Assembly: GCA_944322725.1 (NCBI GenBank)
Contig: CALUPU010000014.1
Span: 1-39,945 of the forward strand
Origin: Candidatus Gastranaerophilales bacterium
Lineage (GTDB): Bacteria > Cyanobacteriota > Vampirovibrionia > Gastranaerophilales > Gastranaerophilaceae
Direction of reading: 5' to 3'
Length of the DNA stretch: 39,945 bases
Shown: positions 1 through 39,945 of the stretch, in pieces
How positions within the stretch are numbered: position 1 is the first letter of the stretch
Layout: each line of letters starts with the position of its first letter
Notes under the pieces: generated by a model
Told to the model about the DNA's origin: nothing
What the model saw: only the letters and a program-made list of their open reading frames with translations
The model's database searches: none
Made by a program: the position numbers and the translations under genes

Positions 1-2099
1 TTGATACGTCCGTCAACAGCAATGCCTTCACCTGTTTTTTCAGAGATGAGAAGCGGGTTGATGTCGAGTTCATCAATGAACTTGAAGTCATTAACCATCT
101 GAGACAATCTCAAAAGAGTTTCCTGAATTTGAGCCATATCAGCCGGTTTTGTGCCTCTTGCACCTTTCAAAAGTTCGTAAGCTTTGACGGATTTAATCAT
201 TTCATCAGCGTCAACGTCTGTTAACGGAGCGATTCTGAAAGTTACGTCTTTCATAGTTTCGATGAATACACCGCCTAAGCCGAACATCATCATCGGGCCG
301 TATTGCGGGTCTGTAGCAATACCGCAAACCATTTCGCGATTGCCTTTAACCATTTCTTGAATGATTACGCCTTCAAGACCGTCAATAAGTCCTTTTTCAG
401 TAAGTTTGGCAATCAAATCGCGGTATTCTTCGCGAAGCTGTTCTTCTGACTGGATGTTTACTCTTACACCGCCAACGTCTGTTTTGTGAGAAGTTGTTTT
501 TGAAGTCATTTTCATAACAACAGGGTAGCCGATGGAGTTGCCGAGGTTAACAACTTCTTCTTCGTTAGTTGCAAGACCGTATTTGCATGCTCTGATGCCG
601 TATGCATCAAGAACGTCAATTGATTCTAAAGTAGTCAATTGTGCTCTGCCTTCTGCTACAGCGCCTTTTATGATTTTTTCAGCTTTTGCTTTGTCTACAT
701 CGTAAACAGGCATTTTGCCTTCGGGTCTTTCCATCCATTTTCTCTGTCTGTCGAGTCTTGCCATTGCTTCTGCAGCTTCTTCTGCGTACATGTAGAACGG
801 CATATTAACATCCATATTAGAGATTTCCGTAAAGAATTCGCTTGTTGTCATGAACACGCCGAGGATAGGTTTTTCAGGGTTTTTAGCTTTGATTTCCATC
901 AATGCTTTGGCAACATCAATGTCTTTCAAACCTAAGAACGGCAGGTAAATTACCGCAACCATATCAACTTCGGGGTCTTTCAATACAGTTTCAAGTGTTT
1001 GTTTGTAGTGTTCGATAGGTGCTGACGCAATCATATCGATAGGGTTTTTAACTGATGCTGCTGACGGTAAGAAGCTTCTTAATTCTTCTTTTGTTTTGTC
1101 AGAAATTTTAGCCATCTGCATACCTGATTCACAAACAGCGTCTGTAGCCATGATTCCGGGGCCGCCTGAGTTAGTAACGATAGCTACACGGTTGCCTTTT
1201 GGAATCGGGCAGTTAGAGAATGCTTTTGCGTTAGCAAAGAGGTTTTTCAAAGAAAATTCTCTGATAACACCGCACTGTTTGAGCAAAGCGTCTGCTGCTT
1301 TGTCAGCACCGGCCAGAGAGCCTGTGTGAGAAGATGCCGCAGAAGCACCTGCTGCAGAACGACCTGCTTTTAAAGCAAGGATAGGTTTTTTCTTTGTGAT
1401 TCTTGAAGCTAATTTTCTAAAGTTAGCAGGGTTCTGGATTGATTCCATGTATAACAAAATTTGTTTTACATCATCATCGTTTTCCCAGTATTCAAGTGCT
1501 GTTTCAGCATTAACATCAGCCTGGTTGCCGATAGAAATGAACTGTGCAAAACCTAAATTGAGGTCTTTTAAGATGTTCAAGATACCGCCGCCTAAAGCAC
1601 CTGATTGAGAAACGAAACCGATGTCGCCTCTTACGGGTAATGCTTCAGCGAATGTAGCATCCATGCTGATTTCAGGGTTTGTGTTCAAAACACCCAGACA
1701 GTTAGGACCTACGCATCTCATGCCGTATTCGCGTACTTTTGCAAGGAGTTGTTTTTCAGCTTCAGCACCTTCTGCACCTGTTTCTTTAAAACCTGCAGTG
1801 ATTATGCACAGACCTTTGATGCCTTTTGCGTGGCACTGGTCGATTGTATCTAAAACAAATTTTGCGTTAACAACGATAACTGCGAGGTCTACTTCGCCCG
1901 GGATTTCTGCTATAGAAGTATAAGCCTGAAACCCTTCAATCATACCGCCTTTAGGGTTTACGGGATAGATTTTTCCGTTGAATTTGTAGTCTCTGAGTCT
2001 TTGCATGATTTCAGAACCGATTGTTTTCGGTTTTGTAGATGCACCGACTACAGCTATCGATTTTGGACGCATAATTTTGTCTAATTGTTCTTTTAGCAT
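1..2099 (-). CDS. Acyl-CoA synthetase, ADP-forming (acetate-CoA ligase family), 3' end cut by the window
   Basis: Converts acyl-CoA, ADP and phosphate to acid, CoA and ATP, the ATP-yielding step of acetate formation in many anaerobes. I translated 699 codons from ATG 2099 without a stop; the C-terminus lies outside the window. The order is a CoA-binding Rossmann domain (about residues 1-130, starting MLKEQLDKIMRPKSIAVVGA), a succinyl-CoA-ligase-like domain with SSHTGSLAG, and an ATP-grasp domain from about residue 480. His258 in that motif matches the phosphohistidine of the family (His257 in the Pyrococcus alpha subunit). This is the fused alpha-beta form. The start has GAAAGG upstream. A promoter with a palindrome lies at 2173-2204. 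The acyl substrate cannot be fixed from sequence. Confidence 0.93.
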   Translation of the reverse strand, partial: MLKEQLDKIMRPKSIAVVGASTKPKTIGSEIMQRLRDYKFNGKIYPVNPKGGMIEGFQAYTSIAEIPGEVDLAVIVVNAKFVLDTIDQCHAKGIKGLCIITAGFKETGAEGAEAEKQLLAKVREYGMRCVGPNCLGVLNTNPEISMDATFAEALPVRGDIGFVSQSGALGGGILNILKDLNLGFAQFISIGNQADVNAETALEYWENDDDVKQILLYMESIQNPANFRKLASRITKKKPILALKAGRSAAGASAASSHTGSLAGADKAADALLKQCGVIREFSLKNLFANAKAFSNCPIPKGNRVAIVTNSGGPGIMATDAVCESGMQMAKISDKTKEELRSFLPSAASVKNPIDMIASAPIEHYKQTLETVLKDPEVDMVAVIYLPFLGLKDIDVAKALMEIKAKNPEKPILGVFMTTSEFFTEISNMDVNMPFYMYAEEAAEAMARLDRQRKWMERPEGKMPVYDVDKAKAEKIIKGAVAEGRAQLTTLESIDVLDAYGIRACKYGLATNEEEVVNLGNSIGYPVVMKMTSKTTSHKTDVGGVRVNIQSEEQLREEYRDLIAKLTEKGLIDGLEGVIIQEMVKGNREMVCGIATDPQYGPMMMFGLGGVFIETMKDVTFRIAPLTDVDADEMIKSVKAYELLKGARGTKPADMAQIQETLLRLSQMVNDFKFIDELDINPLLISEKTGEGIAVDGRI

Positions 2100-2172
2100 T
2101 GTTTCGCCTTTCTTTTTCGTACTGTATTTATTGATTATTTTCTATTAAAATCCCTTGAAATCCATCAATATA

Positions 2173-2204
2173 ATTATCGTACGAAAAAAAAATTTGTACA
2201 AATT
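2173..2204 (-). promoter_or_regulatory. Promoter of the acyl-CoA synthetase gene with a palindrome on the -35 box
   Basis: On the minus strand TTGTAC (2201-2196) and GATAAT (2178-2173) are 17 bp apart, about 75 bp ahead of the ATG at 2099. The -35 box is the centre of a perfect 14-bp palindrome, AATTTGTACAAATT (2191-2204), the expected layout for a repressor operator. The regulator is unknown. Confidence 0.6.
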
Positions 2205-2208
2205 ACAA

Positions 2209-2829
2209 TTAGTATCCGTTATCCAGCCACGGACGTTCTCTAAATTTTGCGCCGAGAGCTTCTATTTGAGATTTGCAGCTTTCAAGGTCGACAGCATAAT
2301 TCTTGTACCCTGTAACAATGGTTGCAGTTGTTTCTATACCATGCTGTACACATTCTTTTATAAAATCTTTCATTCCTTCGTATGCATTTTCGATTTTGGG
2401 CAGAGAAATTTCATCATAAACCTTTTTATTTTCGCCGTTAAAGCTTATTGAAACGCTGTCTATTAAACCTTTTAGTTCAGGGACAATGTTTCTTTTGTAA
2501 ATCAAATTACCCTGACCGTTAGTGTTTATACGGGTTTTTATGTGAGGATATTTTTCTTTTATATATTTTGCGATTTCTTTTAATTCTTCGAGTTTTAAAA
2601 TAGGCTCTCCGTATCCGCAGAACACGATTTCTGTATAGTTTTCAGGTTTAAAAGAATCAAGCTGATGTTTTACTTCTTCAACATCGAGTTTTTCATTATC
2701 AAGAAACAGGTTTGCGCCCACGACATCGTCTTTTATTGCACGTATGCAGAAGACACAGTCGTTTGTGCAAAGGTTAGTCAAATTGATATAAATTTTACCT
2801 TCAAGGAGGTATACGTAATTGTTGCTCAT
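2209..2829 (-). CDS. TatD-linked radical SAM protein
   Basis: Small radical SAM enzyme of the type usually found next to or fused with TatD-family nucleases; its reaction is unknown. Cys21, Cys25 and Cys28 (CTNDCVFC) form the CX3CX2C motif for the 4Fe-4S cluster that cleaves SAM. FCGYGEP (about residue 80) is the glycine-rich SAM-binding segment, and RINTNGQGNLIYKR and SISFNGEN follow in the family's order. I prefer ATG 2829 (MSNNYVYLLEGK, 206 aa) over the in-frame ATG at 2850, because the family starts at YLLEGKIYIN. No Shine-Dalgarno site is clear. No tatD gene lies in this window. Confidence 0.85.
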   Translation of the reverse strand: MSNNYVYLLEGKIYINLTNLCTNDCVFCIRAIKDDVVGANLFLDNEKLDVEEVKHQLDSFKPENYTEIVFCGYGEPILKLEELKEIAKYIKEKYPHIKTRINTNGQGNLIYKRNIVPELKGLIDSVSISFNGENKKVYDEISLPKIENAYEGMKDFIKECVQHGIETTATIVTGYKNYAVDLESCKSQIEALGAKFRERPWLDNGY

Positions 2830-2894
2830 AATACGTAAATTGTGGCACAATCAGCACGGTTATTCAAGAAATTTTTAGAAGAATTTTAATTCAA

Positions 2895-3082
2895 GATACA
2901 AAAAATAATTTTTTAGACCTGCTGTTACATTCCAACAGAAACTAACTTTAACCTGTGTCCGATAACTCGGGCTTTTTAAGTTTAATTAATTTCCAAAGCC
3001 CTCAGACAAATCGGACTGGTTGTTGTCAAAGAAATTTTCTGTATCTCATTTCACAAAGGTCTAAAAAATTATTTTTTGTATC
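2895..3082. repeat. Structured inverted-repeat element, copy A
   Basis: Perfect 26-nt inverted arms (2895-2920 and 3057-3082) enclose 136 nt. Read on the minus strand, the interior has TTGTCTGAGGGCTTT and AAAGCCCGAGTTATCGG separated by a loop. GGGCT/AGCCC pairs, and GTCCGAT/ATCGGAC forms an outer stem. The same TGTCTGAG...CGAGTT core recurs at 21494-21678 and 31384-31583 with other arms. It lies between the radical SAM gene and the downstream end of the HTH/coiled-coil gene. It could be a structured RNA, a terminator-like element or a cruciform repeat. Confidence 0.8.
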
Positions 3083-3098
3083 CGGAATATCAATAATT

Positions 3099-3743
3099 TT
3101 ACAACAGTGATGAGTCGCCTGATTTTTTTACATAAAAACCAAGACCAAGTGACTTGTAACGGCTCAATTCATTTTTTAAATTATACAATTCTTTGTTTAA
3201 CTCGTTCATCTTGTAGCGGAGCGTCTCGTTTTCTGTCTTGCAGCGTACGAGTTCTACGACCACTTCATCCATACCATCGAGTTTTTCATCGAGTTTTTTC
3301 TCAATGAGGTCTGAGATTTTTCCTGTGATGCTTTCTTCCATTGCCGTAAGTGAGTTGCAGATTTTATCTACCGCTTTTACGGGTACGGCAGGAATCTGTT
3401 GAGTCTGTATGGCACGCTGTACAGGGGGCTGGTTAACAGGCGGCTGAATAACAGGCATCTGACCTGCAACAGGCTGTGATTTGACAGGTATGGTAACATA
3501 AGATTTTTTCACTTTTTTCTGCATTTTTGAAGTTTCGTCATTAAGGTTTTTCATACGTCTTAATGTTTCAACATCTTCTTGCGAAAAATAAGTTCTGCCG
3601 TGAAGGTCTTTTTTCGGCATCATTGAAACCTGTGCGCAAAGCTTTGCAATAGTTTTGTTGTCAATATTTAAAAGGTTTCTTACTGTTTCTACGGAGAAGT
3701 TTTGAAGTTTTGTCTTTGTGTGACCGTTAATTATGTTAGCCAA
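3099..3743 (-). CDS. Unknown protein with N-terminal helix-turn-helix-like region, Pro/Gln linker and coiled coil
   Basis: I do not recognise a named family. Residues about 15-65 (FSVETVRNLLNIDNKTIAKL ... RTYFSQEDVETLRRM) resemble a MerR/excisionase-type winged helix that reads a helix and then a YFSQEDV wing. Residues about 85-125 are rich in Pro, Gln and Val. Residues about 130-200 have heptad-like Leu/Glu/Lys spacing typical of a coiled coil. A DNA-binding head on a dimerising tail is the simplest reading. The start is TTG at 3743, supported by AGAGGA eight bases upstream; no ATG fits. It ends close to repeat copy A and starts after the hairpin at 3862-3949. Confidence 0.7.
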   Translation of the reverse strand: MANIINGHTKTKLQNFSVETVRNLLNIDNKTIAKLCAQVSMMPKKDLHGRTYFSQEDVETLRRMKNLNDETSKMQKKVKKSYVTIPVKSQPVAGQMPVIQPPVNQPPVQRAIQTQQIPAVPVKAVDKICNSLTAMEESITGKISDLIEKKLDEKLDGMDEVVVELVRCKTENETLRYKMNELNKELYNLKNELSRYKSLGLGFYVKKSGDSSLL

Positions 3744-3861
3744 TGCAGTGTCCTCTTGACCTATATTTGATATATTAATTATAAGTATTATATTTCAAAG
3801 CGCTCTTGTTTTAAACACTAAAGTCAAATATCTTTACAATCTTAATCATCTGCAATTACAA

Positions 3862-3949
3862 AAAAAAATACAAAATATTCCTTTTTCTCGCTCGGTTCGC
3901 TTGTTCCACGTCTCACAGGCTTCGAAAAAGAAATATTTTGTATTTTTTT
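3862..3949. repeat. Long AT-rich hairpin with GC-rich loop (class 2 element)
   Basis: Arms 3862-3887 and 3924-3949 are complementary over 25 of 26 bases and enclose a 36-nt loop. On the minus strand the loop reads from GAAGCCTGTGAGACG to CCGAGCGAG, and the following arm ends in a T run. It starts six bases after the stop of the zinc-ribbon gene, so it may be that gene's terminator. The element at 9751-9863 shares GCC-TGTGAG-RCG and GAGCGAG. Confidence 0.75.
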
Positions 3950-3954
3950 ATATA

Positions 3955-4161
3955 TCAATTAAACGGGTTTTTAGGTTTGTACTTTGAAGAATCGTTCTTC
4001 ACAATAAGCCCGCATTTAGAGCAGGCAAGAGTTTCGCCTGTAGAATCTATTGGCAGGAAAACATGGCTGCATTTTTCTTCGTAGTCAATTTCAGGGGGAT
4101 TGATATTCTTTTTGTGTTTTTTCTCTTTGAGTAATTTTGCTGCAAGTTCAAATATATACAT
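3955..4161 (-). CDS. Small zinc-ribbon protein of unknown function
   Basis: A 68-residue protein. After a basic N-terminal helix (ELAAKLLKEKKHKKN) it has CSH at residues 31-33 and CSKC at 47-50, with LACSKCGLIVK giving the usual knuckle of a zinc ribbon. The pairing of CxH with CxxC suggests one zinc ion. No catalytic domain is visible; roles in nucleic-acid or protein binding are only guesses. ATG 4161 has no visible Shine-Dalgarno site and sits in very AT-rich sequence, so translation may be weak or leaderless. It lies downstream of the 128-aa gene, behind that gene's terminator. Confidence 0.7.
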   Translation of the reverse strand: MYIFELAAKLLKEKKHKKNINPPEIDYEEKCSHVFLPIDSTGETLACSKCGLIVKNDSSKYKPKNPFN

Positions 4162-4175
4162 ACTTAAATTATATA

Positions 4176-4209
4176 TAATAAAAAGCCTTTAATACAATGA
4201 TTAAAGGCT
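4176..4209 (-). terminator. Intrinsic terminator of the 128-aa gene
   Basis: A perfect 10-bp stem (4184-4193 with 4200-4209; AGCCTTTAAT) has a 6-base loop and is followed on the minus strand by CTTTTTATTAT. It is about 60 bp past the stop at 4271. Confidence 0.75.
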
Positions 4210-4270
4210 ATATCTATTAAATATTGGAGAAGTTTGTAGAAGTTGGATGATATATTTTATCGAATTAACG

Positions 4271-4657
4271 TTATTTAACCATACCTGCAGCGAGTTCGTA
4301 TTTTGCCTGCTCGCTGAGCGGAGAGTTTTCGCCGAACTCTGCATCTATTGCAATCAAGCCTTCTGCGACCTGATCTTCAAAGCTTGTTACAAAGCCTGCA
4401 ATACGCGCTGCCTGCTCGGGTGTAACATATTTGCTTATGTCATAAGTTCTGGGTGCAGATACTCTTGGATTTACCGCAACAGCATTTTGAGCCATATAAC
4501 TCAGTACATCATCGGGTTTGACTTGAGGAGCAGCGGGTGCCTGTGATTGGACTTCCGGTTTGTTTTCTTCCGGTTTTGCTTCGCCGCCTTTTGGCTGGCT
4601 GCCGTATGGATTTACCGAACCTGTGTTGATACCAATTCCGTGTACATTGTTTGTCAT
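4271..4657 (-). CDS. Unknown proline-rich protein, divergent from the flagellar operon
   Basis: A 128-residue protein without a recognised domain. Residues 1-50 are low complexity, rich in Pro, Gly, Gln and Glu (GSVNPYGSQPKGGEAKPEEN). Residues about 75-128 look like two or three helices (YVTPEQAARIAGFVTSFEDQ ... SEQAKYELAAGMVK). There is no signal peptide or membrane segment and no cysteine. The start is supported by AGGAGA eight bases before ATG 4657. It is transcribed away from the flagellar cluster across a 283-bp gap, so a flagellar role is possible but rests only on position. Confidence 0.65.
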   Translation of the reverse strand: MTNNVHGIGINTGSVNPYGSQPKGGEAKPEENKPEVQSQAPAAPQVKPDDVLSYMAQNAVAVNPRVSAPRTYDISKYVTPEQAARIAGFVTSFEDQVAEGLIAIDAEFGENSPLSEQAKYELAAGMVK

Positions 4658-4940
4658 TTTATCTTCTCCTGTTTTTAATATTTTGTTTCCACATCATTGT
4701 TATCGGATTTCAGTTTAATGAACTTTAGGAAAAAGTCATAAATTTTGTGATTATGTTACATAAGTTTACAAAAATGAGTTTTTTTCAATATTAACCACAT
4801 GGTCTATGCGTCAAAAAAAATTTCAACCATCGGGTTGATGAGAAAATACTGCATATAGAGTAATTTATAGATGAGGAGTAATAGATTCATTCTAGCCCTC
4901 AAGAATAATGGTAAGAAAACTTGGGTAGGAAAAAAGAATA

Positions 4941-5543
4941 GTGGAACTCACGGGATTAGATATAACTCTAAGACGCATGCAGGCTATTGAAAGCACATTC
5001 AACAGCTTAGCTTCTTTTGGTTCGTCTGATGTCCGCCCGAATCAGGATTTCCAGAAAATTCTTGATGCAAAAAATTCCGAAAAACCCAAAGAAACACCTT
5101 TTTCAGACAAGATTTTCTCTAGCAAGCTTGCTTCAGCTTCAAGCGGAAATGCCGATATAGACGCTCTTATTGAGCAGTATTCAGCTAAAAACGGTTTAGA
5201 CAGCGCTTTTGTTAAGGCTGTTATTAAACAGGAATCAGGCTTCCAGCCCAAAGTTACTTCTCACTGCGGAGCAATGGGCTTGATGCAGTTGATGCCTGCT
5301 ACAGCAAGTTCTCTGGGTGTAACTGACGCTTATGACCCCGAGCAGAACATTGCAGGCGGAACAAAGTACTTAAAAGGGCTTTTGGACAGATTCGGAGGAA
5401 ACAAATCACTTGCACTTGCTGCATACAATGCAGGTCCTAATGCGGTTGCAAAATACAACGGAATCCCTCCGTACAAAGAAACACAAAATTACGTTAAAAA
5501 TATTATGAGTATGTATCAAAAATACTCGGGAGGTCAGGGATGA
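4941..5543 (+). CDS. Lytic transglycosylase (SLT domain), first gene of the flagellar operon
   Basis: Cleaves the MurNAc-GlcNAc bond of peptidoglycan, probably opening a passage for the flagellar rod. The SLT domain spans about residues 72-195: Glu98 in VIKQESGFQP is the catalytic acid, followed by GAMGLMQLMPATA, ALAAYNAGPNAV and the YKETQNYV end motif. The first 70 residues are polar with no signal peptide, so export through the flagellar secretion apparatus is likely. The start is GTG 4941 with AGGA upstream. Its stop overlaps the flgF start by four bases. In E. coli this type of activity is fused to the rod-binding domain in FlgJ; here that domain is a separate gene at 9888. Confidence 0.88.
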   Translation: MELTGLDITLRRMQAIESTFNSLASFGSSDVRPNQDFQKILDAKNSEKPKETPFSDKIFSSKLASASSGNADIDALIEQYSAKNGLDSAFVKAVIKQESGFQPKVTSHCGAMGLMQLMPATASSLGVTDAYDPEQNIAGGTKYLKGLLDRFGGNKSLALAAYNAGPNAVAKYNGIPPYKETQNYVKNIMSMYQKYSGGQG

Positions 5544-6355
5544 TTTCAAGAGGCATAGACATAGCAGCAAAAGGCATGATGAGCCTCATTGACTTTCAGG
5601 ACTCTATTGCCAACAACATTGCAAACGTAAACACAGCAGGCTACAAAAAAGAAGGACTTTCTTTCAGAAATGTATACAACGCGCTTGTTGAAGAACCTGT
5701 TGAAAGAAACAACCCGAAAAACCATGACGGCAGACTTGTGGGTGAAATCAGCATGGGAAGCGTTACTCACAAACTCGTGCATGAATTTTCTCAAGGTACA
5801 CTGTCTCGTACTGACAACCCGCTTGATTTAGGGATTGAAGGTGACGGTTTCTTTAAACTGAGAGCACCTGACGGAACAATCACTTACACAAGAAACGGTG
5901 CTTTTTGCATAAATTCGCAGGACATGTTAACGGACATGCAGGGTAATCTGGTTTTGGACGAAGTCAACCAGCCTATCAGATTAAATCTTACAGAGTTGAA
6001 TGTAGCTTCTGCAAAGAACCTTGTTGTTAACGAGGACGGAACAATCGTTGCAATGAGAAATGAGAACGCAACAGCTTTGCAAAGAATCGGTATATTCGAT
6101 TTTGCAAACAAAGACGAAATGATGGCTGTCGGCACATCTATGTATGTACCGAAAGACATTACAACAAACCCTGAAGTAAGGTCACAGAAATTCTCTGTTC
6201 AGCAGGGTGCAATCGAACTTTCAAACGCTAACGTAATCAACGAAATGATTAACTCAATTAATGTATCAAGAAACTACGAAACTTTAAGCAGTTTTGTAAA
6301 GGAAAAATCAAACCAGCTTTCACAGGCAATAACATTGGGAAGACTGAACGTATAA
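5540..6355 (+). CDS. flgF: Flagellar basal-body rod protein FlgF (FlgF/FlgG family)
   Basis: Forms part of the proximal rod in the periplasm and is exported by the flagellar type III system. At 271 aa it has the family N-terminal helix (GIDIAAKGMMSLIDFQDSIA, then NNIANVNTAGYKKEG) and the C-terminal ANVINEMINSINVSRNYETL helix that pairs with it. The central region carries LGIEGDGFFKL and TYTRNGAF, typical of FlgE/F/G proteins. As the first of two consecutive FlgG-like genes it is best called FlgF; the name is by order and not by a diagnostic residue. ATG 5540 overlaps the previous stop (ATGA), showing tight coupling. Confidence 0.88.
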   Translation: MISRGIDIAAKGMMSLIDFQDSIANNIANVNTAGYKKEGLSFRNVYNALVEEPVERNNPKNHDGRLVGEISMGSVTHKLVHEFSQGTLSRTDNPLDLGIEGDGFFKLRAPDGTITYTRNGAFCINSQDMLTDMQGNLVLDEVNQPIRLNLTELNVASAKNLVVNEDGTIVAMRNENATALQRIGIFDFANKDEMMAVGTSMYVPKDITTNPEVRSQKFSVQQGAIELSNANVINEMINSINVSRNYETLSSFVKEKSNQLSQAITLGRLNV

Positions 6356-6399
6356 GGACTATTAATTAAAAAAGAATTACCCGGGAGGATAAAACAAAA

Positions 6400-7188
6400 A
6401 TGTTAAGATCACTAACTACAGCAGCAACAGGCATGATAGCACAGCAGAACAATTTGGATATTGTTGCCAACAACGTTGCAAACGTAAACACATCAGGGTT
6501 CAAAAAATCCAGAGCAGAGTTTCAGGATTTGCTTTCTACCGCAATAAGAACTCCCGGTGCAATGATTACACAGGGTACATATCAGCCGGTTGGTGTTGAA
6601 ATCGGTCTCGGTGTAAAAACATCCGCAACAAGAAAAATAATGACAGGCGGCGTAATGCAGAGCACAGGCAACAAATATGATATGGCTATCGAGGGAGAAG
6701 GATTTTTCCAGATAGTAAGACCGGACGGTACACTTGCATATACAAGAGACGGTTCGTTTGCTCCTGACGCTGTAGGTCAGCTTTGTACATCCGACGGATA
6801 TCTTTTGCAGCCTCAGATTACCGTTCCTCAGAACACTACAGAGGTAAACATCACACCTGACGGCAACGTATCTGTTAAAGTCGGCAACGACAACACACAA
6901 ACTATCGTTGGTCAAATCCAGCTTGTAAGATTCCAGAACCCTGCAGGTTTGCTTTCTATCGGTCACAACCTTTATGTTGAAACTCCCGCTTCGGGTACTC
7001 CGATTCCGGGTACTCCTGATCAAGACGGTCTTGGTTCTATCCAGCAGGCATTTTTGGAAGGTTCTAACGTACAAATCGTTGACGAGATGATTAACCTGAT
7101 TAAAGCAGAAAGAGCATTTGAAACAAACTCAAAAATCATCACAGCAGCATCAGACATATTGAGAACAACAAACCAGATAGTATCTTAG
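6400..7188 (+). CDS. flgG: Flagellar distal rod protein FlgG
   Basis: Builds the distal rod, the drive shaft crossing peptidoglycan and outer membrane. Its 262 aa match the usual length of about 260. The N-terminus LRSLTTAATGMIAQQNNLDI followed by VANNVANVNTSGFKKSRAEF is very typical of FlgG, as are AIEGEGFFQI, AYTRDGSFAPDAVGQL and the C-terminal GSNVQIVDEMINLIKAERAF. GGGAGG lies upstream of ATG 6400, 44 bp after flgF. Confidence 0.95.
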   Translation: MLRSLTTAATGMIAQQNNLDIVANNVANVNTSGFKKSRAEFQDLLSTAIRTPGAMITQGTYQPVGVEIGLGVKTSATRKIMTGGVMQSTGNKYDMAIEGEGFFQIVRPDGTLAYTRDGSFAPDAVGQLCTSDGYLLQPQITVPQNTTEVNITPDGNVSVKVGNDNTQTIVGQIQLVRFQNPAGLLSIGHNLYVETPASGTPIPGTPDQDGLGSIQQAFLEGSNVQIVDEMINLIKAERAFETNSKIITAASDILRTTNQIVS

Positions 7189-7207
7189 TAAATCTAAAAG
7201 GCAGTAA

Positions 7208-7924
7208 ATGAAAAAATTGATTAAAACATTATTAATAATCTCACTTCTGGCAGGCATAACACCTGTATGCTTTGCTCAGACACTTTCTGCTGACCGGTTC
7301 AAGTCTATTGTCTCTGCACAGGCTAAAAAAGATCTTCAAAAATACAATCTGGATGAATGCGAAGTTACAGTAGGTCATATGCCTGTTAACAGCTTTACAC
7401 TGCCTGACGGCAAAGTTACTGTTGAAATAGTCTCAAACGGATATCAGAGTTTGACAGCAAAAGAATTTAAAAAAGTAAACATAAAAGTTAACGGCAAATA
7501 TGCAAGGACTTATTACGTTCCTCTTGAAACAAAAGCATACAAACATGTTGCAGTAGCAAAAGAACTTATACAAAGAGACAAAATTATTCCTCTTCAGGCT
7601 GTAGAATTCAAGAAGATGGATGTTATGGGCAATCTTGATAATACGGTAAGCCTTGAAGATATTACAAAAGAACTTGTTGCCACAAAGGTTTTCTACCCCG
7701 GCAACATGATTACAAAAAGATACACCGTGTCAAAGCCTGATATTGTGAAAAATGCAATGGTAACGGTGAATTTCAGAACAGGTTCCGACCTTAATATCGC
7801 AGTCGAAGGAATTGCGCTTTCTCAGGGCAATAAGGGCGATATGATTCAGGTTAAGAACAAAAGATTTAACAAAATCTATACAGGCGAGGTCATAGGCGTA
7901 AATCAGGTGCTTGTACAGATATAA
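7208..7924 (+). CDS. flgA: Flagellar P-ring assembly chaperone FlgA
   Basis: Periplasmic chaperone for FlgI during P-ring assembly. Residues 1-23 are a Sec signal peptide (basic MKKLIK, a hydrophobic core, cleavage near CFA-QT). A SAF-like segment follows in the middle (AKELIQRDKIIPLQAVEFKK) and the C-terminal domain contains MVTVNFRTGSDLNI and QGNKGDMIQVKN, the conserved end of the family. The 238-aa length is normal. It sits 19 bp after flgG and 29 bp before flgH, all in one operon. The Shine-Dalgarno site is weak (AAAAGGCAG). Confidence 0.92.
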   Translation: MKKLIKTLLIISLLAGITPVCFAQTLSADRFKSIVSAQAKKDLQKYNLDECEVTVGHMPVNSFTLPDGKVTVEIVSNGYQSLTAKEFKKVNIKVNGKYARTYYVPLETKAYKHVAVAKELIQRDKIIPLQAVEFKKMDVMGNLDNTVSLEDITKELVATKVFYPGNMITKRYTVSKPDIVKNAMVTVNFRTGSDLNIAVEGIALSQGNKGDMIQVKNKRFNKIYTGEVIGVNQVLVQI

Positions 7925-7953
7925 AAAGTTTTTGGGGAGAGATAAAATAAAAA

Positions 7954-8604
7954 ATGAGTAAGATAAATACAAAAAAAAGTTATAAAAAAATTATTCTCAT
8001 AATCGCAGCACTTCTGATGATTGCACAGGGTGTACAGACAGTTAAAGCCGAGTCTTTGTTTGTGCTCGGTACATCAACCTCCTTCTATTCCGAGCCGAAA
8101 TCTCTTTTTGGCGGCGTGAGAGCACGTTCTGTCGGCGATATTGTCACTATTGTTTTGAGTGAAAACATCAACTTTAACGATTCACTCAATTACACTTCAG
8201 ACCGTTCGTCTAACACTGTTGATAATTTTACAAATTTTATAAACAAAATTCTTCCCGGCACTCCTTTGAACAACCAGTTTAACAACTTCGGCGGTTCAAA
8301 CAGTGTTGAAAGTACTACGGCAAACAACCGTACAATGGGCATCAATGACTCTGTTACAGTACAGGTCGTGCAGATGCTTCCTAACGGAAACCTCATGGTG
8401 CAGGGCAAAAAGACTCTCGTAAACGGTGCGGAAAGAGTTGACCTGCTTGTGAGCGGGGTTGTTGACCCCAGATTTATTGACCAGAAAGGTCAGGTATACT
8501 CCAAAAACGTTGCCAACTTCCAGTTCGCACTTGCAGGCAAGGGTGCTGTATCAAGAGCAGGCAACGAAGGTATCATAAACAGAGCGGTAAAATACCTCTT
8601 CTAG
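7954..8604 (+). CDS. flgH: Flagellar L-ring protein FlgH, without lipobox cysteine
   Basis: Forms the outer-membrane bushing of the flagellum. It is identified by SLFGGVRARSVGDIVTIVLS, by GNLMVQGKKTLVNGAER, by SGVVDPRFID and by position between flgA and flgI. A signal peptide is clear (KKIILIIAALLMIAQGVQTV, cleaved near KAES), but the protein has no cysteine at all. Most FlgH are lipoproteins anchored through an N-terminal Cys, so this one must be held differently. At 216 aa it has normal length, so the cysteine is not lost by truncation. The start is preceded by GGGGAGAG. Confidence 0.92.
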   Translation: MSKINTKKSYKKIILIIAALLMIAQGVQTVKAESLFVLGTSTSFYSEPKSLFGGVRARSVGDIVTIVLSENINFNDSLNYTSDRSSNTVDNFTNFINKILPGTPLNNQFNNFGGSNSVESTTANNRTMGINDSVTVQVVQMLPNGNLMVQGKKTLVNGAERVDLLVSGVVDPRFIDQKGQVYSKNVANFQFALAGKGAVSRAGNEGIINRAVKYLF

Positions 8605-8645
8605 TGCTTAATCCGCAAATAAAAATAATAGGGAAATCAAATACA

Positions 8646-9749
8646 ATGAACAAATTTTTAAAGGTAATAACAATAATAATACTGCTGGCAGGCATGATTA
8701 CATCTGACGCAATGTCTACAATGGTGCGTATCAAAGATATTGCTCACGTTAAAGGGGTTAGAAACAACCAGCTTGTCGGATACGGTGTTGTTGTAGGTTT
8801 GCCGGGTACAGGCGACAACTCTCGTTCTACCCAGATTACAAACCAGATGTTATTACAAAACCTCGGTACAGTAATTGAACAATCAAACTACATCCAGAAG
8901 GGTTCATCCGCTGCGGTACTCGTTACGGCAACAGTTCCTCCGTTTGCAAAAAACGGCGATCAGATTGATTTGACTGTTTCTACAATGGCTGACGCAAAGA
9001 GCCTTGAAGGCGGTGTGCTTGTCCAAACACAATTGAGAGCACCCAACGGTGAAATCGTTGCAATCGGTCAGGGACCTGTATCAGTAGGCGGTATTTCAAA
9101 AGATTCCAACGGTTCAAGTGCAAGAACCGCTATCACTACAACAGGCAGAATCCCCAGAGGCGGTATTGTGGAAAGAGATATTAATACAACTATCGGGGAT
9201 GAAAATACACTTACATTGTTATTGGACAAATCAGACTACACAATGGCAACAAGAGTTGCAAATACTATAAGCAGAAATGTTACAGCTGCAAAAGCAGTGG
9301 ACGGCTCAAGCATTTGTGTTTCAATTCCGGCAAAATTCAATAATGACAGAATTGCATTTCTTTCAATTCTTGAAAACATGTCTGTTGATGCGGCAAAAGA
9401 CAAAGCCAGAGTTGTAGTAAACGAAAGAACAGGCACTGTTGTAATCGGAAGCGAAGTAAAACTTCTTCCTGCTGCAGTTGCTCACGGAAACATCACTGTA
9501 ACCGTACAGACAACAAATCAGGTTTCACAGCCTGAACCATTCTCGGGCGGTACAACAACAGCCTTTGCTAACAGTGCGGTATCAGTTAACAAAGGTTCCG
9601 GCAGCCTTGTTACAATGCCTGCAAACAGCACGCTTAACGATTTGGTCAGAGCGTTGAACGCAATCGGCGTTGCTCCGATTGACCTTATCTCAATTATGCA
9701 GGCTTTGAGAGAAGCAGGCAGTCTGCAGGCAGAAATACAGGTGATTTAG
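8646..9749 (+). CDS. flgI: Flagellar P-ring protein FlgI
   Basis: Periplasmic ring surrounding the rod in the peptidoglycan layer. The 367-aa product has a signal peptide (NKFLKVITIIILLAGMI, cleavage near SDA) and the family motifs VRIKDIAHVKGVRNNQLVGY, GLPGTGDNS and RVVVNERTGTVVIG, ending at NAIGVAPIDLISIMQALREA. I chose ATG 8646 because it places the signal peptide at the N-terminus. The longer frame from GTG 8604, which overlaps the flgH stop, would add 14 residues in front. AGGGA lies 12 bases before ATG 8646. The presence of FlgI and FlgH together indicates a two-membrane envelope. Confidence 0.94.
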   Translation: MNKFLKVITIIILLAGMITSDAMSTMVRIKDIAHVKGVRNNQLVGYGVVVGLPGTGDNSRSTQITNQMLLQNLGTVIEQSNYIQKGSSAAVLVTATVPPFAKNGDQIDLTVSTMADAKSLEGGVLVQTQLRAPNGEIVAIGQGPVSVGGISKDSNGSSARTAITTTGRIPRGGIVERDINTTIGDENTLTLLLDKSDYTMATRVANTISRNVTAAKAVDGSSICVSIPAKFNNDRIAFLSILENMSVDAAKDKARVVVNERTGTVVIGSEVKLLPAAVAHGNITVTVQTTNQVSQPEPFSGGTTTAFANSAVSVNKGSGSLVTMPANSTLNDLVRALNAIGVAPIDLISIMQALREAGSLQAEIQVI

Positions 9750-9750
9750 C

Positions 9751-9863
9751 GAATTTTCGGACGGGCGCCGTGTGAGGCGAAGCCGCACCCAGCCCGGGGA
9801 GCGAAAACCGAAACGAATCAGCGAAAGCGAAGTGAGTGACAGGTTTGAGCGAGAAGAAAATTC
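9751..9863. repeat. Structured GC-rich intergenic element inside the flagellar operon (class 2)
   Basis: Arms GAATTTTC (9751-9758) and GAAAATTC (9856-9863) enclose about 97 nt that are much richer in G and C than the neighbouring genes. Inside are a CGGGC/GCCCG stem, a GGCGAAGCC hairpin and GCGAAAGCG. The pieces GCC-TGTGAG-GCG and GAGCGAG are shared with the hairpin at 3862-3949. It begins right after the flgI stop and ends 24 bp before flgJ, so it would be part of the polycistronic mRNA and could set differential expression. Confidence 0.6.
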
Positions 9864-9887
9864 AAGATTAATAACAAGAGGAAATAA

Positions 9888-10286
9888 ATGTCATACACAG
9901 GAATACAATCACAAGCCCTATCACCGGACATCATAAACGTAGATGTTCAGACACTGGACAATATCAAAAGACTTAAGTCTCAAAAAGCCCAGTTGAAAAA
10001 AGTTTCTACGGAATTTGAGGCAATCTTTGTTACAAAAATGCTCAATGAAATGGACAAAACCGTTGATAAAGAAGGCGGAATATTCGGTAGTGATGACAAG
10101 TATTTGAGCAAATTTAAATCCTTTATTTTTAACGAAGTAGGACGTCAAATAGCAAGCAGCCCGAATTCAACAGTAGGATTTGCAAAACAGATTTATACAC
10201 AGATGGAAAAGGCGCTTCCGAAAGAGCCGGAAGAAATACAGGCAGCCGCAGCAGCAAAAAAAACAAGAGTCGACAAGGAGATATAG
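9888..10286 (+). CDS. flgJ: Rod-binding protein FlgJ (rod-binding domain only)
   Basis: Caps the growing flagellar rod. The 132-aa product equals the N-terminal half of enterobacterial FlgJ: LKKVSTEFEAIFVTKMLNEM and FGSDDKYLSKFKSFIFNEVG followed by GFAKQIYTQMEKA. The muramidase half is absent and is probably supplied by the separate lytic transglycosylase at 4941. The tail (EEIQAAAAAKKTRVDKEI) is low complexity. AGAGGAAATAA precedes ATG 9888. It is separated from flgI by a structured element of about 110 nt. Confidence 0.9.
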   Translation: MSYTGIQSQALSPDIINVDVQTLDNIKRLKSQKAQLKKVSTEFEAIFVTKMLNEMDKTVDKEGGIFGSDDKYLSKFKSFIFNEVGRQIASSPNSTVGFAKQIYTQMEKALPKEPEEIQAAAAAKKTRVDKEI

Positions 10287-10291
10287 TTTAA

Positions 10292-10576
10292 ATGATAGGG
10301 AACATAAATTCGTCAAATGTAAGTGCAATACAGCTTTTGAATGCAGCAAACGCATTCAAAAATACAAAAGTAAGTTCGCCTGTTGAACAAATGCAGCCGA
10401 ATGTTCCCGAAACAAGCAGCGGAACGGATTTAAACGACAACAGCATTTTGAAATCACAAGATGTGGATGAAATAAAAAAATTCGCACAAATGGCAGGCGA
10501 AAATGATTTAACAGAAGATGATATCAAATACGGACTCAGCTACGGCAGAAGCGTAATAGTAGAATACCTTGCATAA
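10292..10576 (+). CDS. Unknown 94-aa protein between flgJ and flgN
   Basis: Not recognised. Residues 1-55 are polar and probably disordered (rich in Asn, Ser, Thr, Pro); residues 58-94 contain two acidic helices, DVDEIKKFAQMAGENDLTED and DIKYGLSYGRSVIVEYLA. Small size, disordered N-terminus and position next to a FlgN-like gene are what one expects of the anti-sigma factor FlgM. I do not see the FlgM C-terminal sigma-28-binding motif, so I give no symbol. AAGGAGATA precedes ATG 10292, and only five bases separate it from flgJ. Confidence 0.75.
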   Translation: MIGNINSSNVSAIQLLNAANAFKNTKVSSPVEQMQPNVPETSSGTDLNDNSILKSQDVDEIKKFAQMAGENDLTEDDIKYGLSYGRSVIVEYLA

Positions 10577-10602
10577 TTACAAAAACCTCACGGAGGAGCA
10601 AT

Positions 10603-11103
10603 ATGATAGAAGAAAAAATTAAAGAACTCGAAAATATTATAGACAAAGAGATTGACGGCTATAAAAATATTGAAAAATTATACGCTGACAAAAAAGAAAT
10701 TCTTATCCATGGAAAAAGTTCCGACCTGTATGACGTTGATGCAAGGATTATGGATACGTATAAAAGTATCAATAATTCGTGCGAGGCAAGGAAAACTCTG
10801 ACTAAATCTCTTAATATTCCTACGTTTTCACTGACGGATATTATTAACAAAGTCAGAGACAAAGATGAAGAAACAGCGCAGAAACTCGAGGCAAAAAAGA
10901 AAGAAGTTAATGCACTGGCACATAAAATTTACGAGCTTGAATGTACAAATATGGAACTTATCAAGCACGGTATGCATATTACGAACAAGACCCTCGAGAT
11001 TATTATCAGAGGTCTCAAACCCATAACAAACGAATACAATCAAAGAGGGCAGAATATTACAAAAGAACAGCTGGAAATGTCTTCCATAATAGAAGAAGGA
11101 TAA
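10603..11103 (+). CDS. flgN: FlgN-like export chaperone for hook-associated proteins
   Basis: Likely cytoplasmic chaperone that holds FlgK and FlgL for export. The 166-aa product is almost fully helical with heptads: IKELENIIDKEIDGYKNIEK at the start, a DAKKEILIHG-type turn, and the long helix QKLEAKKKEVNALAHKIYEL. FlgN proteins are poorly conserved, so the call leans on helical pattern, length and position directly before flgK and flgL. GGAGGAG precedes ATG 10603. Four bases separate its stop from flgK. Confidence 0.75.
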   Translation: MIEEKIKELENIIDKEIDGYKNIEKLYADKKEILIHGKSSDLYDVDARIMDTYKSINNSCEARKTLTKSLNIPTFSLTDIINKVRDKDEETAQKLEAKKKEVNALAHKIYELECTNMELIKHGMHITNKTLEIIIRGLKPITNEYNQRGQNITKEQLEMSSIIEEG

Positions 11104-11107
11104 AAAT

Positions 11108-12673
11108 ATGGTTTCATCGTTACTCGGCATAATGAATATGGGCAAGCAGTCAATTACCAATAACCAGATTGCACTGAATGTTGTGAGCAACAACATTGCC
11201 AACCTTAATACAGAAAATTACACAAAACAGCGTGTGGAATTTGCCGCAATACCTCCAAATAACAGTTTCGGCTGGTGTTCCAGATACTCAAATCTTCAAA
11301 TCGGTCAAGGTGCGGAGATTACCGGTATTACCAATAAAAGAAGCGATTGGGTCGATAATTATTTCAGAGGTCAAAATTCCTCAAGTGGTTATTATGACCA
11401 GATAGGAAACATGGCAAGTAATATAGAAAACCTGCTGAATGACGAATTGAGCGATACAGGCTTGCAGGCAAAATTTTCAGCATTTTTTAAAGCGTCAGAG
11501 GCGTTGAGCGGCGACCCGACAAACAAGGCTTATAAACAGGCATTTGTCACTGCTGCGCAGGATGTTGCGGACTTTTTAAACGGCATGTCAAAAACCGTTA
11601 ACGGCTATATTGAGCAGGCAGTGGGTAAATTCGGAGATGCTGACAGCTTTAATGCTTCTAATATCAAAGTAAGCATCGATGATCTCAATACAAAACTGCA
11701 GCAGCTGGCTGATGTTAACAATTCCATTATTCAGTCATCGAGCGGCGGTAATGTTTCTAATGACCTGAGTGACAAGCAGAATGCAATACTTGATGAGCTG
11801 TCTTCCATGATGCCTTTGACCACTGTTAAGAATGAAAACGGTACTGTAAGCGTACTGATTGACGGGCAGACTGTTGTAAAAGGCGGTGAAAAGGTCTTGG
11901 ATTTAAAGGCTGTTCAAACTACAGACCCTGATAATCCCGTACAGATTCAACTTGTAGACAAAGACGGCAACATTAAGAATGAAGATGTTTCAGAATTTAT
12001 GAAGGATAGCGCTATTGGTGCTATTTTGCAAGCAGGCAGCGGTGATGATTTCGGATACAAATCGATTCTGAATGATTTGGATAAACTTGCAAATGCGTTT
12101 GCTCAGGAAATGAATAAAATCCAGACTCAGGTTATAGATGGAAAAACACCTCTTTATATCGGACCTGACGGAACACTTTTAACATCAACAACCCCGATGT
12201 TTGTTACATCTGACGGTTCAGGTACATTTACTGCCGGCAATATAAAAATAAACTCGGATATTGCAAAAGACCCCAGCCTTGTTGCAACGGCTAGAATAGA
12301 TATTACGGATCCTGACTATGATGACAGAGCAGTCGGCAATACAGGCAATATGGATTTGTATAACAATCTTGCAAAAGGTAAAATTGCAGGTTTGAATATT
12401 TCTGACCCGCCCGGAGAGGGTATGTCTTTGACAGACTATCTTGCAAGTCTTGTGTCCAAAATAGGTTCCGAGGTTCAGTCAATCAACAACGCTAAAGATG
12501 CGCAGGATGCTGTTACCCAGCAGGCAGATGCACAGAGAGACGCACTCTACGGTGTCGATTTGAACGAAGAACTCGCTGACTTAATCAGGTATCAGCGTTC
12601 TTATGAAGCTTCGGCAAGGGTTTTTAACACGGCAAATGAACTGATGCAGCTGATAGTACAGCTAGGAAGTTAA
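11108..12673 (+). CDS. flgK: Hook-associated protein 1, FlgK
   Basis: First of the two hook-filament junction proteins, secreted by the flagellar apparatus. The N-terminal helix is typical (NQIALNVVSNNIANLNTENY, then TKQR), as is the C-terminal D0 helix ELADLIRYQRSYEASARVFN. Between them lie FlgK segments such as NDELSDTGLQAKFSAFFKA and QKNAILDELSSMMPL-like sequence. The 521 aa are within the usual 450-650. AGAAGGATAAAAAT precedes ATG 11108. Confidence 0.95.
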   Translation: MVSSLLGIMNMGKQSITNNQIALNVVSNNIANLNTENYTKQRVEFAAIPPNNSFGWCSRYSNLQIGQGAEITGITNKRSDWVDNYFRGQNSSSGYYDQIGNMASNIENLLNDELSDTGLQAKFSAFFKASEALSGDPTNKAYKQAFVTAAQDVADFLNGMSKTVNGYIEQAVGKFGDADSFNASNIKVSIDDLNTKLQQLADVNNSIIQSSSGGNVSNDLSDKQNAILDELSSMMPLTTVKNENGTVSVLIDGQTVVKGGEKVLDLKAVQTTDPDNPVQIQLVDKDGNIKNEDVSEFMKDSAIGAILQAGSGDDFGYKSILNDLDKLANAFAQEMNKIQTQVIDGKTPLYIGPDGTLLTSTTPMFVTSDGSGTFTAGNIKINSDIAKDPSLVATARIDITDPDYDDRAVGNTGNMDLYNNLAKGKIAGLNISDPPGEGMSLTDYLASLVSKIGSEVQSINNAKDAQDAVTQQADAQRDALYGVDLNEELADLIRYQRSYEASARVFNTANELMQLIVQLGS

Positions 12674-12691
12674 TAAAAACAGAGGACTAAT

Positions 12692-13630
12692 ATGATTATA
12701 AGATCAACCGCAAATTCAACACAGAGTATGCTCAATTCCATGACATCGCAGCAGAATAAACTCTATGAACTGTATAACAAAATAAATAACAATACGAAGT
12801 ATACAAATATCTCGGAAAACCCTATTGATGCGTCTGATATTATGAAAATCACCAAGCAGCTTGCCGAGATAGACGCTTATGCAAAAAATATTTCTGATGC
12901 AACAAGCCAGATTAATGCACAGGACAGTGTTTTTTCAACCATTGTAGAAAAAATGCAGAGAATCAATGACCTTGCAATACAGGCAGCCAACTCTCCGAGC
13001 GGTGAGGACGGATTTGAAGCATGTGCTCTTGAAATCAAGGAACTGACAGAGACTATTGTTAATCTTGCAAACTCCCAATATGACGGTAAATACATTTTTG
13101 CGGGTACGAATGTTACAACAAAACCTTTTGAAATGCTTGATGACGGAAGTATTGTTTACAACGGAACTCCTGCAGACCACTATGCGGGTTATGAAAGAAC
13201 TCTCGATATTTCGGATGATATGAAAATCGAACTGAACAGTGCAGGTGATTCTATCTTCGGTACATACGATGCATCTGTCGACCCTGCAACAGGCTCAGGC
13301 TTGTTCAAGGTTCTCGGCGACTTAAACAAAGTAATGAATTCCGGCACAATTGATAATGAAGGTGTAAGAGAACAGCTAGATAATATCCAGAACTCAATAA
13401 ACCATATCTCGGAAATTCAGGCAAAACACAGTTCTACCGTGTCAAAACTTACAATGACATCAGAGACTTTGAGCAATACCCAGTTGACTTTAAAATCTAG
13501 AAAGGCAGAACTCTCAGAGGTCGATTTGCCGTCGGCTATCTCGGAACTTGTGCAGCAAAACTATGCTCTGCAGGCTTCTATGCAGGCTTATTCGATGATT
13601 GCGAACCAGTCCTTATTAGATTACATATAA
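12692..13630 (+). CDS. flgL: Hook-associated protein 3, FlgL
   Basis: Second junction protein, contacting the filament. The N-terminus is flagellin-like (STQSMLNSMTSQQNKLYELY, followed by NTKYTNISENPIDA), and LANSQYDGKYIFAGTNVTTKPF is the characteristic FlgL segment. The C-terminus AISELVQQNYALQASMQAYS forms the paired D0 helix. At 312 aa it matches family length. AGAGGAC precedes ATG 12692, 18 bp after flgK. It closes the operon; no hook (flgE), hook-cap (flgD), filament or motor gene lies in the window. Confidence 0.94.
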   Translation: MIIRSTANSTQSMLNSMTSQQNKLYELYNKINNNTKYTNISENPIDASDIMKITKQLAEIDAYAKNISDATSQINAQDSVFSTIVEKMQRINDLAIQAANSPSGEDGFEACALEIKELTETIVNLANSQYDGKYIFAGTNVTTKPFEMLDDGSIVYNGTPADHYAGYERTLDISDDMKIELNSAGDSIFGTYDASVDPATGSGLFKVLGDLNKVMNSGTIDNEGVREQLDNIQNSINHISEIQAKHSSTVSKLTMTSETLSNTQLTLKSRKAELSEVDLPSAISELVQQNYALQASMQAYSMIANQSLLDYI

Positions 13631-13667
13631 TCTGGCAAAGATTTTATCTTACCATTATTTAATTTAC

Positions 13668-13711
13668 GGGCGTTACTAGGGATATACTGTAGTTTTGCCC
13701 TTTTTTTTATC
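13668..13711 (+). terminator. Probable terminator after flgL
   Basis: GGGC and GCCC close an imperfect hairpin in the convergent gap between flgL and smpB and are followed by eight T residues on the plus strand. The stem has an internal loop, so it is weaker than the other terminators described here. Confidence 0.4.
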
Positions 13712-14156
13712 TAATTTTTATATTGCGGGCAATTTCTCTGTCCATGGTCTTTTTGGCAATGGATTCACGTTTGTCATGCAGCTGTTTCCCTTTTGCCAGC
13801 GCAATTTCACATTTTGCCCAGCCGTTTTCGAGAAAAACACTCAAAGGAACAATCGTGTATTTTTCTTTTTTTACCTTGCCGAGCATTTTCAGGATTTCGT
13901 TTTTGTTTAAAAGTAATTTTCTTTTTCTCGAAGGGTCAGGGTTGTATCTGTTGCCCTGTTCATAAGGATTGATGTGCACGTTATACAGCCATGCTTCGTT
14001 TTCCTCGATTTTGGCAAAGCCGTCCTTAAGATTTATTGCTCCTTTTCGGATTGATTTAATTTCGGTGCCTGTGAGTACAAGCCCTGCATTGAATTTTTCA
14101 ATGATTAAATAATCGTGGAACGCTTTTTTGTTGTTTGCAATAACTTTTCTGCCCAT
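13707..14156 (-). CDS. smpB: tmRNA-binding protein SmpB
   Basis: Binds tmRNA and places it in stalled ribosomes for trans-translation. The 149-aa product carries the canonical blocks: VIANNKKAFHDYLIIEKFNA, GLVLTGTEIKSIRKGAINLK, NVHINPYEQGNRYNPDPSRK and the basic tail KGKQLHDKRESIAKKTMDRE. The length is usual (about 150). It sits five bases after the phosphohexomutase gene and probably shares its transcript. The tmRNA gene itself is not in the window. Confidence 0.97.
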   Translation of the reverse strand: MGRKVIANNKKAFHDYLIIEKFNAGLVLTGTEIKSIRKGAINLKDGFAKIEENEAWLYNVHINPYEQGNRYNPDPSRKRKLLLNKNEILKMLGKVKKEKYTIVPLSVFLENGWAKCEIALAKGKQLHDKRESIAKKTMDREIARNIKIR

Positions 14157-14161
14157 AGATT

Positions 14162-15577
14162 TTAGCTAAAAAATTCCTTTAACTTTTCGATTTTTGTTTT
14201 TTCGTCACTTTCAAAGTATATCCTCAAAAGCGGTTCTGTACCGCTCGGGCGGATAAGAACCCATGTTTTGTCGTCATCAAGATAATATTTTACACCGTCT
14301 TTTGTGTCTTTTGCTTTTATTTCAAAATCACCAATCTGCTCGAGGGAGGAATATTTTTTCATCAAAATCTCAAGCTGCTGCTGGTCTTGAAGCTTAACAT
14401 CTATTCTTTCGTTAATAAAAACACAACCTGCTTTCTGGCGCAATTCTTCCTGAAGTTCCCACAGAGGCTTATCTTCATAAGCGAGCATTTCTAAAACTAG
14501 AAGGTCTGCAATTATGCCGTCTTTTTCGGGTATGTGTCCTTTTATACTCAAACCGCCTGATTCTTCGCCGCCAATGATAGTGTCATACTCTCTCATTGCT
14601 GCGCCGACCCATTTGAAACCTACAGGCGTCTCAACCACATCCACATCATACTGCTTTGCAATAATATCGAGCATTCTGCTTGCTCCGACGGTTTTAACCA
14701 GTTTTCCTGAGCATTTTTTGTTTTTGATAAGGTGGTCTAAAAGCAGCGCTATTATTTCGTTTGGTGTAACGTATTCCGCTTTTTCGTTTATGACACCGAA
14801 CCTGTCTCCGTCCCCATCATTACTCAAACCTATGGCGCTTGTTCTGTGTGCTATTAATTGAATAAGTTCCTGCAGGTATTTAGCTTTCGGCTCCGGCATA
14901 CCTCCGCCAAAATCAGGGTCATGGTTCATGTGCAGGGATTCGAAGCTTATATTATTCCTTTTTAACAACTCGTCAAAATATCCGATACTTGCACTGTACA
15001 AGCCGTCATAAATAATCTCTCCGTCATCGTCTTCACGGGTAAAGTATTCTCTTATTTTTTGAAAATCAATTATTGATTCAATATGCCTGAAATACGGTTC
15101 TTTAAAAGATTTGTATGTTATTTCGTGCTTTTTTTCGGGTTCAAATGCTATATTATCAATATTTTTGATGTTTTCGACAATAGCATTTGTAATCTCAGTT
15201 GTAGCCGGGCCTGCATAATCAGGAATGAATTTTATTCCGAGGTATTCGGGCGGATTGTGCGACGCAGTGAACATGAGTGCGTCAGCGTCAAGAATTTTTG
15301 CATTGTAAGCAACTACCGGTGTAGGGACAATTTCGTCCGAGACACTAACTTTCAGTCCTGTGTCAGCGAGTATTTTTGCACTGAAATTTGCAAAATCCTT
15401 TGCCATGTGTCTGGGGTCATAGCCAATAATAACGTGTTTTTCAATACCGTCTTTTTCAATAATGTATTTTGCAATTGCTTTTGTAACGGTTTCTACGTTT
15501 TCGAAAGTAAAATCTTTTCCGATAACGGCTCTCCAGCCGTCTGTTCCAAACTTTATCGAGTCGGATTTATTTGTCAT
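14162..15577 (-). CDS. Phosphoglucomutase/phosphomannomutase family protein (first of two)
   Basis: Alpha-D-phosphohexomutase, likely interconverting 1- and 6-phosphates of a hexose. Four domain signatures are present: catalytic Ser106 in FTASHNPPEYLG, metal-binding NDGDGDRFGV, sugar-binding GGEESGG and phosphate-binding RPSGTEP. The N-terminus KFGTDGWRAVIGKDFT is the form common in cyanobacteria and relatives. ATG 15577 (471 aa) has GAGGA upstream; the longer frame from 15643 adds 22 residues that do not fit the family. Divergent from pheA, with 67 bp between starts. The exact sugar cannot be read from sequence. Confidence 0.92.
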   Translation of the reverse strand: MTNKSDSIKFGTDGWRAVIGKDFTFENVETVTKAIAKYIIEKDGIEKHVIIGYDPRHMAKDFANFSAKILADTGLKVSVSDEIVPTPVVAYNAKILDADALMFTASHNPPEYLGIKFIPDYAGPATTEITNAIVENIKNIDNIAFEPEKKHEITYKSFKEPYFRHIESIIDFQKIREYFTREDDDGEIIYDGLYSASIGYFDELLKRNNISFESLHMNHDPDFGGGMPEPKAKYLQELIQLIAHRTSAIGLSNDGDGDRFGVINEKAEYVTPNEIIALLLDHLIKNKKCSGKLVKTVGASRMLDIIAKQYDVDVVETPVGFKWVGAAMREYDTIIGGEESGGLSIKGHIPEKDGIIADLLVLEMLAYEDKPLWELQEELRQKAGCVFINERIDVKLQDQQQLEILMKKYSSLEQIGDFEIKAKDTKDGVKYYLDDDKTWVLIRPSGTEPLLRIYFESDEKTKIEKLKEFFS

Positions 15578-15644
15578 TTCCTCAACCTTTTTGTACAATG
15601 TTTTAATAAATATATATTTTACCAGAGAAACAGCGCGGGGCAAA

Positions 15645-16502
15645 ATGATTGAGATAAATAAAGAGATAAACGAACTTTTATTTTTGGGTCCTCAGGGCTC
15701 ATATTGCGAAGAGGCAAAGAATCAGTTTAACAGCCTAATTCCCTCAAACAGCCTTGTGCAAAAGCCTTTTAATACTGTAAAAGAAATTATTGAATATGTT
15801 GCTGCTAATGAAAATGCTGCTGCCGTCGTACCTATAGAAAACTCCATAGAGGGGGTTGTAAGAGAGACAATGGACAATCTTTTGCTTATCAAAGATGTTC
15901 AGGTCCAGATTACCGCAGAGACTGTTATCCCTGTCAACCACTGTCTTGTCTCAAAAGCGGGCAGTATCAAAAAAATCAAAAAAATTATCTCTCACCCGCA
16001 GGCGCTTGCCCAGTGCAGAAATTTTATACTCAAATATTTTAACAACGAAGTCGAACAGATAGAAAAAGCTTCTACAAGCAGAGCCGCACAGGAACTTGCG
16101 GAACTTGACGATACTTATGCTGCAATTGCCAACCGCAGAACAGCCGAACTTTTTAAACTAAATATTCTCTCCAAGAATATCAACGATGAACAGGATAACA
16201 AAACAAGATTCATTCTGCTTTCTCGTGCTGCCACCACGCCGACTGATTCGGACAAAACAAGCATTGCGTTTGCAACAAAAAATCAATCCGGAGCACTGGT
16301 TAAGGTATTGAATGTCTTTGACAGTCTAAACATAAATCTTTTGTACATTGATTCTCGTCCGTCCAAGAAAAATCTCGGTGAATACGTATTTTTTGTGGAT
16401 TTTGAGGGGCATATTCAGGATGAACCATCCCGCAAGGTGTTGGATTTGATAAAACTTAATACAAATTATATTAAGATTCTTGGCAGCTACAGAAGATTTT
16501 AG
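15645..16502 (+). CDS. pheA: Prephenate dehydratase
   Basis: Converts prephenate to phenylpyruvate in phenylalanine synthesis. The 285-aa product has the catalytic PDT domain (LLFLGPQGSYCEEAK near the start, AAVVPIENSIEGVVRETMDN, and NKTRFILLSR, which includes the conserved Thr-Arg-Phe), followed by an ACT regulatory domain from about residue 205 with the Phe-binding-type IDSRPSKKNLGEYVFFVDFE. No chorismate mutase domain is fused. ATG 15645 begins shortly before LLFLGPQG; an upstream in-frame extension to 15462 runs through the divergent gene and is not real. The Shine-Dalgarno site is weak (GCGGGGC). Confidence 0.95.
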   Translation: MIEINKEINELLFLGPQGSYCEEAKNQFNSLIPSNSLVQKPFNTVKEIIEYVAANENAAAVVPIENSIEGVVRETMDNLLLIKDVQVQITAETVIPVNHCLVSKAGSIKKIKKIISHPQALAQCRNFILKYFNNEVEQIEKASTSRAAQELAELDDTYAAIANRRTAELFKLNILSKNINDEQDNKTRFILLSRAATTPTDSDKTSIAFATKNQSGALVKVLNVFDSLNINLLYIDSRPSKKNLGEYVFFVDFEGHIQDEPSRKVLDLIKLNTNYIKILGSYRRF

Positions 16503-16535
16503 CAAAAAATATTTTTTAGGTATTTTATTCCTAAT

Positions 16536-17299
16536 ATGAAAATCCCTTCGATAAATATTCAAACAAATAAAATCCCTGTAAAACCTCAATGGAAACTGTT
16601 TCAGGAAAATGACACACGTCAGTTTTTTGAACCTTTCAAGGTCAGCCATAAACAGCTGGGCAATCTTGACGTAAGTATAAGGAAGCATATTTACGGATAC
16701 TGCAATTGGATTATAGAGGTTAAAAACGCCTTAAATAAAGTGCTGGGTAAAGAGATTTTATTTGTGGAAAAAAATCCGCAAAAGATAATGGGGCTGGATA
16801 TAACGGTTGAGAATGAATACAGACGCACTGCACGCAGACCGGGTTATAAAATCGGAGAATTGCTGCGTCTTGCAAGTGTAATGGAAATGATGGAGAATAA
16901 GGTTTCTCATATTAAAATTTATTCGAAAGGTTCTGCAGTGTATTTTCATTCCAAATACGGATTTGAACCTGCAATAACTGTTTTTGCGGATAGAAACCGT
17001 GCTCTTGAGGCGGTAATGAGGAATTGTGACAGACATACCTCGGATTATGCGGACAAGGCAGAGGATATACTGACAAAGGTTATGCGTTATCAAGACGATG
17101 CGGAATTGCAAAGGGCTGCCTGCAAGGAAACCAATGCGCTTTTGAAAGAATATATTCGGAAGGTGCTCAAAATCGGCAAACCGGAAGAAACATATCCCTT
17201 TGATATGGGAATGGATATGATGCTGACAAAAGAAACTGTTGAGAAAAACAGAGAATTTTATAACAGACTTTTTGAAAATACGGGAATAGATTATAAAGT

Positions 17300-17303
<4 letters not shown>
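16536..17303 (+). CDS. GNAT-like protein, first of a tandem pair
   Basis: Unknown substrate. Residues about 85-150 fit the GNAT acetyltransferase core: a beta strand (MGLDITVENEYR), a pyrophosphate-loop-like RRPGYKIG, helix ELLRLASVMEMMENK, strand VSHIKIYSKG and the closing FHSKYGFEP that resembles the usual Y-x-x-x-GF end. The loop departs from the consensus Q/RxxGxG/A, so acetyl-CoA binding is uncertain. A C-terminal extension (about 175-255) ends in NREFYNRLFENTGIDYKV, which closely matches the next gene. It begins MKIPSIN, similar to the MKINSIN start of the gene at 23110-23406. A TTAGG/CCTAA hairpin covers the space just before ATG 16536. Confidence 0.75.
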
Positions 17304-19610
<2,307 letters not shown>

Positions 19611-19754
19611 TGATTCTCCTTTGTAAAGTTTTATTTAAAATAAAATCATATTTTAGTGATTTAAATTACAAAAGCATGATTAATTTTATGTAGAAAATCA
19701 AAATATGTCAAATAAATCATAAAAATATAGAATATATGACAAGAGGGCATATTT

Positions 19755-19961
19755 ATGACAATAAAAAGAAGATTAAAAACATTGCTGGCAAGTGAAGAAA
19801 TTAAATTGAAAGACTTAGCTGCTATGCTGGAAGAAAAAAGAAAAACAAAAGTTCTGCCTAACGGGTTGTCTCAGAAAATTAACAGAAGTTCACTTAAATT
19901 TGATGAAGTCGAAGAAATCCTCGATATTATTGGCTATGATATTGTTTTTAAAAAACGATAA
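19755..19961 (+). CDS. Small helix-turn-helix-like protein
   Basis: A 68-aa basic protein. The layout RRLKTLLASEEIKLKDLAAM, then LPNGLSQKINRSSLKFDEVE and EILDIIGYDIVFKK is that of compact Cro/XRE-type domains in which a second helix (LKDLAAML) and a recognition helix (NGLSQKINR) precede a short dimerising helix. No extra domain exists, so it is probably a small repressor or a nucleoid-type protein. AGAGGGC precedes ATG 19755. The region before it is very AT-rich with a TAGAAT box at about 19729. It is 66 bp upstream of gpsA, which has its own promoter. Confidence 0.7.
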   Translation: MTIKRRLKTLLASEEIKLKDLAAMLEEKRKTKVLPNGLSQKINRSSLKFDEVEEILDIIGYDIVFKKR

Positions 19962-19964
19962 AAC

Positions 19965-19994
19965 TTGTTTTTTCACGCTCAATGACGTTATAAT
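19965..19994 (+). promoter_or_regulatory. Promoter of gpsA
   Basis: TTGTTT (19965-19970) and TATAAT (19989-19994) are separated by 18 bp. The expected transcript start is near 20001, about 27 bp before ATG 20028. Confidence 0.6.
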
Positions 19995-20027
19995 TAAATA
20001 ACTATAAAGACTTAAAAAGGACAGAAT

Positions 20028-21020
20028 ATGAAACTTACGGTTTTGGGAGCAGGATGCTGGGGGCTCACGCTGACCTGGCTTTTGACAGACAATTTTGAAA
20101 AAGTTTGCGTTTGGGGAAGGGAACAGGATATTTCCGATGACCTGCGCCTCAACAAACACACTGCAAAACCGCTTGAAATACAATTAAAAGACAAAGTCGA
20201 AGTCACTTCTGACCTCGAAGCTGCAGTAAAAGATGCTGATATTATCCTTCTTGTTGTAGCAACATCAGGTATAAGAGATGTGTGTAAAAAGCTTGCACAG
20301 ATAGGACTTAAAGACAATCAGGTGCTAGTAAATACCTCAAAAGGACTTGAACTTCCCTCTTTGATGAGAATGAGTGAAGTTATGAAAGAAGAACTTCCCG
20401 AGGTTAATATAGCAATACTTTCAGGCCCTACACTCGCTAAAGAAGTTCTTATGGGCTGTCCGACAGCAGCTTCTGTTGCATGTGAAAACAAGCCCGAAGT
20501 TTCCAAATTTTTACAGGAAAAATTAACTGTTCCGTCAAAATTCCGCCTTTATACAAATGACGATGTAATCGGGCTGGAGTTGGGCGGAAGCTTGAAGAAC
20601 GTAATAGCAATTGCTTCGGGATTTGCTGATGCAATGAAACTCGGTGACAACTGCCGCGGTGCTTTATTAACGCGCGGTATGGCAGAGATTACCCGTGTTA
20701 GTGTTGCTCTCGGGGCAAAACCCGCTACTCTTTACGGGCTTTCAGGCATGGGAGATTTGATTGCAACTTGTTCCAGCCCGATGTCTCGCAACTTTACCGT
20801 TGGTTCAATGCTCGGTCACGGCAAAAAAATTAACGACATTCTAAGTGAACTCGGTTCTGTTGCAGAAGGAGTTAAGACTTCAAAGGCTGTGTGTGAACTG
20901 GCTAAAAAGTTGAACATTGAAGTTCCGATTTCTTCGGCTATTTACGAGGCTGTGTACACTGATATCACACCGCACGAACTTTTGGACAAGCTGATGAACA
21001 GAAAGCTTAAAGGAGAATAA
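20028..21020 (+). CDS. gpsA: Glycerol-3-phosphate dehydrogenase [NAD(P)+]
   Basis: Reduces dihydroxyacetone phosphate to sn-glycerol 3-phosphate for phospholipid synthesis in the cytoplasm. The 330-aa product has the Rossmann start LTVLGAGCWGLTLTWLLTDN, then CVWGREQD, LVNTSKGLE, the AILSGPTLAKEV block, the catalytic lysine in GLELGGSLKNVIAIASG and the C-terminal TLYGLSGMGDLIATC plus SRNFTVGSMLG. All family blocks are intact and the length is standard. AAAAGGACAG precedes ATG 20028. Its stop abuts the stop of the convergent gene at 21021. Confidence 0.97.
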   Translation: MKLTVLGAGCWGLTLTWLLTDNFEKVCVWGREQDISDDLRLNKHTAKPLEIQLKDKVEVTSDLEAAVKDADIILLVVATSGIRDVCKKLAQIGLKDNQVLVNTSKGLELPSLMRMSEVMKEELPEVNIAILSGPTLAKEVLMGCPTAASVACENKPEVSKFLQEKLTVPSKFRLYTNDDVIGLELGGSLKNVIAIASGFADAMKLGDNCRGALLTRGMAEITRVSVALGAKPATLYGLSGMGDLIATCSSPMSRNFTVGSMLGHGKKINDILSELGSVAEGVKTSKAVCELAKKLNIEVPISSAIYEAVYTDITPHELLDKLMNRKLKGE

Positions 21021-21311
21021 TTACTCCGGCTTACGCTTTTCGTTTTTAATATTCGCCTGGATTTCAGCTTTGTCATTGAATTCGTTGATGAAGTGAGAAT
21101 ACCTTTCCATGCGCAGTTTAAGCCATGAGAGCATTGTGTCCGAACCGTACACTTCGATTGTTCTTGTTCGTGTAAACTGTTTGCGGCTTCTGTTGTATGA
21201 TTCATCAATGTAAGTCTGGCATTTGCAATTCAACTCTTCGATTAAATCGTAGAGTGTTTTGAGCCACGCAGGCTGAACCATAGCTTCGTTTACAGAGTAC
21301 TCGAGAATCAT
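21021..21311 (-). CDS. Unknown 96-aa protein
   Basis: Not recognised. Residues 8-50 and 58-90 look helical (AWLKTLYDLIEELNCKCQTY and DTMLSWLKLRMERYSHFINE), joined by a basic segment (SRKQFTRTRTIEV). One CKC motif at residues 29-31 could bind metal but stands alone. AGGAAGAAA precedes ATG 21311. A -10 box TATAAT (21351-21346) lies about 35 bp upstream, with two overlapping palindromes where a -35 box would be. Confidence 0.65.
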   Translation of the reverse strand: MILEYSVNEAMVQPAWLKTLYDLIEELNCKCQTYIDESYNRSRKQFTRTRTIEVYGSDTMLSWLKLRMERYSHFINEFNDKAEIQANIKNEKRKPE

Positions 21312-21493
21312 TTTCTTCCTTGACTTTCTTCTTAACTGATACGCTATTATAACAATGCCCGCATTCTAGAATGCTTAAGCATGATTATCGTGTGATGGTG
21401 AGGTTTTTGTTTGTACATGGTGTGTATCGGCGTTTTGCTTCAAAACTTTATGGTTTTTATTACTTTTGTAACATTTATTAATAATTTGTATGG
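21312..21493. other. Gene-free stretch before repeat copy B
   Basis: No convincing ORF, tRNA or terminator. It holds the promoter and palindromes at 21346-21382; the remaining 110 bp, with several T-rich runs, show no structure I can support. Confidence 0.5.
21346..21382 (-). promoter_or_regulatory. Putative promoter and operator of the 96-aa gene
   Basis: TATAAT on the minus strand (21351-21346) is followed upstream by GCATTCTAGAATGC (21361-21374) and ATGCTTAAGCAT (21371-21382), both perfect palindromes sharing ATGC. They occupy the -35 region, which has no TTGACA-like hexamer, so an activator or repressor site is likely. Confidence 0.5.
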
Positions 21494-21678
21494 ATTATAT
21501 GAGAAAATATATTATTTTTAAATCTTATACGGAACTTTGTAGAACAACTTATCGAAACAACTTCAAGGCGAGTGTGTCTGAGGCTGTGTAACAGCCGAGT
21601 TCGCGAGCCTGAAGTTGAGATTAGTTGTTATAAAAGTGAAGTATCTGGATTTAAAAATAATATATTTTCTCATATAAT
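21494..21678. repeat. Structured inverted-repeat element, copy B
   Basis: Perfect 31-nt AT-rich arms (21494-21524 and 21648-21678) enclose 123 nt. The plus-strand interior folds further: AACAACT/AGTTGTT, AACTTCA/TGAAGTT, and a terminal GGCTGTGTAACAGCC hairpin set between TGTCTGAG and CGAGTT. About 90 nt of this interior match the reverse complement of copy C nearly base for base, while the arms differ entirely. Each arm contains an outward-facing TTTAAA-17-TATAAT pair. It separates the divergent 96-aa gene and uppS. Confidence 0.85.
21650..21678 (+). promoter_or_regulatory. Putative promoter of uppS within the right arm of repeat copy B
   Basis: TTTAAA (21650-21655) and TATAAT (21673-21678) are 17 bp apart, 34 bp before the uppS start. 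Because the left arm is its exact inverted copy, the same pair faces the other way there. Confidence 0.45.
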
Positions 21679-21712
21679 TAAGCAATAATAATTACTTGAG
21701 AAGGATAATGAG

Positions 21713-22441
21713 TTGAACGTATTGATGAATGAAAAAGATATAATAAATTCCGTAAAAAATACAAACCTTAAACACATTGCAATAATCATGGACGGCAACA
21801 GACGCTGGGCAAAAGAAAAACACCTTCCCTCCGCAATGGGTCACCAGAAAGGTGTCGATTCTCTGCGAAGCACAATGCGCCTCTTTGACAAATTCGGTAT
21901 CAAGTATCTCACCGTTTATGCTTTTTCTACTGAAAACTGGAACAGGAAAAAAGAAGAGGTTGAGTTTCTCATGGGGCTGCTTGCAAAAACGCTTCTTAAC
22001 GAACTGGACGAAATGCACAGCGAAAATGTAAAGATAAAATTTCTCGGAGATATTTCAAAACTTGGCAAAAATCTTATTGAAATTGTTCAAAATGCCGAAA
22101 ACAAGACAAAAAATAATACAGGTGTGAACCTTAATATTGCTTTTAATTACGGCGCAAGAGATGAGATTACAAACGCAGTCAAAAGCATTGTAAAAGAAGG
22201 TATAAAACCCGAAGATATTACGGAAGAAACCATCACAAGCCATCTTTATACAAAAGATATTCCTGACCCTGACCTTTTAATCAGAACGGGCGGCGAAAAA
22301 AGAATCAGCAACTATCTCTTATGGCAGCTTGCTTATTCGGAGATTTATGTCACAGACAAGCACTGGCCTGATTTTGACGAAGAAGAACTTGCCAAAGCCA
22401 TTTTTGAATTTGAAAACAGAAACAGAAGATTCGGTAAATAA
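21713..22441 (+). CDS. uppS: Isoprenyl (undecaprenyl) diphosphate synthase
   Basis: Makes the C55 lipid carrier for peptidoglycan and lipopolysaccharide by adding isopentenyl units in cis configuration. The 242 aa show the catalytic Asp in IAIIMDGNRRWAKE, then GHQKGVDSLRSTM, YAFSTENWNR, and the C-terminal PDLLIRTGGEKRISNYLLWQ with AYSEIYV. Length is typical. I keep the TTG start at 21713 because GAGAAGG lies eight bases upstream; ATG 21725 would be too far from it. The next gene, rdgB, follows after two bases. Confidence 0.95.
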   Translation: MNVLMNEKDIINSVKNTNLKHIAIIMDGNRRWAKEKHLPSAMGHQKGVDSLRSTMRLFDKFGIKYLTVYAFSTENWNRKKEEVEFLMGLLAKTLLNELDEMHSENVKIKFLGDISKLGKNLIEIVQNAENKTKNNTGVNLNIAFNYGARDEITNAVKSIVKEGIKPEDITEETITSHLYTKDIPDPDLLIRTGGEKRISNYLLWQLAYSEIYVTDKHWPDFDEEELAKAIFEFENRNRRFGK

Positions 22442-22443
22442 TT

Positions 22444-23034
22444 ATGATAAAAATTGCACTCGGTACATCAAACCCGCACAAACTTGAAGAAATCAACGCA
22501 ATGTTAAAGGACATTCACCCTGACAGCGTGGAGTTTGTGCTTGTGCAAGGAGTTTTTGACCCTGTAGAGAACGGTACGACATTTGAAGAAAATTCCTATA
22601 TAAAAGCTGCCGAGGCTGCAAAAATTATGGGTATCCCTGCGCTTGCAGATGACACGGGGCTGTGCGTGGATGCTCTTGACGGCAGACCCGGCTTGCATTC
22701 TGCAAGATATGCACCTGACCAGCAGTCAAAAATAAGTAAGCTGCTCGGTGAAATGCAGAATGTACCTTTAGAAAAACGTAATGCACACTTTGTCTGCACT
22801 ATGACGCTTGTTGCGCCGGATGGCACGATTATGCACAGAGAAACCGGCAGAATTGACGGTTTTATTGACACAAAACCCTCGGGTGAACACGGTTTTGGGT
22901 ATGACCCGCTGTTTTTTATCCCTGATTTGAACAAGACAATGGCTGATATGACAATGGAAGAAAAAAATACTCTCAGTCACAGAGCCAGAGCGCTTTTGCC
23001 GATGGTTGAATGGATAAAAAAAACTCAGGTATAA
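22444..23034 (+). CDS. rdgB: XTP/dITP diphosphatase (RdgB/HAM1 family)
   Basis: House-cleaning enzyme that hydrolyses dITP, XTP and ITP to monophosphates, keeping deaminated purines out of DNA and RNA. The 196 aa contain the substrate-binding start LGTSNPHKLEEI, TTFEENSYIKAAEAA, the metal-binding ADDTGLCVDALDGRPGLHSA, and GFGYDPLFFIPD with LSHRARAL at the end. All canonical blocks are present. It is translationally close to uppS (two-base gap), so it is probably in the same transcript. Confidence 0.96.
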   Translation: MIKIALGTSNPHKLEEINAMLKDIHPDSVEFVLVQGVFDPVENGTTFEENSYIKAAEAAKIMGIPALADDTGLCVDALDGRPGLHSARYAPDQQSKISKLLGEMQNVPLEKRNAHFVCTMTLVAPDGTIMHRETGRIDGFIDTKPSGEHGFGYDPLFFIPDLNKTMADMTMEEKNTLSHRARALLPMVEWIKKTQV

Positions 23035-23109
23035 AACCCGAGTATTTACTGCATCTATTCAAATTAAAATTTTTAGGGGAAAAGTTTGTAATGTTTCGGT
23101 CTGAATATA

Positions 23110-23406
23110 CTATACTTTGTACAATATATTCTGTGTTGAATCGTAACCGTCAAGTGCTTCTTTAAGCTGTTTTGCTTTTCTTGATGTTTCTGCAGAGAAA
23201 AGAATTTCTTTGAAATAATTGATTTTGCTCATAAAAGAAGCAGGATTTTTATCGTTTGCAGATTCAACTAAAGTTTCTATAATAGCTGTCGGGATAGCGT
23301 TATCAGACTTAGCCTGAGCCTGTTTAAATACAGGTCTTGTAACGTATTGTTTGTTTGTTTTGTTTATATTTTGATAGCTATATGTATTTATGCTATTAAT
23401 TTTCAT
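23110..23406 (-). CDS. Unknown short protein with MKINSIN start
   Basis: A 98-aa protein with no recognised domain. Residues 1-40 are polar and basic (MKINSINTYSYQNINKTNKQ, then YVTRPVFKQAQAKSDN); residues 42-95 look like two or three helices (IPTAIIETLVESANDKNP, FMSKINYFKEILF and KAKQLKEALDGYD). The MKIxSIN start recurs in the GNAT-like gene at 16536. There is no cysteine, signal peptide or membrane segment. The strong promoter at 23476-23504, with a palindrome on its -10 box, and AAGGAC before ATG 23406 argue that it is real and regulated. Confidence 0.7.
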   Translation of the reverse strand: MKINSINTYSYQNINKTNKQYVTRPVFKQAQAKSDNAIPTAIIETLVESANDKNPASFMSKINYFKEILFSAETSRKAKQLKEALDGYDSTQNILYKV

Positions 23407-23475
23407 TTTTTTGTCCTTATGTTGTAACAGGGATTTTGTATTAAGTGTTTTGACTACACTATTTAGTACATTTTC

Positions 23476-23504
23476 ATTATGTACTATAAAGCATTCTTTG
23501 TCAA
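23476..23504 (-). promoter_or_regulatory. Strong promoter with operator-like palindrome for the 98-aa gene
   Basis: On the minus strand TTGACA (23504-23499) and CATAAT (23481-23476) have a 17-bp spacer, about 70 bp before ATG 23406. The palindrome TAGTACAT-N7-ATGTACTA (23464-23486) covers the -10 box. A further TTTAGTACATTTTT half-site lies upstream at 23594-23607. Confidence 0.7.
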
Positions 23505-23660
23505 CCCCCCTTAAAGAAATCTTAATATCTTCTGTAAAGTATTGAAAATATTGAGTTTTAGATTAAGTGTATAAAGTGCACTTAATGAGACATTTTAGTA
23601 CATTTTTATCTTCCGGGTATAAAAATAAGAAAAATTATCCTAAAATACCCGGTTGGGTAA
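23505..23660. other. Gene-free region with several inverted repeats
   Basis: No ORF is supported. Visible are ATTAAGTG (23562-23569) pairing with CACTTAAT (23579-23586), the perfect palindrome AAGTGCACTT (23574-23583), a TAGTACATTTT half-site, and a CCGGGTA/TACCCGG stem near 23613-23653. These look like regulatory sites for the flanking transcripts. Confidence 0.5.
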
Positions 23661-23770
23661 TTGTTCAAATTCTAATTTTAATGTTATATATAATTAAATC
23701 TTTTTCATACTTCCAACTATTCTTAATTCCAGACAGCTAGGGCTTTTCCAGACTAAAGCCCTATTTTTTT
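23661..23770 (+). ncRNA. Candidate small RNA with its own promoter and terminator
   Basis: Both flanking protein genes are on the minus strand, yet the plus strand has TTGTTC (23661-23666), an 18-bp spacer and TATATA (23685-23690), then a clear intrinsic terminator. The terminator is a 9-bp TAGGGCTTT/AAAGCCCTA stem (23738-23746 with 23755-23763) with seven T residues. The implied RNA would start near 23698 and be about 73 nt. No ORF of note lies inside. No known family was recognised. Confidence 0.5.
23738..23770 (+). terminator. Intrinsic terminator on the plus strand
   Basis: Perfect 9-bp stem, 8-nt loop and seven T residues. On the minus strand the stem is not followed by a T run, so it cannot serve the flanking genes. 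Confidence 0.75.
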
Positions 23771-23819
23771 ATGTATAAATCAGAACAAAAAACAAAAATA
23801 AAAAGTGTAAGTTTGACAA

Positions 23820-24392
23820 TTATTTTTTGAGCATGCTTTTTAATATTATTGGCTGCTTTTTGCTGCGACAGCCGCTGCATCCGTCTGTTCCGTCTTTACA
23901 AGCGTTACAGCCGCCCTGCGGATTTAAGAGCATGCCAAAGTTGAAGATTACATCATTAAGTACACTTTCTGCAGCAAAAGGAGCCAGTTTTTGTGATACG
24001 TTACAGCATTCCTGTCTGAATTCATCAAGAGTCGTTGTGTAATCAAGAAATACGGGGTATTGTGCGATGATTCGTCCGTTTGTTCCGTCTTCATTTATAT
24101 AATTTATTGTGACTCCGGAAATTTTTACTCCTGCCTCAAAAGCATCTTCTACAGGGGTATTGGAGTCAAACGCCGGTAATAGCGAGTAATGGATTTTTAT
24201 AAACCGGGTGCACTCCAGTATTTCAGGTTTCAAATGACCGTGAAATTCATCAACAATGCACAAATCCGCATCAGACGCTTCGATAATACTGTCTGTTTGT
24301 ATTGTTTCAGTATCTTTATCTTTAAAATATTCTTTTATTGCTTCAAAATTTTCAGATTGTTTTGAAGATAATACGGAAATATATTTAGTCAT
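23820..24392 (-). CDS. Degenerate PurN-like formyltransferase with C-terminal cysteine cluster
   Basis: Residues about 60-130 follow glycinamide ribonucleotide formyltransferase: RFIKIHYSLLPAFDSNTPVE, EAGVKISGVTINYINEDGTN and GRIIAQYPVF. Of the PurN catalytic triad Asn-His-Asp only His68 is clear. Asn is Lys66 in KIHYS, and the Asp of the VDxGxDxGP segment is replaced (NEDGTNG). The N-terminal 60 residues are short for a PurN folate-site domain. A new tail has CNAC (162-165) and CSGC (172-175), a likely zinc or iron-sulphur site. It follows kdsC after five bases and so is in the Kdo operon. The role may be a sugar-nucleotide-type formyl transfer, a regulator or a dead enzyme; I cannot decide. 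Confidence 0.75.
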   Translation of the reverse strand: MTKYISVLSSKQSENFEAIKEYFKDKDTETIQTDSIIEASDADLCIVDEFHGHLKPEILECTRFIKIHYSLLPAFDSNTPVEDAFEAGVKISGVTINYINEDGTNGRIIAQYPVFLDYTTTLDEFRQECCNVSQKLAPFAAESVLNDVIFNFGMLLNPQGGCNACKDGTDGCSGCRSKKQPIILKSMLKK

Positions 24393-24397
24393 GTATA

Positions 24398-24937
24398 TTA
24401 TTTTCTGTTAATTATTGCAGAAGTTGCGTCTTCATATTTGCCTGACGCTTTCAGGATAAAGTCGCACAATTCTCTTACCGCGCCTCTGCCGCCGTTTTTT
24501 GATGACACAAATGCAGTATATTCTTTGACTTCGTCCACCGCATCGTTGGGACAGCAAGGAAGTCCGACTGTTTTTAGAACGCAGATATCAGGTAAATCGT
24601 CTCCCATATATGCGATTTCTTCGGGTTTAAGATTAAATTCTTCCATAAAATCTCTGAGTGCTGCAATTTTATTTTTGCAGCCTTCGTAGAGTTTTGTCAT
24701 TCCGAGATTCTTGAATCTGTGGCGTACTGTTCCGTTTTCGCGTGCTGTGATAATGGCTGTTACAAAGCCGGAGCGGTTCATCATTATAATGCCCTGACCG
24801 TCTTTTGCATTAAAGGTTTTGTATTCGGCACCATTTTCATCAAAAGTTAAAGAGCCGTCTGTCATTACGCCGTCGACGTCAAATGCGAGGGCTTTTATTC
24901 TGCTTGCTTTGTATTTTAAATCCAAATCATTATGCAT
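24398..24937 (-). CDS. kdsC: 3-deoxy-D-manno-octulosonate 8-phosphate phosphatase
   Basis: Removes phosphate from Kdo-8-phosphate in lipopolysaccharide core synthesis. The 179-aa HAD-type protein has DVDGVMTDGSL (nucleophile Asp in the first block), TAIITARENGTV, the cap-less C1 layout, EIAYMGDDLPDICVLKTVGL with the metal-binding aspartates, and GGRGAVRELCDFIL at the end. The start ATG 24937 overlaps the kdsD stop by one base (TAATG), so the two are translationally coupled, as expected of consecutive steps. Confidence 0.94.
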   Translation of the reverse strand: MHNDLDLKYKASRIKALAFDVDGVMTDGSLTFDENGAEYKTFNAKDGQGIIMMNRSGFVTAIITARENGTVRHRFKNLGMTKLYEGCKNKIAALRDFMEEFNLKPEEIAYMGDDLPDICVLKTVGLPCCPNDAVDEVKEYTAFVSSKNGGRGAVRELCDFILKASGKYEDATSAIINRK

Positions 24938-25923
24938 TATGCCACCCCTGCTTTCAAAAGGTCATGTATGTGAATCAAGCCTGCAGGTTTGCCGTTTTCG
25001 TCACATACAGCAAGCGCGGTGATAGAATGTTTTTCCATAATATGAAGAGCTTTTGCCGCAAGGTCGTTTATAAGAATAACCTTTGGATTGCGGGTCATAA
25101 CATCTTTTGCTGTCAGGTTGGAGGTGTTGTCGTATTTCAAAAGCGTACGTCTTATGTCTCCGTCTGTAAGAATACCAGTCATCTTGCCTGTTTCATCCGT
25201 AATAATGGCACAGCCGAGTTTTTTTGCGGAGATAAGTTGTATTGTGTCGTGGAAGTTGTTGTTTTCGTTGACAACCGGTATTCTGTCGCCCGTAATCATC
25301 AGGTCTGACACGTGGTAAAGAACTCCTCGACCCAGAGCGCCTGACGGGTGGAACATCAGAAAATCTTCTTCCGTGAAACCGCGTTTTTTCAAAAGACAGA
25401 TTGCTACGGCATCTCCCATTGCAAGAGTAGCGGTCGTACTTGCTGTAGGTGCTTTACCAAGGGGGCATGCTTCTTTTTCAACTGAAACATCCAGCACAAC
25501 ATCGGATTTTTTGCCGAGAGTGGATTCTTTTTTTCCTGTCATTGCAATCATTTTCACCCCGAAGCGTTCAATCAACGGCAGCAGGTTCATTAATTCTGCT
25601 GTTTCTCCGCTGTTTGATATTGCAATCACAACATCATCGCGGGTTATAATGCCGGAGTCGCCGTGAGTACTTTCTGCAGGGTGGAGAAAGTATGATGGTG
25701 TTCCTGTCGAGGACAATGTAGCCGCAATTTTTTTGCCGATGTGTCCTGATTTGCCCATACCTGTTACGATTACTCTGCCTTTGCAGTTGTACAGCAGGTC
25801 TATTGCATATTCAAAATCCTCACCGATACGCTCTTTCAGCGAAAGCACGGAGTCGGCTTCGATTTGCAGAACTTCTTTTGCCAGGTCGCATATTGAATTA
25901 ATTTTATTTAAAGTTTGCAGCAT
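24937..25923 (-). CDS. kdsD: D-arabinose 5-phosphate isomerase
   Basis: Converts ribulose 5-phosphate to arabinose 5-phosphate, the first step to Kdo. The 328-aa product (same length as E. coli KdsD) has an SIS domain (VIVTGMGKSGHIGKKIAATL, HPAESTHGDSG, AISNSGETAELMNLLP) and two CBS domains from about residue 205 (MITGDRIPVVNENN and DVMTRNPKVILINDLAAKAL). I chose ATG 25923, with GTGAGG nine bases upstream, over GTG 25938, which is part of that ribosome site. Kdo genes show that the cell makes lipopolysaccharide. Confidence 0.96.
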   Translation of the reverse strand: MLQTLNKINSICDLAKEVLQIEADSVLSLKERIGEDFEYAIDLLYNCKGRVIVTGMGKSGHIGKKIAATLSSTGTPSYFLHPAESTHGDSGIITRDDVVIAISNSGETAELMNLLPLIERFGVKMIAMTGKKESTLGKKSDVVLDVSVEKEACPLGKAPTASTTATLAMGDAVAICLLKKRGFTEEDFLMFHPSGALGRGVLYHVSDLMITGDRIPVVNENNNFHDTIQLISAKKLGCAIITDETGKMTGILTDGDIRRTLLKYDNTSNLTAKDVMTRNPKVILINDLAAKALHIMEKHSITALAVCDENGKPAGLIHIHDLLKAGVA

Positions 25924-25958
25924 GTATATTTTCCTCACCCTTTAACTAATCTAGTGTC

Positions 25959-26050
25959 ACAATTGCTGCCGGCTCACCGCAGCCAGCAATTGTTCACCTT
26001 TTCAATAAGCCACTCAAAAATTTCGTTCATGTTCCTTATCACGAAATTTT
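25959..26050. repeat. Two hairpins between divergent kdsD and metK
   Basis: ACAATTGCTG (25959-25968) pairs with CAGCAATTGT (25984-25993). AAAATTTCGT (26017-26026) pairs with ACGAAATTTT (26041-26050) with a 14-nt loop. Neither has a T tail fitting a terminator for a flanking gene. They may be small members of the intergenic hairpin population of this genome. Confidence 0.6.
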
Positions 26051-26118
26051 CTCGGACAATATGTATTTAATTATAAGATAAAAAACAAGTTTGAGCAAAA
26101 ATTAAGCTATGTAAAGCC

Positions 26119-26192
26119 CTGCGACGACTTTATTTGACCCCGCATTACCTTTGATTTACGATGTTCGTAATCTCGCAGAGTAACGCGGGTGG
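26119..26192 (+). promoter_or_regulatory. Candidate structured leader (pseudoknot) of metK
   Basis: Stem P1 is CCCGC (26139-26143) with GCGGG (26185-26189), extended by TTAC/GTAA. It encloses hairpin TTACGA-TGT-TCGTAA (26156-26170). CTGCGA (26119-26124), outside P1, can pair with TCGCAG (26173-26178) inside it, giving a pseudoknot. The whole ends about 25 nt before ATG 26217. A SAM-sensing riboswitch would make sense here, but I do not see the signature of a known SAM class. Confidence 0.45.
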
Positions 26193-26216
26193 AAATATGA
26201 AAGGGAACATAACAAA

Positions 26217-27491
26217 ATGACATCAAAAAGATTTCTTTTTACGTCGGAATCTGTTACGGAAGGTCACCCCGATAAGGTGTGCGACCAGATTTCTGACGCA
26301 ATTCTGGATGAATTTCTCACAAAAGACAAAAGTTCAAGAGTAGCTGCAGAAACTACAGTTACTACCGGTATGGCTCTTGTTTGCGGTGAAATTACATCCG
26401 ACTGCTACGTGGACATCCCCGCAGTAGTAAGAAATACTATAAAAAATATCGGCTATGTCGGTAAAGAAGGCGGCGGTTTTGATTACAAAACATGTGCTGT
26501 ATTGACTTCTATTGACGAACAGTCTACAGACATTGCAGGCGGTGTAAACAAGGCTCTTGAATCAAGAAACGACAATTCTGATACTGCGTCAACTGAAACA
26601 GAAAACGTAGGTGCAGGCGACCAGGGTATTATGTTCGGTTTTGCCTGTGACGAAACACCCGAACTTATGCCGCTTCCTATCAGCCTTGCTCACAGATTGG
26701 CTTACAGGCTTGCTCAGGTTAGAAAAAACGGCTCTTTAGGCTACTTAAGACCTGACGGAAAATCACAGGTTACTGTTGAATATGTTGACGGAAGACCGTC
26801 AAGAATTGACACTATCGTTCTTTCAACACAGCACGACCCTGAAATCAACGGTGTTTCTGATAACAAAGAAGTTCAGGCAATCATCAGAGCAGACTTAATA
26901 GAAAAAGTTATCAAACCTGTATTTGAAAACGATGCAATTAAACCTGACGAAAATACAAAATACTTAATCAACCCGTCAGGCAGATTTGTAATCGGCGGAC
27001 CTCAGGGTGACGCAGGTTTGACAGGAAGAAAAATCATCGTTGACACATACGGCGGATATTCACGCCACGGCGGCGGTGCTTTCTCAGGCAAAGACCCGAC
27101 AAAAGTAGACCGCTCTGCTGCTTACGCTACACGTTATGTGGCTAAAAACATTGTTAAAGCAGGACTCGCCCAAAAATGCGAAGTTGAACTCGGATATGCT
27201 ATCGGTGTTGCAGAACCGGTTTCTGTAATGGTTGATACTTTCGGCACAGGCGTTATTTCTGATGATGAAATCTCGGCTCTTGTTAAAAAGAACTTTGACC
27301 TGAGACCCGCTGCAATCATCAAACAGTTTGACCTCAGAGGTCTGCCTGCTAAAAACAACGGTAAATTCTACCAGCTTTTGGCAGCTTACGGACATATGGG
27401 ACGTACTGATATTGATGTTCCGTGGGAAGCTACTGACAAGGCTGCTCAATTGAAAGAGCAGGCAGGTCTTAACTGCTGCGGCTGTAAATAA
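26217..27491 (+). CDS. metK: S-adenosylmethionine synthase
   Basis: Makes SAM from methionine and ATP. The 424 aa include [20 protein letters not shown], the catalytic [29 protein letters not shown], the glycine-rich [20 protein letters not shown] and [20 protein letters not shown]. It is longer than the E. coli enzyme (384 aa), as in cyanobacteria-type forms. The C-terminus ends in NCCGCK, an unusual cysteine cluster. AAAGGGAAC precedes ATG 26217. The structured leader at 26119-26192 may control it. It supplies SAM for the radical SAM gene and works with ahcY. Confidence 0.97.
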
Positions 27492-27501
27492 GCGCCAGCC
27501 G

Positions 27502-27548
27502 GAGTGAAGGTGTGACGGAGGTCACGCAGGTGACCGACACAACACCGT
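27502..27548. repeat. Nested hairpin after metK
   Basis: GGTCAC-GCAG-GTGACC (27520-27535) is enclosed by GTGT/ACAC and CGG/CCG segments. It starts just past the metK stop and precedes the terminator, so it may protect the mRNA 3' end. Confidence 0.5.
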
Positions 27549-27570
27549 AACTTAATTATAAACATAAATT

Positions 27571-27605
27571 AACGGGTTGTTTTTTTGTAAACAGCCCGTT
27601 TTTTT
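27571..27605 (+). terminator. Intrinsic terminator of metK
   Basis: A 12-bp stem (27571-27582 with 27589-27600, one G-T pair; AACGGGTTGTTT) has a 6-nt loop and a run of seven T residues. Confidence 0.85.
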
Positions 27606-27646
27606 ATAAATTTTTAATAAAAATTTATCAATTTTGCTCAATTTTT

Positions 27647-27674
27647 TTGTAAAATAACTAAAAAATGGTAGAAT
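27647..27674 (+). promoter_or_regulatory. Promoter of the ilvBN operon
   Basis: TTGTAA (27647-27652) and TAGAAT (27669-27674) have a 16-bp spacer. The implied start near 27682 leaves room only for the ATG at 27706, not for an upstream leader peptide. Confidence 0.6.
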
Positions 27675-27705
27675 ATTTAAATATATTATGGTTTTGGAGC
27701 ATTTA

Positions 27706-29436
27706 ATGACTGGTATTGAAACAAAAGCAAAAAAACTGACCGGAGCACAGATATTTTTGGAATGTCTGAAAAAAGAAGGTGTAAATGAAATCTTCGGCTA
27801 CCCGGGCGGTGTAATTTTAACAATATATGAGGCACTTTATAACTGTCCTGACATAAAACATTATCTTGTACGTCATGAACAGGCTGCTATACACGCGGCA
27901 GAAGGCTATGCACGTGTTACGGGCAGAGCGGGAGTTGCTCTTGTAACATCGGGTCCCGGAGCGACAAATGCTATCACAGGTATTGCAAACGCATATTATG
28001 ACGGCTACCCGCTTGTTGTTTTTACCGGTCAGGTCGGTGTAAACCAGATAGGAAACGATGCTTTTCAGGAGGCTGATATCATTGGTATTACACGCCCTTG
28101 CTGCAAGCACAACTATCTTGTAAAAGATGTAAAGGATTTGCCTCGTATAATAAAAGAGGCTTTTCATATTGCAACTACAGGCAAACCCGGTCCTGTTGTC
28201 GTTGATATGCCAAAGGATGTTTTGAGTGCTTCAACAGAATTTGAATATCCGCAAAGCGTAAAACTTCCCGGTTATAACCCTAATTATAACGGTCATCCGA
28301 AACAAATTTCAAAAGCACTGGAACTGCTCTGTGAGGCAGAAAGACCCGTTATACTTGCAGGCGGCGGAATCATTGCTTCAGAGGCTGTGGAAGAACTGAA
28401 ACAGCTTGCACAGATATTGAATATCCCTGTAACAAATACGCTTATGGCAAAAGGCGCTTTCCCTGAAGATGATGAGCATTCTCTTGGCATGCTCGGTATG
28501 CACGGCAACTTCTGGGCAAACCATGCCGTATCTAACTGTGATGTTCTTTTTGCAATAGGCACTCGTTTTAATGACCGTATTACGGGCTGTCTCAAACGTT
28601 TTGCAAAAGACGCTCAGATTATACACGTTGACATTGACCCGTGTTCAATCAACAAAAACGTAAAAATCGATATACCTATTATCGGTGATGCAAAAAATGT
28701 TATGACCTCAATGCTTGAGGAATTTAACTCCAATAAGTACGAAATCCATCACGAAGTCAAACAGTCATGGCGCGAGCAGATAAACGAGTGGAAGAAAAAA
28801 CGTCCTTCTTTGGAGCAGCCGACAGACAAACTCAGTGCGGTTACTGTTATTCAAAAAATCTATGAATTTACAAAAGATATGGATCCGATTATTACGACAG
28901 AAGTTGGACAGCACCAGATGTGGGCGGCACAGATGATAAAGTTTAATAAGCCGCGAAGATTCATTACGTCGGGCGGTCTGGGTACAATGGGCTTCGGCTT
29001 TCCTGCAGCGATGGGTGCTGCAGTAGCTTTGAAGGACAAGCCTGTTATCAACATTGCCGGAGACGGAAGCATTCAGATGAATATACAGGAACTTGCGACC
29101 TGTGTTGAATACAAACTGCCTGTTATCAATGTGATTATCAATAACGGATACCTTGGAATGGTTCGCCAATGGCAGGAAAAACTCTATCATAAGCATTATT
29201 CTGAAACTAAAATTTCCGGTCCTGACTTTGTAAAAGTAGCGGAAGCATACGGCGCAAGGGGATTCAGGGTAACAAAAGAAGAAGAAATTATACCTGTATT
29301 GCAGCAGGCTATAGAATGCAGGGAGCCGGTGTTCATTGATTTTGTGGTAGAAGAATGTGAAATGGTTTACCCGTGGGTGCTGGCAGGCAATCCGCTGAAC
29401 AAAATACTTATGTCAAACGACTGCCCTATAAATTAA
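27706..29436 (+). CDS. ilvB: Acetolactate synthase large (catalytic) subunit
   Basis: ThDP-dependent enzyme condensing pyruvate to acetolactate (valine, leucine) or with 2-oxobutyrate (isoleucine). The 576 aa show EIFGYPGGVILTIYEAL, the ThDP-activating Glu in YLVRHEQAAIHAAEGYARVT, SGPGATNAITGIA, QEADIIGITRPCCKHNYLVK, and the GDGSIQMNIQEL...INNGYLGMVRQWQ metal-ThDP motif. I choose ATG 27706 because TTGGAG sits eight bases upstream and the promoter leaves only a short leader; ATG 27688 has no ribosome site. The regulatory subunit follows after 16 bases. Confidence 0.97.
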   Translation: MTGIETKAKKLTGAQIFLECLKKEGVNEIFGYPGGVILTIYEALYNCPDIKHYLVRHEQAAIHAAEGYARVTGRAGVALVTSGPGATNAITGIANAYYDGYPLVVFTGQVGVNQIGNDAFQEADIIGITRPCCKHNYLVKDVKDLPRIIKEAFHIATTGKPGPVVVDMPKDVLSASTEFEYPQSVKLPGYNPNYNGHPKQISKALELLCEAERPVILAGGGIIASEAVEELKQLAQILNIPVTNTLMAKGAFPEDDEHSLGMLGMHGNFWANHAVSNCDVLFAIGTRFNDRITGCLKRFAKDAQIIHVDIDPCSINKNVKIDIPIIGDAKNVMTSMLEEFNSNKYEIHHEVKQSWREQINEWKKKRPSLEQPTDKLSAVTVIQKIYEFTKDMDPIITTEVGQHQMWAAQMIKFNKPRRFITSGGLGTMGFGFPAAMGAAVALKDKPVINIAGDGSIQMNIQELATCVEYKLPVINVIINNGYLGMVRQWQEKLYHKHYSETKISGPDFVKVAEAYGARGFRVTKEEEIIPVLQQAIECREPVFIDFVVEECEMVYPWVLAGNPLNKILMSNDCPIN

Positions 29437-29452
29437 CAATTAAGGATTAACA

Positions 29453-29968
29453 ATGAACAATAAAAATCACGTAATATCAGTACTTGTAAAAGATGAAGCG
29501 GGAATTGTGTCGCGCGTAAGCGGTCTGTTCTCTGGCAGAGGCTACAGCATAGAGAGCATCACTGCTGCACAGTCAAGCGAAAAAGGCTATGCCAGAATTA
29601 CAATAGAAACCTCAGGCGGTGACGCTGACGTTATCGAACAGATTACAAAACAGCTTAACAGGCTTATCCCTGTTCTAAAGGTTATTGACCTTGGCGATGT
29701 TGAATCTATTGAGCGAGAACTTATCCTGTGCAAAGTCATTGCAAAAGACGAAGACCGCTCGGAAATTCTTAGAATAGCGGAAATATTCGGTGCCAAAATC
29801 ATAGATGTTACGCCGAGAACCTATACACTTGAAGCTATAGGAGACGAAAGACAGATTCGCTCTCTGATTGAACTTTTGCGCCCTATTGGTATTAGAGAAC
29901 TTGTGCGCTCTGGCAAGGTCGGTATCACACGCGCAAATCAATTTGGCAGCACAAAAACGGTTGATTAA
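29453..29968 (+). CDS. ilvN: Acetolactate synthase small (regulatory) subunit
   Basis: Binds valine and tunes the IlvB catalytic subunit. The 171-aa product has the ACT domain start HVISVLVKDEAGIVSRVSGL with FSGRGYSIESITAAQS, and a second ACT-like domain (LILCKVIAKDEDRSEILRIA, VTPRTYTLEAIGDERQIRSL) ending in GIRELVRSGKVGITR. All blocks are typical. The sequence around ATG 29453 (AAGGATTAAC) gives a usable ribosome site. The next gene begins one base after its stop. Confidence 0.96.
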   Translation: MNNKNHVISVLVKDEAGIVSRVSGLFSGRGYSIESITAAQSSEKGYARITIETSGGDADVIEQITKQLNRLIPVLKVIDLGDVESIERELILCKVIAKDEDRSEILRIAEIFGAKIIDVTPRTYTLEAIGDERQIRSLIELLRPIGIRELVRSGKVGITRANQFGSTKTVD

Positions 29969-29969
29969 T

Positions 29970-31367
29970 ATGTCTCAGACAAGGATTGCTTTTATTCCGA
30001 TTGATAATAGACCTGTCTGCTATACGCTGGCTCAGCAGATTGCGGCGATTGACAGTGATTTAACCCTGCTTTTACCGCCTCGCGAAATGCTCGGTGATTT
30101 GACAAAAACTGCTGATATTAAGGGGCTTATCAACTGGTTAAAGAATCTTGAAGATGTAGACCGGATTATTGTTTCGCTTGATACGGTTGCATATGGCGGG
30201 CTTATTCCTTCAAGACGCTCAATTGAGACAGAAGAAGAAATTAAAAAACGCATGAATGATTTTAAGTCAGTTCTTGTTTCAAAAAATGCAAAAGTCTTTG
30301 CTTTTTCAAGTATCATGCGCATTTCCAATAACAATATTAACGAAGAGGAAAAAGAGTACTGGAGTCTATACGGAGAAAAAATATTCAAGTATTCGTATGA
30401 ATCTCACAAAAACGCTCCGGATACGCAGATTGAAACCGATGTGCCTTTTGAAATTCTACAGGACTACCTCAACACACGCAGGAGAAACTTTGATATTAAT
30501 ACAATGTACCTTGACTGGGCGAAGGAGGGTGTTTTTGACACTCTTGTGTTTTCCAAAGACGACTGCGCGCAATTCGGGTTAAATGTTGCGGAGGCACAGG
30601 CTTTAGAGTCTAGTATAAAAGAAAATAATCTGAATGCGCTTGTAAAAACAGGTGCGGATGAGATTCCTTTGAGCCTTTTAAGCAGAGCGCTTGCACAGGG
30701 CAAAGGCATAAAAATCGGTGCTGTGTTTACTCAGCCTGATTATGTTGACAGGATTTCCAAATACGAGGATGTGTCTGTATTTGAGTCTGTTAAAGGGCAG
30801 ATAGAGCTTGCAGGCTGTGAGATGACAGCCGCGGCTCAGGCAGATATTGTGCTTTTTGTGAACAACTTTAAAGAAGAACAGGGCGAACTTGTTATGGGTG
30901 TTGATGTTGAGGGATACAGCGGAGAATTGAAACTGCCTGACAAGCTGTATTTGGTTGCGGATATTTTGAATGCAAACGGTGCGGACAATGCTTTTGTTCA
31001 AAAGTTTTTGAAGCAGGATATTGACTGGCAAAAGTTTCTCGGTTATGCGGGATGGAACACTACGGGCAATACTCTCGGTAGTGCTCTTTGCTGTGCTGTA
31101 GTAAAATATCTTGCTTCCAATTACAATGAAGACGCGTTTAAAAAGGTTCAGTCAGTGCGTTTTCTGGACGACTGGGCGTATCAGGCAAATGTCAGAAAGC
31201 TTCTTAAATCCCGAATGGCTTTACCTGATACAAAAGAATTGAAAAAAGCAATGAAAATGGAAATGCTTGCATTCGAGTCGATTTTGCAGGAAAAGTTTTG
31301 TATTGATTTGAACGGGGTTGAGTATTCTTTTCCGTGGAACAGGTTTTTTGAAGTTGAAGTTGTATAG
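29970..31367 (+). CDS. DUF4127 family protein
   Basis: Belongs to a family of about 500 aa without assigned function. The start TRIAFIPIDNRPVCYTLAQQ and LTLLLPPREMLGDL, then IVSLDTVAYGGLIPSRRS and GYAGWNTTGNTLGSALCCAV, are the family's conserved blocks. No signal peptide or membrane segment is visible, so it is cytoplasmic. ATG 29970 (465 aa) overlaps the end of ilvN almost directly; the longer frame from 29868 lies inside ilvN and is rejected. Being last in the ilvBN transcript suggests some metabolic tie, but no reaction can be named. Confidence 0.85.
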   Translation: MSQTRIAFIPIDNRPVCYTLAQQIAAIDSDLTLLLPPREMLGDLTKTADIKGLINWLKNLEDVDRIIVSLDTVAYGGLIPSRRSIETEEEIKKRMNDFKSVLVSKNAKVFAFSSIMRISNNNINEEEKEYWSLYGEKIFKYSYESHKNAPDTQIETDVPFEILQDYLNTRRRNFDINTMYLDWAKEGVFDTLVFSKDDCAQFGLNVAEAQALESSIKENNLNALVKTGADEIPLSLLSRALAQGKGIKIGAVFTQPDYVDRISKYEDVSVFESVKGQIELAGCEMTAAAQADIVLFVNNFKEEQGELVMGVDVEGYSGELKLPDKLYLVADILNANGADNAFVQKFLKQDIDWQKFLGYAGWNTTGNTLGSALCCAVVKYLASNYNEDAFKKVQSVRFLDDWAYQANVRKLLKSRMALPDTKELKKAMKMEMLAFESILQEKFCIDLNGVEYSFPWNRFFEVEVV

Positions 31368-31383
31368 TTATTTTATATTCTTA

Positions 31384-31583
31384 CGGTTTTTGTTTACTTC
31401 TAATCTTGATGCTGCGCTTTTAAAACAACTAATCTCAACCACAGGCTCGCGAACTCGGGCTGTATATTCCTAAAAGTAAGACATAAAAAATAATTACTCA
31501 GCCCTCAGACACACTCGCCTTGATGTTGTTTTGATAAGTTGTTCTACAAAGCTTCGCATAGGATTTTCCGTAAACAAAAACCG
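31384..31583. repeat. Structured inverted-repeat element, copy C
   Basis: Perfect 14-nt arms (31384-31397 and 31570-31583) enclose 172 nt. Read on the minus strand, the interior matches copy B across CTTTGTAGAACAACTTATC, GGCGAGTGTGTCTGAGG, CGAGTTCGCGAGCCTG and GTTGAGATTAGTTGTT. Its central loop between GGGCT and AGCCC is longer than in B. It fills the gap between the convergent DUF4127 and phosphohexomutase genes, where it could also act as a two-way terminator. Confidence 0.85.
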
Positions 31584-31593
31584 CTGTATATTG

Positions 31594-33093
31594 TTAACAA
31601 TAATTTTTTACTGTTTTGTCGAGTAAAGTGACAAATGTGTCCTCATAATGCTTGCAGTTTTTTTCTGACTTTGCCTCGAATCTCAATGTAAATACAGGTT
31701 CCGTGTTGCTCTGTCTTATCATTGCAAAGCCATCCTCGAGAACAATTCTCATACCGTCTAATGTGATTATGTCTTTGATTTTTGTGCCGAACAAATCAGG
31801 GTTGTTCTGTACTTCTTTTTCCATGTCTTCGAGCACTGTTTTCTTAAATTCATTTGCACAGCGAAAACGTACTTCCTTTGAAGTACATACGCCGTCAAAA
31901 GGCTTTAACATGTCTTCTATTTTAAAATCAGGGTTTTGCATTTTGTGCTTTGCTATGATTTCGATGATTCTGCAGCCTGCATAAATCGCATCGTCAAAAC
32001 CGTAATATCTGTCTTTGAAGAAGGTGTGACCTGACATCTCACCTGCAAGAATTGCGTTTTCTTCTTTCATCTTGGACTTAATGTAACCGTGTCCTGTCTT
32101 TGTCATGATTGCGTTTCCGCCGATGGCATTGATGGTGTCGTAGAGAACCTGCGAACATTTTACCTCTGATACAACGCACGGGCATTCTCCGCGTTTTGCA
32201 AGAGGTTCTATAATGTCCTGCGCATATATTAACAGAAGCTTGTCGCCTGTGAGAGCATTGCCTTGAGAGTCAATAACGCCGATTCTGTCGGAATCTCCGT
32301 CAAAAGCAATACCTATGTCTGCTTTTTCTTCTATAACAGTTTTTTTGATTACGTCTAAAGTTTTTTCATCACTCGGGTTCGGGTGGTGGTTCGGGAAAGT
32401 TCCGTCAGGCTCTGTGAAAAGTTCCACAACCTCGCAGCCGAGGTCTCTGTATAATTGCGGTGCAACCACGCCTGCGGTTGCATTTCCGCAGTCTGTGACA
32501 ACTTTTATGCCTCTGCCTATGGAAGAAAATTTGTTTACTATGTTGTCAATGTACTGTTCAATAATGTCGTATTTTCTGATAATACCGTGCCTGTTGGAGG
32601 TCGGGCGTGCATTCAGTTCAGCCATAGCGAGTTTTTTGACTTCTTTAATCTGTTCTTCTGTAAGGGAAGCTTTATCAAAAGTCATTTTCAAACCGTTGTA
32701 TTCAGACGGGTTGTGGCTTGCGGTGACAATAAGAGCACCGTATACTCTGCCAACGCTTATTACATTGTCGGGAATTTGAGCGAATTCGGAGTAGTAGCCG
32801 AGCGGTGTGGGCACCATTCCTATGTTCAAAACATTTGCACCTGTTGAGGTTACACCTTTAATAAGCGAATCTGTCAAAGAATCGGAATGTGTTCTTGCAT
32901 CTTTTGCAACACTGACCCAGACATCTTTTACATTTATCTGTTCGTCTTCGGGTTTGTTTTTGTTGAGGTTTTCTACGATAAATTTTATGTAGCCTCTGCC
33001 TGCGTAGTAGAAAAGTTCTTCTGTAACGTCTTCTCCGTAGATGCCTCTTATATCATTTTTGCCGAATGCTCTAAAATCAAGTGTCTCTGTCAT
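31594..33093 (-). CDS. Phosphomannomutase/phosphoglucomutase (second phosphohexomutase)
   Basis: Interconverts hexose 1- and 6-phosphates, feeding nucleotide sugars for lipopolysaccharide. The 499-aa product has DFRAFGKNDIRGIYGEDVTE, catalytic Ser126 in LIVTASHNPSEYNG, metal-binding FDGDSDRIGV, sugar-binding GEMSGH and the phosphate site near RQSNTEPVFTLRFE. The EMSGH and DIRG motifs put it nearer the ManB/AlgC type than the first mutase at 14162, so the two are not recent duplicates. GGGGAGAGAAATC precedes ATG 33093. The stop is 11 bases from repeat copy C. Confidence 0.93.
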   Translation of the reverse strand: MTETLDFRAFGKNDIRGIYGEDVTEELFYYAGRGYIKFIVENLNKNKPEDEQINVKDVWVSVAKDARTHSDSLTDSLIKGVTSTGANVLNIGMVPTPLGYYSEFAQIPDNVISVGRVYGALIVTASHNPSEYNGLKMTFDKASLTEEQIKEVKKLAMAELNARPTSNRHGIIRKYDIIEQYIDNIVNKFSSIGRGIKVVTDCGNATAGVVAPQLYRDLGCEVVELFTEPDGTFPNHHPNPSDEKTLDVIKKTVIEEKADIGIAFDGDSDRIGVIDSQGNALTGDKLLLIYAQDIIEPLAKRGECPCVVSEVKCSQVLYDTINAIGGNAIMTKTGHGYIKSKMKEENAILAGEMSGHTFFKDRYYGFDDAIYAGCRIIEIIAKHKMQNPDFKIEDMLKPFDGVCTSKEVRFRCANEFKKTVLEDMEKEVQNNPDLFGTKIKDIITLDGMRIVLEDGFAMIRQSNTEPVFTLRFEAKSEKNCKHYEDTFVTLLDKTVKNYC

Positions 33094-33167
33094 GATTTCT
33101 CTCCCCGTGTACTTTTAAGATTATTATTTCATAAAAAGGGGCAAAGGTAAATTTTGTAACCTGCGAT

Positions 33168-33458
33168 ATGTTGGTTTTAAATTTTTTGTATTTTGGGGCA
33201 GGAGGTCTGTTAGTTTGTCTCTTGTATAAAAAACATAAAAGAATGGAAGAAAAAGAATATCTTAAAAAATTTGGACGGGAAGTTGCGTCAAGACGCGTTA
33301 AGCTTGATTTATCGCAAGGAAGTCTTGCTTGTGAATCAGGCGTAAATCAGAGTTACTTGAGTGAAGTAGAACGCGGTAAAGCAAACCCGTCACTTTTGTA
33401 CATGAAAAAACTTTCGGCAGCACTTGGCATAGAACTCTGGGAATTGCTTAAGTTTTAA
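33168..33458 (+). CDS. XRE-family helix-turn-helix protein, possibly membrane-anchored
   Basis: Residues 33-93 form a classic XRE domain: FGREVASRRVKLDLSQGSLA, then CESGVNQSYLSEVERGKANP and LLYMKKLSAALGIELWELLK. From ATG 33168 the protein also has an N-terminal hydrophobic stretch (VLNFLYFGAGGLLVCLLY) followed by KKHKR, which would make one membrane segment. Neither ATG 33168 nor the inner ATG 33243 (71 aa, no membrane segment) has a good ribosome site, so the start is open. It is divergent from the phosphohexomutase and directly precedes the small-RNA locus at 33465. Confidence 0.8.
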   Translation: MLVLNFLYFGAGGLLVCLLYKKHKRMEEKEYLKKFGREVASRRVKLDLSQGSLACESGVNQSYLSEVERGKANPSLLYMKKLSAALGIELWELLKF

Positions 33459-33464
33459 ATACTA

Positions 33465-33492
33465 TTGAAAAATTGTATAAATGATTTATAAT
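33465..33492 (+). promoter_or_regulatory. Strong promoter for a plus-strand RNA
   Basis: TTGAAA (33465-33470) and a consensus TATAAT (33487-33492) with a 16-bp spacer, starting six bases after the HTH gene stop. The expected transcript start is near 33499, at the first base of an ATAGGGT stem. Confidence 0.65.
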
Positions 33493-33550
33493 ATAAACAT
33501 AGGGTGAAGCCCCGAAAGAAATATGCCTCTCCGGAGTTTCTCTTAGTACC

Positions 33551-33628
33551 CTATAAGAACAAAATAGCAATTTTAAGAGCTGCAATCACCGCTATGATTG
33601 TGGCTTTTATTATTTGCCTTATCCTCAT
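33551..33628 (-). CDS. Possible tiny hydrophobic peptide, type I toxin-like
   Basis: A 25-residue ORF (start MRIRQIIKATIIAV, end LKIAILFL) with basic residues at the N-terminus and a hydrophobic stretch long enough to cross a membrane. GGAAGGGGGGTGAG lies seven bases before ATG 33628, one of the best ribosome sites of the window. A minus-strand promoter TTTACA-18-TAAAAT is present near 33700-33730. The 5' leader TAGTACC can pair with GGTACTA at the ORF end, as in the folded mRNAs of type I toxins. Such a short ORF could arise by chance, and the plus-strand RNA may be the only product. Confidence 0.35.
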   Translation of the reverse strand: MRIRQIIKATIIAVIAALKIAILFL

Positions 33629-33729
33629 ATTCTCACCCCCCTTCCCGCTTATTTCTTAGTCAATACGTGTGCAGAAGGAATGAGTGGTACTACCCTATTA
33701 TTATTTTAACTCAAATTTTACATATATGT

Positions 33730-33759
33730 AAAACCCCCGCAAGAAATTGCGGGGGTTTT
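33730..33759. terminator. Bidirectional intrinsic terminator
   Basis: A perfect 13-bp stem (33730-33742 with 33747-33759; AAAACCCCCGCAA) with a GAAA loop has T runs on both sides when read on either strand. It ends ppdK on the minus strand and the candidate RNA on the plus strand. Confidence 0.9.
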
Positions 33760-33789
33760 TAGCTATGGCTTAAGCTTCACTCCTGTATG

Positions 33790-36456
33790 TTATTTGCAGG
33801 CGCAAGCTTCTTTCTTTTTGCCTTCGATTACCGCCTGAGCAGCAGCAAGTCTTGCTTGCGGAACTCTGAACGGTGAGCAAGAAACGTAATTCAAGCCGAT
33901 TCTGTGGCAGAATTTCACGGATTCGGGGTCGCCGCCGTGTTCACCGCAGATACCGCGTTTGAGGTTGGGTCTTACAGGAAGTGCTTTTTCTAAAGCAATT
34001 TCCATTAATTGTCCAACACCTTCTTGATCTAAAGTAGCAAACGGGTTGGCAGGAAGGATTTTGTTATCAACATATCTGTTGAGGAATTTGCCTTCCGCAT
34101 CGTCTCTTGAGTAACCGAAAGTCATCTGTGTAAGGTCGTTTGTACCGAATGAGAAGAATTCGGCGTATTCGGCAATTTTGTCTGCTGTTAATGCGGCACG
34201 CGGAATTTCAATCATTGTACCAATCATATAATCAACAGTAACGCCTTTTTCGTCCATTACTTCTTTAGCTACTTTTTCTACAACAGCTTTTGCTTCCTTA
34301 AGTTCGTTAACGTGACCAACAAGCGGAATCATAACTTCAGGTTTTACGTTCATTCCTTCTTTTTTCAGGTCGCAAGCTGCCGAGAAGATAGCTCTTGCCT
34401 GCATTTCGTTGATTTCAGGCCATGTAAGACCCAGACGGCATCCGCGAAGACCCATCATCGGGTTCAATTCTGACATAGATTCAACGAGGTGAAGCATTTC
34501 TTCGTCTTTTTTAACATCTTCGTTGAGCGCTTTCTTTCTTGCAACTGTTGCAATGAGTTCTTCCTTAGAAGGTAAGAATTCGTGAAGCGGCGGGTCTAAA
34601 AGACGAATTGTCATCGGTTTTTCGCCCATTGCTTTGAACATATCATAGAAGTCTTGATACTGCATAGGAAGCAGGTGGCTCAGGGCTTCTTTTCTCTGTT
34701 CAAGGTTTTCAGCGATAATCATTTTTTGTACCCACGGAAGTCTTTCCGGAGCCATGAACATGTGTTCTGTTCTGCAAAGACCTACGCCCTCAGCACCGAG
34801 TTCGAGTGCTTTTGCAACGTCAGCCGGAGTATCAGCGTTAGCGCGAACGCCGAGCTGTTTAACTTCATTAACCCATGTGAAGAGTTTTTTGAAGTTGTCG
34901 TCCATTACAGGAGGAACGAGGTGTACAGCACCTTCAAATACTTCACCTGTACCGCCGTCAAGCGAGATTACATCGTCTTTGTGGTAAACTTTTCCGCTTG
35001 CGTCAGTCAAAGTTTCGTTTTTAAGGTCGATTTTCAAATCTTCGCAGCCTGCAACGCAAGGTTTGCCCATGCCTTTTGCAACTACTGCTGCGTGAGAAGT
35101 CATACCGCCTCTGAGTGTTAAAACACCCTGAGAAGCAATCATACCGTGGATATCGTCAGGGCAAGTTTCCAAACGAACGAGAACAACTTTTTCGCCTGCA
35201 TTGCCGCGTTCAGCTGCTTCTTCCGTATCGAATACAACTTTACCAACAGCCGCACCCGGAGATGCTGCAAGACCTTGAGCGATTTTGTGAGCTTCTTTTT
35301 TAGCTGCGGGGTCAAAGTCAGGAAGCAATACCTGATAGAGCTGGTTCGGGTCAACGAGTTCTATTGCTCTTTCTTTTGAAATAATGCCTTCTTCAGCCAT
35401 TTCAACAGCGATTCTTACAGAAGCTTTTGCAGTTCTTTTGCCGTTTCTTGTTTGAAGAATGTATAATTTACCTCTTTCGATGGTGAATTCCATATCCTGA
35501 ACGTCTTTGTAGCCTTCTTCAAGTTTTTTAGCAATATCGACGTATTGTTTGTACTGTTCGGGCATTTCTTTTTCGAGGTCGGCAATCGGGTGAGGAGTTC
35601 TGATACCTGCAACAACGTCTTCACCTTGAGCGTTTGTCAGATATTCACCGTAGAATTTGTTTTCACCTGTGGACGGGTTTCTTGTGAAAGATACGCCTGT
35701 TGCACAGTCGTCGCCCATGTTTCCGAATACCATTGTTTGAACGTTTACGGCAGTACCGTAGTTGTGGTCAATTTTGTAGTGGTTTCTGTAAGCAACTGCT
35801 CTGGGGATGTTCCAGGAGCGGAAAACTGCTTCGATAGCTTCTTCAAGCTGTACATAAGGATCCTGCGGGAATTCCTTGCCTGTTTCAGCTTTGATTAATG
35901 CTTTGTAAGGTTCAATTAAAGATTTCCAGTCATCTGCTGAAAGTTCGATATCGAGTTTGTAGCCTTTTTCAGCTTTGATTTTGTCGATATATTCTTCGAA
36001 TTTCATTCTTTCGATGTCCCAGGCTACAGAGCCGAACATTGTTAAGAATCTTCTGTATGAATCGTAGCAGAATCTCGGGTTGTTGGTAAGTTTAATCATA
36101 CCTTCAACAGTAGCGTCGTTCATACCGAGGTTGAGGATAGTTTCCATCATACCGGGCATTGAGAGTCTTGCGCCTGAACGTACGGAAACGAGGAGCGGGT
36201 TTTCGGCATCGCCGAATTTTTTACCTGCTTTTTCTTCAACTTTTTTCAAAGCTGCTTTTACTTCATCCATAACGCCTGCAGGCATTTTGTTGCCGTGATT
36301 GATGTAATCCATACAGGTTTCTGTAGTGATTGTCAACCCCGGAGGAACGGGAAGTCCCAAATTAGTCATTTCAGCAAGGTTTGCACCCTTACCGCCGAGA
36401 AGATTACGCATGTCTGCGTTGCCTTCCTCGAATAACCATACTCGTTTTTCTGTCAT
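33790..36456 (-). CDS. ppdK: Pyruvate, phosphate dikinase
   Basis: Interconverts pyruvate, ATP and phosphate with phosphoenolpyruvate, AMP and PPi; in anaerobes it often runs toward ATP or replaces pyruvate kinase. The 888 aa have the nucleotide-binding domain (LLGGKGANLAEMTNLGLPVP, SVRSGARLSMPGMMETILN), the phosphohistidine near residue 455 in LRGGMTSHAAVVAKGMGKP, and the PEP/pyruvate domain with GLCRTEHMF, SFGTNDLTQMTFGYSRDD and catalytic Cys in GICGEHGGDP. ATG 36456 with AAGGAGAAAAC is chosen; the frame to 36516 adds 20 residues without support. The tail EACACK is cysteine-rich. A strong terminator follows. Confidence 0.97.
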   Translation of the reverse strand: MTEKRVWLFEEGNADMRNLLGGKGANLAEMTNLGLPVPPGLTITTETCMDYINHGNKMPAGVMDEVKAALKKVEEKAGKKFGDAENPLLVSVRSGARLSMPGMMETILNLGMNDATVEGMIKLTNNPRFCYDSYRRFLTMFGSVAWDIERMKFEEYIDKIKAEKGYKLDIELSADDWKSLIEPYKALIKAETGKEFPQDPYVQLEEAIEAVFRSWNIPRAVAYRNHYKIDHNYGTAVNVQTMVFGNMGDDCATGVSFTRNPSTGENKFYGEYLTNAQGEDVVAGIRTPHPIADLEKEMPEQYKQYVDIAKKLEEGYKDVQDMEFTIERGKLYILQTRNGKRTAKASVRIAVEMAEEGIISKERAIELVDPNQLYQVLLPDFDPAAKKEAHKIAQGLAASPGAAVGKVVFDTEEAAERGNAGEKVVLVRLETCPDDIHGMIASQGVLTLRGGMTSHAAVVAKGMGKPCVAGCEDLKIDLKNETLTDASGKVYHKDDVISLDGGTGEVFEGAVHLVPPVMDDNFKKLFTWVNEVKQLGVRANADTPADVAKALELGAEGVGLCRTEHMFMAPERLPWVQKMIIAENLEQRKEALSHLLPMQYQDFYDMFKAMGEKPMTIRLLDPPLHEFLPSKEELIATVARKKALNEDVKKDEEMLHLVESMSELNPMMGLRGCRLGLTWPEINEMQARAIFSAACDLKKEGMNVKPEVMIPLVGHVNELKEAKAVVEKVAKEVMDEKGVTVDYMIGTMIEIPRAALTADKIAEYAEFFSFGTNDLTQMTFGYSRDDAEGKFLNRYVDNKILPANPFATLDQEGVGQLMEIALEKALPVRPNLKRGICGEHGGDPESVKFCHRIGLNYVSCSPFRVPQARLAAAQAVIEGKKKEACACK

Positions 36457-36608
36457 GTTTGTTTTCTCCTTTACAATAAACTGAGTATTTATGTATGTGT
36501 TTTCAATAGAAACCATTATTTACACACGAAAACACTACCATAAAAACGAGGTTTTTACAAACATTTTTGTGATAAAAATCCACACTGCACAAGTCTTTTT
36601 ATAAAACA

Positions 36609-37562
36609 TCAATCATATAAATGACATGCTGTTTTGGCACAATGATTTATTTCTTTTAATTGCGGGTCGATTTTTGTACAGATTTCCATACAATCCTGAC
36701 ATCTGGGGTGGAAAGGGCACCCTGTTATCTTATCAGTAATGGAAGGAGGCTGGCCTTCGATTGTTTTAACATCGGTTGTATTGATATCAAGAATCACATT
36801 TAATAAAGCCCTTGTATAAGGATGCTTCGGGTTATTAAAGAGTTTGTCTTTTGAAGCATATTCAACGATACGGCCTGCATACATCACGGCGATTTTGTCG
36901 GCGTTTTCCGCTACAATGCCGAGGTCATGGGTTATCAGTATCAAAGAGAGGTTATATTTTGATTTTACTTCCCGCAGGATTTCCATAATCTGCGCCTGAA
37001 CAGTCACATCCAGCGCGGTAGTAGGCTCATCCGCAATAATAACCTCCGCGTTGCATGCAAGAGCCATTGCTATAATAACGCGCTGTTTCATCCCGCCTGA
37101 GAATTCATGCGGATAGGCTTTCATTTTTTCTCTTGCGTCAGGTATTTTGACCCTTTCAAGAGCCTCAACAGCTATGTCAAAAGCCTCTTTGCCCCTTAAA
37201 CCCTGATGCAGTTCGATTATTTCAAGAAGCTGATTACCGATTGTATAAAGCGGATTCAAAGATGTCATCGGGTCCTGCGGTATGAGGGCAATCTTTTTTC
37301 CCCGTATTTTCTGCATTTGTTTCTGATTGAAACCAAGAAGGTTGTTGTTATTGTACAGGATTTCTCCGCCCGTAATACGTGCGGTCTCGGGCAAAAGCTG
37401 CAAAATACTCATAGTGGAGATGGTTTTTCCGCAGCCTGATTCTCCTACAATAGCGAGGGTCTCGCCTTTTTCAAGGTCAAAGCTGACGCCATATATTGCC
37501 TGACAGAATCCATCAGACAGGTCAAAGCCCAGATTTAAATTTTTTACTTCAAGGATTTTCAT
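36609..37562 (-). CDS. Oligopeptide/dipeptide-type ABC transporter ATP-binding protein
   Basis: Energises peptide or nickel uptake at the inner membrane. The 317-aa product has Walker A GESGCGKTIS, the Q-loop region ALIPQDPMTSLNPL, signature FSGGMKQRV, Walker B VIIADEPTTALDV and the H-loop LITHDLG. The C-terminal extension has GCPFHPRCQDCMEIC and further cysteines, characteristic of the DppD/OppD branch. Such proteins act with a second ATPase, two permeases and a binding protein, none of which are in the window. No Shine-Dalgarno site is clear before ATG 37562; a folded leader lies at 37577-37675. Confidence 0.92.
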   Translation of the reverse strand: MKILEVKNLNLGFDLSDGFCQAIYGVSFDLEKGETLAIVGESGCGKTISTMSILQLLPETARITGGEILYNNNNLLGFNQKQMQKIRGKKIALIPQDPMTSLNPLYTIGNQLLEIIELHQGLRGKEAFDIAVEALERVKIPDAREKMKAYPHEFSGGMKQRVIIAMALACNAEVIIADEPTTALDVTVQAQIMEILREVKSKYNLSLILITHDLGIVAENADKIAVMYAGRIVEYASKDKLFNNPKHPYTRALLNVILDINTTDVKTIEGQPPSITDKITGCPFHPRCQDCMEICTKIDPQLKEINHCAKTACHLYD

Positions 37563-37576
37563 AATTAATTAAATTT

Positions 37577-37675
37577 CCGCCTGTGCAATCAAAGATTGCT
37601 CCATTCCCGGAACTTTGTTCCGTTCATAAAGGCGGTAAAGAACGGTTACGCCTTATGGTCTTTCAGTTCTGAAAG
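37577..37675 (-). promoter_or_regulatory. Folded leader upstream of the ABC ATPase gene
   Basis: CCGCCT (37577-37582) with AGGCGG (37630-37635) closes a three-way junction holding hairpins GCAATC-AAA-GATTGC (37585-37599) and CGGAAC-TTT-GTTCCG (37608-37622). AGGCG can instead pair with CGCCT near 37649-37653, giving two exclusive folds. CTTTCAG-TT-CTGAAAG (37660-37675) is a further hairpin after dapF. Confidence 0.5.
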
Positions 37676-37686
37676 CCCGCCAGGCT

Positions 37687-38541
37687 TCACACACTGATAA
37701 TACCTGTATACACATATTCTGCGCTACCTGTCATGAATACATCAAAGTCTTTGTTTTGTGAATTGCCTGCCCATTCAATTGTAAGGCTACCGCCCGGCAG
37801 ATTGACTTTTACTTTGTTGTCGCACAGACCGTTTAATATTGCAGCAACTACAGATGCACACGCTCCCGTTCCGCAGGCAAGAGTGATTCCGCAGCCTCTT
37901 TCCCATACGGCAACATCGATTTCTTCTCTTGATTTTACTTTTACAAATTCAACATTGGTTTTTTCAGGGAACAAGTCATCGTGTTCAATGGCTTTTCCGT
38001 ATTTTTTTGCAAGTTCTGTTATGTTTTCATCATCTTTGACAAAAATCACGCAGTGAGGATTACCCATGCTGACGGCATTTACAGTGAATTTTTTAATACC
38101 GTCCCACAGATGGTAATTAAGACTTTTGTCTCCTTTAAACGGTATTTTTTCAGGCTCAAGAACAGGTTTGCCCATATTAACTTTTACACGCAAATCTTCA
38201 AGCACTTCCGGAACAATTTTGCCTGCGCCTGTATGCACGGTGAATTTTCTTTTGTTAACAATTTTTTTATCAAAGCAGAATCTGGCAAAGCATCTCATGC
38301 CGTTTCCGCACATTTGTGCAGTGCTGCCGTCAGCCTGATAAAAAAGCCATTCAAGGTCGGAGTAAGTTTTGGGGTTTTCCACAGGAACAAAAATACCGTC
38401 AGCACCGATTCCAAAGTGTCTGTCACAGAGTTTAACGGCAATTTCAGGGAATTTATCCTGAATTTTTTTGTACTCGCTGTATTCCATAAGGATAAAGTCG
38501 TTGCCTGCGCCCTGCATTTTTGTAAATTTTACCTGTGTCAT
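37687..38541 (-). CDS. dapF: Diaminopimelate epimerase
   Basis: Converts LL- to meso-diaminopimelate for lysine and peptidoglycan. The 284 aa have TKMQGAGNDFILME, FGIGADGIFV, the acid/base cysteines Cys78 in AQMCGNGMRCFARF and Cys223 in CGITLACGTGACAS, and MGNPHCVIFV. Length and both catalytic cysteines are standard. A TATAAT box on the minus strand lies near 38570 in the leader of the gene. Downstream (toward lower coordinates) a folded spacer separates it from the ABC ATPase. Confidence 0.97.
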   Translation of the reverse strand: MTQVKFTKMQGAGNDFILMEYSEYKKIQDKFPEIAVKLCDRHFGIGADGIFVPVENPKTYSDLEWLFYQADGSTAQMCGNGMRCFARFCFDKKIVNKRKFTVHTGAGKIVPEVLEDLRVKVNMGKPVLEPEKIPFKGDKSLNYHLWDGIKKFTVNAVSMGNPHCVIFVKDDENITELAKKYGKAIEHDDLFPEKTNVEFVKVKSREEIDVAVWERGCGITLACGTGACASVVAAILNGLCDNKVKVNLPGGSLTIEWAGNSQNKDFDVFMTGSAEYVYTGIISV

Positions 38542-38624
38542 AGTTCAGCCCCTTTTTCTATCACGGAGATTATAGCATATTTTTTACAACAAAACATGCG
38601 TGCTTGTGTGTTTTCGATATGGGT

Positions 38625-39875
38625 TTATTTATTGAAAATCATGAAAGATTCTTTAAGGAATTCATAGCCTTTAAGGAAAGACTCTATATCCACCATTTCG
38701 TTGCTCGAGTGCATGTTATAAATATCCGCAAGTCCGATGAGATAAGGTTTGAACACCTGATTGTGTTTGTTTTTTTCGTGAGCATAGATATGTGTTTCCG
38801 CGCCGGCATGGAAGGAGGAAACCTCGCCTTTTATGCCTGTATTTTCACAGGCTTGTATGCAGATTTTCTGGATAGTTTCATCGCCTGATTTTTCAAATGC
38901 TTTCATTTTTGACTTTGCAATAAATTCCGCAAGTGCAAGTCCTTCGTATTTTTTATTGAATTCTTCGACAATATTTTTTATGTCGTTTATCAATTGCTGT
39001 TCATTAGCTTCTTCAGAACTTCTTATTGAATATTTTGCCATTGCTTTTGTATTAATAATATTTGTTAGGCTGTTATTTGCAACATATTCGATATAGCTTT
39101 GCGCTTCAATTTGTTTTTGTGCGATTTTTTGTATAACAGGTTCCACACCCCCGCCTATTACAGAGCCTATATTTATAGATGTAACTGTGCCGTATTCATC
39201 GCGTTTGTATTCACCCTGAGGGATTTGTGCAATGAGTTCTCCGATGAGTTTTACGGCGTTTACTCTTGAGGTGTCTCCTATATCAATGCCGGAGTGGCCG
39301 CCTTTATAAGCATTGACAATTAATGTTCCGTTTGTATAGCTTGCTCCTGAAATCTGAATTTGCCCTAGTTTGTCCGCATCCAGAACCATAACGTATTCAG
39401 AGTCTATTTCGTCAAATTTGACGTTATGTATTCCTGTCATGTTCTGTTCTTCGTCTCTTGTAAACACGAGTTCCAGCCCGCCGTGTTTGATTTCGGGGTG
39501 GTTTTTCAGATACATTGCAAGGTGCATTGCTGCAGACACGCCGACTTTGTCGTCAGCCCCGAGAGGTCTTGTTTTGTCTGTTTCGATAAATCTTTCGCAT
39601 TCGGAAATTCTTATATTAACGTCTGACGCATCGCCCACAACGTCCATGTGTGCAGAGAGAAGCAGAGGTTTTTTTGACGGGTCTGTTGCGCTTAGTTTTG
39701 CGATAACGTTTTTAAAGTCATCCTGTTTAGCTTGTATACCGGCAGATGTCAGGATTTCTACAATTTTTGCCGAGACCTTTTCTTCTTCGCCCGAAGGGGA
39801 AGGGATTTGCACAAGTGTGCAGAACAGGTCTATGAGGTCATTTTCTTTTCTTAAGTTATCGATATTTGCGGTCAT
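38625..39875 (-). CDS. M20-family peptidase, PepT-like
   Basis: Zinc aminopeptidase of the M20B group, probably acting on di- or tripeptides in the cytoplasm. The 416 aa show the metal ligand block LLSAHMDVVGDA, the bridging Asp in RPLGADDKVGVSAAMH, the catalytic Glu pair in VFTRDEEQNMTG, DADKLGQI and the dimerisation-domain KGGHSGIDIGD, followed by SFHAGAETHIY and the last His in IYNMHSSNEMVDIESF. The start has AAAGGAG before ATG 39875. It fits with peptide uptake by the nearby ABC ATPase, though that link is inference. Confidence 0.93.
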   Translation of the reverse strand: MTANIDNLRKENDLIDLFCTLVQIPSPSGEEEKVSAKIVEILTSAGIQAKQDDFKNVIAKLSATDPSKKPLLLSAHMDVVGDASDVNIRISECERFIETDKTRPLGADDKVGVSAAMHLAMYLKNHPEIKHGGLELVFTRDEEQNMTGIHNVKFDEIDSEYVMVLDADKLGQIQISGASYTNGTLIVNAYKGGHSGIDIGDTSRVNAVKLIGELIAQIPQGEYKRDEYGTVTSINIGSVIGGGVEPVIQKIAQKQIEAQSYIEYVANNSLTNIINTKAMAKYSIRSSEEANEQQLINDIKNIVEEFNKKYEGLALAEFIAKSKMKAFEKSGDETIQKICIQACENTGIKGEVSSFHAGAETHIYAHEKNKHNQVFKPYLIGLADIYNMHSSNEMVDIESFLKGYEFLKESFMIFNK

Positions 39876-39904
39876 TTTTAAACTCCTTTTGATTTATTAA
39901 GTTA

Positions 39905-39933
39905 ATGATAGGCTTTTTATGTGTGTTTGTAAA
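39905..39933 (-). promoter_or_regulatory. Promoter of the M20 peptidase gene
   Basis: On the minus strand TTTACA (39933-39928) and TATCAT (39910-39905) have a 17-bp spacer, about 30 bp before ATG 39875. Confidence 0.6.
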
Positions 39934-39945
39934 TAATGCCTCCTG

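Follow-up and report, generated by a model that had tools for sequence, protein, structure and literature searches.

Several described systems resemble the elements analysed here. REPINs and REP sequences are short, non-coding, intergenic, multi-copy and hairpin-forming (PMC3116915). The present elements share this character; however, their core is much longer, their arms are private to each copy and they have no link to a Y1 transposase of the RAYT type. Like MITEs and other bacterial small mobile repeats, they are small, dispersed and non-autonomous in appearance, and a subset of copies is located in units whose inverted ends are constant; in contrast to MITEs, most examined copies lack constant terminal repeats, and the constant part is the centre. 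Inverted pairs of dif-like sites around some copies recall the dif modules (XerC/D) of Acinetobacter, although the units here are very short, no gene was seen inside them and Xer action is putative. Template switching between the arms of inverted repeats has been shown to make the arms identical, to lengthen stems and to invert the spacer or loop (PMC8604942, PMC8794818), and the elements show comparable arm homogenisation, extension and spacer inversion. Whereas each known quasipalindrome case involves one site whose arms and spacer are short, the present ones form a dispersed family with cores of 120–190 nt that would carry the process from site to site, and their inverted spacers (ca. 100–180 nt) greatly exceed in length those of a yeast template-switching study.

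The window, a stretch of 39,945 nt from a Candidatus Gastranaerophilales bacterium (contig CALUPU010000014.1), contains three copies at 2895–3082 (A), 21494–21678 (B) and 31384–31583 (C), as the original prediction had placed them. The predicted closing arms of 26, 31 and 14 nt were perfectly complementary within each copy. Copy B lies on the plus strand and has a left arm at 21494–21524 and a right arm at 21648–21678; its type I core (21517–21660, overlapping the inner arms) scored 161.6 bits with covariance model R1, which was built on genus-wide copies and also gave the other core scores in the window. Within this core are a 27-nt central motif (21575–21601) and two conserved tandem G-A motifs, GGC-GA-GTG (G-A step at 21570–21571, facing CGC-GA-GCC at 21605–21606) and CT-GA-GG (step at 21580–21581, facing CC-GA-GT at 21597–21598). 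A TATAAT in the right arm may be the −10 box of the uppS promoter, given a partial resemblance to the element-free uppS upstream region of G014. Relative to copy B, copies A and C are on the minus strand, which amends the predicted arrangement; the claimed likeness of B and C held, both having type I cores. Copy C comprises arms at 31384–31397 and 31570–31583 and a core at 31393–31569 with a 60-nt central motif (144.5 bits). Copy A, with arms at 2895–2920 and 3057–3082, has a diverged core (2906–3066, 103.5 bits) characterised by a TCCGAT/ATCGGA stem and a 45-nt central motif. When arms were swapped between copies, the longest pairing run had a median of 5 nt (95% at 8), no better than chance, compared with 31, 14 and 23 nt for the true pairs of the three window copies in this test, confirming that the arms are mutually unrelated. 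The fold of copy B was better than that of every shuffled sequence (DNA z −13.4). Separately, a perfect A+T-rich inverted repeat of 18 nt was observed at 3862–3949, its halves separated by a 52-nt spacer that lacks a core.

Further copies were abundant. BLAST with copy B matched 19 genomic positions, among them copy C and an opposite-strand match of copy B to itself, and a covariance model made from 21 cores also gave 19 matches plus fragments; all copy counts derive from such searches. The covariance model detected the element in 21 of 23 congeneric genomes and, across the order Candidatus Gastranaerophilales, in 69 of 192 sampled genomes (13 of 45 genera), all positive genomes of the order-wide sample falling in one family. 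Named records with the exact type I motif were mostly Candidatus Gastranaerophilales assemblies, and exact 18-mer matches in one assembly each of Clostridia, Armatimonadetes and Gammaproteobacteria are probably due to chance. At least two main subfamilies were recognised, type I (ca. 131–145 nt, more where the loop is large) and type II (ca. 186 nt), in addition to the copy A subtype, with an overall core length of ca. 120–190 nt. Copies sit between ordinary genes, and no recurrent associated gene was found. Rfam searches at gathering and relaxed thresholds returned nothing relevant; in the window and nine further loci, one unrelated tRNA was the sole sequence to pass the gathering threshold. 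Phage and plasmid collections gave no match, and no paper on repeats of this lineage was found. The family is thus unnamed and unrecorded in the sources searched here, in line with the original prediction, which linked the core to no named family.

Some loci had a more complex organisation. At L217 and L221 (G021:C3:239051–239448 and C17:5282–5678), a type I and a type II element lie ca. 25 nt apart in opposite orientation. At L139–L153 (genomes G012, G019 and G002), type II copies are followed, within a larger repeat, by a conserved second hairpin (CCACCCGTTCTTTGC...CAAAGAATGGGTGG) that might be terminator-like by analogy. The terminal loop contains another long hairpin or repeat at L269 and L270 (G004) and L256 (G010). 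In G000, contigs C20 (at its end, L015) and C19 (at its start, L018) stop inside halves of one element, and the complementary arms at these ends imply that the two contigs are probably adjacent in the chromosome.

One strand of the core forms a conserved fold that combines covarying helices with tandem G-A motifs. In an alignment of 57 distinct sequences fitted to the covariance model, whose structure itself derived from a MAFFT alignment, 89.7% of core pairing cells were paired. Two-sided pair changes occurred in 336 cells, exceeding the shuffled (111) and slid (30–63) controls, although related copies are not independent, so that pseudo-replication inflates these counts and p-values are indicative only. 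Mismatches were strand-specific, with G-T outnumbering A-C in the core (83 vs. 26) and in the arms (76 vs. 48), and G-A/A-G outnumbering C-T/T-C (354 vs. 55). Tandem G-A steps in a pyrimidine-GA-purine context recurred at two or three places, and a kink-turn or hammerhead-like reading of CTGAG...CGAGTT was among the candidates considered. Together, the strand-specific mismatches and G-A steps suggest recognition of one folded strand, with RNA and single-stranded DNA equally compatible. Indiscriminate correction would erase the bulges and G-A steps, yet these persist, so selection on pairing must act at least in the core; the G-T bias in the arms means that it contributes there too.

Comparison with relatives showed that several gene gaps were occupied in more than one species, namely flhA–fliI, ppiC–pepP, the L050/L235 site, recA–GNAT, lepA and pilD (gene names were assigned from reading of translations). 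These relatives are separate species, mostly ca. 80% identical at the compared sites (up to 98% at one), a level too low to fix the ends of the inserted unit when checking for target-site duplications. A tree of cores grouped copies by locus at ppiC–pepP (support 98/96), L050/L235 (95/89) and flhA–fliI (98/99), indicating that these insertions were inherited. At the same three loci, orthologous copies occur in both orientations and differ in their arms. Different subfamilies occupied the same gap at recA and at pilD, so reinsertion or replacement also occurs. In genome G014, two type II elements lie in opposite orientation on either side of recA (L135, G014:C38:2144–2331 and 3588–3774), and the upstream one has the arms found downstream of recA in relatives.

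The arms consist of two parts. The innermost 14–18 nt, often with a G-A bubble, belong to the element, and amplified copies take these inner arms along, whereas the outer part is private to the site yet complementary. Copies amplified within a genome have common arms, as seen for type I and type II in G021 and for the dif-bounded copies in G000. In ca. 660 kb of sequence drawn preferentially from around elements, an element was enclosed by nearly every perfect inverted repeat of at least 20 nt (spacer up to 300); the few repeats that failed the core filter were mostly element loci missed by the text pattern, with at least two exceptions. In several alignable families, both arms changed together, according to arm histories read by eye from the alignments. 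In the recA group (G001, G010 and G014), all six left-arm difference cells were matched on the right, each from paired to paired, against 0.8 expected. The dif-bounded family showed 12 two-sided arm changes against 2.8 expected, and at ppiC–pepP both arms were altered jointly in sequence and length. The flhA–fliI orthologues had one-sided decay (G010 and G007) and no two-sided changes, showing that arm correction is not universal.

Arm homogenisation together with in-place inversion of the core is the published signature of replication template switching. Among the options put forward originally, arms kept identical by template-switch repair was therefore the best supported, acting here on a mobile, structured element, and the concerted two-sided changes and core inversions at three orthologous loci argue for it. 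We consider it reasonably probable that hairpin elements spread among intergenic sites and were then inherited vertically, their arms being rewritten by template switching between them. The long hairpin would cause DNA polymerase to switch template between the two arms; if one arm were copied from the other, mismatches would vanish and the mirror could grow outward into flanking DNA, producing long perfect arms private to each site. A switch across the core would invert it in place. Similar cores would then reflect recent copies or constraint, and unrelated arms the rewriting of each site on its own. As a single process, template switching accounts for the perfection and privacy of the arms, for their concerted changes and for the flips, although it is deduced from end states between species rather than strains, and no step-by-step derivation of the present arms was reached for copies such as L010 and L050/L235.

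The original prediction had also raised a folded RNA under pairing selection, and this part stood for the core, on the covariation and strand-specific mismatches, and was insufficient for the arms taken alone. According to this explanation, a structured RNA or single-stranded DNA site is maintained by pairing selection alone, and its arms diverge by ordinary compensatory substitution. The preference for G-T over A-C, also seen in the G021 family arms (16 vs. 3), and the better predicted folding of the plus strand than of the minus strand (−51.6 vs. −39.5 kcal/mol) are consistent with it. However, within the single genome G000, near-identical cores carry arms that are unrelated over 25–31 nt, which is too much change for the age of the cores if it accumulated by single compensatory steps. 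Furthermore, the recA group shows three two-sided changes, of which two were transversions with no wobble intermediate, the ppiC arms show matching changes in length, and the flhA arms decay; we therefore regard pairing selection as the sole cause of the arms as rather unlikely.

Two further explanations concern the origin of the arms. If the core inserted into pre-existing perfect palindromes, these would later appear as its arms. Genome G010 has such a 34-bp palindrome, GCTTGAAATAATATTTATAAATATTATTTCAAGC, without a core at the L235 site, where G001 carries the element, and this was the one orthologous locus with arms and no core. A deletion between the 10-bp direct repeats ATTTATAAAT inside the arms gives exactly the G010 sequence, however, and the palindrome is absent from the other relatives G021, G006 and G018. 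The orthologous core of G000 at this site implies that the insertion probably predates the split of G001 and G010. Considering also the near absence of coreless perfect inverted repeats of at least 20 nt in the ca. 660 kb and the mere ca. 3–20 nt of intergenic DNA at the empty L012 sites, an origin from prior palindromes is very improbable. Alternatively, insertion itself could copy the target flank in inverted form, as the original prediction had also proposed, for example by fold-back priming from the inserted hairpin. In G014, the element-free upstream (promoter) region of uppS is partly similar to the right arm of copy B, and in species without the element the ribosome-binding region of fliI is similar to the arms on the flhA side, although both resemblances are short and weak. 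As a general rule, inverted flank copying was not supported: the recently amplified G021 copies retain their arms and mostly gain no new complementarity outside them, and the empty sites at L010 and L012 show no trace of either arm. The differing arms of orthologous copies likewise indicate rewriting after insertion, and flank copying at insertion seems a poor candidate.

With regard to the vehicle of spread, inverted pairs of a dif-like 20-mer (TTACATAATAMATATTATCA), separated by a few hundred bp and frequently enclosing a hairpin element, were found in G000 (C23:3910–4285, C16:9795–10139, C5:141920–142284 and C26:10498–10873); pairs around the element also occurred in G001, G021 and G012. 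Another pair in G000 (C5:60836–61105) was shorter than the others. By analogy with dif modules, such units of a few hundred bp are a plausible vehicle for several amplified copies. No dif-like sites were present at the window copies, so these units are not the whole story. The claim that the arms are not ordinary transposon ends was borne out: they are locus-specific and differ between orthologous copies, and constant terminal inverted repeats were confined to the dif-bounded subset, the window arms being related neither to one another nor to most other arms. A Y1 transposase (Y1_Tnp) was found in 8 of 23 genomes; it was rejected as a partner because it is missing from the copy-rich G021, G014, G010, G007 and G017, and none of 12 Y1 loci had an R1 match nearby. 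Integron attC sites were rejected because they have conserved R/L boxes at the ends and a variable centre, the reverse of the conserved centre and variable ends found here. A cis-regulatory leader was rejected in view of the lack of end conservation and the flipping of orientation inside an operon gap; copies facing opposite ways between the same two genes likewise speak against a fixed cis-regulatory RNA.

More speculatively, and with considerable doubt, the elements could represent a new type of mobile, folded element whose single-stranded RNA or DNA form is recognised via tandem sheared G-A motifs and for which replication template switching would be a normal part of the life cycle, building a private perfect stem and flipping orientation at every site. 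Near repeats of this kind, a functional RNA is not proved by perfect complementarity and two-sided changes alone. For the question of how long perfect stems originate and are kept up, this family, which occurs across much of an order of uncultured, non-photosynthetic gut cyanobacteria, offers a natural laboratory: its many copies per genome, known orthologous sites and both orientations allow template switching to be separated from compensatory selection.
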